This document shows positions 1 to 64,000 of a stretch of 64,000 nt of DNA, one piece after another. Position 1 is the stretch's first letter, and every line of letters starts with the position of its first letter. Position numbers and translations under genes: made by a program. The notes beneath the pieces were generated by a model. The model was not told the origin of the DNA. It saw only the letters and a program-made list of their open reading frames with translations, and made no database searches. Origin of the DNA: Thermodesulfovibrio sp. 3462-1 (GTDB lineage Bacteria > Nitrospirota > Thermodesulfovibrionia > Thermodesulfovibrionales > Thermodesulfovibrionaceae); contig NZ_CP144374.1 in NCBI RefSeq assembly GCF_040451425.1, forward strand, positions 744,001-808,000. The letters run 5' to 3'.

Positions 1-1302
1 ATTTTACTTGTTGGTTTATTAAAAATTAGAAATGAAATTTTAATATGGAGCTCTGTAATATTTTTACTGTTTCTTGCTCTGGTTGTTCCATACTTTGAAG
101 GAGAAGCATTTGGAGAAATGTTTTTAAATGATTTCCTCGCAGTATACTTAAAGCTGATAATAATTTTTGGAGCCATAATTTCTCTGCTTGTGCTTGCTTC
201 TTATTTAAAAGAAAAACTTATTTTGCTTAATGAAAGTATAGCCCTTGTTCTTTTTTCAGCAATTGGCATGATGCTTCTTGTATCTGCAAGAGAACTGATA
301 AGCTTTTTCGTTTCTTTTGAACTTATGTCTCTGAGCATATATATTCTCGTTGGTATAAAAAAATATGATTCAAGGTCAAATGAAGCTGCGGTTAAATATT
401 TCATGCTTGGCGGGCTTTCTTCAGCAATTATGCTTTTTGGAATAGCTTTTCTCTATGGAGCAACAAATACAACAGATTTTTCAGTTATGATAAAAGCTCT
501 TTCAAATCATGTTGCTCTGGCTTATACAGGTCTTGGACTTTTCCTGATCGGACTTTGTTTTAAAATAGCACTTGTTCCATTTCATATGTGGGCACCAGAT
601 GTATATGAAGGGGCTCCAACTCCTGTTACTGCTTTTATATCAACTTTACCGAAAGTTGCTATTCTTGGTGCCTTTGGTAGAGTTTTAGTTGAAATTTTCA
701 AAGGCTACTACATTGACTGGAGCAACTTTCTTATTGTGCTTTCAATTGCTACAATGGCAGTGGGAAATCTTTTTGCTCTTGTTCAGAAAAACATAAAAAG
801 AATGCTTGCCTACTCCAGCATTGCCCATGCAGGTTATATAACAATTGGGTTAATTGTTGGAACATATGCAGGATTTAATGCAGTGGTTGTTTACATGCTG
901 ATTTATACATTTATGAACATTGGTGCCTTTGCGATGGTAGAAGCTTTTAATGAAGAAAATATAGAAAATTATAAAGGACTTCACAAATTTCATCCTGCCC
1001 TTGCCCTGGCAATGTTGATATTTATGTTTTCACTTACAGGAGTGCCTCCAACAGCGGGATTTATAGTAAAATTTAATATTTTTCTTCAGGCAGTAAAAGC
1101 AGGATTTACATGGCTTGTGGTGATTGCCGTTCTTTTTACAGTTGTTTCAGCTTATTACTATTTGAGAATTGTGATGTATATGTATATGAAAGAGCCCGTG
1201 AAATCACCTGCCCCAATTTATTCAAAAGACCTTGAGATAGCAGTTGTTGTCTGTGCAACAGGTGTGATATTACTTGGTATTCTGCCGATATTTTTAATAT
1301 AA
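1..1302 (+). CDS. nuoN: NADH-quinone oxidoreductase subunit N, 5' truncated by window
   Basis: Membrane subunit of respiratory complex I, one of the antiporter-like subunits that carry proton translocation. The reading frame is open from base 1, so the ATG at 118 is internal and the true start lies outside the window. The visible part is almost wholly hydrophobic helices. It carries the family's conserved stretch with KYFMLGGLSSA, then CFKIALVPFHMWAPDVYEGAP and the lysine-rich loop VQKNIKRMLAYSSIAHAGY. The C-terminus at 1302 is complete. The next gene is convergent, so nuoN ends its operon. Family identity is secure; which quinone it uses cannot be read here. Confidence 0.95.
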   Translation: MLLVGLLKIRNEILIWSSVIFLLFLALVVPYFEGEAFGEMFLNDFLAVYLKLIIIFGAIISLLVLASYLKEKLILLNESIALVLFSAIGMMLLVSARELISFFVSFELMSLSIYILVGIKKYDSRSNEAAVKYFMLGGLSSAIMLFGIAFLYGATNTTDFSVMIKALSNHVALAYTGLGLFLIGLCFKIALVPFHMWAPDVYEGAPTPVTAFISTLPKVAILGAFGRVLVEIFKGYYIDWSNFLIVLSIATMAVGNLFALVQKNIKRMLAYSSIAHAGYITIGLIVGTYAGFNAVVVYMLIYTFMNIGAFAMVEAFNEENIENYKGLHKFHPALALAMLIFMFSLTGVPPTAGFIVKFNIFLQAVKAGFTWLVVIAVLFTVVSAYYYLRIVMYMYMKEPVKSPAPIYSKDLEIAVVVCATGVILLGILPIFLI

Positions 1303-1333
1303 TCAATCTTTTATTCAATAATTGGCTGGAAAT

Positions 1334-1750
1334 CTATCTTACAACGAGAACAGGACATGGTGCTTGATTTATAATTTTAGTTATCAGGTCTTTACCAAAT
1401 AACTTTTTGATTGGATTGGTTTTTTCTGCCTGTAAAATTATTAAATCAACATTTTCCTCAACTGCGGCTTCCAGAATTTTTTCCTCAATATCACCTTCTT
1501 GTACTTTTATTTTTACTAAAGCTCTTTCAGATTCAGCAATATCTTTTACTTCATTAAAAAAAATCTTTATATTGCTATTTATTATATCAGCAACATTTTT
1601 AATTCCTGTTAAATGTAAATCTCCATCATAAGGTGGAATTATTTTTAAAATAGTTACCCAGCATCCTTCGTCTTTTGCCAGTTTTATTCCGTATTTTAAA
1701 ACATCATTTGAACCATTTACTGCAATTAATAATTTTCTGTAACCTTTCAT
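1334..1750 (-). CDS. universal stress protein, single domain
   Basis: A 138-residue UspA-fold protein. The N-terminal beta strand KLLIAVNGS, the middle segment DLIILQAEK and the C-terminal strand APCPVLVV are typical of the family. The glycine-rich ATP-binding signature (GxxG then GS/T) of ATP-binding Usp proteins is not evident; the region reads KKLFGKDLITKII, so it may not bind ATP. It overlaps the upstream tandem Usp gene by 4 bases (ATGA), so it is translationally coupled and last in the operon. Cytoplasmic; specific target unknown. Confidence 0.85.
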   Translation of the reverse strand: MKGYRKLLIAVNGSNDVLKYGIKLAKDEGCWVTILKIIPPYDGDLHLTGIKNVADIINSNIKIFFNEVKDIAESERALVKIKVQEGDIEEKILEAAVEENVDLIILQAEKTNPIKKLFGKDLITKIINQAPCPVLVVR

Positions 1751-2604
1751 TTTACAATTATTACAGGTACAGATGAATTAATAATAACTCTTTCTACATT
1801 GCTACCCATGATTGCCTTGTCAACACCTTTCCATCCATATGTTCCCATAATGATTAAATCGCAAAGCATTAAATTAGCTATTTGAACGATTTTTTCCGAT
1901 ATTGAACCTTCATGAACAATCTTTTTTACAGGAACATTAAATTTTAAAGCAATTTGCTCAGCTTCTGAAAGAATTTTTTTTGCCTCCTCAATTAAAGCAT
2001 GTTTTATAGATTCGGTACTGAAAAACTCCATCATTTCCTGATACTTTGGAATTACATAAATTACAGAAATTGTAGCATTCTCTATTTTTGCAAGTTCACA
2101 CGCTCTTTGAAGAGCCTTTTTACTGTATTCAGATTCGTCAAAGGCAACAAGAATTGATCTGTAACTTAATTCATCAGATGTAGAAGTCTTTTTTACTACT
2201 ATTACATCTACTGGGGATTCCACAATAACTTTATAGGTAGTGCTACCTAAAATAAGCTTCTTAAGTCCTTTTTTACCATAAGTTCCCATAATTATTAAAT
2301 CTGCTTTTTTATCTTCTGCTACTTGTAAAATTACATCAGGAGCATCTCCTTCACATATTATAAGTTCTGCCTGTATGTTGTATTTCTCTGATACTTCCTG
2401 TGTCATCTGATAACAGATCTGTTTACCCAGTATTAATCTTTGTTCCCTCTGTTCAGGACTTATAATAAATTCTTCTTCGTCAAAATATACTGCATGAACC
2501 ATTATTATGTGACCCCCATGCTTTTTTACCCATCTGACAGCTTCAAACAGAGCAGCTTTGCTGAAATCTGAACCATCAAAGGCTACTAAAATATTGCTAT
2601 ACAT
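1747..2604 (-). CDS. tandem-domain universal stress protein
   Basis: A 285-residue protein made of two UspA domains, about residues 1-138 and 146-285. Each half begins with a strand of the type ILVAFDGSDFSKAAL or ILVAFDESEYSKKAL. Each half carries an ATP-binding type signature, GTYGKKGLKKLILGST and GTYGWKGVDKAIMGS, and ends in a PVxVIVVK or PVPVIIVK strand. Tandem Usp proteins are a known form that mimics the homodimer. It is the fourth gene of the TauE-type operon, and a good SD (AGGAGGC) precedes the start. A role in energy or redox stress is inferred from family and context only. Confidence 0.9.
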   Translation of the reverse strand: MYSNILVAFDGSDFSKAALFEAVRWVKKHGGHIIMVHAVYFDEEEFIISPEQREQRLILGKQICYQMTQEVSEKYNIQAELIICEGDAPDVILQVAEDKKADLIIMGTYGKKGLKKLILGSTTYKVIVESPVDVIVVKKTSTSDELSYRSILVAFDESEYSKKALQRACELAKIENATISVIYVIPKYQEMMEFFSTESIKHALIEEAKKILSEAEQIALKFNVPVKKIVHEGSISEKIVQIANLMLCDLIIMGTYGWKGVDKAIMGSNVERVIINSSVPVIIVK

Positions 2605-2621
2605 TAATTTGCCTCCTTAAA

Positions 2622-3386
2622 TTAATGAGCTTTTCCAGCTTTCTTAAACAGTACACCTACTGAAAAACCAGCCAGTATTGCAATTAATATACAAACAATT
2701 CCATAAAACAGTGAGTTATTTTTTGCCATATTTGAAAGCATTTTTAATATTCCAACTTTTTCTACGTTAATCTGGGCTTGAGCAGTATCAATAACTTTTC
2801 CATCTTTTATTTCATAAGCAGTAACAGTGTATATGCCAGGCGGAGCCTGATAGGGCCACTGAATTAAAGTATAATAATGAGTCTGTCCGTTTTCCTCGTT
2901 TTTTGCAATATCTGCTTTCACATTATATAATTTTGACTTTTCTTTGAATTTAATAAAGTCATTCCACAATTCTTCTTTTTCATTTTCATTTGAAACTGGA
3001 GTAATTTGTGCAAAGTTTTTAAGTGCTGAGTAACCTATTTTATTTTTTACTGCTTCCTGTTCGTTCAAAATGTCTTTTAACTCTTTAGTGCTTCTTAATA
3101 TATAAAGATTTGGAACATTGTCAAATTGAAGATTTTCCACACTCATCCATACAAAATCAAGAACTTTCCCCTTTTTTCTTAACACCTGAGATACATCAGG
3201 AGATGTTATTTTAACAACAATATCTGAGCCAGGTTGAGCTTGCCCCTTCACACTTACCGTAGAACCATGATAAAACAAATCAATAGTAATATGATCGTGA
3301 TTGGCAATCACCGAAATTTTAGCCCATGCATTTGTTGATATAGTGATTAAAAAAATTAAAGACAAAAAAATCATTAATTTTTTCAT
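2622..3386 (-). CDS. TIGR02186-like membrane-anchored periplasmic protein
   Basis: 254 residues with an N-terminal signal sequence (MKKLMIFLSLIFLITI, then NAWA), a long hydrophilic domain of beta-strand character, and one C-terminal membrane helix (about residues 226-247) followed by KKAGKAH. The order of features and the adjacent TauE/SafE gene fit the uncharacterised TIGR02186 family, whose members occur beside sulfite-exporter-type permeases. The gene starts 1 base after the permease gene ends, so they are co-expressed. I infer it is an accessory subunit or periplasmic partner of the permease. The family assignment is from memory of motifs and neighbourhood. Confidence 0.7.
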   Translation of the reverse strand: MKKLMIFLSLIFLITISTNAWAKISVIANHDHITIDLFYHGSTVSVKGQAQPGSDIVVKITSPDVSQVLRKKGKVLDFVWMSVENLQFDNVPNLYILRSTKELKDILNEQEAVKNKIGYSALKNFAQITPVSNENEKEELWNDFIKFKEKSKLYNVKADIAKNEENGQTHYYTLIQWPYQAPPGIYTVTAYEIKDGKVIDTAQAQINVEKVGILKMLSNMAKNNSLFYGIVCILIAILAGFSVGVLFKKAGKAH

Positions 3387-3387
3387 T

Positions 3388-4308
3388 TTAATGTCCTCCT
3401 GCAGGTGATAATAAAATTGATGGTGGTGTAATTAATTCAATAATTATTTTTACTGTAACCATCAATACAAGAATTGCCATTAGAATTCTTAATTGCTCAC
3501 CCTTTATTTTCTTTCCTATAATTGCACCGATCTGGGCTCCAAAGCTTGAGCCAATCAAAAGGAGTATAGCAAGTAAAATATCCACTGTGTGATTTATGTA
3601 TGCCTGAAGAAATGTTACCTCAACGCATGTAAAAAAAATCTGAAAAAGACTCGTTCCTATAACAATGTTCATGGGCATTTTAAGAAGATAAAACATCACT
3701 GGTACCATTAAAAATCCTCCTCCAACACCCATTATTGCTGCAAGAATTCCCACAATATAACCAACTGTAGCGGTTACTAATATGGAATGGGTAACACCTG
3801 ATTTCTTATAATGAATTTGAAAGGGAAGCGATTTGAAAAATTTTGTAATAACTGACTCTTTTTTCTCTTTTTTTTCAACGGTTTTATTTTTGTTTTTGAA
3901 TTTACTAAGACTTTCTATAAGCATGAAAGTTCCTATTACACCAAGCATTATTACATAGGTAATTTTAATTAAGAAGTTTACATTTCCGAGTACTTTAAGA
4001 ATTTTGATTATTTCCACACCTGTTAATCCACCAAGAAATCCTCCAATTAACAAATGAAATCCCATTTTGAAATCAACATTTCCCAACCTCCAGTGAGCAT
4101 ATGTTCCTGAAGTGGATGCTCCTACAATCTGAGCTGCGTCAGTTGCTGCTGCTACAGCAGGTTGAATTCCTAACATCATCAAAAGAGGTGTCATAAGCCA
4201 GCCTCCTCCTACACCAAACAATCCTGAAAGTAATCCAACAGCCAATCCGAGACATACAGGTAAAAATACATTAATACTAGTTAATGCTACAGGTAAGTAA
4301 ATATACAT
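3388..4308 (-). CDS. TauE/SafE-family sulfite/anion exporter
   Basis: Inner-membrane permease of the TauE/SafE family, with two homologous halves. Each half opens with a glycine-rich segment, GLLSGLFGVGGGWLMTP in the first and VGILAAIMGVGGGFLMVP in the second, separated by a charged cytoplasmic loop (KFKNKNKTVEKKEKKE). Members export sulfite, sulfoacetate or related organosulfur anions. I chose the ATG at 4308 because a strong SD (AGGAGG) sits just upstream and it leaves a 14-base gap. A start at 4356 would overlap the preceding gene and add a hydrophilic extension. Substrate is inferred, not shown; sulfite would fit a sulfur-metabolising anaerobe. Confidence 0.88.
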   Translation of the reverse strand: MYIYLPVALTSINVFLPVCLGLAVGLLSGLFGVGGGWLMTPLLMMLGIQPAVAAATDAAQIVGASTSGTYAHWRLGNVDFKMGFHLLIGGFLGGLTGVEIIKILKVLGNVNFLIKITYVIMLGVIGTFMLIESLSKFKNKNKTVEKKEKKESVITKFFKSLPFQIHYKKSGVTHSILVTATVGYIVGILAAIMGVGGGFLMVPVMFYLLKMPMNIVIGTSLFQIFFTCVEVTFLQAYINHTVDILLAILLLIGSSFGAQIGAIIGKKIKGEQLRILMAILVLMVTVKIIIELITPPSILLSPAGGH

Positions 4309-4322
4309 GTTTCCTCCTATTT

Positions 4323-4787
4323 TTATTTCTTTGTCATTGTTATAACCGGACAACAAGCATGTTTTATAAGGTTTTTCAATTTTCTTGCTGATAGTTCGCC
4401 ATTTACAGTAATTTCTGGGCTCAGCAGTACCATTTCAATATGCTGGTTTTTTCTTAAAAAGTTATCAATTGCATTGTAAACTGTATTTTCTGTGTAAACT
4501 ATATCAACCTTAATTCCTGACTGATTGTATTTTTCTTTTAAGTCTTTGAGATTTCTTTGAATTATTTCATTCTGATTCGTTTGTAGTAACTCCACTGCAG
4601 TATTTGATTCACTTGCTTCTGCAAATGTAACTGCAGTCATTAAATCTTCAAATTTTCTTTTTTTAGGATGAATTAACAGCATAGTTATATCCTTATTCAT
4701 AATTTTTGCCAGTTCTTTAGTGTACTGAAAGATTTCATCCATTTTTTCTCCCCACAATACTGTTAGCAAAAGGTGTTTTTTGCTCAT
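4323..4787 (-). CDS. UspA-like protein, divergent
   Basis: 154 residues with the outline of a universal stress protein: N-terminal strand KHLLLTVLW, a helix with EIFQYTKELAKIMN, a strand DITMLLIHP, and a C-terminal strand CCPVITMTKK preceded by LKNLIKHA. The ATP-binding glycine signature is missing. Two adjacent cysteines (HACCPV) lie where other Usp proteins have a single or no Cys. First gene of the operon, directly downstream of the sigma-54-type promoter at 4811-4826. Its SD is poor. Possibly a regulatory or sensory partner of the permease; that is a guess. Confidence 0.7.
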   Translation of the reverse strand: MSKKHLLLTVLWGEKMDEIFQYTKELAKIMNKDITMLLIHPKKRKFEDLMTAVTFAEASESNTAVELLQTNQNEIIQRNLKDLKEKYNQSGIKVDIVYTENTVYNAIDNFLRKNQHIEMVLLSPEITVNGELSARKLKNLIKHACCPVITMTKK

Positions 4788-4810
4788 TTTATTTTCTGTA
4801 TATTTATAAA

Positions 4811-4826
4811 AACAAAAATTGTGCCA
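4811..4826 (-). promoter_or_regulatory. sigma-54 (-24/-12) promoter
   Basis: On the minus strand the sequence reads TGGCAC, five bases, then TTGT, against the consensus TGGCAC-N5-TTGC. GG and GT are exactly 12 bases apart. The predicted transcript start is near 4800, about 13 bases before the first operon gene. The adjacent regulator gene encodes a sigma-54 activator with GAFTGA, which supports the call. Confidence 0.75.
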
Positions 4827-4878
4827 CCTGGATTTTTTTGATATTATTTAATTTTTGAAGGAAGGGAACGAGAGATAC

Positions 4879-4895
4879 TGTTTTATTTTGAAACA
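4879..4895. promoter_or_regulatory. candidate enhancer site (inverted repeat)
   Basis: TGTTT and AAACA flank a 7-base spacer, giving a 17-base dyad about 80-95 bases upstream of the predicted start of the sigma-54 promoter. That is a normal distance for an activator-binding site. The region is AT-rich, so a dyad of this size could be chance. Confidence 0.4.
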
Positions 4896-4908
4896 ATAAT
4901 GAACAATT

Positions 4909-6246
4909 TTATTTATTATCCGATTTCAGTATTCTCCATAAACTTGTTCGTGAGATGCCAAGAAGTTCTGCAGTTTTAGTTTTATTGCCTCCTGTAATTT
5001 CTAAAATTTTTTCTGCATATTCTTTATTTAATTCATCTATAGTTTTTATATTACCATGCTGTATTGTTTCTATTTTAAACAGTGAAAGAGTAGGTGGGAG
5101 ACTTTCTACGGTAATATATTGAGTTTTTTCAAGTATTATGGCTCTTTCAATTATATTTTCAAGTTCTCTTACATTGCCTGGAAAACTATAGTGTATCAGA
5201 ATATCCATTGCTTCTTTTGTAAATCCTTTGATTTTCTTGTTGTATTTTGGTAGATGTTTCTGTAAAAAGAATTTGCTTAACGGCTCAATGTCTTCTTTTC
5301 TTTCTCTTAAAGGTGGAATATAGATCTCCATCACATTAAGACGATAATAAAGGTCTTCACGGAATCTTTTCTCCTGGATAGCTTTTTTCACATCCTGATT
5401 TGTTGCTGCGATAAATCTTACATTAACCTTTATGGGTTTTGTGCCTCCAACTCGGAAAAATTCTCCTTCTTCTATAACCCTAAGAAGCTTTGCCTGGAGA
5501 TTGGGGCTCATTTCAGCAATCTCATCCAAAAAAAGACTGCCTCCGTCAGCTACCTCTATTAATCCCTGTTTCTGTTTTATTGCTCCTGTGAATGCTCCTT
5601 TTTCATGACCAAAAAGCTCGCTGCTGAGTAATTCTTCTGTTAAAGTAGCGCAGTTGATAGACAAAAAAGGCATATCCTTTCTTTTACTTGTATAGTGAAT
5701 AAGTTTTGCTATGAAACTTTTACCGACTCCACTTTCTCCTGTAAGAAGAACATTGCAATCTGAATTTTTTATCTGTTCAATAATATTTAGGATATTTTTC
5801 ATGCTTTCACTTTTACCAATGAAAGAGGTTTTTTTGTTTATTTCAAGAAATGTTTTTAATGCTATATTTTGTCTTTCAAGAATTTTTTTTTCCTTAATCT
5901 TGGAAATTTTGAGAATTAATTCATCCAGATCAAAGGGTTTTGTAATATAGTCATATGCTCCTTTTTTCATAGCTTCAACTGCTGAGGCAATGCTTCCAAA
6001 ACCTGTAATTATAACAATTTCAATATCTGGCTCTTTTTTCTTGGCTATTTCAAGAAGTTGAATCCCGTCAATCTCAGGCATTTTAATATCTGTTATGAGA
6101 ACATCAAATTTGTCTTTTTCAAGCATTCTGAAAGCTTCAAGTCCGTTGGTAACTCCTTCTACTTCATAGCCTTCTGCCTTAAGAGCGTATACAAGATGTT
6201 TTAATGTGATTTCTTCATCTTCTGCAACAAGAATTTTAAAGTTCAT
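4909..6246 (-). CDS. sigma-54-dependent response regulator (NtrC family)
   Basis: 445 residues in three domains. The receiver (about 1-120) has the phosphoacceptor Asp in DVLITDIKMPEIDG and a conserved Lys in ITKPFD. The AAA+ domain (about 140-370) has Walker A GESGVGKS, the sigma-54 contact loop GAFTGA, and Walker B LFLDEIAE. A Fis-type helix-turn-helix closes the protein (NKTKTAELLGISRTSLWRI). It overlaps the upstream kinase gene by 11 bases and so forms a classical pair with it. The sigma-54 promoter just beyond its 3' end makes the Usp/TauE operon the obvious target. Signal unknown. Confidence 0.95.
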   Translation of the reverse strand: MNFKILVAEDEEITLKHLVYALKAEGYEVEGVTNGLEAFRMLEKDKFDVLITDIKMPEIDGIQLLEIAKKKEPDIEIVIITGFGSIASAVEAMKKGAYDYITKPFDLDELILKISKIKEKKILERQNIALKTFLEINKKTSFIGKSESMKNILNIIEQIKNSDCNVLLTGESGVGKSFIAKLIHYTSKRKDMPFLSINCATLTEELLSSELFGHEKGAFTGAIKQKQGLIEVADGGSLFLDEIAEMSPNLQAKLLRVIEEGEFFRVGGTKPIKVNVRFIAATNQDVKKAIQEKRFREDLYYRLNVMEIYIPPLRERKEDIEPLSKFFLQKHLPKYNKKIKGFTKEAMDILIHYSFPGNVRELENIIERAIILEKTQYITVESLPPTLSLFKIETIQHGNIKTIDELNKEYAEKILEITGGNKTKTAELLGISRTSLWRILKSDNK

Positions 6247-7795
6247 AAGATGTTCCCGGTAATAAAATTCTAAAGGTTGTTCCTTTGCCTTCTATACTCT
6301 CTACAAATATTTTACCATTGTGCTTTTGAATAATATTATAAACTATTGCAAGACCGAGACCTGTACCTCTATTTTTTGTAGTAAAAAAAGGTTCAAATAT
6401 CTTTTCTAATTTGTCAGCAGGAATTCCGATTCCTGTATCTGATACAGATATTTCTACAAAGTCGTTTTTCTCTAAAATTTTTAATTTTATCTGTCCGTCC
6501 TCATGCATTGCATCTATTGCATTATCAAAAAGATTAAAAAATACTCTTTCCAGTTGATCCGGGTCAGCAGTGATTACAATTTCTTCTGGAATTTCTTTTA
6601 AATCTATATTTTTAAAGTTTCTCTGTTTGATTATTGAATTAGAGGCTTTTAAAATAATATCTTTTATTCTTACCTTTTTAAAAACTGGCTCTTTACCTCT
6701 TGCAAATTCAAGTAAATCTTCTATAATTCTTTTTACTCGTGCAATTTCATGGGATACATCATTTAAAATCTCATTAACAAATGCAGAAGGCTCTTTTAAC
6801 TCTTTTTGTAAAATTTGTACTGAAATATAAATATTGTTCAGAGGATTGTTTAATTCGTGGGCTACTCCTGTAGCAAGAGTACCAATTGCAGCGAGCTTTT
6901 TTGATTGAAAAAGTTGTTTATTTTTCTCTTCAAGTTCTATTTTTCTTTGCATAAGCTTGTTTTCCATTTCATTGATTTTTCTGATAAGTAAATCAATTTC
7001 ATCTTTTTTAGAACCATTAGAAATCTGAATAAATTTACCCTCACCAACTTTTTCCACCACAGAAGTTACTAAATTTAATCTTTTTATGATATTTTTTCCC
7101 ACGATCCAAAAAATTCCATTGCCGCCTAAAAAAAACAATGTAAGGAATAGAAAAAACATTCCATATGATCGCTTCATTACTTTCTCAATATTGTCCCTTG
7201 AAATTTGATCAATTTTTTTTGATATATTTACAATTTCTTCTCCTGTTTTTCTGAGCTCTTGGATATTGTTATCAAGTTTTTTTAATAAAACAATCAGTTC
7301 TTTATTGTCTTCTGTGCTGGATTGCTTTAGAAAATCTATTACTGCACCTGGATTTTCTAACAGTGCAGAGTTTATAAGGATTAATTCTTTAGTTTTGAAT
7401 ATCTTATTTTTGTCAAGTTCCTTTTTAATCTGGCTAATTAAAATTAATAATTCATTGAATTTTTGCCTGTAATGAGCAATTAAATTTTTAAGATTATGTA
7501 GATATCCTGAGCTGTCGTATGGAAGATTGTTATTTACAATATCGTCCATTTCATCAAGATAGTTGTATAGTATTTTCATTTCTTTATTAGATTCTCTATA
7601 ACCGAAAAGAAAAAAGTTTTTTTCATGTCTTCTTATTTGTAAAGATTTACTTTTTATTACATCAGATACTTCCAATTGTTGAATTTCATGTATTATTCTG
7701 GAAAAATTTAAAAATTCAAAAATACTTAAAATTACTACAATTGAAATGCTAATTCCCAATCCAATAAAAATTTTATTTTTAATAGTGAATTGCAT
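6236..7795 (-). CDS. membrane sensor histidine kinase
   Basis: 519 residues. Two membrane helices (about 9-28 and 213-235) bracket a roughly 185-residue extracytoplasmic helical sensor domain. Next come a HAMP-like linker, a coiled-coil stretch, and a HisKA domain with the phosphorylated His in [12 protein letters not shown]. The ATP-binding domain has N box [11 protein letters not shown]1 DTGIGIP, F box FEPFFTT and G2 GTGLGLA. The sensor part contains [14 protein letters not shown], resembling the four-helix-bundle or HBM-type sensors of other kinases. It is the first gene of the kinase-regulator pair. No SD is visible and a -10-like box lies 8 bases before the ATG. Confidence 0.93.
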
Positions 7796-7802
7796 CTATT
7801 TT

Positions 7803-7832
7803 ATTCTATAAATATCATTAAACTTAAAACAA
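7803..7832 (-). promoter_or_regulatory. sigma-70-type promoter for the kinase gene, leaderless arrangement
   Basis: Minus strand: TTGTTT, 18 bases, TAGAAT. The end of the -10 box is 8 bases before the ATG of the kinase gene and there is no SD, so the transcript probably starts at or next to the start codon. Confidence 0.5.
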
Positions 7833-7857
7833 GATGTTTGTATAAAATTTTAAATCA

Positions 7858-7900
7858 TTGACAAAATCATTGTGTTTTTTATATCTTAGTAAGTGCTTAC
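7858..7900 (+). promoter_or_regulatory. promoter with palindromic operator for the RND efflux genes
   Basis: A perfect -35 TTGACA (7858-7863) is followed after 16 bases by TATATC. Over the expected start lies GTAAG-TG-CTTAC (7889-7900), a 12-base inverted repeat placed where a repressor such as a TetR or MarR protein would block transcription. No repressor gene is nearby, so it would act in trans. The SD AAGGGGG follows. Confidence 0.6.
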
Positions 7901-7924
7901 ATGCTGATATTCTAAGGGGGCAAA

Positions 7925-9013
7925 ATGAATACAATGAAAATAATTTCATTGATTTTTTGTTTTTTTCTTCTTTTTTCCTGTTCAAAATCTCCTAAACAGA
8001 AGCACATGCCTTCAGTTCCTGTTATTGTTTCTCAAGCAATTATTAAAGATGTGCCAGTTCAGATTACAGCAATAGGGAATGTGGAGGCTTATTCTTCAGT
8101 TACAATAAAATCAAGAGTTGAAGGACAGCTTATTAAAGCAAACTTTAAAGAGGGAGATGAGGTCCATAAGGGACAACTTCTTTTTGTGGTTGATCCAAAA
8201 CCATTTGAAGAAGCTGTGAGACAGGCTGAGGCAAATCTTTTAAGAGACAAAGCACAGCTTGAATTTGCTCGTGCTGATCTTGAAAGGTATGATGAACTTG
8301 TAAAAGAAGAGCTTGTTTCAAGACAACAGTATGAAAAAATAAGAACAACTTATGAATCTCTTAAAGCAACTGTAAAAGCAGACCAGGCAATTCTTGAAAA
8401 TGCAAGATTGCAACTTAATTATTGCTATATCTATTCGCCAATTGATGGCAAAATTGGTTCATTGCTTGTTCATCCAGGAAATATGATAAAGGCAAATGAC
8501 ACTCAGATTGCTATAATAAATCAAATTGTTCCAATATTTGTCCGTTTTTCAGTTCCAGAACAAGAGCTTTTAAGAATAAGGAAAGCAATGTCTCAGGGAT
8601 TGCTTAAAACAGAAGTTGTTGTTAAAGGTACTGATACCAGCTATACTGCACAGGGTAAGGTTGTTTTTATTGACAATGCTGTTGATGTAGCAACAGGAAC
8701 AGTCAAGCTTAAGGCTGAGTTTGCCAATAAAGATAAAATGCTCTGGCCCGGACAGTTTGTTAATGTTGTTTTAACTTTGGGGGTTAAGAAAAATGCAGTG
8801 GTAATTCCATACAGAGCTCTTCAGACAGGTCAAAAAGGTCAGTATGTATGGGTTGTTAAAGAGGATAAAACTGCTGAAATAAGAGAAGTTACCCCTGGGT
8901 TGAGATTTGGCGATGATGTAGTAATTGAAAAAGGACTTAATGCTGGAGAAATTGTTGTTGTTGATGGACAGTTGAGACTAACACCTGGAGTAAAAGTGGA
9001 GATCAAAAAATAA
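7925..9013 (+). CDS. RND efflux periplasmic adaptor (membrane fusion lipoprotein)
   Basis: 362 residues. A lipoprotein signal ends in LLFSC (Cys about residue 19), so the mature protein is a lipid-anchored periplasmic adaptor. The barrel-sandwich lipoyl halves are visible as SVTIKSRVEGQL and NYCYIYSPIDGKIG, with an alpha-helical hairpin between them (KAQLEFARADLERYDELVK). The beta-barrel and membrane-proximal domains follow. It joins the inner-membrane pump to an outer-membrane channel. Its TAA overlaps the pump ATG by one base. No TolC-type channel gene is in the window. Confidence 0.93.
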   Translation: MNTMKIISLIFCFFLLFSCSKSPKQKHMPSVPVIVSQAIIKDVPVQITAIGNVEAYSSVTIKSRVEGQLIKANFKEGDEVHKGQLLFVVDPKPFEEAVRQAEANLLRDKAQLEFARADLERYDELVKEELVSRQQYEKIRTTYESLKATVKADQAILENARLQLNYCYIYSPIDGKIGSLLVHPGNMIKANDTQIAIINQIVPIFVRFSVPEQELLRIRKAMSQGLLKTEVVVKGTDTSYTAQGKVVFIDNAVDVATGTVKLKAEFANKDKMLWPGQFVNVVLTLGVKKNAVVIPYRALQTGQKGQYVWVVKEDKTAEIREVTPGLRFGDDVVIEKGLNAGEIVVVDGQLRLTPGVKVEIKK

Positions 9014-12000
9014 TGAACTTCTCTCAGCTTTTTATCCAACGCCCAGTAATGACAACTCTTTTAATGGTTGCTATTGTTGTCTTTGGAGTAGTGGGATATC
9101 GTTATCTACCAATAGCTGAACTTCCCAATGTTGACTTTCCTACAATACTTGTTTCAGCTTCGCTGCCAGGTGCCTCTCCGGAAACAATGGCATCAGCAGT
9201 TGCAACACCTCTTGAAAGAGAGTTTTCTACAATTTCAGGATTAAAATCAATGAACTCTGTCAATGCAAAGGGGCTAACCCAGATAACTCTTGAGTTTGAC
9301 CTAAACAGAGATATAGATGCAGCAGCGCAGGATGTCCAAACAGCAATTGCAAGGGCGAGTAAAAATCTTCCCTCAAACATGCCAACTCCTCCTACTTACA
9401 ATAAAGTTAATCCTGCTGATATGCCAATTCTTTATTTCGCAATTACTTCTCCTACAATGCCTCTTTACAGGCTTCATGAGTATGCAGATACACTTTTAGC
9501 ACAAAACATTTCAATGGTAAATGGAGTGGCACAAGTTCAGATATTTGGAGCTCAAAAATATGCTGTTAGAGTAAGAATAGAACCACAGAAAATAGCAAGC
9601 AGAGGAATTGGAATTGATGAGGTAGAACAGGCAATAAAAAAGGGTAATGTTGAGCTTCCTACAGGCACACTTTATGGTGATTATCAAGCATTTACAATTG
9701 AGGCAACAGGACAGCTTCTGAATGCTTCCCATTATAATGAACTGATTGTAAAAAGTAAAGAAGGCTTTCCTGTAAGAGTTAAGGATATTGGAGAGGCTAT
9801 TGACAGTGTTGAAAACGATAAACTCGCTGCATGGTACGGAAGTGAAGGAAAACTTCAGAGAGCAATGGTTCTTGCAATTTACAGACAGCCTGGAACGAAT
9901 ACAGTTAAGGTGGCTGATGATGTAAAGAAGAAAGTAGAAGAGCTTAGAGCACAGATGCCAGCAAGTGTTTCTTTAAATCTTCTTTATGATCGTTCTCAAT
10001 CAATAAGAGAATCTGTAAGAGATGTGGAGTTTACTCTGCTTTTTACTGTTTTTTTAGTGGTAATGGTAATTTTTGTCTTTTTAAGAAGACTTTCAGCTAC
10101 TGTAATTCCTTCTGTTGCCCTTCCAATCTCAATAATTGGAACATTTGCTGTTATGTATCTTCTCGGATACAGCCTTGATAATCTCTCTCTTATGGCACTT
10201 ACTCTTTCAATTGGCTTTTTAGTTGACGATGCAATTGTTATGCTTGAAAACATTGTAAGGCATGTTGAAAAGGGAGAAAAGCCCTTTCAGGCAGCCTTAA
10301 ATGGTTCAAAGGAGATATGGTTTACAATTCTTTCAATGACTCTTTCACTTGTGGCAGTTTTTATTCCTGTGCTTTTTATGGGTGGAATTATTGGAAGACT
10401 CTTTAAGGAGTTTTCTGTAACCATCTCTGTTGCAATTTTAATTTCAGGATTAGTTTCTCTGACGCTCACCCCAATGATGTGTAGCAGATTCATTAAAGTG
10501 GAAAATCAAAGACATGGTAGACTTTATAATGCGTTAGAAAAAGGTTTTGAGTGGATGGTTAATGTTTATAAAGTGGCTTTAAGATGGTCATTAAAGCATC
10601 ATAAATTAATGATGATTGGCTCTACAGGCATTCTTCTTCTTACGGTTTACATTTTTACGAGGATTCCTACTGGTTTTCTTCCCAGTGAAGATAAGAGTCA
10701 GATTTTTGTAATTACTGAAGCATCAGAAGACATATCCTTTGACGAGATGGTGAGACATCAGCTACAGCTGGCAGATATCATTTTAAAAGAACCATCAGTT
10801 CAGGATTTTATGATCTCTGTGGGACCTGCTCCTGCATCTCCTGCTCCAAATAATGGAAGAATGTTTATGCATTTGAAATCTTCATCAGAAAGACCCCATG
10901 TAGATAAACTAATTGAACAGCTTAGAGCAAAGCTTAATTCAATCCCAGGGCTTAAAGTATATCCTCAAAATCCTCCAACAATCCGCATAGGAGGGACTCT
11001 TACAAAAGCTCTTTATCAATTTACTCTCTCAGGAAGCAATCTTCAGGAGCTTTATTATTATGCTCAAATTCTGGAAGCAAAAATGAAGCAGATTCCAATT
11101 ATTCAGGATATTTCATCAAATTTGCAGATAAAAACTCCGCAAATTAATATAGAAATTGATCGGCCTAAAGCAGAGTCTTTAGGTGTTACAGCAGATCAGA
11201 TAGAAAATGCTCTATGGTCAGCATTCGGAAGCAAATGGATTTCCACAATTTATGCTCCAAATAATCAGTATCAGGTTATTCTTGAACTTAAGCCTGAGTA
11301 TCAGAAAGACCCTTCAGCACTTTCAATGCTTTATATTCGTTCATCAAAGGGAGAGCTTGTTCCACTTAATTCTGTTGCCACTGTATCCCAGAGCATTGGT
11401 CCATTAACTGTTAATCATACAGGCCAGCTTCCTTCTGTAACAATATCATTTAATCTTAAGCCAGATGTCTCTCTTGGTGATGCGGTTACTGAGATTCAGA
11501 AAGTTGCAAAGGCAACACTGCCTGATACAATAATGACAAGCTTTCAGGGTGCTGCGCAGGCATTTAAAGAGTCTTTTCAAGGACTGTGGTTTTTGCTTGT
11601 TGTTGCAGTATTTGTTGTCTATTTAGTTTTGGGAATACTTTATGAAAGCTTTATCCATCCACTTACAATTCTTTCTGCTCTTCCCTTTGCAAGTTTTGGA
11701 GCTCTGGTTACTTTGCTTGTCTTTGGAGTTGAATTAAACATTTATGCCTTTGTTGGAATAATCATGCTTATAGGACTTGTTAAGAAAAATGGAATTATGA
11801 TGATAGATTTTGCACTTCATGCTCAGAGAAATGAAGGCATGAAACCACAGGAAGCAATTTATAATGCCTGTCTTATAAGATTTCGTCCAATAATGATGAC
11901 AACTGCTGCAGCAGTGTTTGGAGCGCTTCCAATTGCGCTTGGAATTGGAGCAGGTGGTGAGGTTCGCCAGCCACTTGGTCTTGCAGTTGTTGGAGGCTTG

Positions 12001-12096
12001 CTTTTTTCACAAATGCTTACCCTTTTTGTTACACCCGTGTTTTATCTTTATATGGATAGGCTTCAGAACTGGCTTGGCAAGAAAAAAAGTATATGA
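9013..12096 (+). CDS. RND multidrug efflux transporter, HAE1 type
   Basis: 1027 residues, normal for the HAE1 (AcrB/MdtB) family. An N-terminal helix and two large periplasmic loops frame two sets of membrane helices. The proton-relay pair of aspartates is present in GFLVDDAIVMLENI, and the second half has GLVKKNGIMMIDFA. It starts NFSQLFIQRPVMTTLLM, which is typical. It uses the proton gradient to export hydrophobic compounds through the adjacent adaptor. Substrate cannot be deduced. Co-transcribed with the adaptor. Confidence 0.95.
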   Translation: MNFSQLFIQRPVMTTLLMVAIVVFGVVGYRYLPIAELPNVDFPTILVSASLPGASPETMASAVATPLEREFSTISGLKSMNSVNAKGLTQITLEFDLNRDIDAAAQDVQTAIARASKNLPSNMPTPPTYNKVNPADMPILYFAITSPTMPLYRLHEYADTLLAQNISMVNGVAQVQIFGAQKYAVRVRIEPQKIASRGIGIDEVEQAIKKGNVELPTGTLYGDYQAFTIEATGQLLNASHYNELIVKSKEGFPVRVKDIGEAIDSVENDKLAAWYGSEGKLQRAMVLAIYRQPGTNTVKVADDVKKKVEELRAQMPASVSLNLLYDRSQSIRESVRDVEFTLLFTVFLVVMVIFVFLRRLSATVIPSVALPISIIGTFAVMYLLGYSLDNLSLMALTLSIGFLVDDAIVMLENIVRHVEKGEKPFQAALNGSKEIWFTILSMTLSLVAVFIPVLFMGGIIGRLFKEFSVTISVAILISGLVSLTLTPMMCSRFIKVENQRHGRLYNALEKGFEWMVNVYKVALRWSLKHHKLMMIGSTGILLLTVYIFTRIPTGFLPSEDKSQIFVITEASEDISFDEMVRHQLQLADIILKEPSVQDFMISVGPAPASPAPNNGRMFMHLKSSSERPHVDKLIEQLRAKLNSIPGLKVYPQNPPTIRIGGTLTKALYQFTLSGSNLQELYYYAQILEAKMKQIPIIQDISSNLQIKTPQINIEIDRPKAESLGVTADQIENALWSAFGSKWISTIYAPNNQYQVILELKPEYQKDPSALSMLYIRSSKGELVPLNSVATVSQSIGPLTVNHTGQLPSVTISFNLKPDVSLGDAVTEIQKVAKATLPDTIMTSFQGAAQAFKESFQGLWFLLVVAVFVVYLVLGILYESFIHPLTILSALPFASFGALVTLLVFGVELNIYAFVGIIMLIGLVKKNGIMMIDFALHAQRNEGMKPQEAIYNACLIRFRPIMMTTAAAVFGALPIALGIGAGGEVRQPLGLAVVGGLLFSQMLTLFVTPVFYLYMDRLQNWLGKKKSI

Positions 12097-12102
12097 TATA
12101 AT
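12074..12102 (+). promoter_or_regulatory. sigma-70 promoter of the adenosine-specific kinase gene
   Basis: TTGGCA, 17 bases, TATAAT, with an extended -10 TGA directly before TATAAT. It overlaps the end of the RND gene, so the next gene has its own promoter. A strong SD (GAGGAGGT) precedes that gene. Confidence 0.7.
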
Positions 12103-12125
12103 TACATAAAAAGAGGAGGTGGCAT

Positions 12126-12608
12126 ATGCAGCTTCACTCTATAAAAGTTGAAATTCCAGAAGGATGCAACATAATTCTTGGACAGACTCATTTTATAAAA
12201 ACTGCTGAAGACCTTTATGAAATTCTTGCAACCCATATTCCCCATGTAAAATTTGCAGTTGCCTTTACAGAAGCCTCAGGCCCATGTCTCATCCGTTCTG
12301 AAGCAAACGATGAAGAGCTAAGAGAGGTTTGCATTCGCAATCTTCAAAACATAGGAGCAGGTCATGTATTTTGTATTCTTATGAAAGGAGCTTTCCCAAT
12401 AAGTGTTTTAAACGCAATAAAAATGTGTCAGGAAGTATGCACCATTTATTGTGCAACCGCAAATCCTCTTGAGGTAATAGTTGCAGAAACAGAGCTTGGT
12501 AGAGGAATTCTCGGAGTAATTGATGGAGCAAGCCCGAAAGGTGTAGAAAAAACTGAAGATAGAGAGCATAGAAAGGGATTTCTTAGAAAAATAGGCTATA
12601 AAATTTAA
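12126..12608 (+). CDS. adenosine-specific kinase family protein (PF04008)
   Basis: 160 residues matching the small conserved family known as adenosine-specific kinase, found in archaea and thermophilic bacteria. Recognisable segments are VEIPEGCNIILGQTHFIKT, FTEASGPCLIR, NIGAGHVFCI and GILGVIDGASPKGVE. The family name rests on a structural and binding study, and the cellular role is poorly known. It is monocistronic, convergent with the downstream P-loop kinase gene (4-base overlap), and has its own good promoter and SD. Confidence 0.85.
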   Translation: MQLHSIKVEIPEGCNIILGQTHFIKTAEDLYEILATHIPHVKFAVAFTEASGPCLIRSEANDEELREVCIRNLQNIGAGHVFCILMKGAFPISVLNAIKMCQEVCTIYCATANPLEVIVAETELGRGILGVIDGASPKGVEKTEDREHRKGFLRKIGYKI

Positions 12609-13444
12609 TCACTTAAAAATGTATTTTTTAAATTAACAAAGCCTATTTTAAGGTGCGTAACATTTTTTAAGTCAATTGGAGGAGATGAAAATATAACATT
12701 TTCTTTTGTTACTTCTTCAAGTATTCCTAAGGCAATGCAGTCTTCGGAATTAAATATGCCCAAAATTGTTCCTTCAAGATTTTCTGTTATTTGCTGTTTT
12801 TTAAGCAGTCTTTTTTCCAAAGCAAAACTTTCTAATTTTTCAAAGTACTTTTTAAATTTAGATAGTCTATAGCTTGCTCTCTGGGCAGAATTTCTTGGTA
12901 TAATCCTGCTGGATGGCTTCAGGGTTATTACTTTAGATTTGATTTCATTTATAATGTGGTCAATCTCTCCATTTTTGTTAAAGGCAATAACCAGATCAGG
13001 CTTGAAGATTTCAATTTTTCGTAGCTTTAGTTGTTTTCCTTGTTCTGCTGATATTAATCCAGTGGTGTCAATTAATGTAGTAGTATTTAAGTGTTCAGCG
13101 AACTCAGCAGCTTTTTTAAATTCATCTAAAAATATCTGGGGACACACTGATGGAGTTGTTGCTCCTACAAAATAAATTTTATCAAAATCTATAAGAGGAG
13201 ATTTTTCTTCAAACTTAGTTGCCTCTTCCTTCTTGTAATATTTTAGAGCAATGGTTGTCGGGATACCGATACTGCTTTGACCTATGTCAGAGTCAATAAA
13301 AATTAATGGCTTTTCAAGATTAAGATTTTTTATTAAATATTTTATAAAGGTAGATTTTCCAGAATCAACACTCCCAATGACTATAACTTTTTTACATTCT
13401 TTTGCCTCTTTTAATACAACTTCCCAATCAGGTTCAGGTATCAT
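12605..13444 (-). CDS. Clp1/Grc3-type P-loop polynucleotide kinase-like protein
   Basis: 279 residues. Walker A is GSVDSGKST (about 24-32), followed by IDSDIGQSSIGIPTT, which matches the DxDxGQ feature of the Clp1/Grc3/NOL9 P-loop kinases that phosphorylate RNA or DNA 5'-hydroxyl ends. Downstream, TLIDTTGLISAEQGKQLKLRK resembles the family's lid and base region. A smaller C-terminal beta domain follows. Eukaryotic and archaeal members act in RNA processing; bacterial ones are little studied. It lies 8 bases after the radical SAM gene, in one operon with it. Kinase activity is inferred from motifs only. Confidence 0.75.
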   Translation of the reverse strand: MIPEPDWEVVLKEAKECKKVIVIGSVDSGKSTFIKYLIKNLNLEKPLIFIDSDIGQSSIGIPTTIALKYYKKEEATKFEEKSPLIDFDKIYFVGATTPSVCPQIFLDEFKKAAEFAEHLNTTTLIDTTGLISAEQGKQLKLRKIEIFKPDLVIAFNKNGEIDHIINEIKSKVITLKPSSRIIPRNSAQRASYRLSKFKKYFEKLESFALEKRLLKKQQITENLEGTILGIFNSEDCIALGILEEVTKENVIFSSPPIDLKNVTHLKIGFVNLKNTFLSD

Positions 13445-13452
13445 ACCTGTAG

Positions 13453-14463
13453 TTATGGCAGTCCAACTCCGTTAATTTCTGTGCCACAATTCATGCATTT
13501 TGAGTTTAATGTATTTATTTTTGAAATAAAATAACCAAATCTTTCAATTACAATGTTTTTGCATTTAGGGCAGCAAGTATTTTCTCCACCTTCACCAGGA
13601 ACATTTCCAGTATAAACAAACTTAAGTCCTTCTTCAAAACCAATATTTCTTGCTTTTCTTAATGTTTCAACAGGTGTTCTTGGTTTATCAGTGAGCTGAT
13701 ATGTTGGATAAAATTGAGTTACATGCCATGGAATTGAAGGATCAATGGAGACGAGAAAACGGGCTATACTTCTTAAAAATTCCTCTGAATCATTGAGTTC
13801 AGGAATAATCAAGGTTGTTACCTCAACCCATACTCCAAGTTCTTTAAGAAGTTTTATATTTTTCATTACAGGCTCAAGCCTTGCTCCGCAGATTTTTTTA
13901 TAAAAATCATCGTCTCCTTTAAGGTCAACATTTATTGCATCAAGATAGGGTGCAACAAATCTCAAAGCTTCATCTGACATGTAGCCATTGCTTACCCATA
14001 CATTTTTAATTCCTTCCTTATGAGCTAAAACCATGCAATCATAGGCAAACTCAAGAAATATAGTTGGTTCAGTATAGGTGTAGGAAATACTCTTACAGCT
14101 GCTTGCTCTTGCTTCCTTTACCACATCTTCGGGTGTGAAGTCTTCACCAGGAATATCTTTATAAAGCCTTGGATATTGAGAAATTGTATAGTTCTGGCAG
14201 TGAAGACAGCGGAAATTGCATCCAACTGTAGCAATTGAATAGGATACAGAACCTGGATAGAAGTGGAAAAGAGGCTTTTTCTCAATGGGATCAATGTGAT
14301 AGGCAATTATTTTTCCATAGACAAGACTGTAAAGTTTGCCCTCTCTGTTTTCCCTGACTCCGCAAATGCCTCTTGCCTGAGGAGAGATTATACAATGGTG
14401 ATTACAAGCTCCACATTTTACCTTTCCATCAGAGAGTTGTTCATAAAATAAGGCTTCTTTCAT
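13453..14463 (-). CDS. amrS: AmmeMemoRadiSam-type radical SAM enzyme
   Basis: 336 residues, PflA-like radical SAM protein. The cluster motif CNFRCLHC (CxxxCxxC) follows an N-terminal segment with four cysteines (CGACNHHC and GICGVRE). The C-terminus has a zinc-ribbon pattern, CCPKC and CMNCG. This arrangement is that of the radical SAM member of the AmmeMemoRadiSam set, which usually comes with AMMECR1 and Memo proteins; neither is visible here. Reaction unknown. It overlaps the DUF2934 gene by 4 bases and precedes the P-loop kinase gene. Confidence 0.85.
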   Translation of the reverse strand: MKEALFYEQLSDGKVKCGACNHHCIISPQARGICGVRENREGKLYSLVYGKIIAYHIDPIEKKPLFHFYPGSVSYSIATVGCNFRCLHCQNYTISQYPRLYKDIPGEDFTPEDVVKEARASSCKSISYTYTEPTIFLEFAYDCMVLAHKEGIKNVWVSNGYMSDEALRFVAPYLDAINVDLKGDDDFYKKICGARLEPVMKNIKLLKELGVWVEVTTLIIPELNDSEEFLRSIARFLVSIDPSIPWHVTQFYPTYQLTDKPRTPVETLRKARNIGFEEGLKFVYTGNVPGEGGENTCCPKCKNIVIERFGYFISKINTLNSKCMNCGTEINGVGLP

Positions 14464-14726
14464 GATTTTTTGCCTCTACTTTTACCTTTTTTTGTTGCAG
14501 AGCCTGTCTTACAAACTCTTCTGCCTCTTTTTTTAGGTTTATCCTCCTTTTCTGCTTCAGCAGTTTGAGACTCTTCCTCTTGTCCTATAAGTCCGTATTT
14601 AACCATAACAATTTTTTCAGCTTCAAGCCAGTTATCAAGATCTCTTCCTGGAATGCATCCGCTTTTAACATAGAGTTCATAGGCAACCTGCCTTATTTCT
14701 TCTTCAAGCCTTTCTCTGTCAATCAT
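14460..14726 (-). CDS. DUF2934 domain protein with basic tail
   Basis: 88 residues. Residues 1-50 match the DUF2934 pattern: IRQVAYELYVKSGCIPGR, then DLDNWLEAEKIV. The rest is an acidic linker and a Lys/Arg-rich tail (KKRGRRVCK, KKGKSRGKKS) that could bind nucleic acid. Function unknown. First gene of a three-gene operon with the radical SAM and P-loop kinase genes. A good SD (GGAGGTG) precedes it. Confidence 0.8.
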   Translation of the reverse strand: MIDRERLEEEIRQVAYELYVKSGCIPGRDLDNWLEAEKIVMVKYGLIGQEEESQTAEAEKEDKPKKRGRRVCKTGSATKKGKSRGKKS

Positions 14727-14783
14727 TTTTACACCTCCAAATTAAATTTTAAGAGTTATTTATCCCTCAAGCATCTTTTTTAA

Positions 14784-14792
14784 ATTATATCA
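14784..14792 (-). promoter_or_regulatory. extended -10 promoter of the DUF2934 operon
   Basis: Minus strand reads TGA-TATAAT, an extended -10 element. The -35 is not clear. It leaves a leader of about 50 bases before the DUF2934 start. Confidence 0.5.
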
Positions 14793-14866
14793 AACTTTTC
14801 AAAAAAGTTTTTTGGCTATCCTTAAATTTTCATACTTATTGCTTCACATAAAAATCATATTTTACT

Positions 14867-14908
14867 GCCTGTGCTACGGCATACAGGCCTGCCAAATAGG
14901 CGGGCAGG
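14867..14908. repeat. two adjacent GC-rich hairpins in an AT-rich gap
   Basis: In the 373-base gap 14727-15099, GCCTGT (14867-14872) pairs with ACAGGC (14883-14888), and CCTGCC (14888-14893) pairs with GGCAGG (14903-14908), so the two stems abut. The GC content stands out sharply from the surroundings. The GCCTGCCAA...AGGCG core recurs at 36329-36345, which suggests a dispersed repetitive element. No T-run follows, so it is not a classical terminator. Nothing else is seen in the gap apart from the promoters of the flanking genes. Confidence 0.5.
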
Positions 14909-15083
14909 TCGCTCAAGAACTCTCTTAAATATCCAAACCTTTTGCCTATACTCCAATGCTCCACATGACAATTATCATTTTTTCAATAAGGTCTTGATCT
15001 TAGTAAAAACTATAGCTTTTTCATAAAGATAGATTTTTAAATGAGACAATTCGCTTAATTTATCTGTAGGCAATTTCAGGTTA

Positions 15084-15092
15084 TGTTATAAT
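15084..15092 (+). promoter_or_regulatory. extended -10 promoter, leaderless arrangement
   Basis: TG-T-TATAAT, with the -10 box ending 8 bases before the ATG at 15100. No SD is present. The transcript would start at the start codon. Confidence 0.6.
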
Positions 15093-15099
15093 TTTTTCT

Positions 15100-15801
15100 A
15101 TGCAATACACTATTGACTCTATAGGAAGCATAAAAATCTGCCAGCCTGAGGAAGGTTATCGTTTCAGTGTAGATGCTTTGATTCTCGCTCATTTTGTTAA
15201 TTTAAAAAGGGTCAAAAAAGCTTTGGATATTGGTGCAGGAACCGGAATAATTGGAATTATTCTGGCAAAAAAATATCCAGAAGCTTATGTTACAATGATA
15301 GAAATTCAGCCAGATCTTGCGGTGCTTGCTCGTATAAGCTCTAAATTAAACAATGTTGAAGATAGAGTCAGAATACTATGTGCTGATGCAAAAGAATTTA
15401 ATGATTCCGGTTATGATTGTGTAATTTCAAATCCACCATTCAGAAGACCAGGAACAGGTAAGATGAGTCCTCTGGGAAAAAGGGCTCTGGCAAGGCATGA
15501 ATTGAGTCTTACGGTTAAAGATATCTCCCAGGTGAGTCAGAGAGCATTAAAACATAGAGGTAGACTTTACATGATTCATCTGCCTGAAAGACTAACTGAA
15601 ATTATTAAAATAATGGATAATTACTCTCTTGAGGTAAAAAGGGTTCGTTTTGTTCATTCAAAAATAAATGCAGAGGCAAAAATGGTTCTCATAGAAGCAG
15701 TCAAAGGAGGTAAGTCGGCTCTTAAAGTAGAACCTCCCCTTTTTATTTACAGGGAAGATGGAAAATATACAGAAGAAATGGAATTAATATACAAACTATG
15801 A
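15100..15801 (+). CDS. TrmN6-like tRNA/N6-adenine methyltransferase
   Basis: 233 residues of the COG4123 type. The SAM-binding motif ALDIGAGTGIIGIIL is followed by the catalytic NPPF tetrapeptide of N6-adenine methyltransferases (ISNPPFRRPGTGKMSP). The E. coli homologue methylates A37 of tRNA-Val; substrate here is inferred. The N-terminus IGSIKICQPEEGYRFSVDALIL is typical of the family. It has its own promoter and appears to be translated without an SD. Confidence 0.85.
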   Translation: MQYTIDSIGSIKICQPEEGYRFSVDALILAHFVNLKRVKKALDIGAGTGIIGIILAKKYPEAYVTMIEIQPDLAVLARISSKLNNVEDRVRILCADAKEFNDSGYDCVISNPPFRRPGTGKMSPLGKRALARHELSLTVKDISQVSQRALKHRGRLYMIHLPERLTEIIKIMDNYSLEVKRVRFVHSKINAEAKMVLIEAVKGGKSALKVEPPLFIYREDGKYTEEMELIYKL

Positions 15802-15830
15802 TTTACATCATAAATCCTGCCTGATTTCCT

Positions 15831-16133
15831 GTGATAGAATTAATTATATCAATTAAATTAAAAATGGACAGTGGATTTCACGAAAATTTATTGAAGAACA
15901 GAAAGTTGCTAATAGCATGTCCCAAGCTTGATGATGCTGGTTTATGTATCGAAAAACTTGCAGAGGTTTTCAGGTTGAATGATATTAAATCCATAACTGT
16001 TTTAAGAATGATAGTTCCATGTTGTGGAGGATTAAACTGGATTGTAAAGGAGGCAATAAAAAGAGCTCAGGTAGAAATTCCAATGGAAGAGAAAATAGTG
16101 GACATAGAGGGTGTTTTAAGGATTTCCAAATAA
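15831..16133 (+). CDS. C-terminal fragment of a 4Fe-4S protein, probably degenerate
   Basis: 100 residues, GTG start. The segment LLIACPKLDD, then IKSITVLRMIVPCCGGLNWIV, matches the C-terminal domain of ferredoxin-containing proteins of roughly 250 residues. The two N-terminal cysteine clusters that bind the iron-sulfur centres are absent, and only 29 bases separate it from the gene before. An alternative start is the ATG at 15864. Neither start has a good SD. It is either a decayed remnant or a domain kept on its own. Family match is from memory of the conserved CPKLDD and CCGGL motifs. Confidence 0.55.
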   Translation: MIELIISIKLKMDSGFHENLLKNRKLLIACPKLDDAGLCIEKLAEVFRLNDIKSITVLRMIVPCCGGLNWIVKEAIKRAQVEIPMEEKIVDIEGVLRISK

Positions 16134-16152
16134 CTGCATTTTATTGTAAAAT
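16124..16152 (+). promoter_or_regulatory. possible promoter of the permease pair
   Basis: TTCCAA, 17 bases, TAAAAT. The -10 ends 8 bases before the ATG at 16160, and no SD precedes that start. The -35 match is weak. Confidence 0.35.
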
Positions 16153-16159
16153 TTAGTCT

Positions 16160-17140
16160 ATGCTTTTTTACATACTCAGGCGATTTTTCCTGATGATACC
16201 GATTCTCTTTGGTATCACTCTTATATGTTTTGTTGTAATAAATCTTGCACCAGGCTCACCTGCGAGCTTTACTGAAGAACTATTACCAAAGGCATCTCCT
16301 GAGGCAATGGAGGCTCTAAAAAAGCTTTACGGACTTGATAAACCACTTCATGAAAGATACCTTAACTGGCTTAAAATGGTTATTACACTGGATCTGGGAA
16401 AGAGTTTTGTTGATGGAAGGCCTGTTAAAGAGAAAATTAAAGAAAGACTTCCAATTACTGTCACCCTTAATTTGCTTTCTCTGCTTTTTATTCTTGTGGT
16501 CTCTATTCCAATTGGAGTTTTTTCAGCTTTGAAACCAGGAAGCCTCTTTGACAGAGCTCTTACAGTTTTTGTTTTTACAGGCTTTTCTGTTCCAACCTTC
16601 TGGATTGCTTTACTTGCTATGATTGTTTTTGGTGTAAATCTTGGTTGGCTTCCCATTTCTGGAATTCAGAGCGTCGGAGCTGAAACAATGCCATTTTATG
16701 AAAGACTCCTTGACTGGGCAAAACATCTTATTTTGCCAGTTACAATAATGTCCTTTGCAGGACTTGCTGGAATGTCCAGATATACACGTTCAAGCATGCT
16801 TGAAGTGCTGAGACAGGATTTTATAAGGACAGCAAGAGCAAAGGGCTTGCCTGAAAGAGTAGTGTTGATAAGACATGCTTTAAGAAATGCTCTTTTGCCA
16901 GTTGTAACGCTTTTAGGACTTGCAATTCCAGGACTTATTGGAGGAAGCGTTATTTTTGAAAGCATTTTTTCCATTCCAGGAATGGGACAGCTTTTTTATT
17001 CTTCTGCCATGGCAAGGGATTATCCAACAATAATGGGTATATTGCTGATCGGTGCATTATTGACATTGATTGGCAATCTTCTTGCCGACCTTGCATATTT
17101 TGTTATTGATCCAAGAATAAGGGTAAAACGGGATGTTTAA
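16160..17140 (+). CDS. ABC transporter permease, DppB/OppB type
   Basis: 326 residues, six membrane helices. The N-terminus [17 protein letters not shown] and the EAA-loop [21 protein letters not shown] are diagnostic of the peptide/nickel permease family. It would pair with the next gene's product to form the membrane pore of a dipeptide or oligopeptide importer. The two genes overlap by 8 bases. No substrate-binding protein or ATPase gene is adjacent, so the rest of the transporter must be encoded elsewhere. The gene lacks a clear SD. Confidence 0.93.
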
Positions 17141-17972
17141 GCTGATACTGAAACGAATTTTAAGAAATAAACTGGCAGTTGGTGGTCTGATATTTATTTT
17201 TTTTGTATTTTTTATTGCAATTTTTGCTTCTCATGTTGCCCCATACGATCCATACAAAATTAATGTTTATCATGTTCTTGAACCACCATCAAAGGAGCAT
17301 CTCTTTGGCACTGATGAGCTTGGACGGGATGTTTTTTCAAGAATAATATACGGTGCAAAAGTCTCTCTTAAAGTAGGATTTCTTGCAATGGGAATTGCTA
17401 TTTTTACTGGAACAGTGCTCGGTGCAATTGCAGGATATTACGGAGGATGGATTGATACATTGATAATGAGAGTTGTTGATGTAATGCTTGCTTTTCCTAC
17501 ACTTTTTTTAATACTTGCTGTTGTTGCTGTGCTTGAGCCGAGCATTTACATAATTATGGTAGTAATAGGGCTTACAGGATGGATGGATGTGGCAAGACTT
17601 GTCCGGGCAGAAGTTTTGTCATTAAAGGAAAGAGAGTTTGTTCTTGCTGCAAGAGCAATTGGTGCAAGCTCTGGCAGAATTATCTTTAAGCATATACTTC
17701 CTAATGCAATCTATCCTGTTATTGTAGCTGCCACTTTCTCGGTTGGCGGAGCTATATTAATTGAAAGCGGTTTAAGCTTTCTTGGACTTGGAATCCAGCC
17801 GCCTGAGCCAAGCTGGGGAGGAATTTTAAGCATTGGTAAAGACTACATTACTGTTGCATGGTGGATGAGCCTGTTTCCTGGTTTAGCCATATTTTTAACA
17901 GTGCTGTCCTTTAATCTTCTTGGTGAAGCATTAAGAGATGCTCTTGATCCGAAGCATTGGACTGAGGATTAA
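17133..17972 (+). CDS. ABC transporter permease, DppC/OppC type
   Basis: 279 residues. The family's N-terminal helix ([15 protein letters not shown]), then [20 protein letters not shown], and the EAA-loop [22 protein letters not shown] identify it. Its partner is the preceding DppB-type permease. It ends in the family signature [11 protein letters not shown]. Its last four bases overlap the convergent lpxC gene. Confidence 0.93.
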
Positions 17973-18847
17973 ATAGTTTGAACTGATAGGTAAAAATTAA
18001 AATATGGTTCTTCTTCTAATTCGTAACAGTCTGATTCAACAAGATGTTTTAAGAAGTTTATATGAGCAGTGTGTCCACCCTTTTCAATTATAAAATGTCC
18101 CTGAACTGGATAACCTAATAAAGACAGATCACCGATTGCATCAAGAATTTTATGTCTTACAAATTCATCTTTGAATCTGAGTTTTCCTCCTACAACACCT
18201 TTTTCATCAAGAACAAGAGCATTTTCCAATGAACCTCCACGAGCAAAACCGTTTTGAAGAAGATACTGTATGTCCTTTAAAAATCCAAAAGTCCTCGCAG
18301 GTGCTATTTCTTTGAGAAAATTTTGTTCATTGATTTCAATGGATAGAGATTGTGCTAAAATTAACGGATGTTCATAAAAAATTTTATAGGTTATCCTGAA
18401 GCCTTTGTGTGGTCTGGCAACGATCCGTGAACGTGACTCTTCGTAAATACAAGGCTTTGTTATTTTTAATGTAGGGATTGTTTTACCCTGTTTTGCAATG
18501 CCTGTTTTCATAATGAGTTTTACAAAATCCTGAGCACTTCCATCCATCACAGGGATTTCTGAACCATCTATCTCAATTATAAGATTGGTTATTCCAAAAA
18601 CATAAAGCGTTGCAAGCAGATGCTCAACAGTTCTGACTTTTACTCCATCAATTCCTATTGTTGTTGCAAAAGATGTATCAATAACAAATGGAAGTTTTGC
18701 TTTAATTTGCAATCCTTTATCTGTTCTATAAAAGATTATCCCTGTATCCCTTTGGGCAGGAATAAGCCTTATATTAATTCTTTTGCCAGTGTGTATTCCC
18801 ACACCGGACAATGCAATTTCTGATTTTATAGTCTTCTGAAAAGGCAT
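17969..18847 (-). CDS. lpxC: UDP-3-O-acyl-N-acetylglucosamine deacetylase
   Basis: 292 residues. Zinc metalloamidase that commits UDP-acyl-GlcNAc to lipid A synthesis in the cytoplasm. Key motifs are ALSGVGIHTGK, the zinc-binding TVEHLLATLY, and the second zinc site FVRHKILDAIGDL with the general acid in KGGHTAHIN. I place the start at the ATG at 18847; a TTG directly before it (18850) is an alternative. No SD is visible, but TATATT lies 9 bases before the ATG, so the mRNA may be leaderless. Proves an outer membrane with lipid A. Overlaps the convergent permease by 4 bases. Confidence 0.95.
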   Translation of the reverse strand: MPFQKTIKSEIALSGVGIHTGKRINIRLIPAQRDTGIIFYRTDKGLQIKAKLPFVIDTSFATTIGIDGVKVRTVEHLLATLYVFGITNLIIEIDGSEIPVMDGSAQDFVKLIMKTGIAKQGKTIPTLKITKPCIYEESRSRIVARPHKGFRITYKIFYEHPLILAQSLSIEINEQNFLKEIAPARTFGFLKDIQYLLQNGFARGGSLENALVLDEKGVVGGKLRFKDEFVRHKILDAIGDLSLLGYPVQGHFIIEKGGHTAHINFLKHLVESDCYELEEEPYFNFYLSVQTI

Positions 18848-18955
18848 CAAGAAATAATATACAAAAAAAATGCCAGAAAAAAATTGCTGAAATTATTAGT
18901 TCAACCAGGATATTAATGTGGTAAAAATGAAACATTTATGGAAAAAATAAAACAT

Positions 18956-20311
18956 TTACTTTGCTTGTCCACCAACAACTATCTCAGGAATTCTTACTGT
19001 TGGCATTCCATCTGTAACAGGAACTCCCTGAGAGTTTTTTCCACATGTGCCAATGGAAAATCCCAGATCATTGCCAACCATATCAATATTTTTTAGAATC
19101 TCCTGTCCAGTGCCAATCAATAATGCACCCCTTACAGGCTCTCCAATTATACCTTTTTCTATAAGATAACCCTCTTGAACTTCAAAAACAAACTCTCCAG
19201 TAACAGTGTTAACCTGCCCACCACCCATTTTTTTAACAAACAGCCCTTTATCAACTGAGCGAATTATTTCTTCTGGATAGTGTTTCCCAGGGGCAATAAA
19301 AGTATTGCTCATTCTTGGAATTGGATAATGCTCATAAGACTGTCTTCTGCCATTTCCTGTGGATTTTTTTCCTTCTTTTATTGCAGTGTATTTATCATAA
19401 AGATAATTAACGAGAACTCCATTTTCAACCAAAACTGTCCTCTGTGAAGGCGTTCCTTCGTCATCAAAAACATAGGACCCCCTCATATTGGGAAGAGTTG
19501 GATCGTCAATTACCGTAATTAATTCTGAAGCTATTTTTTGACCGATTCTGCCACTGTAAACTGAAAGTCCTTCCTGAACAAGGTCTGCTTCAAGTCCATG
19601 TCCTATTGCTTCATGTATCATTGTTCCACCTGCTTCAGAGGAAATTACAACAGGCATTCTTCCTCCTTGTATGCGTCTTGCCTTGAGCATCATTAAAGCT
19701 CTCTTTGTTGTCTTAAGTGAAATCTCTTCAGGTAGAATTTCCTCAAAAAGCTCAATTCCTTTAAATCCTCCTACTGCTTCATATCCTGTTTGAATAACTC
19801 CATTTTCATGGGTTACAACATGAATCAGAAAAAGCGTTTGAATTCTTTTTTCTTCCGAAAAAATTCCTTCTGAACTGGCTATTTTAATTTTCTGAAAAGA
19901 ATCAGCATATAACACTCTTACCTGTTTGACTTTTGAACTTTCTTTCCATGCCACTTCATTGGCTCTTTTTATAAAATTTATTTTCTGTGATATTTCAACA
20001 TCTGCTGGATTGATTTTTATAAAAAATTGCATTGAAGGTTCAATTTTTTTCAGATTGATATGGTTACCATTATCCTTGCTTTTTAAAGAGGAGATTAACT
20101 CTTCAATACCATTTTTAGTTAAATCATTTGTGTAGGCATAAAAGGTTTTTCCTTCTTTGATTACTCTTACTCCCAGTCCTTTATCAAAAACTGAAGAGCA
20201 TTTTTGAACTTTATTTTCTTCCATCTGAAGCTGATTTGTTATTTTTTCCTCAAGGAAAATATCAACATACTCTCCTTTTAACTTTCTTAATATGTCACTG
20301 AACAAATCCAT
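18956..20311 (-). CDS. tldD: TldD-family metalloprotease
   Basis: 451 residues. The zinc motif HEAIGHGLEAD (HExxxH) and the downstream GGGQVNTVTGEFVFEVQEG with FSIGTCGKNSQGVPV identify TldD. In E. coli TldD works with TldE/PmbA to degrade unfolded peptides such as microcin precursors and CcdA. No TldE gene is in the window. A good SD (AAGGAGG) precedes the start. It is separated from lpxC by 105 bases in which nothing else is seen. Confidence 0.93.
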   Translation of the reverse strand: MDLFSDILRKLKGEYVDIFLEEKITNQLQMEENKVQKCSSVFDKGLGVRVIKEGKTFYAYTNDLTKNGIEELISSLKSKDNGNHINLKKIEPSMQFFIKINPADVEISQKINFIKRANEVAWKESSKVKQVRVLYADSFQKIKIASSEGIFSEEKRIQTLFLIHVVTHENGVIQTGYEAVGGFKGIELFEEILPEEISLKTTKRALMMLKARRIQGGRMPVVISSEAGGTMIHEAIGHGLEADLVQEGLSVYSGRIGQKIASELITVIDDPTLPNMRGSYVFDDEGTPSQRTVLVENGVLVNYLYDKYTAIKEGKKSTGNGRRQSYEHYPIPRMSNTFIAPGKHYPEEIIRSVDKGLFVKKMGGGQVNTVTGEFVFEVQEGYLIEKGIIGEPVRGALLIGTGQEILKNIDMVGNDLGFSIGTCGKNSQGVPVTDGMPTVRIPEIVVGGQAK

Positions 20312-20353
20312 AAATACCTCCTTAGAGTTTTCTCAAACCCGAGCACCCTCAAG

Positions 20354-20382
20354 TTGCAAGGAATCTCTTTATTTCTTATAAT
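20354..20382 (+). promoter_or_regulatory. upstream sigma-70 promoter of the ileS operon
   Basis: TTGCAA, 17 bases, TATAAT. It would give a leader of about 45 bases before ileS. No T-box features (AGGGTGG box, specifier hairpin) are present in the leader. Confidence 0.65.
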
Positions 20383-20395
20383 AGCATATAAAGGT

Positions 20396-20425
20396 TTGAA
20401 TTTTGATAAAATGTTGTGGTATTCT
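20396..20425 (+). promoter_or_regulatory. proximal ileS promoter, leaderless arrangement
   Basis: TTGAAT, 18 bases, TATTCT, with extended TGG directly before the -10. The -10 ends 8 bases before the ileS ATG at 20433, where no SD is found. Confidence 0.5.
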
Positions 20426-20432
20426 TTAATTT

Positions 20433-23174
20433 ATGTCGCAGGATTACAAGAATACTCTTAATTTACCGCAGACAGGATTCCCTATGAAGGCAAATCTTGC
20501 TGAAAGGGAGCCTGCAATTTTAAAATTCTGGAAAGAAAATAGGATATACGAGAAACTTCAGGACAAAAACAGGGCTTCTGGTGGAAGATGCTTCATTCTT
20601 CATGATGGGCCTCCCTATGCTAATGGGCATATTCATATCGGGCATGCGTTAAACAAAATTCTCAAAGACATAATTGTTAAATATCATTCAATGCTCGGGC
20701 AGTACTGTCCTTTTGTTCCTGGATGGGATTGTCATGGTCTGCCAATTGAGCTACAGGTAGATAAATCACTGGGAAAAGAAAAAGAAAATATTGATATTTT
20801 TAAAAAACGGCAGCTCTGCAGGGCTTACGCTGAGAAATTTATAAATATTCAAAGGGATGAGTTTATCCGTCTTGGAGTTTTTGGTTACTGGGACACCCCT
20901 TACATAACTATGTCCAATGACTATGAAGCCACAATTGTAAGAGAGTTTCTTACCTTTTTTAAAAATGGTTATGTTTATCGTGGCAAAAAGCCTGTTTACT
21001 GGTGCCCTTCCTGCGTAACAGCACTGGCTGATGCAGAAGTTGAGTATGCTGATAAGGAGTCTCCATCAATATTTGTAGCTTTTGAAGTTATTGATAAAGA
21101 GAAGTTGTCAGTTAAAGAATCTCCAGTGTATATAGTAATATGGACAACAACTCCCTGGACTTTACCTGCAAATCTGGCATTAGCTGTTCATCCAGATTTT
21201 GATTATGTTGGAGTTAAAAGTTCAAAAGGTGTGCTTATAATAGTTAAAGAAGCAATTAAGAATTTAAAAGACAAAGTTGATGTAGATGAGACACCTCTTT
21301 TTGAAATTAAAGGTAGAGATCTTGAAGGAATAAAAGCTAAGCATCCTTTCATAGATAGAGTTTCAAAAGTGGTAGTGGCTGATTTTGTTGAAATAGGCGA
21401 AGGCACTGGTGTGGTTCATATAGCACCAGGACATGGAGAGGAAGACTATGAAGTTGGTTTAAAATACGGACTTGACATTTACGCTCCTGTTGATGATAGA
21501 GGAAGATTCACAGAGGATGTTCCTTATTTTGCAGGGGAAAATGTTTTTAAAGCAAACAGAGCAATAATAGAGCATATGAAGAAAAATAACTCACTTCTAT
21601 GGGAAGGCAGTATTAAGCATTCTTATCCCCATTGCTGGCGGTGTAAAAAACCAATTATTTTCAGGGCAACAACTCAGTGGTTTATTTCAATGAGCCATGG
21701 CGAACTTCGTAAGAGGGCTCTTGCAGAGATAGACAAAGTCAGATGGATTCCTTCATGGGGTAGAGATAGAATTTATTCTATGGTAGAAAAAAGACCAGAT
21801 TGGTGTCTTTCCCGCCAGAGAGCATGGGGCGTGCCGATTACATTATTTGTCTGTAAAAAATGCGGATATATAATAAATGATGAAAATTTATTTGACAAAA
21901 TTTGTAGTCTTGTTGAAATGGAAGGCTCTGATGTATGGTTTAAACTCAACCTTGAAGATTTAATGCCCGGGTATAGCTGTCCAGAATGTGGTTCGAAGGA
22001 TTTTCAAAAAGAAAAAGACATTCTTGATGTATGGTTTGACTCTGGAGTAAGTCATGCAGCAGTTCTTGAAAGAAATCCTCTGCTAAGCTGGCCAGCTGAT
22101 ATGTATCTTGAAGGAAGTGACCAGCACAGGGGATGGTTTCAGAGTTCATTAATTGCTTCACTTGGGAACAAAGGAAGAGCACCTTATAGAATTGTTCTTA
22201 CCCATGGATTTACAGTTGATGGGCAGGGAAGAAAGATGTCCAAATCTCTTGGAAATGTAATAGCTCCACAGGAAATTATAAAAAGTAACGGAGCTGATAT
22301 TGTAAGATTATGGGTTTCTGCAGAAGATTATAGAGATGATATAAAACTTTCCCAGGAAATTCTTTCAAGACTTACAGAGGCTTACAGAAAAATAAGAAAC
22401 ACATTGAGATATCTTCTTGGAAATATCCATGACTACGATGGTAAAGATTATTCAGACTGTCTTCTTGAAATAGACAGATGGGCAATGATGAGGCTTCAAA
22501 AACTAATTAAAAAAGTGAGAGCTGCTTATGAAAATTTTGAATTTCATCAAGTTTTTCATGCAGTTCATAATTTCTGTGTTACTGATATGAGTGCCTTTTA
22601 CCTTGATATTTTAAAGGACAGGCTTTATACATTTAAATCTGACTCATCAGAAAGAAGGGCAGCTCAATGGGTTTTGTATAATATTGCAGAGTCTCTTATT
22701 AAATTAATTGCTCCAATTCTTTCATTTACAGCAGAAGAGGCATGGCAACATCTTCCTTTCAGGAAAACAGAAAGTGTATTTTTAGAAAAAATGCCAGAAG
22801 TTAAGGAAAATTTCATTGATGAAGAGCTTCAATTGAAATGGGAAAAACTGATTGAGATAAGGGATGAGGTTAATAAAGCTCTTGAGATCGCAAGACAGGA
22901 AAAATTTATAGGAAATTCTCTTGAGGCAAAGGTGGTGCTTTCTGTTAATGAAAAATTAAAGAGCTTTTTAGAACCTTACTATTCGTTTTTACCGACTTTA
23001 TTTATTGTCTCCCAGGTGCAATTAATAGACTCTCAGGATACTGAATTTACCGTTACAATAGAAAAAGCTGAAGGAGCTAAATGTCAGCGCTGCTGGAATT
23101 ATTCTGCCATGGTTGGAAAGCTTGAAATTCCTGATGTATGTCCAAGATGTTATCATGTCCTTAAAAATTCATAA
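20433..23174 (+). CDS. ileS: isoleucyl-tRNA synthetase
   Basis: 913 residues, class I synthetase that charges tRNA-Ile. The HIGH motif is in PYANGHIHIGHAL (about 61-73) and KMSKS in GRKMSKSLGN (about 601-605). The editing (CP1) domain lies between, with WTTTPWTLPANLA. The C-terminal zinc ribbon CQRCWNY...CPRCY is present, as in the bacterial type. First gene of a long plus-strand operon; the lspA start lies inside its last 20 bases. Confidence 0.98.
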   Translation: MSQDYKNTLNLPQTGFPMKANLAEREPAILKFWKENRIYEKLQDKNRASGGRCFILHDGPPYANGHIHIGHALNKILKDIIVKYHSMLGQYCPFVPGWDCHGLPIELQVDKSLGKEKENIDIFKKRQLCRAYAEKFINIQRDEFIRLGVFGYWDTPYITMSNDYEATIVREFLTFFKNGYVYRGKKPVYWCPSCVTALADAEVEYADKESPSIFVAFEVIDKEKLSVKESPVYIVIWTTTPWTLPANLALAVHPDFDYVGVKSSKGVLIIVKEAIKNLKDKVDVDETPLFEIKGRDLEGIKAKHPFIDRVSKVVVADFVEIGEGTGVVHIAPGHGEEDYEVGLKYGLDIYAPVDDRGRFTEDVPYFAGENVFKANRAIIEHMKKNNSLLWEGSIKHSYPHCWRCKKPIIFRATTQWFISMSHGELRKRALAEIDKVRWIPSWGRDRIYSMVEKRPDWCLSRQRAWGVPITLFVCKKCGYIINDENLFDKICSLVEMEGSDVWFKLNLEDLMPGYSCPECGSKDFQKEKDILDVWFDSGVSHAAVLERNPLLSWPADMYLEGSDQHRGWFQSSLIASLGNKGRAPYRIVLTHGFTVDGQGRKMSKSLGNVIAPQEIIKSNGADIVRLWVSAEDYRDDIKLSQEILSRLTEAYRKIRNTLRYLLGNIHDYDGKDYSDCLLEIDRWAMMRLQKLIKKVRAAYENFEFHQVFHAVHNFCVTDMSAFYLDILKDRLYTFKSDSSERRAAQWVLYNIAESLIKLIAPILSFTAEEAWQHLPFRKTESVFLEKMPEVKENFIDEELQLKWEKLIEIRDEVNKALEIARQEKFIGNSLEAKVVLSVNEKLKSFLEPYYSFLPTLFIVSQVQLIDSQDTEFTVTIEKAEGAKCQRCWNYSAMVGKLEIPDVCPRCYHVLKNS

Positions 23175-23598
23175 AGCATTGATTTTGATTTTTCTTGTTG
23201 TTTTCTTTGATCAGCTTACAAAGTATCTTGCTATTAAGTTTTTAGCTCCACGGGGAGTAATTAAGCTTTTACCTTTTTTTAATCTTGTTTATGTTGAAAA
23301 CACAGGCACAGCCTTTGGAATGTTTAAATTTTTAGGTGCAGGATTTTTTATTGTAATTGCTTTATTTGCTATAGTATTTCTTATTTATATGTATTTCAAG
23401 GATTCTCAAAACTGGTTGATTTACTCACTTATAATTGCAGGAGCTTCAGGAAATATTCTTGACAGGCTTATTTATGGTTATGTTATAGATTTCATAGACC
23501 TTCATCTGAAAAATCTTCATTGGCCAGCTTTTAATGTGGCGGATTCAGCTATAAGCATAGGAATTGTTCTTTTTCTTTACAAGAGCCTGAAAAAATGA
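23155..23598 (+). CDS. lspA: lipoprotein signal peptidase (signal peptidase II)
   Basis: 147 residues, four membrane helices. An inner-membrane aspartyl protease that removes signal peptides from prolipoproteins such as the RND adaptor here. Conserved boxes are DQLTKY, NTGTAFGMF, SGNILDRLIYGYVIDFID and FNVADSAI, which contain the two catalytic aspartates. I chose the ATG at 23155, which begins just before the first helix. An in-frame ATG at 23113 would add 14 residues and deepen the overlap with ileS. Confidence 0.95.
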   Translation: MSLKIHKALILIFLVVFFDQLTKYLAIKFLAPRGVIKLLPFFNLVYVENTGTAFGMFKFLGAGFFIVIALFAIVFLIYMYFKDSQNWLIYSLIIAGASGNILDRLIYGYVIDFIDLHLKNLHWPAFNVADSAISIGIVLFLYKSLKK

Positions 23599-24002
23599 GG
23601 ATTTTTACCTACTCAGAGGAAGAAACAAAAATTCTTGGTAAAATGCTCGGAAGTTTTGCACAGAAACAGGGAATAAAAGTTATAGCTCTTTATGGAGAAA
23701 TGGGAGCTGGTAAAACTATTTTGACAAAAGGAATTGCTTCATCATTTGGTATAGAGGAAAAAGATATAGCAAGCTCAAGTTTTGTAATAGTTTCTCATTA
23801 TCCAGAAGCAGACTTCTGTCATATTGACCTTTACAGGCTTGACAATGTAAAAAATGAAGATATTGATTTATGGGAATACTTTGAAGTTTGTACATGTGTA
23901 ATAGAGTGGGCTCAGAGACTCAGTGATTTGCCTGAAAATGCTTTAAAGATTAAAATAGATTTAGTTGATGAGACAACAAGAGTTTTTGAGATGGAGATTT
24001 AA
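23595..24002 (+). CDS. tsaE: tRNA t6A biosynthesis ATPase
   Basis: 135 residues. Walker A GEMGAGKTILTKGIA, the HIDLYRLDN segment and VIEWAQRL identify TsaE, the ATPase that drives the TsaD-TsaB complex in making N6-threonylcarbamoyladenosine at A37 of ANN-decoding tRNAs. Overlaps lspA by 4 bases and abuts nadK, so it is co-translated in the ileS run. Confidence 0.95.
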   Translation: MRIFTYSEEETKILGKMLGSFAQKQGIKVIALYGEMGAGKTILTKGIASSFGIEEKDIASSSFVIVSHYPEADFCHIDLYRLDNVKNEDIDLWEYFEVCTCVIEWAQRLSDLPENALKIKIDLVDETTRVFEMEI

Positions 24003-24854
24003 ATGTTTAAAAAACTTTCAATTCTTTACAAGGAAAATGATAATTCAGCCATTGAAACAGCCATTAAAGTTCAGGATTGGCTGAAAAATAGAGGCGCTGA
24101 ATGCATAGTTTTCCATTCTGTTGGAGTTTTTTCCAGTTTTAATCATTCTGAAATAATGGCAATTCAAAGTTCTGATGCAGTTGTTGTTCTTGGTGGAGAT
24201 GGAACAATGCTCAGTGCTTCCAGACTTATTGGAGGAAAAAAAATTCCCATAATTGGAATAAACATGGGAAGGCTCGGATTTATAACAGAAATTCCAAAAA
24301 CTGATTTATTTAATTCCCTGGAGCAGATATTTTCAGGAGATTATGAGATAGAAGAAAGAAGCATGATAAATGCTCAGGTTCTGAGAGATGAACACATAGT
24401 CAATGAGTATCTTGGACTTAATGACATTGTAATTGGTAAAGGTATAATGGCAAAGATTTCAGACTTTGGTTTAATCATAAACAATATATATGTTTCCACA
24501 ATAAAGGCTGATGGAATAATAATTTCTACACCAACAGGTTCAACAGCCTATAATCTCTCAGCAGGAGGTCCTATTCTGTATCCCACATTAAAAGGCTTAG
24601 TATTCACAACAATATGCCCCCATACATTGACTGTTAGACCTATTGTTCTACCAGACGATTTTGTAATTGATGTGGTGATTTCTTCGCATGTTAGAGACAT
24701 ATTTTTAACAGTAGATGGACAGATTGGTTTGCCTTTGCAGAAAAATGATAAAGTTAGATGCAGGATAGCTGATGAAAAAACTTATCTTATTGCACCTCCA
24801 AGGAGAAATTATTTCAGAGTTTTAAGAGAGAAGCTGAGATGGGGCGAAAGATAG
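24003..24854 (+). CDS. nadK: NAD kinase
   Basis: 283 residues. Phosphorylates NAD to NADP. The GGDGT signature is in VVLGGDGTMLSASRL, followed by GINMGRLGFITEI and the NAD-binding SPTGSTAYNLSAGGPI-type segment (here STPTGSTAYNLSAGGPI). The cofactor donor (ATP or polyphosphate) cannot be told from sequence. It starts directly after the tsaE stop. Confidence 0.96.
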   Translation: MFKKLSILYKENDNSAIETAIKVQDWLKNRGAECIVFHSVGVFSSFNHSEIMAIQSSDAVVVLGGDGTMLSASRLIGGKKIPIIGINMGRLGFITEIPKTDLFNSLEQIFSGDYEIEERSMINAQVLRDEHIVNEYLGLNDIVIGKGIMAKISDFGLIINNIYVSTIKADGIIISTPTGSTAYNLSAGGPILYPTLKGLVFTTICPHTLTVRPIVLPDDFVIDVVISSHVRDIFLTVDGQIGLPLQKNDKVRCRIADEKTYLIAPPRRNYFRVLREKLRWGER

Positions 24855-25552
24855 ACAATATAGTTGATATCCTGAATTTTTATAAAAATCTTGGCTTTAA
24901 AGATCTACCAGGGCAGTTTGTTCAATCTTTGTTGGAGCAGTTTTCTGAAGAAGCATTTCCAGCGAACTATGATGAATCTTCAGAACATGGACAGTTAGCC
25001 ATTGAGAAATTGAGTGACGAAATCAGACAATGTAAAAAATGTCCTTTGAGCAATTCAAGAAAAAATCCTGTATGTGGTGAGGGTTCTATTAATGCAAAAC
25101 TAATGTTTGTTGGTGAAGCACCAGGAGTTGATGAGGATTTGCAGGGCAGACCTTTTGTTGGTGAGGCAGGTAAACTTTTAACAAGCTTAATAGAAAAAAT
25201 GGGATTTAACAGAAAAGATGTTTATATAACTAATACTGTAAAATGTCATCCTCCAATGAATAGAGATCCTTTAGAAAGTGAAATTTTAGCGTGTTTTGAT
25301 TATCTAAAAAGAGAGATAGAAATAGTTTCTCCTCAAGTAATTATGTGTCTTGGCAGAGTGGCAACCTATACATTAATGGGTATGGATGGAAAACTAAAGG
25401 ATTTGCATATATCTAGAATAAGAGGAAAAGTTTTCTTTTACAATCAAATTCCTGTTATCCCCACATTTCATCCAGCTTATTTACTTAGAAACAGAAAAGA
25501 TAAATGGCTTACATGGCAGGATGCACAGGAAGCTTTAAGGAGGATTAAATGA
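24839..25552 (+). CDS. uracil-DNA glycosylase, family 4
   Basis: 237 residues. Removes uracil arising from cytosine deamination, a need that grows with temperature. The family-4 active site reads GEAPGVDEDLQGRPFVGEAG. The iron-sulfur cysteines are visible as CKKCPLS, CGEG and later positions, and the second motif is in PTFHPAYLLR. An N-terminal extension of about 60 residues precedes the catalytic domain. The start overlaps nadK by 16 bases. Confidence 0.93.
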   Translation: MGRKIDNIVDILNFYKNLGFKDLPGQFVQSLLEQFSEEAFPANYDESSEHGQLAIEKLSDEIRQCKKCPLSNSRKNPVCGEGSINAKLMFVGEAPGVDEDLQGRPFVGEAGKLLTSLIEKMGFNRKDVYITNTVKCHPPMNRDPLESEILACFDYLKREIEIVSPQVIMCLGRVATYTLMGMDGKLKDLHISRIRGKVFFYNQIPVIPTFHPAYLLRNRKDKWLTWQDAQEALRRIK

Positions 25553-26034
25553 AGGTTTTATGGGCACCATGGAGAATTGAATACATACTTGGACAGAAAG
25601 AAAAGAGATGCATATTCTGTGACAAACCAAAAGAAGACAGAGACAGAGATAACCTGATTCTTTACAGAGGCAAGCTTTCTTTTATTATTATGAATAAATA
25701 CCCTTATAACTCAGGACATCTTATGGTTGTGCCATACAGACATGTTCATACTCTTGAAGAACTGAATACAGAGGAACTCACAGAGTGTATGATTCTTACT
25801 GTTAAATGTTTGAAATGTCTTAAAAAGGTAATGCATCCTGATGGATTTAATATAGGACTTAATATAGGAGTTGTAGCATCTGCAAGCATTGATGAGCATC
25901 TTCACTGGCACATTGTTCCCAGATGGGCAGGAGATGTGGGATTTATGACCATACTTGAGGATGTGCGGGTAGTACCAGAGCATATCTTTGTAACCTATGA
26001 CAAACTCTATCCATGTTTCAAGGAGGAAGAATAA
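25549..26034 (+). CDS. HIT-family nucleotide hydrolase or phosphorylase
   Basis: 161 residues. Begins LWAPWRIEYILG, has a CIFCDK cysteine pair, and carries the histidine triad as EHLHWHIVPRW. This is the AP4A-phosphorylase/Fhit-like branch common in bacteria and archaea. Likely acts on dinucleoside polyphosphates or nucleoside phosphoramidates. Overlaps the UDG gene by 4 bases and abuts gmhA. Confidence 0.92.
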   Translation: MKVLWAPWRIEYILGQKEKRCIFCDKPKEDRDRDNLILYRGKLSFIIMNKYPYNSGHLMVVPYRHVHTLEELNTEELTECMILTVKCLKCLKKVMHPDGFNIGLNIGVVASASIDEHLHWHIVPRWAGDVGFMTILEDVRVVPEHIFVTYDKLYPCFKEEE

Positions 26035-26637
26035 ATGCAGATAGAAGACAAAATCAGAAAAGCCTATGAAGATTCAATCAGGGTTAAGGAGCAATTTTTC
26101 AGAGAAAATATAAAGCTGATTAAAGAAGTTGCTGAAATTATTGCAAAAACTCTTAATGAGGGCAGTAAAATTTTAATTTTCGGTAATGGTGGAAGTGCCA
26201 CAGATGCCTCACACATTGCTGCAGAGTTTGTTAACAGATTTAAAAGAGAAAGGCCAGGACTTCCAGCAATTGCTTTAAATACAGATATGGCTGTGATTAC
26301 AGCAATAGCTAATGATTATGATTATTCTGAAGTTTTTTCAAAGCAGATTAAAGCATTGGGAACCTCAGGGGATATAGCAATCGGAATAAGCACATCTGGC
26401 TCATCAAGGAATGTTATTAAAGCAGTTGAGGTAGCTAAAAAAAGAGGACTTAAGACAATTGCCTTTACAAGCATAAGAGGTGAAAAACTGATTTCAAAAG
26501 TTGATTACGCTTTTGCTGTTCCGTCAGAGGATACTCCAAGAATTCAGGAAACTCATATTACTCTTGGTCACATTCTGTGCGAACTTGTGGAAGATATATT
26601 ATTTGAGCTTCCAGCAACTAAAAAGAAAGTGAAATAA
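26035..26637 (+). CDS. gmhA: phosphoheptose isomerase
   Basis: 200 residues, SIS-fold. Converts sedoheptulose 7-phosphate to D-glycero-D-manno-heptose 7-phosphate, the first step to the LPS core heptose. Conserved stretches are [31 protein letters not shown] and [17 protein letters not shown]. With lpxC it shows that the cell makes a heptose-containing LPS. Its stop overlaps the ruvC start by one base. Confidence 0.93.
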
Positions 26638-27173
26638 TGATAGTCATAGGTATTGACCCTGGCAGCAGACATTTTGGCTATGGAATAGTGGATACTTCAG
26701 CGGGGACTGGAGCAATTCAAAATTCAAATTTCAGAATTCAAAGTTCAAACTCCAATGACATAAGATTAATCCATGCTGACACTATAAATATTTCTCACAA
26801 TGTAAGCCTGCCAGAAAGACTTAAATTTATTTATGAATCTCTGTTAGAGGTAATTGAAAAATACAGTCCCTATGAGATGGCTGTAGAGAAAATATTTGCA
26901 GGTAAAAAAATTCCTTCTTCCTTTGTTCTTGGATATACTCGGGCGATAGCTTTTTTAGTTGCAGCTCAAAAGCAAATTTCTGTTTATGAATATAGCTCTA
27001 CTGAGATAAAAAAAGCTCTTACAGGATATGGAAGAGCTCACAAGGCTCAGGTCAAAAGCATGGTACATAATTTTTTAAGCATTGATAAAAAAATTTCCTA
27101 TGACTGTGCTGATGCTCTGGCTGTAGCAATATGCCATATTCATTCAAGGAAGCTTTTAAAAGTGTTAAAATAA
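26637..27173 (+). CDS. ruvC: Holliday junction resolvase RuvC with repeat-derived insert
   Basis: 178 residues. Endonuclease that resolves Holliday junctions with RuvAB. Catalytic acids sit in [12 protein letters not shown] (Asp7), [10 protein letters not shown], and [13 protein letters not shown]. Between the first beta strand and the next strand (HADTI) there is an extra segment of about 15 residues rich in Asn, Ser and Gln (about 24-41), encoded by a run of ATTCAAA-like heptamers. It falls at a beta-hairpin position, where an insertion may be tolerated. The downstream ruvA and ruvB complete the operon. Confidence 0.95.
26714..26750 (+). repeat. ATTCAAA-type short tandem repeat inside ruvC
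   Basis: About four to five imperfect copies of a heptamer ATTCAAA (variants TTTCAG, GTTCAAA). The run keeps frame and encodes [12 protein letters not shown]. Base composition and the missing counterpart in E. coli RuvC suggest insertion of a repeat element. Confidence 0.7.
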
Positions 27174-27177
27174 ATAA

Positions 27178-27750
27178 ATGCTTGACTTTATAAAAGGTAA
27201 AGCTGTTACAGTTAAACCTGACAGAGTTGTTATTCAAACAGGCGGTCTTGGTTATTCAGTAAAAATACCAGTTAGAATTGCCAGATACATTAATACAGGC
27301 GAGGAAATTCAGATTTACACTTCTTTGATTTTAAAGGAAGAACTTGTAGAGATTTATGGATTTTTAGATAGCTCTGAAAGGGATCTGTTTCAGGAATTGA
27401 TAAAAATTTCTGGTATTGGTCCAAAAATGGCAATAAACATTCTTTCAACCTATGATAAAGAAACTCTTTATAAAACCATTGAGCAGCAAGACATAAAATC
27501 ACTGAGTAAGATTCCAGGAATTGGTAAAAAAACTGCTCAGCGAATTTTTCTTGAATTGAAAGGAGTGCTGCCTTCTTTAACATATGAAAAAGATCAGAAA
27601 TATGAAGATGTTTTATCAGCTCTGGTAAATCTTGGATATAAAAGATTGCAGGCAAAGGAAGTTCTTGATAAAATTTATGATAATGAAAAAGACGAAGCAA
27701 CAATAATCAGAGAGTCCTTGAGCATCTTAGCAGGGAAAGATGGAAAATAA
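27178..27750 (+). CDS. ruvA: Holliday junction DNA helicase subunit RuvA
   Basis: 190 residues. Tetrameric junction-binding protein. The OB-fold N-terminus ([23 protein letters not shown]), two helix-hairpin-helix motifs ([14 protein letters not shown] and [14 protein letters not shown]) and the C-terminal RuvB-binding helices ([16 protein letters not shown]) are all present. It starts 4 bases after ruvC and overlaps ruvB by 11. Confidence 0.97.
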
Positions 27751-28717
27751 TGAAATTTTAGATATAACACTCAGACCAAGAACATTAAAGGAATTCATAG
27801 GTCAGAAAAAAATCAAAGACAATATAGAAGTTTTTATTAAAGCAGCTCTTATAAGGCAGGAACCTCTTGATCATGTTCTTTTCTGCGGTCCTCCTGGACT
27901 TGGAAAAACAACTCTTGCAACAGTGATAGCAAATGAACTGGGTGTTAACATTAAAAGCACATCCGGTCCTGTTCTTGAAAGAGCAGGGGATGTGGCTGCA
28001 ATTCTTACAAATCTGTCTGATAGAGACATTTTATTTATTGATGAAATTCACAGGCTTCCAAGAGTTGTTGAGGAAATACTTTATCCTGCAATGGAAGACT
28101 TCACCCTTGATATAATTATTGGGCAGGGACCTTCTGCTCGTTCAATAAAGATAAATCTTCCAAGATTTACACTTATTGGAGCTACAACAAGAACAGGCTT
28201 GATTACATCTCCTTTGAGAGACAGATTTGGTGTTGTATTCAGGCTTGAGTTTTATAATCCTGAGGAGCTTAAAGAGATTGTACAAAGATCAGCAAAAATT
28301 TTGGGAATTTCCATAAATGAAGATGCTGCAATGGAGATTGCAAGAAGGTCTCGTGGAACTCCAAGAGTGGCAAACAGACTGCTTAAAAGAATAAGAGATT
28401 TTGCGCAGGTTCAGGATAAAGAAATAATAGATTTAGATATAGCAAAACAGGCTCTTACAGCAATGGATGTTGATAATTACGGACTTGACGAGATGGATAG
28501 AAAAATTTTGTTGACGATAATTGAAAAATTTAATGGTGGTCCAGCAGGAATTGAGTCAATTGCAGCTTCTTTAAGAGAAGACAAGGATACAATTGAAGAT
28601 GTTTATGAACCCTATCTAATGCAGGAAGGATTCATTGAGAGAACAGCAAGGGGGAGGGTGGCTACCCGACTTGCTTATGAGGTTTTAAAAAGAAAGGTTC
28701 CTGAGAGGTTGTTTTGA
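27740..28717 (+). CDS. ruvB: Holliday junction DNA helicase motor RuvB
   Basis: 325 residues, AAA+ motor for branch migration. Walker [12 protein letters not shown], Walker [10 protein letters not shown], sensor 1 LIGATTRTG, and the winged-helix C-terminus with [18 protein letters not shown]. Standard length. Its stop (TGA) shares bases with the queH start. Confidence 0.98.
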
Positions 28718-29262
28718 TGAAAATACTGCTTCATACATGTTGCAGCAATTGTGCTATTTATCCTTTGGAGGTTCTTACAAATAAAGGATTTGATGTAATT
28801 TTATTCTGGTATAACCCAAATATCCATCCCTATACTGAATACAGAGCAAGAATTGATTCTTTAAAAAAGCTTGAACAGCTCTGGAGCCTTAAAGTTATTT
28901 ATGATGACAATTATAGAGAATTTTACAAGTTCTTAAGAGCTGTGGTAGGGAAAGAAAAAGAAAGATGTGAAATATGTTATAAAATGAGACTTGAAAGGAC
29001 AGCTGAAAAAGCTAAAGAACTTGGAATTGAAAACTTTACAACCACTTTGCTGGTAAGTCCATATCAAAAATTTGATAAAATAATAGAGATTGGAATTGAG
29101 ATAGGCAAAGACAACACTGTTAATTTTATTTCTGAGGACTTTAGAGGATGTTTCAGAAAAGCGATGAAAACAGCAGCAGAGCTTGAACTTTACAGGCAAA
29201 AATATTGTGGGTGCATATATTCAGAGGCTGAGAGATATTTAAAAAGGATAGATTATGAATGA
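28717..29262 (+). CDS. queH: epoxyqueuosine reductase QueH
   Basis: 181 residues. Reduces epoxyqueuosine to queuosine in tRNA, as the non-homologous replacement of QueG. The paired cysteines in LLHTCCSNCA and the later RCEICYKMRL, with WYNPNIHPYTEY between, are the family signature. I start at the ATG at 28717; a TTG directly before it would add one residue. With queA downstream in the same operon the window carries two late steps of queuosine formation. Confidence 0.9.
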   Translation: MKILLHTCCSNCAIYPLEVLTNKGFDVILFWYNPNIHPYTEYRARIDSLKKLEQLWSLKVIYDDNYREFYKFLRAVVGKEKERCEICYKMRLERTAEKAKELGIENFTTTLLVSPYQKFDKIIEIGIEIGKDNTVNFISEDFRGCFRKAMKTAAELELYRQKYCGCIYSEAERYLKRIDYE

Positions 29263-29470
29263 GATTGGAAAGTTTTTAATTCTTGTTGGAATAATAACAG
29301 TGGTAATAGGTTTAATTCTGATGCTGGCTGGGAAAATTCCTTTCATTGGAAGACTTCCAGGTGATATTGTAATTGAGAAAAGAAACTTTGTGTTTTACTT
29401 TCCCTTAGGCACATCAATACTTTTAAGCATTATCCTCAGTTTAATATTTTACCTTTTAAGCAAAAGATGA
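29255..29470 (+). CDS. DUF2905 small membrane protein
   Basis: 71 residues with two membrane helices (about 7-26 and 46-67) joined by a short loop GKIPFIGRLPGDIVIEKR, which is the DUF2905 hallmark. Such genes commonly sit next to ruvB, queA or spoIID genes. Function unknown. Overlaps queH by 8 bases and spoIID by 4. Confidence 0.88.
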   Translation: MNEIGKFLILVGIITVVIGLILMLAGKIPFIGRLPGDIVIEKRNFVFYFPLGTSILLSIILSLIFYLLSKR

Positions 29471-30462
29471 CCATGAAGAGAGTAATTTTATCAATTCTGA
29501 TTACATTGTTCTTTACTGTTCAGGTCTATGGAATGGATAAAAACGAGAATTCTTTTATAAGAGTTCTTATAGGAGATAGAAGACCTGCTTTGAATGATTT
29601 AAAAAAAATAAAGAAAGTTTCAGCAAAAACAATTATAGATGGTTCAACCTATTCTGGAGAAATTGAGATATGGAAAGGGTCTGAAGGATATTTTTTGATA
29701 AATGTTGTTCAGCTTGAAGACTATGTAAAAGGAGTGGTGGCATCAGAAGTTGGAATTGACTGGCCAGAGGAAGCTTTAAAAGCACAGGCTGTTTTGGCAA
29801 GAACCTATGCGGTGGCGCACATTATCAGAAACAGAACTAAAAATTTTTACGATGTTACATCTTCAGTGTTTCATCAGGTTTACAGAGAAGATGAAGAAAA
29901 AGAAGAAGTGAAAAAAGCTGTTAATGATACAAAAGGTCAAATACTTACCTATCAGGGCGAACCTGTAATGGCTTTTTATCATGCATGCAGTGTAGGACAA
30001 ACTGAAGATCCTCAAGAGGTTTTTGGAAGACAGTATCCTTATTTGAAGCCTGTAAAAGTTCCTTCAACCCCTTCACCTTATACCTTTTGGGAAAAAAAGA
30101 TTTCTTTCAATACTCTTAAAAGTGTTTTATCAATGGGTAAAATATCTGATGTTAAAATATTGAATTATACATCTACTGGAAGGGTAAAAGAGATTGAATT
30201 CAGTGATGGAAAAAATAAGAAATTAATAAAAGCCACTGAATTAAGAAGACTTCTTCACTGGACAGCTCTTCCAAGCACAATGATTAAGTCTATTAGAGTT
30301 GAAGAGGATGGAGTTGTTTTTGAAGGAAGCGGATATGGTCATGGAGTAGGGATGTGTCAGTGGTGTGCTTTTCAGATGGCGCAAGAAGGAAAAAATTATA
30401 AAGAAATACTTCAGTATTTCTATCCCGGGACAGAAATAATAACAATCAATGAAAATAACTGA
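29467..30462 (+). CDS. SpoIID/LytB-domain cell wall protein
   Basis: 331 residues, signal peptide at the N-terminus (RVILSILITLFFTVQVYG). The SpoIID domain shows YVKGVVASEVG, WPEEALKAQAVLARTYA, and the C-terminal GYGHGVGMCQWCAFQMA. SpoIID proteins are peptidoglycan lytic enzymes or enhancers of amidases; in Gram-negatives they bind or trim denuded glycan strands. It lies in the periplasm, and a SPOR-domain gene follows two genes later, so a shared role at the septum is possible. Confidence 0.9.
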   Translation: MTMKRVILSILITLFFTVQVYGMDKNENSFIRVLIGDRRPALNDLKKIKKVSAKTIIDGSTYSGEIEIWKGSEGYFLINVVQLEDYVKGVVASEVGIDWPEEALKAQAVLARTYAVAHIIRNRTKNFYDVTSSVFHQVYREDEEKEEVKKAVNDTKGQILTYQGEPVMAFYHACSVGQTEDPQEVFGRQYPYLKPVKVPSTPSPYTFWEKKISFNTLKSVLSMGKISDVKILNYTSTGRVKEIEFSDGKNKKLIKATELRRLLHWTALPSTMIKSIRVEEDGVVFEGSGYGHGVGMCQWCAFQMAQEGKNYKEILQYFYPGTEIITINENN

Positions 30463-31483
30463 ACTCGATTATTCTTTACCAGTAGATCTAATTGCCCAGT
30501 ATCCTTTGCCAGAAAGAGATAAAGCTCGTTTAATGGTTTTACACAAACAAACAGGACAGATAGAGCATAAAATTTTTTCTGAAATCGTAGAATATTTTTC
30601 CAGAGGTGATATGCTTATCATCAATAATACAAAGGTAATTCCTGCAAGAGTTATCGGGAAAAAACCAACAGGAGGCAAAATAGAAATTCTTCTTGTTAAG
30701 CAAAAAAAAGTTTCCCATGATTGTGTAATCTGGGAAGTAATGACAAAGTCAGGATATGAAGGTGAGGTTCTTATTGATGAAGTTAAAGCCGAAATCAAAA
30801 CTAATTGTGATGGAAAACAGATTGTTTTCAGGATGACTCCTCAGGATGTAAAAAAACTTATAGATAAAAAGGGTTTTATGCCTTTACCTCCCTACATTAA
30901 AAGAAAACCTGAGGATTCTGACAGACATTACTATCAAACAGTTTTTGCAAAGGCGAATGGTTCTATCGCAGCACCTACAGCAGGGCTTCACTTTACAGAG
31001 GAACTTCTTAAACACATTGAAAATAAAGGTGTTAAACTGAGAGAGATAACTCTTCATGTGGGAGTTGGAACTTTTAAACCAATTAAAGTGGAAAACTTAA
31101 AGGAACATACAATGGATGCTGAATATTTTGAAATACAAAGAGCTCTTGTAGAAGAAGTAAATTTAGTTAAAAAGGAGGGAAAAAAAATTTTTGCAGTAGG
31201 CACTACAACAACAAGAGCCCTGGAAGGTTATGCTTCTGGAAAATACGAAGATATGGGCTCTGATGAGCATAAAATAAAAGGTAGCACAGATATTTTTATT
31301 TATCCAGGGTATAATTTTAAAATTGTGGATGCTTTAATTACAAACTTTCATTTGCCAAAATCAACTCCTCTTGCTCTTGTTTATGCGTTTTGTGATATTG
31401 ATAAGGTTAAAAAAGCCTATAAAGAAGCCATAGAAAAGGGGTATAGATTTTTTTCCTATGGTGATGCTATGTTAATCATATGA
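30449..31483 (+). CDS. queA: S-adenosylmethionine:tRNA ribosyltransferase-isomerase
   Basis: 344 residues. Transfers the ribose of SAM onto preQ1 in tRNA to give epoxyqueuosine, the substrate of QueH. Characteristic stretches are LIAQYPLPERDKARLMV, GSIAAPTAGLHFTEELL, LHVGVGTFKPIKVEN, VGTTTTRALE and TNFHLPKSTPL. Overlaps the SpoIID gene by 14 bases. Confidence 0.97.
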   Translation: MKITELDYSLPVDLIAQYPLPERDKARLMVLHKQTGQIEHKIFSEIVEYFSRGDMLIINNTKVIPARVIGKKPTGGKIEILLVKQKKVSHDCVIWEVMTKSGYEGEVLIDEVKAEIKTNCDGKQIVFRMTPQDVKKLIDKKGFMPLPPYIKRKPEDSDRHYYQTVFAKANGSIAAPTAGLHFTEELLKHIENKGVKLREITLHVGVGTFKPIKVENLKEHTMDAEYFEIQRALVEEVNLVKKEGKKIFAVGTTTTRALEGYASGKYEDMGSDEHKIKGSTDIFIYPGYNFKIVDALITNFHLPKSTPLALVYAFCDIDKVKKAYKEAIEKGYRFFSYGDAMLII

Positions 31484-32130
31484 AACAAAAAAGTGAGGAA
31501 CTTTTAGTGATAAATAAAAAGATATTTTTCTTGATATTATTTGGAATTGCTGTGCTTGGAATTATTGTTGGGTATGTTATTGGATATATTACAACTCCAG
31601 TAAAGGAAATTTATGTTAGCAAGGCGGACAATTCTGAAAAAACTGTGTTATCAACCACTGTAGGAACAGCCTTTGCAAAAAAACAGGAAGACTCTACTGC
31701 AAAGACTGAAGTCAAGCAGGAACAACAAGTCCAGCAAACTAATGAAAAAGATAAATTAAAACCAGAGATTGAAATAGCACAAAATACTGTGCAGACTAAA
31801 CAGGTTGAGACAAAGAGTCAAACTTCAGAACAAAAGGTTAAAAAGCAGGATTTTGAAAAACCTGTAAAGTCAATTAAATATAAAACTCATAAACAAATTT
31901 TTTATACAATTCAGGTTGGCGCTTTTTCAGATATAGTAAATGTTCAAGAATTACAGAAAAGACTTAAAGAAAGAGGGTATGAAAGCTTTCTTGTAAAAGA
32001 GGATTTGTATAAAGTGAGAATAGGTAAATACAAAAAATTTTCTCAAGCAAAAAAACTCTCCCAGGAATTGCATTCTAAGGGATTTGAAAATTTTATACTT
32101 AAAATAACTTATAAAGGAGGCAAGCCATAG
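31480..32130 (+). CDS. SPOR-domain membrane protein
   Basis: 216 residues. A short cytoplasmic N-terminus, one membrane helix (about 15-37), a Gln/Lys/Thr-rich periplasmic linker (about 45-140) and a C-terminal SPOR domain (FYTIQVGAFSDIVNVQELQ to the end). SPOR domains bind denuded septal peptidoglycan, so this is likely a divisome-associated protein. Its TAG stop overlaps the apparent AUA start of phoH. The preceding SD-like AAAGGAGG lies inside its last codons. Confidence 0.88.
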   Translation: MKQKSEELLVINKKIFFLILFGIAVLGIIVGYVIGYITTPVKEIYVSKADNSEKTVLSTTVGTAFAKKQEDSTAKTEVKQEQQVQQTNEKDKLKPEIEIAQNTVQTKQVETKSQTSEQKVKKQDFEKPVKSIKYKTHKQIFYTIQVGAFSDIVNVQELQKRLKERGYESFLVKEDLYKVRIGKYKKFSQAKKLSQELHSKGFENFILKITYKGGKP

Positions 32131-33089
32131 CACGCATATTAGAGCTTGATGAAGAAAGAGAATATCCCTTCATTCATGGAGGTCTGGACAAAATATTCAC
32201 TCTTATAGAAGAGGCATTGAATGTTACTTTAAGTGTGAGAGGAAACAAATTGATTATTCAGGGTGAAAATGAAGGAGATATTGAAAGAGCTGAAAAAATA
32301 ATAGAAGATATAAGAGCTGTCAACAGGGAAGGTTATATAATTAAGCCCGAAGATGTTATGCATTCTATTCAAGAGCTTAAGGAAGGTAAACCTGTCTCAA
32401 TAATCAGTCTTTTCAAAGGCGGAATTGCTGTTCCTTCCAAAAAAAGAGTTATTATTCCTAAAACACCAACTCAAAAAGAATACATGGAAGCAATGCTCAA
32501 GTATGACATTGTTTTTGGAATAGGACCTGCAGGAACAGGAAAAACCTATCTTGCCATGGCAATGGCAATTCATTTTTTGCTTACAAGACAGGTATCAAGA
32601 ATAGTGCTTGTAAGACCAGCTGTTGAAGCAGGAGAAAAATTGGGATTTCTACCAGGAGCTATTGAAGAAAAGGTAAGCCCTTATCTACGGCCTCTTTATG
32701 ATGCTCTTTATGACATGCTTGACCTTGACAAGGCATCAAAGCTCATTGAAAAAGGTGCCATTGAAATCGCACCTCTTGCATTTATGAGAGGAAGAACCCT
32801 TAATGATGCTTTTATAATTCTTGATGAAGCTCAAAATACAACCACAGAGCAGATGAAAATGTATCTTACAAGACTTGGTTTTGGTTCAAAAACTGTGATA
32901 ACAGGGGATATTACTCAGATAGACCTTCCACCTCAGAAAGTATCAGGATTGGTAGAAGCGTTGAAAATTCTGAAAGATATTGAAGGAATAAAGATTATTT
33001 ATTTCACTGAAAAAGATGTTGTCAGGCATAGACTTGTTCAGGAAATCATAAAAGCTTATGAAAAACATGAAAGACACGCCACCACTTAA
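32127..33089 (+). CDS. PhoH family ATPase, apparent AUA start
   Basis: About 320 residues. A PhoH-type P-loop ATPase: Walker A GPAGTGKTYLAMAMA, VRPAVEAGEKLGFLPG, Walker B AFIILDEAQNTT, and VITGDITQIDLP. Many PhoH proteins accompany ybeY, as here, and are thought to work on RNA. The conserved N-terminus (LELDEEREYPFIHGGLDK) lies upstream of the first standard start (TTG, 32217). In frame there is no ATG, GTG or TTG there, but a perfect SD (AAAGGAGG) sits 6 bases before an ATA at 32127 that overlaps the previous stop as ATAG. I propose an AUA start; a TTG start at 32217 is the fallback. Confidence 0.88.
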   Translation: MARILELDEEREYPFIHGGLDKIFTLIEEALNVTLSVRGNKLIIQGENEGDIERAEKIIEDIRAVNREGYIIKPEDVMHSIQELKEGKPVSIISLFKGGIAVPSKKRVIIPKTPTQKEYMEAMLKYDIVFGIGPAGTGKTYLAMAMAIHFLLTRQVSRIVLVRPAVEAGEKLGFLPGAIEEKVSPYLRPLYDALYDMLDLDKASKLIEKGAIEIAPLAFMRGRTLNDAFIILDEAQNTTTEQMKMYLTRLGFGSKTVITGDITQIDLPPQKVSGLVEALKILKDIEGIKIIYFTEKDVVRHRLVQEIIKAYEKHERHATT

Positions 33090-34566
33090 GCCTGTTACTC
33101 CTGACAGGTCATATTTAAGAAAATTTATTGAAAAATTTAAATCTTCCCAGAATGGAAAAGACAAAAAGATATTTATTGAAAGACAAGCATTACTTTTTCT
33201 TATTGGTTTATCTGTTTTAATTGCCTTTTTACTTCATGATTTCAAATCAGAGACTTCCTTTTTAGGAAGCCTGATTCTTGTTATGCTTCTTGTTGTTTTT
33301 TTCTATAGAGATCTTCTTAGATATAAGCCTGCTTATATTAAAAAGAAAAAAATGAAGGCATTACTTGGAATTCTTACGATTTTTACATTAGTTATTGCAA
33401 GAGTATTTGATCATGTATTTTCAGTGTTTTCTAAGGGATTAGGAATTGAAGGTTTGGGTTTGCATACCCTTGGCATACCTTTTGCTTTAGGTCCTGCATT
33501 GGTGGTATTATTGTTTGATTTCCATACAGCTATTACATTTTCTTTAGTTCTCAGTTTTATGGCAGGGATATGGGTGAAAATACCTTTAATACCTATTTAT
33601 GTTTTTATTGGCTCTCTCATTGGTGCTTTTGCTCTTCTCAGATGTAAAAAAAGAACTGACATAATAAATGCTGGAATATACATAGCAATAGCTAATACAG
33701 TTAGTTCAATCTCTATTCTTCTTATAATGAGAGATGTTAGTTTTTCTAAGATTTATTTTTCCTCTGTTTTTTCAGTTATCAATGGATTGACAGTATCAGC
33801 AATGTGTTTTCTTTGTTTGCCTGCTATAGAAAGATTTTTTCATGTGACAACTCCTTTAAGTTTTATTGAACTGCTGGATATTGATCATCCTTTAATGAAA
33901 CAGCTTTCGGTTGAAGCTCCAGGAACTTATCATCACAGTATGATAGTTGGCTGTCTTGCAGAGGCTGCAGCTGAGGTTGTAGGAGTTAATCCTTTGCTGG
34001 CAAAGGTTGCTTCTTATTACCATGATATAGGCAAAATAAGAATGCCAGAGTATTTTGTAGAGAATCAGACAGGATGTGTAAGTAAACATGAAAAGCTTAA
34101 TCCTCATCTGAGTAGTATGATTATAATTTCGCATGTAAAGGATGGAGTTGAGCTTGCAGAAGAGTATAATCTACCTGAAATTATAAAAGATGTAATCCAG
34201 CAACATCATGGAACTGCTCTTGTTACATATTTTTATCAAAAAGCACTAAAAGAGATGGAAACTCCTCCATCTGAACAGGATTATAGATATCCAGGACCAA
34301 AACCACAAACAAAACTTGCAGCTTTAGTAATGCTTGCAGATGCTGTGGAGGCAGCTTCAAGAACTCTTGATGATCCAACACCTGCGAGAATTTCAGGACT
34401 TGTAGATAAAATCGTAAAAAACATATTTATTGACGGACAGCTTGATGAATGTGAAATAACTTTAAAAGACCTAAGCGAGATTAAAAAGAAGTTTGAATAC
34501 ATCCTTACAGGAATATTTCACAGAAGAATTTCCTATCCAGAGCCTTTGAAAGAAAAGACTTTATGA
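33058..34566 (+). CDS. HDIG-domain membrane protein, PgpH-like
   Basis: 502 residues. After a short polar N-terminus come seven or eight membrane helices (about 45-270), then a cytoplasmic HD domain with HHSMIVGCLAEAAAE, SYYHDIGKIRMPEYF and QQHHGTALVTYFY. In Firmicutes the PgpH family degrades cyclic di-AMP. Those proteins have a large extracytoplasmic N-terminal domain, which is missing here. The phoH-HDIG-ybeY order is common, which supports the identity. The start at 33058 overlaps phoH by 32 bases; an ATG at 33067 is equally plausible. Confidence 0.88.
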   Translation: MKNMKDTPPLKPVTPDRSYLRKFIEKFKSSQNGKDKKIFIERQALLFLIGLSVLIAFLLHDFKSETSFLGSLILVMLLVVFFYRDLLRYKPAYIKKKKMKALLGILTIFTLVIARVFDHVFSVFSKGLGIEGLGLHTLGIPFALGPALVVLLFDFHTAITFSLVLSFMAGIWVKIPLIPIYVFIGSLIGAFALLRCKKRTDIINAGIYIAIANTVSSISILLIMRDVSFSKIYFSSVFSVINGLTVSAMCFLCLPAIERFFHVTTPLSFIELLDIDHPLMKQLSVEAPGTYHHSMIVGCLAEAAAEVVGVNPLLAKVASYYHDIGKIRMPEYFVENQTGCVSKHEKLNPHLSSMIIISHVKDGVELAEEYNLPEIIKDVIQQHHGTALVTYFYQKALKEMETPPSEQDYRYPGPKPQTKLAALVMLADAVEAASRTLDDPTPARISGLVDKIVKNIFIDGQLDECEITLKDLSEIKKKFEYILTGIFHRRISYPEPLKEKTL

Positions 34567-35042
34567 GAGTTATTGTGGAAGTCATCAACAGTCAGAGAAA
34601 ATTTAAAGTTTCAATAAAAAAGCTAAAGCAGAGCACTAAAAAAATTTTTCAATTTTTATATGACGATAAAAACAAAAATCTGCTCAAAATAATGGAAAAG
34701 AATTCAACTTCTCTGATAATCTCTATAATAGTTGTTGGCAGTAGAAAAATGAGAGAGCTTAATTTTCAATACAGGGGCAAAAATTCTACTACTGATGTTC
34801 TGTCTTTCCCTTATTTAGATAAAGAGCCTTCAGGTAGCTTATTTCTCGGAGAAATCATAATTGATCCAGAAAAAGTCTCATCTCAGGCAAACCAATACGG
34901 TCTTCAATTTTCGCATGAACTTGACAGAATTCTTGTTCATGGTATTCTTCATCTGATAGGTTATGACCATGAACGCTCAGCCTGCGAAGCAAGAAGAATG
35001 CGCAAGATTGAGGAAAAAATTTTAACCCATCTACAATCCTAA
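34563..35042 (+). CDS. ybeY: endoribonuclease / rRNA maturation factor YbeY
   Basis: 159 residues. The zinc motif [12 protein letters not shown] (HxxxHxxxxxH) is intact. [14 protein letters not shown] and [10 protein letters not shown] are the other family blocks. YbeY acts in 16S rRNA 3' processing and ribosome quality control. Overlaps the HDIG gene by 4 bases and is last in the plus-strand run. Its end overlaps the convergent leuC by 12 bases. Confidence 0.96.
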
Positions 35043-36296
35043 TTCCTCTGGTGTTCCAATTCTTCCAAGCACACCAGTTGCAGCAGCCGTAGCTGGAGAA
35101 CTCAGGTAAACCTCACTTTCAGGATGTCCCATTCTACCAACAAAGTTTCTGTTTGTGGTAGCTATTGCTTTTTCTCCTTTTGCAAGAATTCCCATGTGTC
35201 CACCAAGACATGGTCCGCAGGTTGGAGGTGATACAACAGCCTGAGCTTCTATAAAGATTTCTATTAAACCTTCTTTTAATGCATCCATATAGATTTTTTG
35301 AGTTGCAGGAATTATTATCATCCGGACTTCAGGATGCACTTTTCTTCCTTTAAGTATTTGTGCTGCCTCTCTCAGGTCTTCAAGCCTTCCATTTGTGCAC
35401 GAGCCTATTACAACCTGATCAATTTTTATGTGAGTGAGTTGCTGTGCTGGTTTAACATTTGAGGGAAGATGAGGACAGGCAACCATTGGTGGAATCTTTG
35501 AGCAATCATATTCTTTTATCTCTGCATAAATTGCGTCAGGGTCTGAGCTATAGAATTTATAAGTTCTTTTTGCTCGTTCTTTTACATATTCCTCTGTAAT
35601 TTTATCAGGCGCAATAATTCCAGCCTTTGCACCTGCTTCAATTGCCATGTTACACATTGTAAACCTTCCAGACATTGGCATTCTATCAATAACCTCACCT
35701 GTGAATTCCATTGCCATGTAAGAGGCTCCATCAACTCCGATGTCTCCAATTGTATAAAGAATTAAATCCTTTCCACTTACCCAGGGCTGAAGCTTTCCAT
35801 AGTAGATAAATTTGATTGTTTCAGGTACTTTAAACCAGCACTCACCGGTTGCCATTGCAACAGCTGCATCTGTTGAGCCAACACCTGTTGCAAAAGCACC
35901 CAGAGCTCCATAGGTGCACGTGTGGCTATCTGCACCAATTACAAGGTCGCCAGGAAGCACAAGTCCTTGTTCAGGTAAAAGAGCATGTTCAATGCCAACT
36001 CTTCCAATTTCAAAGTAATGTTTTATTTTGTATTTGTAGGCAAATTCTCTAAGCATTTTGCACTGCTCTGCAGCCTTTATATCCTTCTGTGGAGTAAAAT
36101 GATCTGGCACCAGAGCAATTTTTTCTTTATTAAAGACATCTTTTACTTCGAGTTTTTCAAACTCTTTTATGGCAATTGGTGCTGTGATATCATTGGCAAG
36201 GACAAGGTCAACCTTTGCATTAATTATTTCTCCCGCAGAGACCTCTTTTTTTCCTGCATGCTCTGCAAGAATTTTTTCAGCTATTGTCATTCCCAT
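35031..36296 (-). CDS. leuC: 3-isopropylmalate/homoaconitate dehydratase large subunit
   Basis: 421 residues, the length of the archaeal/thermophile-type LeuC (HACN) rather than the 466-residue enterobacterial form. The 4Fe-4S cysteines are in [13 protein letters not shown] and [11 protein letters not shown], and [12 protein letters not shown] follows. Isomerises 2- and 3-isopropylmalate with a small subunit LeuD. I chose ATG 36296 because GGAGGAG lies 7 bases upstream; the frame remains open to 36425 but that part is not family-like. No leuD is adjacent on either side. Cofactor: iron-sulfur cluster, oxygen-labile. Confidence 0.93.
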
Positions 36297-36328
36297 GATA
36301 ACTCCTCCGAGAAATTTTTTCATTTCGA

Positions 36329-36343
36329 GCCTGCCAAGCAGGC
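36329..36343. repeat. perfect GC-rich hairpin in the leuC leader
   Basis: GCCTGC-CAA-GCAGGC, a 6-base stem with a 3-base loop, 33 bases upstream of the leuC start. On the leuC strand it sits in ATTCCTCGCC...GGCTCGAAATGA, which looks like a worn copy of a GC-rich dispersed palindrome. It shares GCCTGCCAA and AGGCG with the element at 14887-14902. Confidence 0.5.
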
Positions 36344-36434
36344 GAGGAATCTCCTTCACACTTTCATGCAAAACAGAAAAATTTAAGTAAAATTTATTAT
36401 TGCATAAAGGGTTGAAAATAATCAAAAATATGAA

Positions 36435-37208
36435 ATGGATGAAATAAGAGATACCCTTGAACGGTTGTATAATTCCTTTAATTTTGAAACTGCTATCCAG
36501 AAAGACCCGATAAGATTCCCAAAAAGATACAGAGAACCTTTAGACATAGAAATAGCAGGGATTATTTCATCTTCCTTTGCCTACGGAAGCATACAATGTT
36601 TCTGCAATTTTCTTGAAGGACTTTTTAATATTATGGGAGAACATCCCTCGGAATTCATACTTGATTTTCAACCATCTTATATCCTTAAAAAGTTTTCAAT
36701 TAAGTACAGATTCAGTGATGTGGATGATATAGTTGCCTATCTTTTTATTATTCAAAAGTTACTTAAAAATTCTCCGTCAAATTCTCTGGAATACTATTTT
36801 CAAGGAGAAAACACTATTCTGAAAATTTCAAATTTTGTTAAATGGGCATGCACAGTGAATTTGACCCCTGTTTATGGGAAAAATATTAAATCTCCTGGTT
36901 TACTTCATCTTTTACCAGATCCTCTGAAAGGCAGTCCCTGCAAAAGAATCAATCTTTTTGTCCGATGGATGGTCAGAAATCAAGACATTGATTTTGGCTT
37001 GTGGAAGAGCATAAAGCCTTCAGAGTTAATTATCCCTCTTGATGTTCATGTGTTGAGGGTCTCAAAAAGAATAGGACTAACACAGAAAAGCTCTCAGAGT
37101 ATGAAAACTGCTTTGGAAATTACAGAAAAGTTAAAGAGGATCAATCCTACAGATCCTTTAAAATACGATTTTGTCCTCTGTCATGGAGATATCAATAAGT
37201 TGATTTAA
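36435..37208 (+). CDS. TIGR02757 family protein
   Basis: 257 residues. [21 protein letters not shown] near the N-terminus, [16 protein letters not shown], and [19 protein letters not shown] with a terminal [10 protein letters not shown] are the marks of this DUF2400-type family. The residues resemble the helix-hairpin-helix DNA glycosylase fold, but no enzymatic activity is known to me. Common in Bacteroidetes, delta-proteobacteria and relatives. Divergent from leuC, with no clear SD; its end overlaps the next convergent gene by 17 bases. Confidence 0.85.
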
Positions 37209-37974
37209 TAACAGCTTTCAGTAAAGAAACTGACCATGAAATCTGTTCAATCAGTTCTTCCTCAGTAGGCATTCTTTTTTCTTTGTAACATTGATTTGCA
37301 ATTTTTATTGCTGAATTTGCAATTTTTGAAATTTCATTTTTTAAATTCTCTGTGTTTGAGATTTTTATTTCTTTTAATGCTTTATTGAGTTTTTCTTCTG
37401 TTTGAGGTTTACCAATATAGGAATCAAAGGCTTCATCAAACTTTATATGGTATTCTTTATTAAAAGCTCCTTCATCAATATATATTTTCCCATCACTTGC
37501 TGATGAGTCTGAATAAGGAAAATTGTGCAGCGGCTGAGAAAGATCTCCGATGTAGTGAGCAATTGTTACGAGATAGTACTCATAAGAAAGCCTATTATCT
37601 GGTTTAGTTTTATCAAGAGATTTCATTTTCTCATAAAGGTTGACAATTTTCCAGTAAAGAACCCCTGCCTGATGAGGTAGAAGAATTTTTATTGTTCTCC
37701 CATCAATATTCACTGTTACTTCTTTAACAGCATATTTATCAATGTATTCAGGCGTTACAACCGTATTTGGTGCAGCATTATGATAATGCATTGGAGCAAG
37801 AAGCTCATAGTTTTCATCGCGGATTATGTCTGGCATACATGCTGCTTCAGGAATTCTTATACCTGCTTTTTGAGCAATATAGGCATGGGTTTTACAATCC
37901 CATGCATTTGCATAGGAATAAAAAATAAGGATGAGAAGAAAAATCGTATAATTTATAATTCTTCTCATCCTCAT
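37192..37974 (-). CDS. secreted S1/P1 nuclease / zinc phospholipase C-like protein
   Basis: 260 residues with a signal peptide that ends before a tryptophan (SYANA then WDCKTHAYIAQKAG). In the S1/P1 nuclease and phospholipase C fold the mature N-terminal Trp and a nearby His bind zinc, which fits. HYIGDLSQPLHNF supplies further conserved His and Asp ligands, and MHYHN may give another. Likely periplasmic or secreted zinc hydrolase of nucleic acid or phospholipid. It follows the porin gene by 13 bases, so the two are probably co-expressed. Confidence 0.78.
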   Translation of the reverse strand: MRMRRIINYTIFLLILIFYSYANAWDCKTHAYIAQKAGIRIPEAACMPDIIRDENYELLAPMHYHNAAPNTVVTPEYIDKYAVKEVTVNIDGRTIKILLPHQAGVLYWKIVNLYEKMKSLDKTKPDNRLSYEYYLVTIAHYIGDLSQPLHNFPYSDSSASDGKIYIDEGAFNKEYHIKFDEAFDSYIGKPQTEEKLNKALKEIKISNTENLKNEISKIANSAIKIANQCYKEKRMPTEEELIEQISWSVSLLKAVIKSTY

Positions 37975-37987
37975 CAGCTTTCTCCTC

Positions 37988-39376
37988 CTATAATTTATAC
38001 TGAAGCTGCCATCTTATGAATGTGGCATTTCTTGCTTTATCTGAATAAAAGTTGCCAGGTTCAAAATACTCAAGCTGAAGCATTCCATCAAGATTTTTTG
38101 TGAATTTGTAGTTTGTGATAAATGCCCACAGATCACCACGATTTTTTCCATCATTGGAAAACATTATTGAAGGTAAATCACTTGTTTTTTCATCCGCCCA
38201 GAGATGTTGATATGAGAGCTTTATGCTTAAATCCTTAATTGGTTTCAGCAATAAATTTGTAACTACTGCTTTTAGATTTGTCCAGTAACCAGGAATTGGT
38301 CCACCCTTTTTAGAGGTTTCAGGTACTAATGTATAAATCAAAAGCTCATTCCACTGGGGTGCTCTTGAAAAAAGCGGATCAAAGCCTTCATCTTTGTCTT
38401 TTGTTCCTGTTTTATCACCTGAAAGATAAACATAACCAACTTCTACAGTAGGAATTACAGGACAGCTGGAAAATGTATATCCAGCAAAGGCATAGCCACC
38501 AAGCCCGCTTCTTTTAGTTCCATCTTGATATTTTCCATATTGTTTTGCAAGCTCGCCTCTTAAGGAGAAATCACTTATTTTAAATACTGCTCTCATTCCA
38601 AAAGTGTTAATATGGCTTTCTTTTATTACATCATAAGCATCTTCCTTTTTGTAGATATAATAAGGTTCAACATTTAGCCATTCAAATATTTTATTTCTTC
38701 CATAAATCCAGAAGCCTTTTTCATTTGAGGCAGCGAGCCTTTTTTTGTGATTGATGTAAAGACCACCTGAAGCTTTATCATAGTAGGCAGGATGAATACT
38801 TGGTAAATACTGATCTGTTTTAGGATTTGAAACATAAACTAAGTCAATTGAATTATCAGGAGCAATATTTATAGTTGCTTTTATAGCGTTAAAATAAAAA
38901 GTTCTTGAGCCATCAGCCGGAGTGCCATCAAGAATAAGAAATCCTTCGCCATACATGTCTTTACCGAGAAAATCCTGCCTTCCAATTCTGAAGTTTACAG
39001 GTAAATCAAAAGGTTTTTTAATGTCAATATAGAGATTATCAATTATAACTTCATCCTGATCCAATCTTTTCCTGTTTGTTTCATTATCAAGAGTTAAGCG
39101 ATATGGACCAGTGTAATACTTTGGCTCTGTTGCTAATCTTATGTAAGCTCCAAAGTTATCATTAAGTTTTACATTATCCCATAACTGAATACGCAGTCTG
39201 AAAAAGTTTCTGTCAGGTTGCTTGTTTGGCATTGTTCCGAGGTCAACAACATTGTCCCATATCTCCTGTCTTAGCCTAACAGATGCACCATGTTCATTTT
39301 CAATGGCAAAGGAGACTTGAAAAAAAAAACTGATTAAAAAAACAAAGCTTAATAAAACTCTTAAAAACTGATTCAT
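37988..39376 (-). CDS. outer-membrane beta-barrel, alginate-export (porin) type
   Basis: 462 residues. A signal peptide (FLRVLLSFVFLISFFFQ, cleavage after SFA) precedes a barrel-like protein of alternating strands. SVRLRQEIWDNV, FFRLRIQLWDNV, FRIGRQDFLGKDMYGEGFLILDGTPADGSRTF and a terminal FIRWQLQYKL with final aromatic-rich strand fit the alginate-export/AlgE-like barrel family. The substrate is not deducible. The ATG at 39376 was chosen since GGAGGTG lies 5 bases upstream; an in-frame start at 39388 is less likely. Confidence 0.82.
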   Translation of the reverse strand: MNQFLRVLLSFVFLISFFFQVSFAIENEHGASVRLRQEIWDNVVDLGTMPNKQPDRNFFRLRIQLWDNVKLNDNFGAYIRLATEPKYYTGPYRLTLDNETNRKRLDQDEVIIDNLYIDIKKPFDLPVNFRIGRQDFLGKDMYGEGFLILDGTPADGSRTFYFNAIKATINIAPDNSIDLVYVSNPKTDQYLPSIHPAYYDKASGGLYINHKKRLAASNEKGFWIYGRNKIFEWLNVEPYYIYKKEDAYDVIKESHINTFGMRAVFKISDFSLRGELAKQYGKYQDGTKRSGLGGYAFAGYTFSSCPVIPTVEVGYVYLSGDKTGTKDKDEGFDPLFSRAPQWNELLIYTLVPETSKKGGPIPGYWTNLKAVVTNLLLKPIKDLSIKLSYQHLWADEKTSDLPSIMFSNDGKNRGDLWAFITNYKFTKNLDGMLQLEYFEPGNFYSDKARNATFIRWQLQYKL

Positions 39377-39472
39377 AATCACCTCCAATAAAAATTTAGA
39401 AAATGAAAAAAATTATAACATATTTTTTTTTATTTGTTGTAAAATTTAAAAAAACATTTTTGGAGGTGTTCC

Positions 39473-39712
39473 ATGAAAGAAGAAGAGATCATTGAGATTC
39501 TTAAAAAAGAAAACGAAGAGTTTCGCAAGCTTTATGAGGAACACAGACACCTTGATAGCATTCTTGATGAAATGAACAAAAAGCCTTATTTAACTCCAGA
39601 AGAAGAAATCGAGAAAAAAAGAATGCAGAAAGAGAAACTTTATAAGAAAGATAAAATGGCTGAAATGATAAGACAATATAAAGCTAAATTGCAAAGGGAG
39701 GCAACCCAGTGA
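39473..39712 (+). CDS. DUF465 (YdcH-like) coiled-coil protein
   Basis: 79 residues, all helical and highly charged. [20 protein letters not shown] and [18 protein letters not shown] are the DUF465 pattern, small proteins of unknown role. A strong SD (TGGAGGTG) precedes the ATG. Its stop overlaps the GTG start of ilvD (GTGA), so it is translationally coupled to ilvD. Confidence 0.88.
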
Positions 39713-41379
39713 GAAGTGACATAGTTAAAAAAGGTCTTGAAAGAACTCCTCATCGCGCACTTCTTTATGCAACAGGAATTCCTCATTCTGAAATGAATAA
39801 ACCATTTATTGGTGTAGCTACAAGTTTCACAGATATAATACCTGGCCATATTTCAATGAATGAACTCTCAAGATTTATAGAAAAAGGGATTCATACAAGA
39901 GGGGGCTATCCATTTTTCTTTGGTATTCCAGGTATCTGTGATGGGATTGCTATGGGTCATAAGGGAATGAAGTATTCTTTGCCATCGAGGGAGTTAATTG
40001 CGGATATGATTGAATGTATTGTAGAAGCCCATCAATTTGATGGTATTGTGCTTCTTACAAACTGTGATAAGATTACACCTGGAATGCTTATGGCTGCTGC
40101 AAGGCTTGACATTCCAGCAATAGTTCTTACAGCAGGACCAATGCTTGCAGGATACTACAAAGGTCAAAGAAGAAATCTTACTTCTGACACTTTTGAAGCA
40201 GTTGGAAAGTTTAAAAAGGGAGTTTTAACAGAACAAGACCTCCAGGCTCTTGAACTTTGTGCGTGTCCTACTGCGGGTTCATGTCAGGGGATGTATACAG
40301 CAAATACTATGGCTTGTGTTACTGAGGCTATGGGAATGAGCCTTCCAGGAGTAGCTGCTACTCCAGCTGTTATGTCTGAAAAGAGAAGGCTTGCCTTTGA
40401 AACTGGAGTAAAAATTGTTGAACTCGTAAAAAAGAAATTAACCGCAAGAAAGATACTTACAAAAGAAGCTTTTTATAATGCTATTATAATTGATATGGCA
40501 CTTGGTGGTTCTACAAATACTGTTTTACATATAAAAGCAGTGGCGCATGAAGCAGGAATAGAGCTTCCTCTTGAGATTTTTGACGAAATTAGCAAAAAAA
40601 CTCCTCACATTGTAAATATAATTCCTTCGGGACAGCATTATATGGAAGACCTTTACAGAGCTGGTGGAATTCCAGCTGTGCTTCAAAGACTTAAAGATAA
40701 AATTTTTTCAAATCCAACAGTTTCTGGTTTTGATATAAAAGAAATTGCAGAGAAAGCTCAGATCTACGATGAAGATGTAATTAGACCAATTGAAAAGGCC
40801 TATCATAAAGAGGGAGGAATAGCAATTCTTAAAGGAAATCTTGCGCCAGATGGAGCTGTAGTTAAGCAAACTGCTGTTTCTCCAAAAATGCTTCGTTTTG
40901 AAGGAACAGCTTGCTGTTTTGATTCAGAAGAAGAAGCTATGAACGCAATTCTTGATGGAAAAATAAAAGAAGGAGATGTCATTATAATAAGATATGAAGG
41001 CCCATCTGGCGGTCCTGGAATGAGGGAAATGCTTTCTCCAACAAGTGCAATCACTGGAATGGGACTTAATGAATCAGTTGCTTTAATTACAGATGGAAGA
41101 TTTTCAGGTGGAACCCGTGGTCCCTGTATTGGTCATGTCTCACCAGAAGCTGCTCGTGGTGGTCCAATTGCTCTGGTTAAGGATGGTGATAGAATTTTGA
41201 TTGATATACCAAACAGAAAACTCGATATTATGGTTTCAGAAAGTGAGTTAAAAAAGAGGAGCAAGGATTGGAAGCCAAGAAAGTCAAAAATAAAAAGAGG
41301 ATATCTTTCAAGATATGCTCATATGGTTAGCTCTGCTGATAAAGGTGCAATAATGCAGGAGCACTTGAATAAAGTCTAA
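39709..41379 (+). CDS. ilvD: dihydroxy-acid dehydratase
   Basis: 556 residues. Dehydrates dihydroxy-isovalerate and dihydroxy-methylvalerate in valine and isoleucine synthesis, with an iron-sulfur cluster. Cluster cysteines lie in [15 protein letters not shown] and [16 protein letters not shown]. The C-terminal [23 protein letters not shown] is diagnostic. GTG start supported by the SD GGGAGG. leuC is nearby on the other strand, so some branched-chain genes cluster loosely here. Confidence 0.97.
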
Positions 41380-41401
41380 ATTTTTTTGTATCTTAAATAT
41401 A

Positions 41402-41487
41402 GCCGGAGTGGCGGAACTGGTAGACGCAAGGGACTTAAAATCCCTCGGAGGGCGACCTCCGTACGAGTTCGAGTCTCGTCTCCGGCA
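41402..41487 (+). tRNA. tRNA-Leu (anticodon TAA)
   Basis: Acceptor stem GCCGGAG pairs with CTCCGGC. The anticodon loop CTTAAAA gives TAA, with a long class II variable arm (CTCGGAGGGCGACCTCCGT region) and T-loop GTTCGAGTC. CCA is not encoded; a T-run follows directly. It sits 22 bases after ilvD and just before galU, so it is probably co-transcribed. Confidence 0.95.
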
Positions 41488-41510
41488 TTTTTTATGTGGA
41501 GGCACTCCAG

Positions 41511-42380
41511 ATGATTAGAAAAGCAGTCTTGCCAGTAGCAGGCCTTGGAACAAGATTCCTTCCAGCAACAAAGGCTTCTCCAAAAGAAATGCTTCCGGTA
41601 GTTGACAAACCTCTTATTCAGTATGCAGTTGAAGAAGCTGTGAGAGTAGGGATTGAGGAGTTTATCTTTATTACAGGTAAGCACAAAAGAGCAATTGAAG
41701 ACCATTTTGACAAGGCTTATGAATTAGAAGAAAGGCTTAAATCTGCAGGGAAATATGAACTTCTTGAAAAAATTAACTGTTTTGAAAATCTTAATTTTGC
41801 CTTTATAAGACAAAAAGAACCAAAAGGACTCGGAGATGCCATTTTATGTGCTAAGCCTTTTGTTAAAGAGGAACCTTTTGTAGTGATTTTAAGTGATGAT
41901 TTGATAGATCCTGAGTACTCTGTTCTTGATGAAATGATAAAAATTTATAAAGACAAGAAAGCTCCAGTAATAGCTCTTGAAGAGGTTTCTTTAAATGAAG
42001 TTTCAAGATATGGTATAGTTTCAGGCAAACAAACAGACGGATTTTATATTATCAATGATTTGGTAGAAAAACCAGAGCCTCAAAATGCTCCATCCTCTCT
42101 TGCAATAATTGGCAGGTATATTTTAACTCCTCAGATATTTAAACATCTTGAAAATTTACAGCCAGGTAAAAGCGGAGAGATTCAATTAACTGATGCTTTA
42201 AGATCCCTTTTAGAGGAAACGCAAATATACGGTTGTATAATTAAAGGTAAGAGATATGATGCTGGAGAAAAGCTTGGTTATTTAAAAACGATAGTAGAAT
42301 TTGCTTTAAAAGACAGGGAAATCTCTTGCCAATTTATAAATTTTCTGAAAGAAAAGCTTTCAACCATCGAAAATCATTAA
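41511..42380 (+). CDS. galU: UTP-glucose-1-phosphate uridylyltransferase
   Basis: 289 residues. Makes UDP-glucose for polysaccharide and LPS synthesis. VLPVAGLGTRFLPATKASPKEM is the nucleotide-binding start, with VDKPLIQYAVEEA, ILSDDLID, and LVEKPEP following. Start at ATG 41511, 8 bases after the SD GTGGAGG; an in-frame GTG at 41496 would overlap the SD itself. Ends before an 82-base gap that leads to lon. Confidence 0.96.
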   Translation: MIRKAVLPVAGLGTRFLPATKASPKEMLPVVDKPLIQYAVEEAVRVGIEEFIFITGKHKRAIEDHFDKAYELEERLKSAGKYELLEKINCFENLNFAFIRQKEPKGLGDAILCAKPFVKEEPFVVILSDDLIDPEYSVLDEMIKIYKDKKAPVIALEEVSLNEVSRYGIVSGKQTDGFYIINDLVEKPEPQNAPSSLAIIGRYILTPQIFKHLENLQPGKSGEIQLTDALRSLLEETQIYGCIIKGKRYDAGEKLGYLKTIVEFALKDREISCQFINFLKEKLSTIENH

Positions 42381-42462
42381 AAATTTTTTAAAAAATATCA
42401 AAAATTCTTGAAAAACTGTTAAAATTAACTAAAGATTAAAAAAGTTTTTTCAGGGGGTAGAA

Positions 42463-44883
42463 ATGGACGAAATAAAAAAAGAAAACAAAGAAAAAAATGA
42501 TGAAAAACAGGACAATAAAGAGATAGAGATTCCACATGAACTTCCAATTTTAGCTGTCAGAGATATAGTAATTTTCCCATATATGATAATTCCTCTTTTT
42601 GTGGGAAGAGATATCTCTGTTAAAGCTGTGGAACATGCATTGAATACCAACAGGCTTATTCTTTTGCTAACCCAGAAGGACTTCAATGTTGAAATTCCGG
42701 AACCTTCAGACCTTTACAGTATTGGAACAGTCTGCATGATTATGAGAATGCTGAGGCTACCAGATGGAAGATTAAAAATTCTTGTTCAGGGACTTTCTAA
42801 GGCAAAAGCAGTAGAGTTTTCTCAACAAGAAGGTTTTTACCTTGCGAAAATAGAAAAAATTGAAGACATTCAGATAAAAGAGTTTACACTTGAACATGAA
42901 GCACTGGTAAGAACTGTGAAAGAGCAGCTTGAAAAAGCTATCTCACTTGGTAAAAATATACCACCTGATGCCATGGTAATAATTGAAAATATTGATGAAC
43001 CTGGAAGACTTGCTGACCTGATTGCTTCAAATTTAGGATTAAAAAGCTCTGAAGCTCAGCAAATACTTGAGATTACCGATCCTTTTGATAGATTGAATAA
43101 GATAAGAGAAATTCTTAACAGAGAGATTCAACTCCTTACAATTCAACAGAAAATTAAGAAAGAAGCAAGGGATGAAATAGATAAGACGCAGAGGGAGTAT
43201 TTTTTGAGAGAACAGCTTAAGGCAATTCAGAAGGAGCTTGGAGATATTGATGAAAAGGCTGAAGAGATAAATGAATTCAGAAGAAAGATTGAAGAAGCAA
43301 AAATGCCTGAAAAGGTTAAAGAAGAAGCCGAGAAACAACTAAAAAGACTTGAAAGAATGCATCCTGAAGCAGCTGAATCAGCGGTGGTGCGCACATATCT
43401 TGAATGGCTTACAGAATTGCCATGGTCTCGTTCAACAGAAGACAGGCTTGATATAAAAGCTGCAAAGGAAGTTCTTGATAAAGACCATTATGATCTTGAA
43501 AAGGTTAAAGAAAGAATTCTTGAATATTTAAGCGTAAGAAAACTAAAAGAAAAAATGAAAGGACCAATTCTCTGCTTTATAGGTCCTCCCGGAGTTGGTA
43601 AAACCTCCTTAGGCCGTTCAATTGCAAGGGCTTTAGGTAGAGAATTTGTTAGAATTTCTCTTGGTGGTGTAAGAGATGAAGCTGAGATAAGGGGCCACAG
43701 AAGAACCTATGTGGGTGCTCTTCCAGGTAGAATAATTCAGGGTATAAGGCAGGCAGGAACAAATAATCCTGTGTTTATGCTTGATGAAATAGACAAACTG
43801 GGAATGGACTTCAGAGGTGATCCTTCATCAGCTCTTCTGGAAGTCCTTGATCCTGAACAGAATAACAGCTTTGTTGACCACTATCTTGCTGTTCCCTTTG
43901 ATTTAAGCAATGTTATGTTTATTTGCACAGGTAACATAGCTGATACAATTCCATCTGCATTAAGAGACAGAATGGAGATAATATATCTTTCAGGATACAC
44001 TGAAGAAGAAAAGCTCCAAATTGCAAAAAAATATCTAATTCCAAAACAGCTTGAAGAACACGGACTTAACTCTTCAATTTTAAAAATTAGTGATAGAGCA
44101 GTAAGATATATTATTACTCATTATACAAGAGAGGCAGGAGTCAGAAATCTTGAAAGAGAAATAGCAAATCTCTGTAGAAAAGTGGCTAAATTTATTGCAG
44201 AAGCCAAAACTAAGAAGTTTTACATAACACCTAAGAAGGTATCGAAATTTCTTGGTGCACCCAAGTATCTTCCTGAAGAGGAACTCAAAAAAGAAGAGGT
44301 TGGAGTTGCAACAGGTCTTGCATGGACAGAGGCAGGTGGAGATGTTATATATGTTGAGGCAACAATTATGAAAGGCAAGGGGAATCTTATTCTTACAGGA
44401 CAGCTTGGAGATGTGATGAAAGAGTCTGCACAGGCTGCATTGAGCTATGTTAAATCAAAAGCTAAAGAGCTCAAGATTGATGAAAAAATTTTTAGCACTA
44501 TGGATTTACATATCCATGTTCCTGCAGGTGCTATTCCAAAGGATGGTCCTTCAGCAGGAATTACAATGGCTTCAGCAATTGCCTCAGTTTTCACTGGAAA
44601 ACCTTTGAGAAAGGATGTTGCCATGACAGGTGAAATTACTTTAAGGGGTAGAGTTCTTCCCATTGGGGGCCTTAAGGAGAAGGTGCTTGCAGCTAAGAGA
44701 ATGGGCATAAAAACAGTCATTATACCAAAGAGAAACAAAAAAGACCTTGAAGAGCTGCCAAAATATGTGAAAGAAGGAATGAAGTTTATTCTTGTTGAGT
44801 CAATGGATGAGGTTTTAAAGCATGTTTTTTCAAAGGTTAAAGTAAAGGCTAAAACTCAGAAAATAGCAGCTAAATCTAAATGA
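42463..44883 (+). CDS. lon: ATP-dependent protease Lon
   Basis: 806 residues. N-terminal substrate-binding domain (from about residue 25), AAA+ domain with [13 protein letters not shown] (about 374) and [10 protein letters not shown], and the C-terminal serine-lysine protease domain with the active Ser in KDGPSAGIT (about 697) and Lys in [12 protein letters not shown] charged N-terminal extension ([16 protein letters not shown]) precedes it. Degrades damaged proteins in the cytoplasm. SD AGGGGG. The leader 42381-42462 is extremely AT-rich with no obvious heat-shock promoter. Confidence 0.98.
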
Positions 44884-45860
44884 AAAAAGATGAACTGGGA
44901 CTTATTAAGTATATAAGGGAGAGGTTTTCCTTTCCTGAAGGAACAGGAATAGGCGATGATGCTGCGGTTTTGAATTTTAAACAGTCTGCATTGCTTACAA
45001 CGGATTTGATGATTGAGGATGTTCATTTTGACCTTAGCTATACTTCCTTTTATCATCTTGGATTTAAAATTGTTTCTGTTAATGTAAGTGATATTTATGC
45101 AATGGGTGGTGATTTTAAGGCTTTTTTATTTTCTGCAGGCATTCCAGAAACCTTATCTGAAGAGGATTTTAAAGAGCTATTTGATGGCATACAGGATGCA
45201 TTAAGGCATTACAGAGGATTTTTAGTTGGAGGTGATCTTTCAAGGAGCGAAAAGGTTGTTCTTTCAGGTTTTGCAGTGGGAGAGGCTGAAAAGCCTGTTT
45301 TAAGAAAAGGCGCTGAGCCTGAAGATTTAATTTTCATAACATCATCTCTTGGACTTTCACAAGCAGGTTTAAATCTTTTAAAAAGCCTTTCTGATGATAA
45401 AAGGAAAGTTATTAAATCAATGAAAGATTTCAAAAAACATCCTGACATTATAGAAATTGAAGGCACAAATGAACTTTTACAGAGACATCTAATGCCAGTT
45501 GCAAGAAACCCTGAAAAATTCAAAGATATTGCAAAGGCAATGATGGATATAAGTGACGGCTTACTCATTGATTTACACAGACTCTGTGAAGAAAACAATG
45601 TGGGTGCTGAGATATATCTTGAAAAAATTCCAAAACATCCAGCAGTAATAAAGGTTGCAGAGTATTTAAATATTGACGCAATAAAGCTCATTTTATCTGG
45701 TGGGGAGGACTATGAGCTTTTAGTTATCTCTGACAGAAAGGATGCTCAGGAGTTCGGCTTAATTCAAGTGGGAAGAATAGTTGAAGAAAAAGGCCTCTAT
45801 CTTATACACCCTGATAAAGGTAAAATCCCTGCAAAACCAGAAGGTTGGCAACATTTCTGA
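44880..45860 (+). CDS. thiL: thiamine-monophosphate kinase
   Basis: 326 residues. Phosphorylates TMP to [12 protein letters not shown] at the N-terminus, [35 protein letters not shown] and [10 protein letters not shown] are the family's ATP and metal-binding stretches. Overlaps lon by 4 bases (ATGA). No TPP riboswitch is visible, and none would be expected inside this operon. Confidence 0.96.
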
Positions 45861-45861
45861 A

Positions 45862-47139
45862 ATGAAAAAATTTACAGTAATCACACTTGGATGTCCTAAA
45901 AACACTGTTGATTCAAGACATTTAATAGAGGAACTAACAGCAGAAGGATTTTTATATGTGGAGGAGTTTAAAAAAGCAGATTTTGTTTTTATCAACACCT
46001 GCTGTTTTATAAATGATGCAAAAGAGGAATCAATTGACGAAATCTTAACAGTAGCGAAGTGTAAAGAGCATAGAAAGCTTATTGTAATTGGTTGTCTTTC
46101 CAAAAGATACAAAAATGAACTTAAAAAAGAAATACCAGAAATTGATGCTTTATTTGGAGTAAATGAGACAGCCTCTATTATTAGTTTCATGAGGCAGTTT
46201 AAGAATTCTGACAGTTATTCCTTGATCTGTGCTTATACTATGGAACCACCAAGTTACAGATATATTAAAATTGCCGACGGCTGTAGTCGTAGATGCAGTT
46301 TTTGTGTTATTCCTTCAATAAGAGGTCCTTTTAAAAGCAGAGAACCTGAAAAAATATTAAAAGAAGCCGAGGGTTTTGTTTCCTCTGGAATAAAAGAGTT
46401 GATTATTGTTGCTCAGGATATTACCCAGTACGGCAAAGAATTGAAGGGATACAATTTAGTAAGTCTTCTTAAGGATTTATGCTCAATTAATGGAGATTTT
46501 TGGATTAGACTTCTTTACCTTTATCCTACTGATGTTGATGAGGCTATAATCCAAACAGTGGCAGAAAATGATAAAATTGTTAATTATCTTGATATACCAA
46601 TGCAACACAGTGAAGAAAGAATACTGAGGCTTATGGGCAGAAGGGGAACAAAGAAGGAGTATTTTAAAAAAATAAGGCAAATCAGGGAAGCAATACCGGG
46701 AGTAACATTGAGAAGCACTTTTATTGTTGGATTTCCCACTGAAACAGAAGATGAGTTTCAGAGACTCGTTGATTTTATTGAAGAAGTTCAGTTTGACCGT
46801 CTTGGAGTTTTTAAATACTCAAGAGAAGAAGGAACGGTAGCTTACAATTTAAAAGGGCAGATTCCTGAAAGTGTAAAAAATAGAAGATTTGATGAGATAA
46901 TGACAAGGCAGGCTTTAATATCCCTTGAAAAAAATCGCGCCCTTGTGGGGAAAAAATATGATGCCTTGATAGACTATATTGATGCAGATCTTGCCCTTGC
47001 AAGACTTTACTGCCATGCACCAGAGATTGATGGTGTGGTAATATTAGAGAATGTGTCAGAGTTAAAAGCAGCAGATAAAGTAAAGGTTTTGATCACCGAA
47101 GCCTATGAATATGACCTTAAAGGAGTTATTGTTAAGTGA
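45862..47139 (+). CDS. rimO: ribosomal protein S12 methylthiotransferase
   Basis: 425 residues. Radical SAM enzyme that adds a methylthio group to an aspartate of ribosomal protein S12. The N-terminal MTTase domain has TLGCPKNTVDSR, NTCCFI and GCLSKRY cysteines for one cluster. The radical SAM motif CSRRCSFC binds the second, and a TRAM domain ends the protein. The start at 45862 matches the family N-terminus and follows thiL by one base; the open frame upstream overlaps thiL and is not part of the protein. Confidence 0.95.
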   Translation: MKKFTVITLGCPKNTVDSRHLIEELTAEGFLYVEEFKKADFVFINTCCFINDAKEESIDEILTVAKCKEHRKLIVIGCLSKRYKNELKKEIPEIDALFGVNETASIISFMRQFKNSDSYSLICAYTMEPPSYRYIKIADGCSRRCSFCVIPSIRGPFKSREPEKILKEAEGFVSSGIKELIIVAQDITQYGKELKGYNLVSLLKDLCSINGDFWIRLLYLYPTDVDEAIIQTVAENDKIVNYLDIPMQHSEERILRLMGRRGTKKEYFKKIRQIREAIPGVTLRSTFIVGFPTETEDEFQRLVDFIEEVQFDRLGVFKYSREEGTVAYNLKGQIPESVKNRRFDEIMTRQALISLEKNRALVGKKYDALIDYIDADLALARLYCHAPEIDGVVILENVSELKAADKVKVLITEAYEYDLKGVIVK

Positions 47140-47966
47140 AAAAATATATTACTCCGTTGATTCTTTTTTGTGCTACTGTTTTAACAACACTTTTTGCAGG
47201 AGCTCTTCAACAGGGAATTAATCTGCTTAAAGAACCTTTCAGAATCTGGGAGGGTTATCCTTTTTCATTAAGTATAATAACAATTTTGCTTGGACACGAG
47301 ATGGGTCATTACTTTGCTTCAAAGGCTCACAGAACAAAGGCAACACTGCCATATTTTATTCCTGCACCTTCAATAATTGGCACCTTTGGTGCTTTTATAA
47401 AGATGAAATCACCAATACTAACAAGAAAAGCACTAATTGATATTGGAGCAGCAGGACCTTTAGTAGGATTTTTCTTATCTGTAGCTGCTTGCATAATCGG
47501 GCTTAGAATGTCAAAAATTATTCCTCTTACTCGAGGAGGAGAAGACTTTTTTGTGCTTGGTGATTCTATACTTTTCTCTTTACTTGTTAAACTCATTTTA
47601 GGAGACATTCCAGCTGGATATGATGTTGTTTTAAGCCCTGTTGCTTTTGCTGGATGGATCGGGCTTTTTGTAACTTCCATGAATCTTTTGCCTGTTGGAC
47701 AGCTTGATGGAGGCCATATTGCTTATGCTTTGTTTGGTAGATTTCATTCTTACATTTCAAGAACGGTTATTTTTTTGATTGCTTTTTTGGGAATTTTTTA
47801 CTGGTATGGATGGCTTGTGTGGGCATTGCTTCTTCTTTTTTTAGGTTTGGATCATCCTCCAGTACTGTTCTGGGAAAATAGACTTTCTTTAAGCAGACGA
47901 ATAATTGGGGGAGTGGCATTTTTAATTTTTATTTTTACTTTTGTTCCTGCACCTTTTAAGTTTTAA
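47136..47966 (+). CDS. site-2 protease family membrane metalloprotease (M50)
   Basis: 276 residues, about six membrane helices. The zinc motif HEMGH lies in a helix (about residue 53) and the third ligand is in LLPVGQLDGGHIAYALFG. PYFIPAPSIIGTFGAFIKM is typical of the compact group without PDZ or CBS domain. It cleaves substrates in the membrane; target unknown. GTG start, overlapping rimO by 4 bases. Confidence 0.92.
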   Translation: MKKYITPLILFCATVLTTLFAGALQQGINLLKEPFRIWEGYPFSLSIITILLGHEMGHYFASKAHRTKATLPYFIPAPSIIGTFGAFIKMKSPILTRKALIDIGAAGPLVGFFLSVAACIIGLRMSKIIPLTRGGEDFFVLGDSILFSLLVKLILGDIPAGYDVVLSPVAFAGWIGLFVTSMNLLPVGQLDGGHIAYALFGRFHSYISRTVIFLIAFLGIFYWYGWLVWALLLLFLGLDHPPVLFWENRLSLSRRIIGGVAFLIFIFTFVPAPFKF

Positions 47967-48875
47967 ATGATGAAACACTACATTGACTGGCGTAAAGTAA
48001 AAAAACCTCTTGAATTTGAAAACATTACAGTTGAAATTGGGTTTGGCTCAGGTGATTTTTTAATAAAGATGGCAAAGGAAAATCCAGAAGAAATATTTTT
48101 TGGTATTGAAAAGTCATGGATACCAGTTAATAAACTTTTAAAAAAATGCAGCAGTCATAGCATCAATAATGTTTTTTGCACAAAGCTTGATGCTTATTGG
48201 GCAATCCAGCTTTTATTTAAGGATAAAGCTATAAAAAAAATATTTATGAACTATCCAGATCCCTGGTTTAAAAAGTCCCACGCTGAAAGAAGGCTTACAA
48301 AAATGGAAAATCTTTATCTTTATGCAAAAAAATTGATTTCCTCTGGTGAAGTTAAAATAAGAACTGATGATTATTCCTTTGTTGAGTTTACATTGCAAGA
48401 AGCGGCTTTTTTAAACTGTTTTTCTATAAATGTTTCAAATCCCTCAATAGATGAACCTTTAACAAAGTATGAAAAAAGATGGCTATCAATGGGTAAAAAT
48501 ATATGGGATATTGTTCTTAAAAAAGAAAAAGAACCTATCACATTGAAAATCAGTGAAATAAAGGAGGTGACTGAGTTGTATCCAGTAAAGGTTTCAGCAG
48601 ATATAGTAGATGTGGAGCTCATAGCCAATAAGGAATTTAAAATTGAAGATGCACTTTATATAAAATGTTTTTCTGTATGGGAAAGGGGACAGGATTATGC
48701 TTTGGAGGTTTTACTCAGTGAGAATGAGTTTTTACAGAGTTTTATTGTCACTGTAAAGAAAAAGAATGATTATTTTATAATAGATGTGTCTAAATTTAGT
48801 GAAGTTTTGAAAACAGAGGGGATACAAAAGGCTTTAAAATTTTTAGGTAAAATTATTGGAAAGGAGAAATTATGA
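47967..48875 (+). CDS. trmB: tRNA (guanine-N7-)-methyltransferase with C-terminal extension
   Basis: 302 residues. Methylates G46 of tRNA. VEIGFGSGDFLIKMAKENP binds SAM, and NYPDPWFKKSHAERR is the TrmB signature. The methyltransferase domain ends around residue 190; the remaining 110 residues form a separate beta-rich domain (from about TLKISEIKEVTELYP). Long C-terminal extensions are known from TrmB of thermophiles such as Aquifex. It directly abuts the protease gene and overlaps the receiver gene by 4 bases. Confidence 0.93.
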   Translation: MMKHYIDWRKVKKPLEFENITVEIGFGSGDFLIKMAKENPEEIFFGIEKSWIPVNKLLKKCSSHSINNVFCTKLDAYWAIQLLFKDKAIKKIFMNYPDPWFKKSHAERRLTKMENLYLYAKKLISSGEVKIRTDDYSFVEFTLQEAAFLNCFSINVSNPSIDEPLTKYEKRWLSMGKNIWDIVLKKEKEPITLKISEIKEVTELYPVKVSADIVDVELIANKEFKIEDALYIKCFSVWERGQDYALEVLLSENEFLQSFIVTVKKKNDYFIIDVSKFSEVLKTEGIQKALKFLGKIIGKEKL

Positions 48876-49285
48876 AAAAGAAGATTCTTGTATGTGTTCA
48901 AAAGGATATTAAAAATACTGTTAACTGGGCTTTGAAGGACCTTTCTGAAGTATCATTACAATATTTTGACCATGTTTATCAAATTGAAAAGCTTTTTGAA
49001 TCAGATATAAATTTTTGTGCAATGATAATCGACTCTCAGATTGATGGTGAAAGCACAATCCCTTTTTTAGAGAAAATCAGGGATAAATCAAAAATTAAAA
49101 TTCTTTTGATAATTTCAGCTGATACTGCTAAACAGGAAATAGTAAAGCTTATTCAGGATAAAATTGTTGACAACATTATTCTAAGACCCTTTAATGCGAA
49201 TCAAATAGTTGATGCAGTGGCAAAATTATGCGGCATTCATAGAGCTACGGAAAAACCCTGGTATATGTATACAAAACCTGAATAA
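48872..49285 (+). CDS. degenerate receiver-domain protein
   Basis: 137 residues with the alternating fold of a response-regulator receiver: KILVCVQKD at the start, AMIIDSQIDG where the phosphoacceptor would sit, KILLIISADTA, and NIILRPFNANQIVDAV at the end. The conserved Lys of the KPF motif is Arg (LRPF), and the acidic pair near the N-terminus is not evident. It may be a pseudo-receiver that does not get phosphorylated. No kinase is adjacent. Co-translated with trmB. Confidence 0.65.
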   Translation: MKKKILVCVQKDIKNTVNWALKDLSEVSLQYFDHVYQIEKLFESDINFCAMIIDSQIDGESTIPFLEKIRDKSKIKILLIISADTAKQEIVKLIQDKIVDNIILRPFNANQIVDAVAKLCGIHRATEKPWYMYTKPE

Positions 49286-49291
49286 ATTTGA

Positions 49292-49297
49292 TATAAT
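49292..49297 (+). promoter_or_regulatory. -10 box of the TPR gene, leaderless arrangement
   Basis: TATAAT ends 8 bases before the ATG at 49305. No clear -35 and no SD are seen. Transcription would start at the start codon. Confidence 0.4.
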
Positions 49298-49304
49298 TTT
49301 TCCT

Positions 49305-49796
49305 ATGGAAAAGCAGGATTTTGAAGCAAGATTTGAAGAAGCAAATTTAATGCTCAGGTATAAAGAATTTGAAGAAGCTTGCAAAATATATAGTGAGCTA
49401 ATTAAGGAAAACTCTAATTTACCTGAACTTCATAACAATTACGGGCTCGCTCTTTTTTATCTCAGTAAATTTGAAGAAGCAATAGAAGAATTTAAAAAAG
49501 CCATTGAAATTAAGAAAGATTTTGCTTTACCATATGTAAATATAGGGCTTGTCTACCTCAATAAAGAAGAGTATGAAAAAGCTATAGAGTACTTTTTAAA
49601 AGCCCTTGAATTTGACCATGAAAATCCAGAAACTCATTATAATCTTGCAGTAACTTATTACAGAATTGATAGAAAACTCGATGCTTTAAATCATTACGAA
49701 GCTTTTATAAAATATTCAGGCGATGATTATTCAAAATTAAAGGAAAGTGTACAGAGGATTATTGCACAAATTAAAGAGACTCTTCAAATAGCTTAA
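49305..49796 (+). CDS. TPR-repeat protein
   Basis: 163 residues with three to four tetratricopeptide repeats: EACKIYSELIKENSNLPELH, then LALFYLSKFEEAIEEFKKA, LVYLNKEEYEKAIEYFLKA and AVTYYRIDRKLDALNHYEA. No signal peptide, so a cytoplasmic scaffold is likely. I start at ATG 49305; the frame is open further upstream but overlaps the receiver gene with no family sequence. Its end overlaps the convergent mqnB by 26 bases. Confidence 0.85.
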   Translation: MEKQDFEARFEEANLMLRYKEFEEACKIYSELIKENSNLPELHNNYGLALFYLSKFEEAIEEFKKAIEIKKDFALPYVNIGLVYLNKEEYEKAIEYFLKALEFDHENPETHYNLAVTYYRIDRKLDALNHYEAFIKYSGDDYSKLKESVQRIIAQIKETLQIA

Positions 49797-50460
49797 TGTG
49801 TTCAAGAATAAATTTTTGAACTATCATGGAAGCTTTCGATATCTCTTTTAAACTTAGAAGTTCAGCTCTATCAGTAACTATATTACTAATGCTTCTTATT
49901 TCAATGCAAGGAATTTTATAAATCTCACAGACCTTTGCCACTGCTGCGCCTTCCATGTTTTCGCATATGCCATTGAAGTTTTTTTCAAGAAATATAGCTC
50001 TTTCAAGATTTCCTGTGCAGGATGAAACAGTAAGAAATGTTCCTTTTGGAAGGGTTTTTAAAAAATGAGGCACATAAAGAAGAATTTCTTCAGAATTCAA
50101 AAAAATAAACGAATCTATATTTGCATTACAATTTCTTAACAGTCCTTCATCAGCAAAGATTTCTTTTTCTGCTACTACAATACTTCCTATATCAAGTCCA
50201 GAGGAAGGATAGGCACCTCCTATGCCTGAAACAATAGTTCCTTTTATGGAGAATTTTTCAAAACAAATTACAGAAGCTAAAGTTGCCGAAGTTTTTCCAA
50301 TGCCTGAAATACATAAGAGTAAATCAACATCTTTTATTTTGCCTTTAATAAAGGATACAGTCTTTATTGAAAAAAACTGCTTATTGCTTAAACTGTTAAT
50401 AATTAATTCACATTCTTTTTCAGTGGCAAAAAATAGAGCTATCAATTTATGCTGCTTCAA
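49771..50460 (-). CDS. mqnB: futalosine hydrolase
   Basis: 229 residues, purine-nucleoside phosphorylase/MTA nucleosidase fold. VSGIGGAYPSSGLDIGSIVVAEKE followed by FADEGL, and ENMEGAAVAKVCEIYKIPCIEIRSISN, favour futalosine hydrolase over MTA/SAH nucleosidase. It removes hypoxanthine from futalosine in the alternative menaquinone pathway, consistent with an anaerobic respirer. It overlaps the coiled-coil gene by 14 bases, which is unexpected company. No other mqn gene is in the window. Confidence 0.82.
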   Translation of the reverse strand: MKQHKLIALFFATEKECELIINSLSNKQFFSIKTVSFIKGKIKDVDLLLCISGIGKTSATLASVICFEKFSIKGTIVSGIGGAYPSSGLDIGSIVVAEKEIFADEGLLRNCNANIDSFIFLNSEEILLYVPHFLKTLPKGTFLTVSSCTGNLERAIFLEKNFNGICENMEGAAVAKVCEIYKIPCIEIRSISNIVTDRAELLSLKEISKASMIVQKFILEHIKLFEESL

Positions 50461-51151
50461 GAGCTTTCAGTCTTTCTTCAAAATCTTTCATTCTTTGGGA
50501 TAAAGCTTTTCTTTCTTCAAGTAAGTCCTTTAAAACTCCTGCGAGATAGTCATTTTGTTTAAGGAGAAAGTCAAAGTCATACATTTTTAACTTTACCTTT
50601 ATATCTTCTAAATCACTGTGAACTTCTAACATGGAAAACCTGAGAGCTTCTCTTAGTTTTTCAAGTGTATTGGTAAATCTCTGCTCCATGCTCATCAGGT
50701 CAGCCTTTGTAGCCATCTCTTTCTTAATTTCTTCCACATCATTTTTAAGTATAGTTACATCATTTTTGAGCGTGGTTACATCATTTTTAAGGGTATTCAC
50801 ATCATTTTTAAGCATTTCCACGTCTTGTTTTAGGATTCCAACATCTTGTTTCAGTGTTTCCACATCTTTAACTAATCCCTTAATTTCCTCTTTCACGACA
50901 GCTCTTACTTCTTGTTGAACAATCGTTCTAATTTCCTCTTTCACGACAGCTCTTACTTCTTGTTGAACAATCGTTCTAATTTCCTCTTTCACGACAGTTT
51001 TTACTTCTTGCTGAACAATCGTTCTAATTTCCTCTTTCACGACAGTTTTTACTTCTTGCTGAACAATCGTTCTAATTTCCTCTTTCACAATAGTTTTTAC
51101 TTCTTCTCTTATAACTGTTCTCATTAACTCTGCTAATTTTTTTTCATCCAT
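50447..51151 (-). CDS. repeat-built coiled-coil protein
   Basis: 234 residues of almost pure helix. Residues 18-97 are five units of a 16-residue repeat of the type VKTVVKEEIRTIVQQE. Residues 96-144 are seven heptads of DVxxLKN type, giving a long parallel coiled coil. The rest (about 150-234) is charged helix ending in FEERLKALEAA. No membrane helix or known enzyme motif. Function unknown; a structural or oligomerising protein is the safest reading. Good SD (GGAGGT) and its own promoter upstream. Confidence 0.8.
   Translation of the reverse strand: MDEKKLAELMRTVIREEVKTIVKEEIRTIVQQEVKTVVKEEIRTIVQQEVKTVVKEEIRTIVQQEVRAVVKEEIRTIVQQEVRAVVKEEIKGLVKDVETLKQDVGILKQDVEMLKNDVNTLKNDVTTLKNDVTILKNDVEEIKKEMATKADLMSMEQRFTNTLEKLREALRFSMLEVHSDLEDIKVKLKMYDFDFLLKQNDYLAGVLKDLLEERKALSQRMKDFEERLKALEAA
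50720..50866 (-). repeat. 21-base repeats encoding seven coiled-coil heptads
   Basis: Seven 21-base units encode DVETLKQ, DVGILKQ, DVEMLKN, DVNTLKN, DVTTLKN, DVTILKN and DVEEIKK. The inner four (catcattttt-rich on the plus strand) are nearly identical in DNA, which suggests recent tandem duplication. Confidence 0.85.
50881..51119 (-). repeat. 48-base tandem repeat encoding 16-residue units
   Basis: About five copies of a 48-base unit, near 50881-50927, 50928-50975, 50976-51023, 51024-51071 and a diverged 51072-51119. Copies 1 and 2 differ from 3 and 4 mainly at one short stretch (RA versus KT codons). DNA identity is far above what the protein needs. Confidence 0.9.
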
Positions 51152-51181
51152 TTATGACCTCCAGGATAAAAACTTTGCCAC

Positions 51182-52486
51182 CTATAATATCAAATTAAAA
51201 TTGTTGACATCAAGTTTTAATTTTTGTAATTCCATCCTTGAATATCCTGCAAAAATTTCTGAAAAAATTGAATTATTCGTTAAAACAGGATCTATGTCAT
51301 CAGAAATAACGCCGGCTTTTACAAGCTCATGCCAGTAATAGGTTCCTCTGATTGGTGAAAACTCTGTTAAATGAATCCTTACTTTTAATTTTTTAAGAAA
51401 CTCTACTCCGGCTTTCACCTCTTCAAGACTTTGCCTGGGAAGTCCATACATTATATAAACTCCTATTTCCTGAGAAAGAAAACCCGCTTCTTTAAGATAT
51501 AAAACTGCTCTTTCAAGTTCTTCACATGTAACCTTTCCTCCGGTTTCAATCTGCCTTTTTATATTAACTGTCTCAAGGCTTAATCTTAATGTCTTAAATC
51601 CAGCTTTTTTCATCAAATAAGCAAGTTCTTTATCAATATAGCGGGCATGAAGTCCATTGGGAGTGTGAAATCTTGCCTGTAAATTTTTTTCAAGTAGTTT
51701 TCCAATCAGAGGCTTTATATGAGTATCAGCTTTGTATAATAGAGCATCATCATAAAAAGCAAAATCTCTTACTCCAAGGTTGTATAGTCCTTCAATTTCA
51801 CCAACCACTTCATCTATATTCCTTTGTTCAAAGGATTTATATAACAAGGAAGAAGCACAATAAGGGCATCTAAAAGGACATCCTGTTGAAGTTAAAATCG
51901 GCGCATAAGGCATTTCTTTGTAAAAGTTCATCTGCCACCAATATTTTGGCTTATTGTTTATTCTTTCAAGCTTTAATCCGAAGTATTCAATTACTTTAAT
52001 TAATTTGTCATCTATCTGTCCTTCATAAATAAAGTCAGCATTTGTATTTTTTTCTGCATGTTCTTTGTAAACAGTAGCATAAATTCCTCCAAGAATAATT
52101 GGAATGTCTTTGAATTTTTCTCTTAGAATTTCTATAACTTCCTTTACTCCGTACCACCAGTAAGCCATAATAGAAGTAACTAAGATAAGGTCAACAGAGC
52201 CAGCAAAGCTCAATTTTTCAATGAATTCTTCTCTGGTGCATCCATATCTTCTATATTTTTTAGGTATATTTTTTAAAATTTCGGGTTTTTCAATAAGCTC
52301 TGTCTTATACTTTCCTGTTCCATATTTTTTTACTTTAAAGGAATCACAGCAGTCTATCAAGAAAAGTTCAACATCAAATTGACTAAGGAATTCAGCTACT
52401 TTTAGCAATCCAATTGGTCTTGCCCAGAAATTATAGGCAGCAAAGTCATAAATCCAGGGATTTACAAGAAGACACCTTAGTCTCAT
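51182..52486 (-). CDS. B12-binding-type radical SAM protein
   Basis: 434 residues. The N-terminal half (LLVNPWIYDFAAYNFWARPIG, IDCCDSF, LGGIYATVYKEHAE) matches the cobalamin-binding-type domain of radical SAM proteins. The cluster motif is CPFRCPYC at about residue 204, followed by the TIM-barrel segments FAFYDDALLY and LRLSLETVNI. The C-terminal part has VYIMYGLPRQSLEEV and HLTEFSPIRGTYYW. Reaction not predictable; such enzymes often do methylation or ring chemistry. Starts 4 bases into the end of trmI, so they are coupled. Confidence 0.85.
   Translation of the reverse strand: MRLRCLLVNPWIYDFAAYNFWARPIGLLKVAEFLSQFDVELFLIDCCDSFKVKKYGTGKYKTELIEKPEILKNIPKKYRRYGCTREEFIEKLSFAGSVDLILVTSIMAYWWYGVKEVIEILREKFKDIPIILGGIYATVYKEHAEKNTNADFIYEGQIDDKLIKVIEYFGLKLERINNKPKYWWQMNFYKEMPYAPILTSTGCPFRCPYCASSLLYKSFEQRNIDEVVGEIEGLYNLGVRDFAFYDDALLYKADTHIKPLIGKLLEKNLQARFHTPNGLHARYIDKELAYLMKKAGFKTLRLSLETVNIKRQIETGGKVTCEELERAVLYLKEAGFLSQEIGVYIMYGLPRQSLEEVKAGVEFLKKLKVRIHLTEFSPIRGTYYWHELVKAGVISDDIDPVLTNNSIFSEIFAGYSRMELQKLKLDVNNFNLIL
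51184..51213 (-). promoter_or_regulatory. promoter of the coiled-coil gene
   Basis: Minus strand: TTGATG, 18 bases, TATTAT with an extended TGA. It lies in the last codons of the radical SAM gene, so the coiled-coil and mqnB pair can be expressed on its own. Confidence 0.5.
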
Positions 52487-53268
52487 GCAAGTTTTCTAAA
52501 AACAACAATAAATCCTGTGTGAGCAACCATTCTTAATGCTGGTCTTAGGCTTAATCCCTCTTTTTCCCATTTTCTCTCAAGAATTTCAAATATGCCGATT
52601 TTATGAAGTGTTTGATAAAAGTTTTTTTCAAATTCTTCCATCAAACTATATATTTGCAAAACTGTTGTCAGGTAGCATCCCAGAATTCCACCAGTTTTTA
52701 AAGCATTCACCACCTTATCAAGAAAAAGCCATGGTTCTGTTAGGTCAAGAATTGCTCTATCAAAGTCTGATTCTTCTATTCCTTCAGCAATGTCTTTATT
52801 TAAAAGAATTAATTGCCCTGTAGTCTCATTTCCAATGAATTTTTCAATATTTATCTTTGCGTTTTCATAAAAATCCTGTCTTTTTTCATATGAGACAACT
52901 TTGCCTTTTTCTCCAACTGCTCTTAAAAGATAAAGAGTTAAGGCTCCAGAGCCTGTTCCAGCCTCAAATACTTTTGCTCCAGGAAAAACATCAAGAAGAG
53001 TGATAATTCTTGAAATATCTTTTGGATATATTATTTGAGCTCCTCTTTTCATTTTAAGAATGTATTCTTCAAGGGTAGGGCGAAAAACAGTTAAAGTTTC
53101 GCCATGAGATGATTTAATTTTAATTCCATCAGGCTTACCGATTATTTCATTGAAAGAAACATTACCCTTATGAAATGAAAAAAAAGCGTCTTTTTTTAAT
53201 TTGACAAGATATTTTCTTTCCTTTGAATCTATCAGAATAGCTAAATCACTTTCTTTGAATACTGACAA
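52483..53268 (-). CDS. trmI: tRNA (adenine-58-N1)-methyltransferase
   Basis: 261 residues. Makes m1A58 in the T-loop, a modification important for thermophile tRNA stability. An N-terminal beta domain precedes RGAQIIYPKDISRIITLL and the SAM site FEAGTGSGALTLYLL. The AILDLTEPW segment supplies the catalytic Asp. I place the start at the TTG at 53268, because GGAGG lies 5 bases upstream; another TTG at 53280 would put the SD inside the gene. A tRNA-Gly gene lies 18 bases upstream on the same strand. Confidence 0.93.
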   Translation of the reverse strand: MSVFKESDLAILIDSKERKYLVKLKKDAFFSFHKGNVSFNEIIGKPDGIKIKSSHGETLTVFRPTLEEYILKMKRGAQIIYPKDISRIITLLDVFPGAKVFEAGTGSGALTLYLLRAVGEKGKVVSYEKRQDFYENAKINIEKFIGNETTGQLILLNKDIAEGIEESDFDRAILDLTEPWLFLDKVVNALKTGGILGCYLTTVLQIYSLMEEFEKNFYQTLHKIGIFEILERKWEKEGLSLRPALRMVAHTGFIVVFRKLA

Positions 53269-53286
53269 GCTGACCTCCAATAAAAA

Positions 53287-53358
53287 AGCGGGCGACGGGA
53301 TTCGAACCCGCGACCTTCAGCTTGGGAAGCTGACACTCTCCCGCTGAGTTACGCCCGC
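53287..53358 (-). tRNA. tRNA-Gly (anticodon CCC)
   Basis: Acceptor GCGGGCG pairs with CGCCCGC; D-loop AGCGGGAG; anticodon stem TCAGC with loop TTCCCAA, so anticodon CCC; T-arm GCGGG-TTCGAAT-CCCGT. CCA is not encoded. A promoter with a perfect -35 lies upstream at 53374-53403, and trmI follows on the same strand. Confidence 0.96.
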
Positions 53359-53373
53359 AAAGGTATATAGTTT

Positions 53374-53403
53374 TTTATATCATCATGGATGAAAATATGT
53401 CAA
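53374..53403 (-). promoter_or_regulatory. promoter of tRNA-Gly and probably trmI
   Basis: Minus strand: TTGACA (perfect), 18 bases, TATAAA with an extended TGA. The start would be about 9 bases before the tRNA. Confidence 0.7.
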
Positions 53404-53420
53404 CTTTTGAAAATTTTTGG

Positions 53421-53426
53421 TAAAAT
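53421..53426 (+). promoter_or_regulatory. -10 box of ykuK-like gene, leaderless arrangement
   Basis: TGG directly precedes TAAAAT (extended -10), which ends 7 bases before the ATG at 53433. No SD is present. Confidence 0.4.
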
Positions 53427-53432
53427 ATAAAA

Positions 53433-53927
53433 ATGGAAGTTGAATCGCTAAAAAAATCAGTTTTTATCAGTCCTACATTTGGAAATCTTTCATTTCAGCA
53501 GGTTTTTGAAAAAATAATTGAGTTTGTAAAGGAACAGCCAGACAGACAATACAATTTGATAGTAGGAAGCGATTCTTTTCCTGGAGAAGAGACTGTATTT
53601 GTAACTGCAATAATAATTCATAGAAAAGGTTCTGGTGGAAGATATTTTTATAGAAAAATAAAGCATGAAAAAGTGGATAGTTTAAAGTTGAGAATTTTTA
53701 CTGAAGCCTCACTCAGCCTTGAAGTGGCAGAGGCTTTAAAAAAGAAACTATCGGAAAATGGAGTTTCAAGATTACCTGTTGAGATTCATCTTGATGTAGG
53801 AAAAAATGGAGCAACAAGAAGTATTGTTAAAGAACTAATTAAGATGATTGTTGGTTCAGGATACATTGCTGTAACAAAACCTGATTCTTTTGGTGCCACA
53901 AAAGTAGCAGACAGGCATACAAATTAA
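53433..53927 (+). CDS. RNase H-like YkuK family protein (DUF458)
   Basis: 164 residues. LIVGSDSFPGEETVFVTAIIIHR gives an RNase H-like first strand with a conserved Asp, followed by GGRYFYRKIKHEK and LPVEIHLDVGKNGATRSIVKEL. This is the DUF458/YkuK pattern, a family tied to RNase H folds and, in spore formers, to unknown nucleic acid work. Flanked by two tRNA genes on the opposite strand, with the stop codon adjoining tRNA-Thr. Activity not established. Confidence 0.8.
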   Translation: MEVESLKKSVFISPTFGNLSFQQVFEKIIEFVKEQPDRQYNLIVGSDSFPGEETVFVTAIIIHRKGSGGRYFYRKIKHEKVDSLKLRIFTEASLSLEVAEALKKKLSENGVSRLPVEIHLDVGKNGATRSIVKELIKMIVGSGYIAVTKPDSFGATKVADRHTN

Positions 53928-53999
53928 AGCCGGGAATGGGATTTGAACCCACGACCAGTCGATTACGAATCGACTGCTCTACCGCTGAGCTATCCCGGC
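53928..53999 (-). tRNA. tRNA-Thr (anticodon CGT)
   Basis: Acceptor GCCGGGA pairs with TCCCGGC; D-loop CAGCGGTAG; anticodon stem GTCGA with loop TTCGTAA, so anticodon CGT; T-arm GTGGG-TTCAAAT-CCCAT. CCA is not encoded. Follows the macro-domain gene by 4 bases on the same strand. Confidence 0.96.
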
Positions 54000-54003
54000 A
54001 TAT

Positions 54004-54531
54004 TTATATCTTATCAAACTCTTCTTTAAAGTATCGATAACTGTCTTCATCAAAAAGGCAGAATTCTACAATTTCCACAGTTGTATTCTGATTTTTTAGA
54101 TATTCTAACACTGTTTGAATTAAAATCTTTGCAACCATATCTTTGGGACATCCATATATTCCAGAGCTTATTGCAGGGAAGGATATGCTTTTTAATTTAT
54201 ATTCATTGGCAAGCCTGAGACTGCTTAATACCGCATTTCTGAGTTTTTCTTCTTCGTTGCCTTCACCCCATTTTGGTCCAACAGCATGAATAATATATTT
54301 TGCTTTTAAAGAACCAGCAGTGGTTATTGCTGCAGAACCTGTTGGTACAAAGCCAATTCTGTCACTTTCTTCTTGTATGATCTGTCCACCTTTTCTGACA
54401 ATTGCACCAGCTACTCCTCCACCGTGTTTGAGATAATTATTGGCAGCATTAACTATTGCATCTGTATCCCTTTCTGTAATGTCTCCAATAATTATCCGTA
54501 ATGTTTTTACATTAATTTTTTTCTCCTGCAT
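54004..54531 (-). CDS. macro-domain protein (ADP-ribose binding or deacetylase)
   Basis: 175 residues, a stand-alone macro domain. RIIIGDITERDTDAIVNAANNYLKHGGGVAGAI is the ADP-ribose-binding segment and ISSGIYGCPKDM the phosphate loop. The Asn-rich and GGGV loops favour the MacroD or YmdB class that removes O-acetyl or protein-linked ADP-ribose. It lies between tRNA-Leu and tRNA-Thr genes on the same strand, so it may be co-transcribed with them. Confidence 0.93.
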   Translation of the reverse strand: MQEKKINVKTLRIIIGDITERDTDAIVNAANNYLKHGGGVAGAIVRKGGQIIQEESDRIGFVPTGSAAITTAGSLKAKYIIHAVGPKWGEGNEEEKLRNAVLSSLRLANEYKLKSISFPAISSGIYGCPKDMVAKILIQTVLEYLKNQNTTVEIVEFCLFDEDSYRYFKEEFDKI

Positions 54532-54588
54532 CTTTAAGCTTCACCTCTAAAGCATCTAATTAGCAAACTGGAGAGTTTCAAAATTCAA

Positions 54589-54669
54589 TGCGAGAGGAGG
54601 GATTTGAACCCTCACGGATCTCTCCACTGGATTCTAAGTCCAGCGCGTCTGCCATTCCGCCACTCTCGC
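54589..54669 (-). tRNA. tRNA-Leu (anticodon TAG)
   Basis: Acceptor GCGAGAG pairs with CTCTCGC; anticodon stem CTGGA with loop CTTAGAA, so anticodon TAG; short class II variable arm with GGA/TCC stem; T-arm GAGGG-TTCAAAT-CCCTC. CCA is not encoded. Downstream of purD by 23 bases. Confidence 0.95.
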
Positions 54670-54692
54670 TTATTTTTTATTTTAAAAATTTT

Positions 54693-55958
54693 TTAAATAT
54701 TTAATCCAATGTCCTTTCTGTACTGCATGCCTTCAAAGTGAATTAACTCAACAGCGCTATAAGCTTTCTGCCTTGCTTCTTTTATATCTTTTCCTAAGGC
54801 AGTAACACCAAGAACTCTTCCTCCATTTGTTACAACTCTTCCGTTTTCATCAAATTTAGTACCTGCATGAAATACAATTACATCTTTTAATCTTTTAACC
54901 ATTTCAAGACCTTTAATAGGCAGTTCTTTCTTATATTTTCCAGGATATCCTTCTGAGGCAAGAATAACGCATAAAGATGATTTATCTTTCCATTTTACAT
55001 CTATTTTATTCAACTTTTGCTCTGTTATTGCCATAAAAATATCAACTAAATCAGTTTCAAGCCTTGGCAAAATTACCTGTGTTTCAGGATCACCAAATCG
55101 GCAATTAAACTCAAGCACATAGGGTTTGTTATTGACAATCATAAGTCCTGCATAAAGAATGCCTTTATAAACTATTCCTTCAGATTTTAATCCTCTTATT
55201 GTTGGCTTAATTATTGTTTCAATGATTTCTTTTTCAAGCTCTGCAGTAATAATTGGATTTGGACTGAATGTTCCCATGCCTCCTGTATTTGGTCCTTCAT
55301 CATTGTCAAGAAGTCTTTTGTGATCCTTTGATGTAACCATGGATACTATATTTTTACCATCTGTAAAAACAAGATATGAAGCTTCTTTACCCTGAAGATA
55401 TTCTTCAATTACCACTTTATCTCCAGCAGAGCCAAAAATTTTTTCTTTCATAATAAGTTTTAATGCCTCAATTGCTTCTTCATACCTATGGCATACAAAA
55501 ACTCCTTTGCCTGCTGCAAGTCCATTTGCTTTTACAACAATTGGTGTGCCTTTTAGTCTTATATATTCTTCGGCGTGAGTGTAAGAGGTAAAGACTTTAT
55601 ATTCTGCTGTTGGTATTTTATGTCTTTTCATAAATTCCTTTGCAAACACTTTGCTACTTTCAAGTTGAGCAGCTGCTTTTGTTGGACCTATTATTTTTCT
55701 TCCCTCTTTCTGAAATGTATCAACAATTCCCTTTGCAAGGGGGTCTTCAGGTCCAACTACTGTAAGATCAATCCACTCATATTTAACAAAGTCAACCAGA
55801 CCAGAAAGATCTTTGTTCTCAATTTCTATGCATTCTGCCAGATCTGAAATTCCTGCATTTCCAGGCACACAGTAAATTTTATCAACCACTCTTGATTGGG
55901 CAAGCTTCCAGACAATGGCATGTTCTCTTCCCCCTGACCCTATAACAAGGACTTTCAT
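54693..55958 (-). CDS. purD: phosphoribosylamine-glycine ligase
   Basis: 421 residues, ATP-grasp ligase for the second step of purine synthesis. VLVIGSGGREHAIVWKLAQS opens the protein, and KANGLAAGKGVFV, GNTGGMG-type segment (here GPNTGGMGTFSP), and LEFNCRFGDPETQVILPRL follow. Overlaps the protoglobin gene by 4 bases, so it belongs to the same operon. Last protein gene of the nucleotide operon in this window. Confidence 0.97.
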   Translation of the reverse strand: MKVLVIGSGGREHAIVWKLAQSRVVDKIYCVPGNAGISDLAECIEIENKDLSGLVDFVKYEWIDLTVVGPEDPLAKGIVDTFQKEGRKIIGPTKAAAQLESSKVFAKEFMKRHKIPTAEYKVFTSYTHAEEYIRLKGTPIVVKANGLAAGKGVFVCHRYEEAIEALKLIMKEKIFGSAGDKVVIEEYLQGKEASYLVFTDGKNIVSMVTSKDHKRLLDNDEGPNTGGMGTFSPNPIITAELEKEIIETIIKPTIRGLKSEGIVYKGILYAGLMIVNNKPYVLEFNCRFGDPETQVILPRLETDLVDIFMAITEQKLNKIDVKWKDKSSLCVILASEGYPGKYKKELPIKGLEMVKRLKDVIVFHAGTKFDENGRVVTNGGRVLGVTALGKDIKEARQKAYSAVELIHFEGMQYRKDIGLNI

Positions 55959-56845
55959 CTTCTGTCCTCCTCTGTCTTTTTTACTAACCAGTAAACTATA
56001 CCCATTATAAGAATAGCAGCTATCAATGAAGTTATAAATTCAATTGTTTCATGTTTTAATGTTGCTATCATCGTCTCTCTTATTACAGTAACAAGAGCAA
56101 CTCCAACAAAAACACTTATTTTGAATTTTCCTCCTTTAAGATGTGTAATTTCAGTGTTTAAAAGTTCAAGCATAACCCATAGAATAAGAACTGAACCAAG
56201 TGCTGTTACGATTGTCTGCTCTAATTTACCTGATAATATTTCATATATATCTTTTCCGCAAAGATAAGTAACAGCAACAGTAATAATGCTCAATCCAACT
56301 ATTAGTACAAGACTTACAACTTGAGAAAATATCTCACCATATCTTACAAGTTGAATTTTTATTCTGTATGCAGGGGAATAACCTTTTATTTCTTCCTCAA
56401 GGTATGCAGAGGTTATAATATCAAGATTTATGTCAAGTATTTTATTAATTGAGATTAAATATTTTTCTCTATTATGTTCCATTTCCTCACAAAGTATATC
56501 AACGCAGGCATTTCTTATAATATTTATTGCTCTTGTCATAAAATGAGGATCTACACCAACTTTTTCATGCTTTTGACCAATTCTTATCAGAGTATCGTAA
56601 AAGTAGTTATCATATCTACCAGAAAAAAGACTTATAAACCAGGTTCTTACAAGTCTCATTACATGCTTTATTAATGATTCATTTTTAAAAATTCTTTTTG
56701 CTGAATCTGTCTGGATGATCCATTGATAGAGAGCTCCTACAACTTTTTCAGCTCTTTTTTCCATAAGAGGCTTAAGTTCTGATAGCCTGGCCTCATCCTC
56801 TTTTGTAAAATAATAATTTGCTTTAATTTCTTTAAAAGGTCTCAT
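55955..56845 (-). CDS. protoglobin-domain protein fused to a PsiE-like membrane domain
   Basis: 296 residues. Residues 1-155 match a protoglobin/globin-sensor fold, with a likely proximal heme His at position 93 in LIRIGQKHEKVGVDP. Residues 175-290 hold four membrane helices, where LELLNTEITHLKGGKFKISVF and VALVTVIRETMI resemble the phosphate-starvation-inducible PsiE family. It could be a membrane gas or redox sensor. It is embedded between purH (1-base gap) and purD (4-base overlap), so it is expressed with purine synthesis. No GGDEF, kinase or other output domain is present. Confidence 0.75.
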   Translation of the reverse strand: MRPFKEIKANYYFTKEDEARLSELKPLMEKRAEKVVGALYQWIIQTDSAKRIFKNESLIKHVMRLVRTWFISLFSGRYDNYFYDTLIRIGQKHEKVGVDPHFMTRAINIIRNACVDILCEEMEHNREKYLISINKILDINLDIITSAYLEEEIKGYSPAYRIKIQLVRYGEIFSQVVSLVLIVGLSIITVAVTYLCGKDIYEILSGKLEQTIVTALGSVLILWVMLELLNTEITHLKGGKFKISVFVGVALVTVIRETMIATLKHETIEFITSLIAAILIMGIVYWLVKKTEEDRR

Positions 56846-56846
56846 C

Positions 56847-58427
56847 TTAGTGTCTGAAATGTCTTATTCCTGTAAATACCATTGCCATACCATATTGGTC
56901 TGCTGCATCAATTACTTCCTGATCTCTAACAGAGCCACCTGGCTGAATTATAGCTGTGACTCCATTCTGAGCAAGGACATCAATGTTATCTCTGAATGGG
57001 AAGAATCCATCAGATGCAACAACAGTTCCTTTTAATGAACTCAAGGCATGCATGGCACCTATCTTTGCTGAAAATACTCTGCTTGTCTGACCAATGCCAA
57101 GCCCCACTGTTCTGTCCTCTCTTGCATAGACAATAGCATTTGATTTTACATGTTTGCAAACCTTCCATGCAAATTTCAAAGCTCGCCATTCATCCTCTGT
57201 GGGCTTTCTTTTTGTTACAATCTTAGCCTGAGCAAATTCATCCTCAAGAGTATCCCACTGCTGGACTATGAATCCACCGATAATTCTCTTTAAATCAAAA
57301 CCTGATGGTTTAATTTTATCAGAAAGAGCTGGAAATTTCAGTAATCTCAGATTTTTCTTTTTTGAAAAAATTTTCAATGATTCTTCATCAAATCCAGGCG
57401 CAATAATAACTTCATAAAAAGTTTGAACAATTTCTTCTGCTGTGGTTTTATCTACAACTCTGTTAAAAGCAATTATTCCACCAAAAGCACTTACAGGATC
57501 ACATTCAAAGGCTCTTTTATAAGCATCCAGAGGATTTTCAGCAATAGCAACTCCGCAGGGGTTATTGTGTTTTACAATTACACAGACAGGTTCTTCAAAT
57601 TCCGAAGCTAAAAGCACTGCTGAATGAGTGTCAAGATAGTTATTAAAGGACATTTCTTTGCCCTGTAATACTTCTGCATCTATCAATGATGGTGTTTCAT
57701 TCAATGCATAAAGTGCAGCTTTCTGATGAGGATTTTCTCCGTATCTCAATGTTTGCACCATTCTTAATAGCAATATCCAGTCTTCTCTAAAACCTGAAGG
57801 TTGAGTGTTGAAGGCTGAAGAGCTGATTTTATCAAAATAATCAGCAATTAAGGCATCATATCTTGCCGTGTGAGAAAAGACCTTCTTTGCAAGTTCAAAT
57901 CTTTTCTCAATAGAAGCTTCTCCCTTTTTAAGATCCTCAATTATGGAAGGATAATCATCAGGGTCAACAATAACTATCACATCTTTGTAGTTTTTAGCAG
58001 CAGCCCTCAGAAGGGTAGGTCCGCCAATGTCAATGTTTTCTATTGCTTCTTCTAAAAATTGCTGAAGGCTCAGTGCTGAAGGCTGAAGTAAATGTTTTTT
58101 TGTAACAGATTCAAATGGATAGAGATTGACAACAACTATGTCAATAGGTTTAATTCCAAGCTTTTCCATTGAATCTATGTCATTTTTATTGTCCCTTCTT
58201 GCAAGTATTCCACCGTGAATAAGTGGATGAAGGGTTTTTATCCTTCCATCCATAATTTCAGGAAATCCTGTATACTCTGAGACATCTATTACATTTATAT
58301 TAGCTTCCCTTAAAATTTTTGCCGTTCCACCTGTGGAAATAATCTCCACCCCAAGCTGAACAAGTTCCTTTGCAAAATCTATTAATCCCCTTTTGTCAGA
58401 TACACTTATTAATGCTCTTTTTATCAC
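56847..58427 (-). CDS. purH: bifunctional AICAR transformylase / IMP cyclohydrolase with two repeat inserts
   Basis: 526 residues, last two steps to [21 protein letters not shown] and the IMP cyclohydrolase part ([25 protein letters not shown]) precede the transformylase part with KHNNPCGVA. Compared with E. coli PurH there are two extra short segments, one of 9 residues (LQPSALSLQ) and one around [11 protein letters not shown], encoded by two copies of the same repeat in different frames. Overlaps carB by 4 bases. Confidence 0.97.
57794..57820 (-). repeat. 27-base repeat inside purH, copy B
   Basis: 24 of 27 bases match copy A at 58062-58088. It encodes part of [10 protein letters not shown], starting at codon position 2. 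Confidence 0.8.
58062..58088 (-). repeat. 27-base repeat inside purH, copy A
   Basis: Encodes LQPSALSLQ, starting at codon position 1. Internally built from CTGAAGGCT-like subunits on the plus strand. Confidence 0.8.
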
Positions 58428-61400
58428 TCGAGCACCTCCCTGTGGTATTCCTGTATTGATTTTACTTTAATTTTACTTTCTTTAAGCCGTTTTATGGCTT
58501 TAATAATTGCGTTAGCTCCTGAAATGGTTGTGGTGTAAGGAATTTTATATTGCAATGCTCCTCTTCTTATATACATTGAGTCCTTTTGAGCTTGCTTTCC
58601 AAAAACCGTGTTTATTATAAAATGAATCTGTCTGTTTTTTATTAAATCAAGGACATGGGGACGACCCTCTTGAAGTTTATTTATAGTTTCTACATTTAAT
58701 CCTCTTTCTTTCAAAAATCTGGCAGTTCCACGAGTGGCAATCACTGTAAAACCAAGTTCTATAAACTCCTTTGCAATAGGAACAACAAGAGCTTTATCTT
58801 TATCCTTAACACTTATAAATACTTTTCCACTTAAAGGAATTTTACCCATTGCACTCATCTGAGCCTTGGCATAAGCAAGTCCAAAGTCTTCATCTATTCC
58901 CATTACTTCACCAGTTGATTTCATCTCAGGACCGAGAATAACATCCACTTCAGGGAATTTATCAAATGGAAAGATCGCCTCTTTCACTGTAACATAGGGC
59001 ATTTTTATATGACTTGTAAGTCCAAGTTCCTTTAATGTTTTGCCAACCATAATCTTTGATGCCATTGCTGCAAGAGGAATTCCGATGCTTTTGCTGACAT
59101 AGGGAATTGTTCTTGACGCACGGGGATTTACTTCTAAAACATAAACCTCTCCATCTTTTACAGCATACTGAACATTCATCAATCCTTTTACTTCAAGTTC
59201 CTTTGCAATTGAAATGGTTTCTTCTTTAATTTTTTCAATTATCTCTTCTGGAAGACTGTAAGGAGGAAGTGAGCAAGCAGAGTCTCCAGAATGAATTCCT
59301 GCTTCTTCAATGTGCTGCATTATACCTGCCACAATCACATCAACTCCATCGGAGATTGCATCAACATCCACCTCAATGGCATCTTCAAGATATCTATCAA
59401 TTAGCACTGGATGGTCTTCTGAGGCTTTTACTGCCTCTCTCATATATCTACGCAATGATTCTTCATCATAAACAATCTCCATAGCTCTTCCACCAAGCAC
59501 ATATGATGGTCTTACAAGAATGGGATATCCAAGTTCATTTGCTATTCTTAAAGCTTCTTCAAGGGATATGGCTGTTCCACTTGGAGGCTGTTTTAGATTT
59601 AATTTATCCACCAACTCTTTAAATCTTTTTCTGTCCTCAGCTCTGTCGATGGCATCAGCCTTTGTTCCAAGAATATTTACACCATGAGCTTCAAGAGCCT
59701 TTGCAAGTTTTAAAGGAGTCTGACCTCCGAATTGCAGTATCACTCCAAGAGGTCTTTCTCTTTCAATAATATGTAAAACATCCTCGAGTGTTAGTGGTTC
59801 AAAATAAAGTCTGTCTGAAGTATCATAATCAGTGCTCACTGTCTCTGGATTACAGTTTATCATTATTGTTTCGTATCCAAGCTCTTTTAAACCAAAAACT
59901 GCATGAACACAGCAGTAGTCAAACTCAATTCCCTGTCCGATTCTATTGGGTCCTGAACCAAGAATTATTACTTTATTTTTATTTTCAGTAGGAGGAGCAT
60001 CAGCATCTACTATGGTTTGGTTTTTAAAGGTAGTGGCTTCAGGTTGAAGACGATAAAATTCTTTTTCATAGCATGAATACATATAGGGAGTATAGGCTAC
60101 AAACTCTGCTGCACAGGTATCAACAAGTTTGTATACTGGTTTAATTTTAAGGTTTGCTCTTAATTGCCTTATTTCTTCTTCTTTTTTTTCAGTAAGCATT
60201 GCTATTCTTTTGTCAGAAATGCCGTTTTGTTTAGCTTCAAAGAGAAGATCATAGTTTAATTCTTTAGTTTTCAGTCTGTTCTCAATCTCTAAGATTTCTT
60301 TTATGTTGTTTAAAAACCATGGGTCAATACCGCTCAATTCATATATCTCCTTTATACTGAATCCTCTACGAAGAGCCTCTGCTAAGTACCAAATCCTTTC
60401 AGCATTAGGATTTTTAATTCTCCATCTTATTTCATCATCAGAAGCATTGAGTTCTTCAAATCCGTATGAGCCAATCTCAAGGGAACGAATTGCCTTTCCA
60501 AGTGCTTCTTTAAATGTCCTTCCTATTGCCATTACTTCTCCAACTGATTTCATCTGGGTTGTAAGCACAGGATTTGCCTCTGGAAATTTTTCAAAAGTAA
60601 ATCTTGGAATTTTAACGACCACATAATCAAGGGTAGGTTCAAAGCTTGCAGGTGTTATTCTTGTTATGTCATTGGGAATTTCATCCAGTGTGTATCCAAT
60701 AGCAAGTTTTGCCGCAATTTTTGCAATTGGAAATCCTGTTGCCTTACTTGCTAAAGCAGAACTCCGGGATACTCTTGGATTCATCTCTATTATACACATT
60801 CTTCCATTTTCAGGATTTACTGCAAACTGAATGTTGCTTCCACCTGTGTCAACGCCTATCTCTCTTATTGCTTTAATGGCACTGTCACGCATAACTTGAT
60901 ATTCTCTGTCTGTTAGAGTCTGTGCCGGGGCAACAGTGATGGAGTCTCCTGTATGAACACCCATGGGATCAAAGTTCTCAATTGAGCAGATTATAACAAC
61001 ATTGTCTGCTCTATCTCTCATTACCTCAAGCTCATACTCTTTCCATCCAAGAAGACTTTCTTCTACAAGAACCTGACTAATAGGACTCAGCTTAAGCGCT
61101 CTTTCAAGAAGTTCTTTAAACTCTTCTATGTTGTATGCGATTCCTCCTCCAGTTCCACCCAGAGTAAAAGCAGGCCTTAAAATTGCAGGAAAACCTATCC
61201 ATTCAATTAGTTCAAGTCCTTCTTTTAAATTATGAACTGTTGCTGAGCGAGGGACATCAAGCCCTATTTTTGTCATTGCCTGTTTAAAAAGTTCTCTGTC
61301 CTCTGCTTTTTTTATAGCCTGTAGATTTGCTCCAATAAGCTCAACAGAGTATTTATCAAGGATTCCTGCCTCTCCAAGCTCTACGGCAAGATTTAATGCA

Positions 61401-61681
61401 GTCTGGCCACCCAATGTGGGAAGCAAAGCATCAGGTCTTTCCTTCTCTATAATTAATTCAAGGATTTCTGCAGTCAAAGGTTCAATGTAAGTAGCATCAG
61501 CCATTGAAGGGTCTGTCATAATTGTTGCGGGATTAGAATTTACGAGCACTACTTCGTAGCCTTCCTGCTTTAAAGCTTTACAGGCTTGAGCACCAGAGTA
61601 ATCAAATTCACAAGCTTGACCAATTATTATTGGACCAGAACCGATAATCATTATTTTTTTAATATCTGTTTTCTTTGGCAT
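58424..61681 (-). CDS. carB: carbamoyl-phosphate synthase large subunit
   Basis: 1085 residues with two ATP-grasp halves. Each half opens in the same way: [21 protein letters not shown] in the first and [21 protein letters not shown] in the second. The oligomerisation domain lies between them, and a C-terminal MGS-type allosteric domain follows ([17 protein letters not shown]). Supplies carbamoyl phosphate for arginine and pyrimidine synthesis with CarA. Separated from carA by the 79-residue gene. Confidence 0.98.
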
Positions 61682-61682
61682 A

Positions 61683-61922
61683 TTATTTCAGAAGCTCCTC
61701 TAATCCTTTCAATCTTTCTTTTTCCCTTTGAAGGGCAAGTGTTTTTTCATAAAGTTTTTTTATTTTTTTGTCCTTTAACATTTCCTGAGTTATTTGACAA
61801 GAGCTGATACCAAGTTTTTTCTCAAGGTTTTTGATTTCCTTTTCATAGGCATTTATGTAATCTTTGCAGATATTTATCTCACGCATGGTAGAAATGAATA
61901 TTTCATCATATTTTACAGGCAT
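61683..61922 (-). CDS. 79-residue coiled-coil protein between carA and carB
   Basis: Highly charged helical protein ([50 protein letters not shown]). A GAGG SD precedes the ATG by 5 bases; it lies 7 bases after carA and 1 base before carB, so it is a real coupled gene. I recognise no family. It could aid assembly of the CarAB complex, or be unrelated; there is no direct evidence. Confidence 0.75.
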
Positions 61923-61929
61923 ACATACC

Positions 61930-63012
61930 TCACGATGTTTTTACGATTTCCATAAATCTTTCAAATACATCAAGGGCATCATTTGGTCCTGGTCCTGCTT
62001 CAGGATGATGCTGAACCGAGAAAATTGGATACTCCACATGCTCCATTCCTTCTTCTGTTCCATCATAAAGGTTTTTATGAGTCAGCCTTACCTGATCTTT
62101 AAGACTTGCAATATCAACACAGTAGTTGTGATTTTGAGCTGTAATGGAAATTCTTCCTGTTTTTAAGTCCTTTACTGGATGATTGCCTCCATGATGACCG
62201 AATTTAAGTTTGTATGTCCTTCCTCCCAGAGCAAGTCCTAAAAGCTGATGACCAAGACAGATTCCGAATAGAGGTTTTTTTCCTATAATTTTTTTAACAT
62301 TTTCCAATGCGTAAGAGAGAATTTGAGGGTCTCCAGGACCATTGCTTAACATCACACATGAAGGATTCATCTCAAGAACATATTCAGCAGGTGTTTTTCC
62401 GGGGACAACATAGACGGAAAATCCGACTCTTTTTAAATTTCGGAGTATGCTCAGTTTTACTCCATAGTCATAAACCACACACAGAGGTGCCCCCTCTTTA
62501 TTGAAGTACATGTAAGGCTCTTTACACATCATAGCACTGACATGGTCAATCTCTGAGATATCTGGATGGGCAAGAACTTTTTTATATAAGCTTACAGGAT
62601 CAAGGTCTTCTGTTGATAAAATTCCCATCTGGGCACCTTTGTCCCTTAGATGTTTTGTCAATGCTCTGGTATCAATTCCCTGAATTCCTACAATGCCATA
62701 TTTTTTAAGATACTCTTCGAGACTTCGCTCTGCTCTCCAGTTACTTGGATAATCTTTATATTCTCTCACAACAAATCCTTCAACTTTTGGTCCTCCATAA
62801 GATTCTACATCTTCATCATTTACTCCGTAATTTCCTATTTGAGTATAGGTCATTACCACAATCTGTCCCTTATATGAAGGATCAGTTAGTATTTCCTGAT
62901 AACCGGTCATGGATGTATTAAAAACAACTTCTCCAATGGATTCTCCCTCTGCTCCAAAGGAGTATCCTTCAAACACTGTTCCATCTTTTAGAACCAGCAT
63001 TGCTTTTTTCAT
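61930..63012 (-). CDS. carA: carbamoyl-phosphate synthase small subunit
   Basis: 360 residues. Glutamine amidotransferase that feeds ammonia to CarB. The catalytic Cys is in LFGICLGHQLLGLALGG, with His and Glu in FSVQHHPEAGPGPND. The N-terminal CarA domain shows GYSFGAEGESIGEVVFNTSMTG-type sequence (from about residue 12). Overlaps pyrC by 4 bases. Confidence 0.97.
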   Translation of the reverse strand: MKKAMLVLKDGTVFEGYSFGAEGESIGEVVFNTSMTGYQEILTDPSYKGQIVVMTYTQIGNYGVNDEDVESYGGPKVEGFVVREYKDYPSNWRAERSLEEYLKKYGIVGIQGIDTRALTKHLRDKGAQMGILSTEDLDPVSLYKKVLAHPDISEIDHVSAMMCKEPYMYFNKEGAPLCVVYDYGVKLSILRNLKRVGFSVYVVPGKTPAEYVLEMNPSCVMLSNGPGDPQILSYALENVKKIIGKKPLFGICLGHQLLGLALGGRTYKLKFGHHGGNHPVKDLKTGRISITAQNHNYCVDIASLKDQVRLTHKNLYDGTEEGMEHVEYPIFSVQHHPEAGPGPNDALDVFERFMEIVKTS

Positions 63013-64000
63013 TTATCCTCCTGCCACATCTTAAAAACTTTTTTACCTTTTACAGTCATAAGAACCTTTCCTTTAAGTTTCCAGCCTTCAAAAGGAGTAT
63101 TTTTCCCCATTGAGGCAAATTCATCTTTTTTTACAGTCCATTCTCTGTTTATATCAACAACTATTAAATCTGCCTCTGCTTTTTCTTTGATTCCAGATTT
63201 ATTTATCTTTAATATCTTTGAGGGGTTTAAAGTAAATTTTTCAATTAGTTGTCTTAAAGTTAAAACTTTGTTATGTACCAGTTTAAGGCTCAAAGCTAAA
63301 GCTGTTTCAAGCCCTGAAATTCCATTTGCTGCTTCCTGAAAGGGAGTATTTTTATCATCAAGGCTATGCGGTGCATGATCTGTGGCTATTACATCAATTA
63401 CTCCTTCAATGAGTGCTTCTTTTATTGCTTCTATATCTTGTTCTGTGCGTAATGGAGGATTTACCTTTGCATTGGTATTGTAATCTCTCACTGCCTCTTC
63501 AGTAAGAGTAAAGTAATGGGGACAGGTCTCTGCTGTCACAGGCACTCCTTCTTGTTTTGCTCTTTTTATTAACTCAACAGAGCCTTTAGTTGATACATGG
63601 GCAATGTGTAAAGGTGAACGAAAGTGTTTGCATAAAATTATATCCCTTGCTACCATAACTTCTTCTGCTGCCTTCGGGATTCCTTTAAGTCCCATATAAA
63701 AGGAAAGTTTTCCTTCATTCATTGCTCCATTCTCACTTAAAAATAGATCTTCACAGTGGGATATAATCGGGGCATCTACTGCTTTAGAATACTCAAGAGC
63801 TCTTCTCATTATCATTGCATTCATTACAGGCATGCCATCATCTGAGAAAGCAATACAGCCTGCCTGCCTCAGCATTGCCATTTCAGAAAGTTCTTCACCT
63901 TTAAGTCTCTTTGTAATGGCTCCTACTGGATACACATCGCAACTACCTTCTTCTTTTGCTTTAGCAAGAATGTAGTATGTAACTTCTGGATTATCATTTA
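63009..64000 (-). CDS. pyrC: dihydroorotase, 5' truncated by window
   Basis: At least 330 residues are visible. Ring closure of carbamoyl aspartate in pyrimidine synthesis. The frame runs to the window edge (VTYYILAKAKEEG, then YPVGAITKRLKGEELSE), so the N-terminus with the first metal site is outside. Metal ligands visible include PIISHCEDL, PLHIAHVSTKG and VIATDHAPHS. The type is class I (multi-gene operon) dihydroorotase. First of the pyr/pur genes seen here; the operon promoter lies beyond base 64000. Confidence 0.96.
   Translation of the reverse strand, partial: NDNPEVTYYILAKAKEEGSCDVYPVGAITKRLKGEELSEMAMLRQAGCIAFSDDGMPVMNAMIMRRALEYSKAVDAPIISHCEDLFLSENGAMNEGKLSFYMGLKGIPKAAEEVMVARDIILCKHFRSPLHIAHVSTKGSVELIKRAKQEGVPVTAETCPHYFTLTEEAVRDYNTNAKVNPPLRTEQDIEAIKEALIEGVIDVIATDHAPHSLDDKNTPFQEAANGISGLETALALSLKLVHNKVLTLRQLIEKFTLNPSKILKINKSGIKEKAEADLIVVDINREWTVKKDEFASMGKNTPFEGWKLKGKVLMTVKGKKVFKMWQEDK

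Follow-up and report, generated by a model that had tools for sequence, protein, structure and literature searches.

The product of a gene lying between purH and purD in Thermodesulfovibrio sp. 3462-1 (here called X) is probably a membrane-anchored globin-coupled sensor that uses a PsiE domain as its output, and the gene seems to have been inserted once at this site and kept there for co-expression. The domain identity of the protein, its HisF8 residue, its conservation and the common insertion point of the gene are observed. Heme binding, the direction of signalling and the role of PsiE are inferred, as is retention by co-expression rather than for control of purine synthesis.

The gene and its operon

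The window (the whole 64-kb stretch of DNA that was analysed) contains X on the minus strand at positions 55955–56845, as an open reading frame of 296 amino acids with an ATG start and Pfam matches. The start methionine is kept in relatives, and comparison with five congeners gives a whole-gene dN/dS of about 0.08–0.12, the differences falling chiefly at third codon positions. X is a genuine gene under selection; a chance open reading frame is ruled out by the dN/dS of about 0.1. It is the sole protoglobin gene in the 1.82-Mb genome, and its protein is present in a single copy.

X is part of a minus-strand run with the order carA-carB-purH-X-purD, the neighbours of which were identified with NCBIfam equivalog models: carA (61930–63012), carB (58424–61681), purH (56847–58427; PRK00881, E 5.5e-221) and purD (54693–55958; TIGR00877, E 1.2e-172). 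A reading made earlier from the sequence only had X coupled by overlap to both purD and purH. This holds for purD, the start of which overlaps the X stop by 4 nt (ATGA), but the purH junction is tight and non-overlapping: in TAAGATG the purH TAA is separated by one base from the X ATG. The carB and purH genes also overlap by 4 nt (58424–58427), and an AGGAGG motif upstream of purD sits within the 3' end of X. An Rfam scan of the window returns tRNAs and nothing else, so no known riboswitch accounts for the operon. Promoter and terminator scans performed no better than on shuffled sequence.

Globin and membrane domains

Residues 5–152 of X (56390–56833, minus strand) form a protoglobin (heme sensor) domain, matching Pfam Protoglobin (PF11563) with E 3.5e-27 and 95.8 bits against a cut-off of 25. 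Among solved sequences the closest is the GsGCS globin domain from Geobacter sulfurreducens, 2w31 (E 2e-27), and the same structure is the top Foldseek match (TM 0.92 of target, rmsd 1.7) to an AlphaFold model of X built from 21 relatives (mean pLDDT 79, pTM 0.52). The candidate proximal heme ligand, HisF8, is His93 (56567–56569, minus strand), which is unvarying in 105 of 105 aligned sequences including GsGCS; His101 is present in 104 of the 105. The globin domain is predicted to bind heme.

The distal side of the pocket is much less uniform. The heme of GsGCS is bis-histidyl, with His66(E11) and HisF8 as ligands (PMC4476040). The alignment column of this histidine (topological E11) holds Val66 in X (56648–56650, minus strand), and thus the bis-His pocket of GsGCS is not present. 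Histidine at E11 is carried by the Geobacter-side copies and by a few from Nitrospirota, and most of the fusion family lacks it; depending on the clade, the position is occupied by His, Gln, Leu, Ile or Val. Tyr40 of X (56726–56728, minus strand) aligns with TyrB10 of the oxygen-binding sensor AfGcHK, a tyrosine that stabilises bound oxygen there and in HemAT. This position also differs by clade: Tyr is found in five of six Thermodesulfovibrio sequences, in the clades with ndk or a universal stress protein as neighbour, and in roughly two-thirds of the unlinked copies outside these clades, and the remaining purine-linked copies and those linked to a CBS-domain gene have His, Ser, Asn, Asp or Glu. 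Since the distal pocket varies in this way among clades, a single common ligand is doubtful, and the ligand may differ from one clade to another.

The C-terminal part of X (residues 176–292; 55970–56320, minus strand) is a PsiE domain (PF06146) with E 1.4e-23 and 83.8 bits against a gathering cut-off of 23.9; on the NCBIfam PsiE equivalog NF002763 the protein scores 20.6 bits, below the 138-bit cut-off. The sequence-only reading, which joined a heme-globin-like domain to a four-helix PsiE-like membrane domain, is therefore borne out by the HMM test, both domains being above cut-off, and by hydropathy peaks and models that give about four hydrophobic helices (modelled at 158–204, 208–236, 243–263 and 268–295). 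Its remark that X lacks an output domain agrees with Pfam, which finds no catalytic one. The two domains are connected by residues 126–175 (56321–56470, minus strand), covered by AlphaFold helices 126–156 and 158–204, and the final globin helix of the model continues nearly uninterrupted into the first transmembrane helix (TM1).

Eight residues of the PsiE part are invariant in 104 fusions: Leu185, Gly217, Trp223, Glu227, Gly238, Phe246, Arg256 and Gly282. Two of these are charged, Glu227 at the end of TM2 (56165–56167, minus strand) and Arg256 in TM3 (56078–56080, minus strand), each found in 104 of 104. Equivalents of both occur in E. coli PsiE (b4030; PF06146) and in 13 stand-alone PsiE proteins from the same taxonomic order as X; the E. 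coli protein likewise has the Glu in TM2 and the Arg in TM3, and differs from X in that X is fused to a globin. The pair is thus a hallmark of the PsiE family and not of the fusion. No His or Cys is invariant in the PsiE part of the 104 fusions, the best being His235 (77%) and His265 (about 63%), which argues against a membrane heme.

In the proposed mechanism, the cytoplasmic protoglobin would hold heme on HisF8 and would shift its state upon gas binding or redox change. The signal would then travel along the helix that leads from the globin into TM1, and the four-helix PsiE domain, in which Glu227 and Arg256 are invariant, would act as the output. A single insertion would have placed X between the purH and purD genes of a pre-existing purH-purD(-purE) operon, where translation running on from purH and into purD would ensure steady co-expression and so account for its retention. 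To our knowledge, PsiE has no proven signalling activity. A literature search found no established function for PsiE and no paper pairing PsiE with a globin-coupled sensor, GsGCS being named only in passing.

Distribution of the fusion and its link to purine genes

The architecture described in the sequence-only reading is not new, being the layout of the known GsGCS-type sensors. A fusion-profile search finds it in 60 of the 295 genomes from the phylum of the window and in 52 of 395 genomes of a second phylum, entered via locus L007 (a single-protein scan of named genome contigs came to six loci only). Geobacter-side copies that are 64.5–68% identical to the GsGCS globin have protoglobin and PsiE in about 300 amino acids where tested, and in both L203 (68% identical) and L145 (64.5%) the two domains are above cut-off. 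G. sulfurreducens itself was not found among the 48 family genomes searched, in which the best match is 68%. The globin-PsiE architecture is already known and widespread.

GsGCS is reported to end in a membrane domain whose function is not known, and its globin structure (PDB 2W31) was reportedly determined by Pesce et al. in 2009. Because close relatives of GsGCS have both domains, X is probably a sensor of the GsGCS kind, which has been partly crystallised from Geobacter. The two are alike in globin fold and sequence and in the protoglobin-PsiE layout, as judged from the near relatives of GsGCS; they differ at E11, where GsGCS pairs HisE11 with HisF8 and X has valine. X also shares the globin fold and HisF8 with AfGcHK, HemAT, DosC and BpeGReg, which signal through a kinase, a chemotaxis domain or diguanylate cyclases and not through a membrane PsiE domain.

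The order purH-X-purD is found in 16 of 16 Thermodesulfovibrio genomes and in members of four further GTDB families of the order (f5, f7, f8 and f12), which rules out an accident of one genome. Across these five families, 30 genomes have the full fusion precisely between purH and purD, and one more has a shortened form there; the order is X-purD-purE in a sixth family (f6) and X-purH-purD in one f12 genome. It is fair to call the presence of such a gene in a purine operon unexpected, as the sequence-only reading did, but the linkage is old and conserved in five families. Among 31 genomes without the linkage that were checked, purH and purD are directly adjacent in about 19, often followed by purE, which indicates that X entered a pre-existing operon. 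As the junction is exact every time, a single insertion, followed by losses or relocations, is likelier than repeated insertions; on a tree of 104 rows made by a quick method, the purine linkage needs five changes. A single ancestral insertion that was maintained for co-expression is the more likely account of the purH/purD placement.

In genome G150 (L102, 5215–5649, minus strand) an in-frame deletion has removed nearly the whole globin, leaving a 144-residue open reading frame made of residues 1–22 and an intact PsiE, still between purH and purD. Unless it is an assembly fault (the genome is represented by a single assembly), this suggests that PsiE can work alone at this position. In several families purH is shortened to about 200 amino acids and has the IMP cyclohydrolase half only (L045, 5392–5988; L046, 6893–7504; L047, 6890–7489; and further loci), and the formyltransferase half must be encoded elsewhere or replaced in these families.

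Other clades have other neighbours, as would be expected if the purine setting were unneeded for function. In the second phylum, ndk is directly upstream of X at 13 loci, and downstream there are usually rlmN and genes for methylthioadenosine phosphorylase (MTAP) and a PfkB-type kinase. That nucleotide genes recur near X is suggestive, yet housekeeping genes are often neighbours. In family f26 the fusion has genes for a universal stress protein and a cation ATPase beside it. In family f23, 13 genomes (L068–L077, L079, L080 and L082) have a gene for a protein with two CBS domains adjoining the fusion. Whereas X is in a purine operon, the fusion gene of several Geobacter-side genomes is tail to tail with hemH, which encodes ferrochelatase (L145, L146, L204, L206, L207, L209 and L214); a link to heme supply is possible.

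Alternative explanations, significance and neighbouring features

The position of X invites the proposal that it is tied functionally to the metabolism of purines or nucleotides. PsiE would then adjust purine synthesis in response to gas or redox state, for example by anchoring PurH or PurD to the membrane or by transporting a substrate. The exact purH-X-purD order in five GTDB families and X-purD-purE in a sixth are in favour of it, together with the order ndk-X-rlmN-MTAP-pfkB in another phylum, and the long stay at purH/purD and these ndk and MTAP neighbours may reflect a real purine link. Some PurF enzymes have an oxygen-sensitive Fe-S cluster, so that oxygen sensing could matter to purine synthesis. 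However, many close relatives are away from purine genes (the CBS and universal stress protein clades and the Geobacter-side copies beside hemH), many genomes have purH-purD without X, housekeeping genes are frequent chance neighbours and one inherited insertion covers the five families. A functional tie is therefore considered unlikely.

The remaining alternatives concern the membrane part. The sequence-only reading suggested that it may act as a channel, and an ion channel or transporter gated by the globin would suit four hydrophobic helices with the invariant Glu227 and Arg256 beside or within them. Modelled with 68 relatives (pLDDT 83, pTM 0.64), the PsiE domain has no significant fold match among solved structures by Foldseek or VIA, and a PsiE profile search of solved structures returned nothing significant. 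The best Foldseek row is an Orai channel chain, at a non-significant E of 1.4, and Orai reaches a VIA Z of 7.5–8.1, where values up to about 9 are in the noise range of helical bundles; the likeness to Orai was dropped as noise. As no channel matches significantly in structure or sequence and no conserved pore motif was recognised, this proposal is decidedly improbable. It is very improbable that X, instead of being a sensor, scavenges oxygen or nitric oxide as a membrane-bound globin supplied with electrons by the membrane. Thermodesulfovibrio is an anaerobic genus, and the anaerobic hosts, the single protoglobin in the genome and the missing classical output domain would fit such a role, but the PsiE part has no invariant His or Cys to carry heme or a metal, there is no reductase domain and conservation is centred on the acid-base pair. 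A membrane-anchored sensor with PsiE as its output is preferred.

The boldest proposal, that a heme-globin gas or redox sensor tunes purine nucleotide metabolism through PsiE (e.g., by docking PurH and PurD or moving a metabolite) and that PsiE proteins generally are membrane effectors built on the Glu-Arg pair, is a long shot. If it were true, the purH/purD junction and the ndk/MTAP surroundings would represent a single link in two forms. The PsiE membrane family is widespread, and a built-in heme switch offers a way to toggle it and learn its role; the conserved position in the purine operon leads to a specific and testable hypothesis. So far as the literature searched shows, the old and exact purH/purD linkage, the Glu-Arg pair common to PsiE proteins and the clade-specific heme pockets are new.

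The genes downstream of purD include three tRNA genes (53287–53358, 53928–53999 and 54589–54669, minus strand) and a macro-domain gene (54004–54531, minus strand) that comes after purD and a tRNA. In genome G019 a homologue of the latter (65% identical; L042, 5427–5990) lies next to the globin-PsiE gene in convergent orientation, and the fusion there is unlinked to purine genes. A 48-bp repeat (4.7 copies, 97%) occupies positions 50881–51105 of the window, within a gene for a predicted coiled-coil protein (50447–51151).
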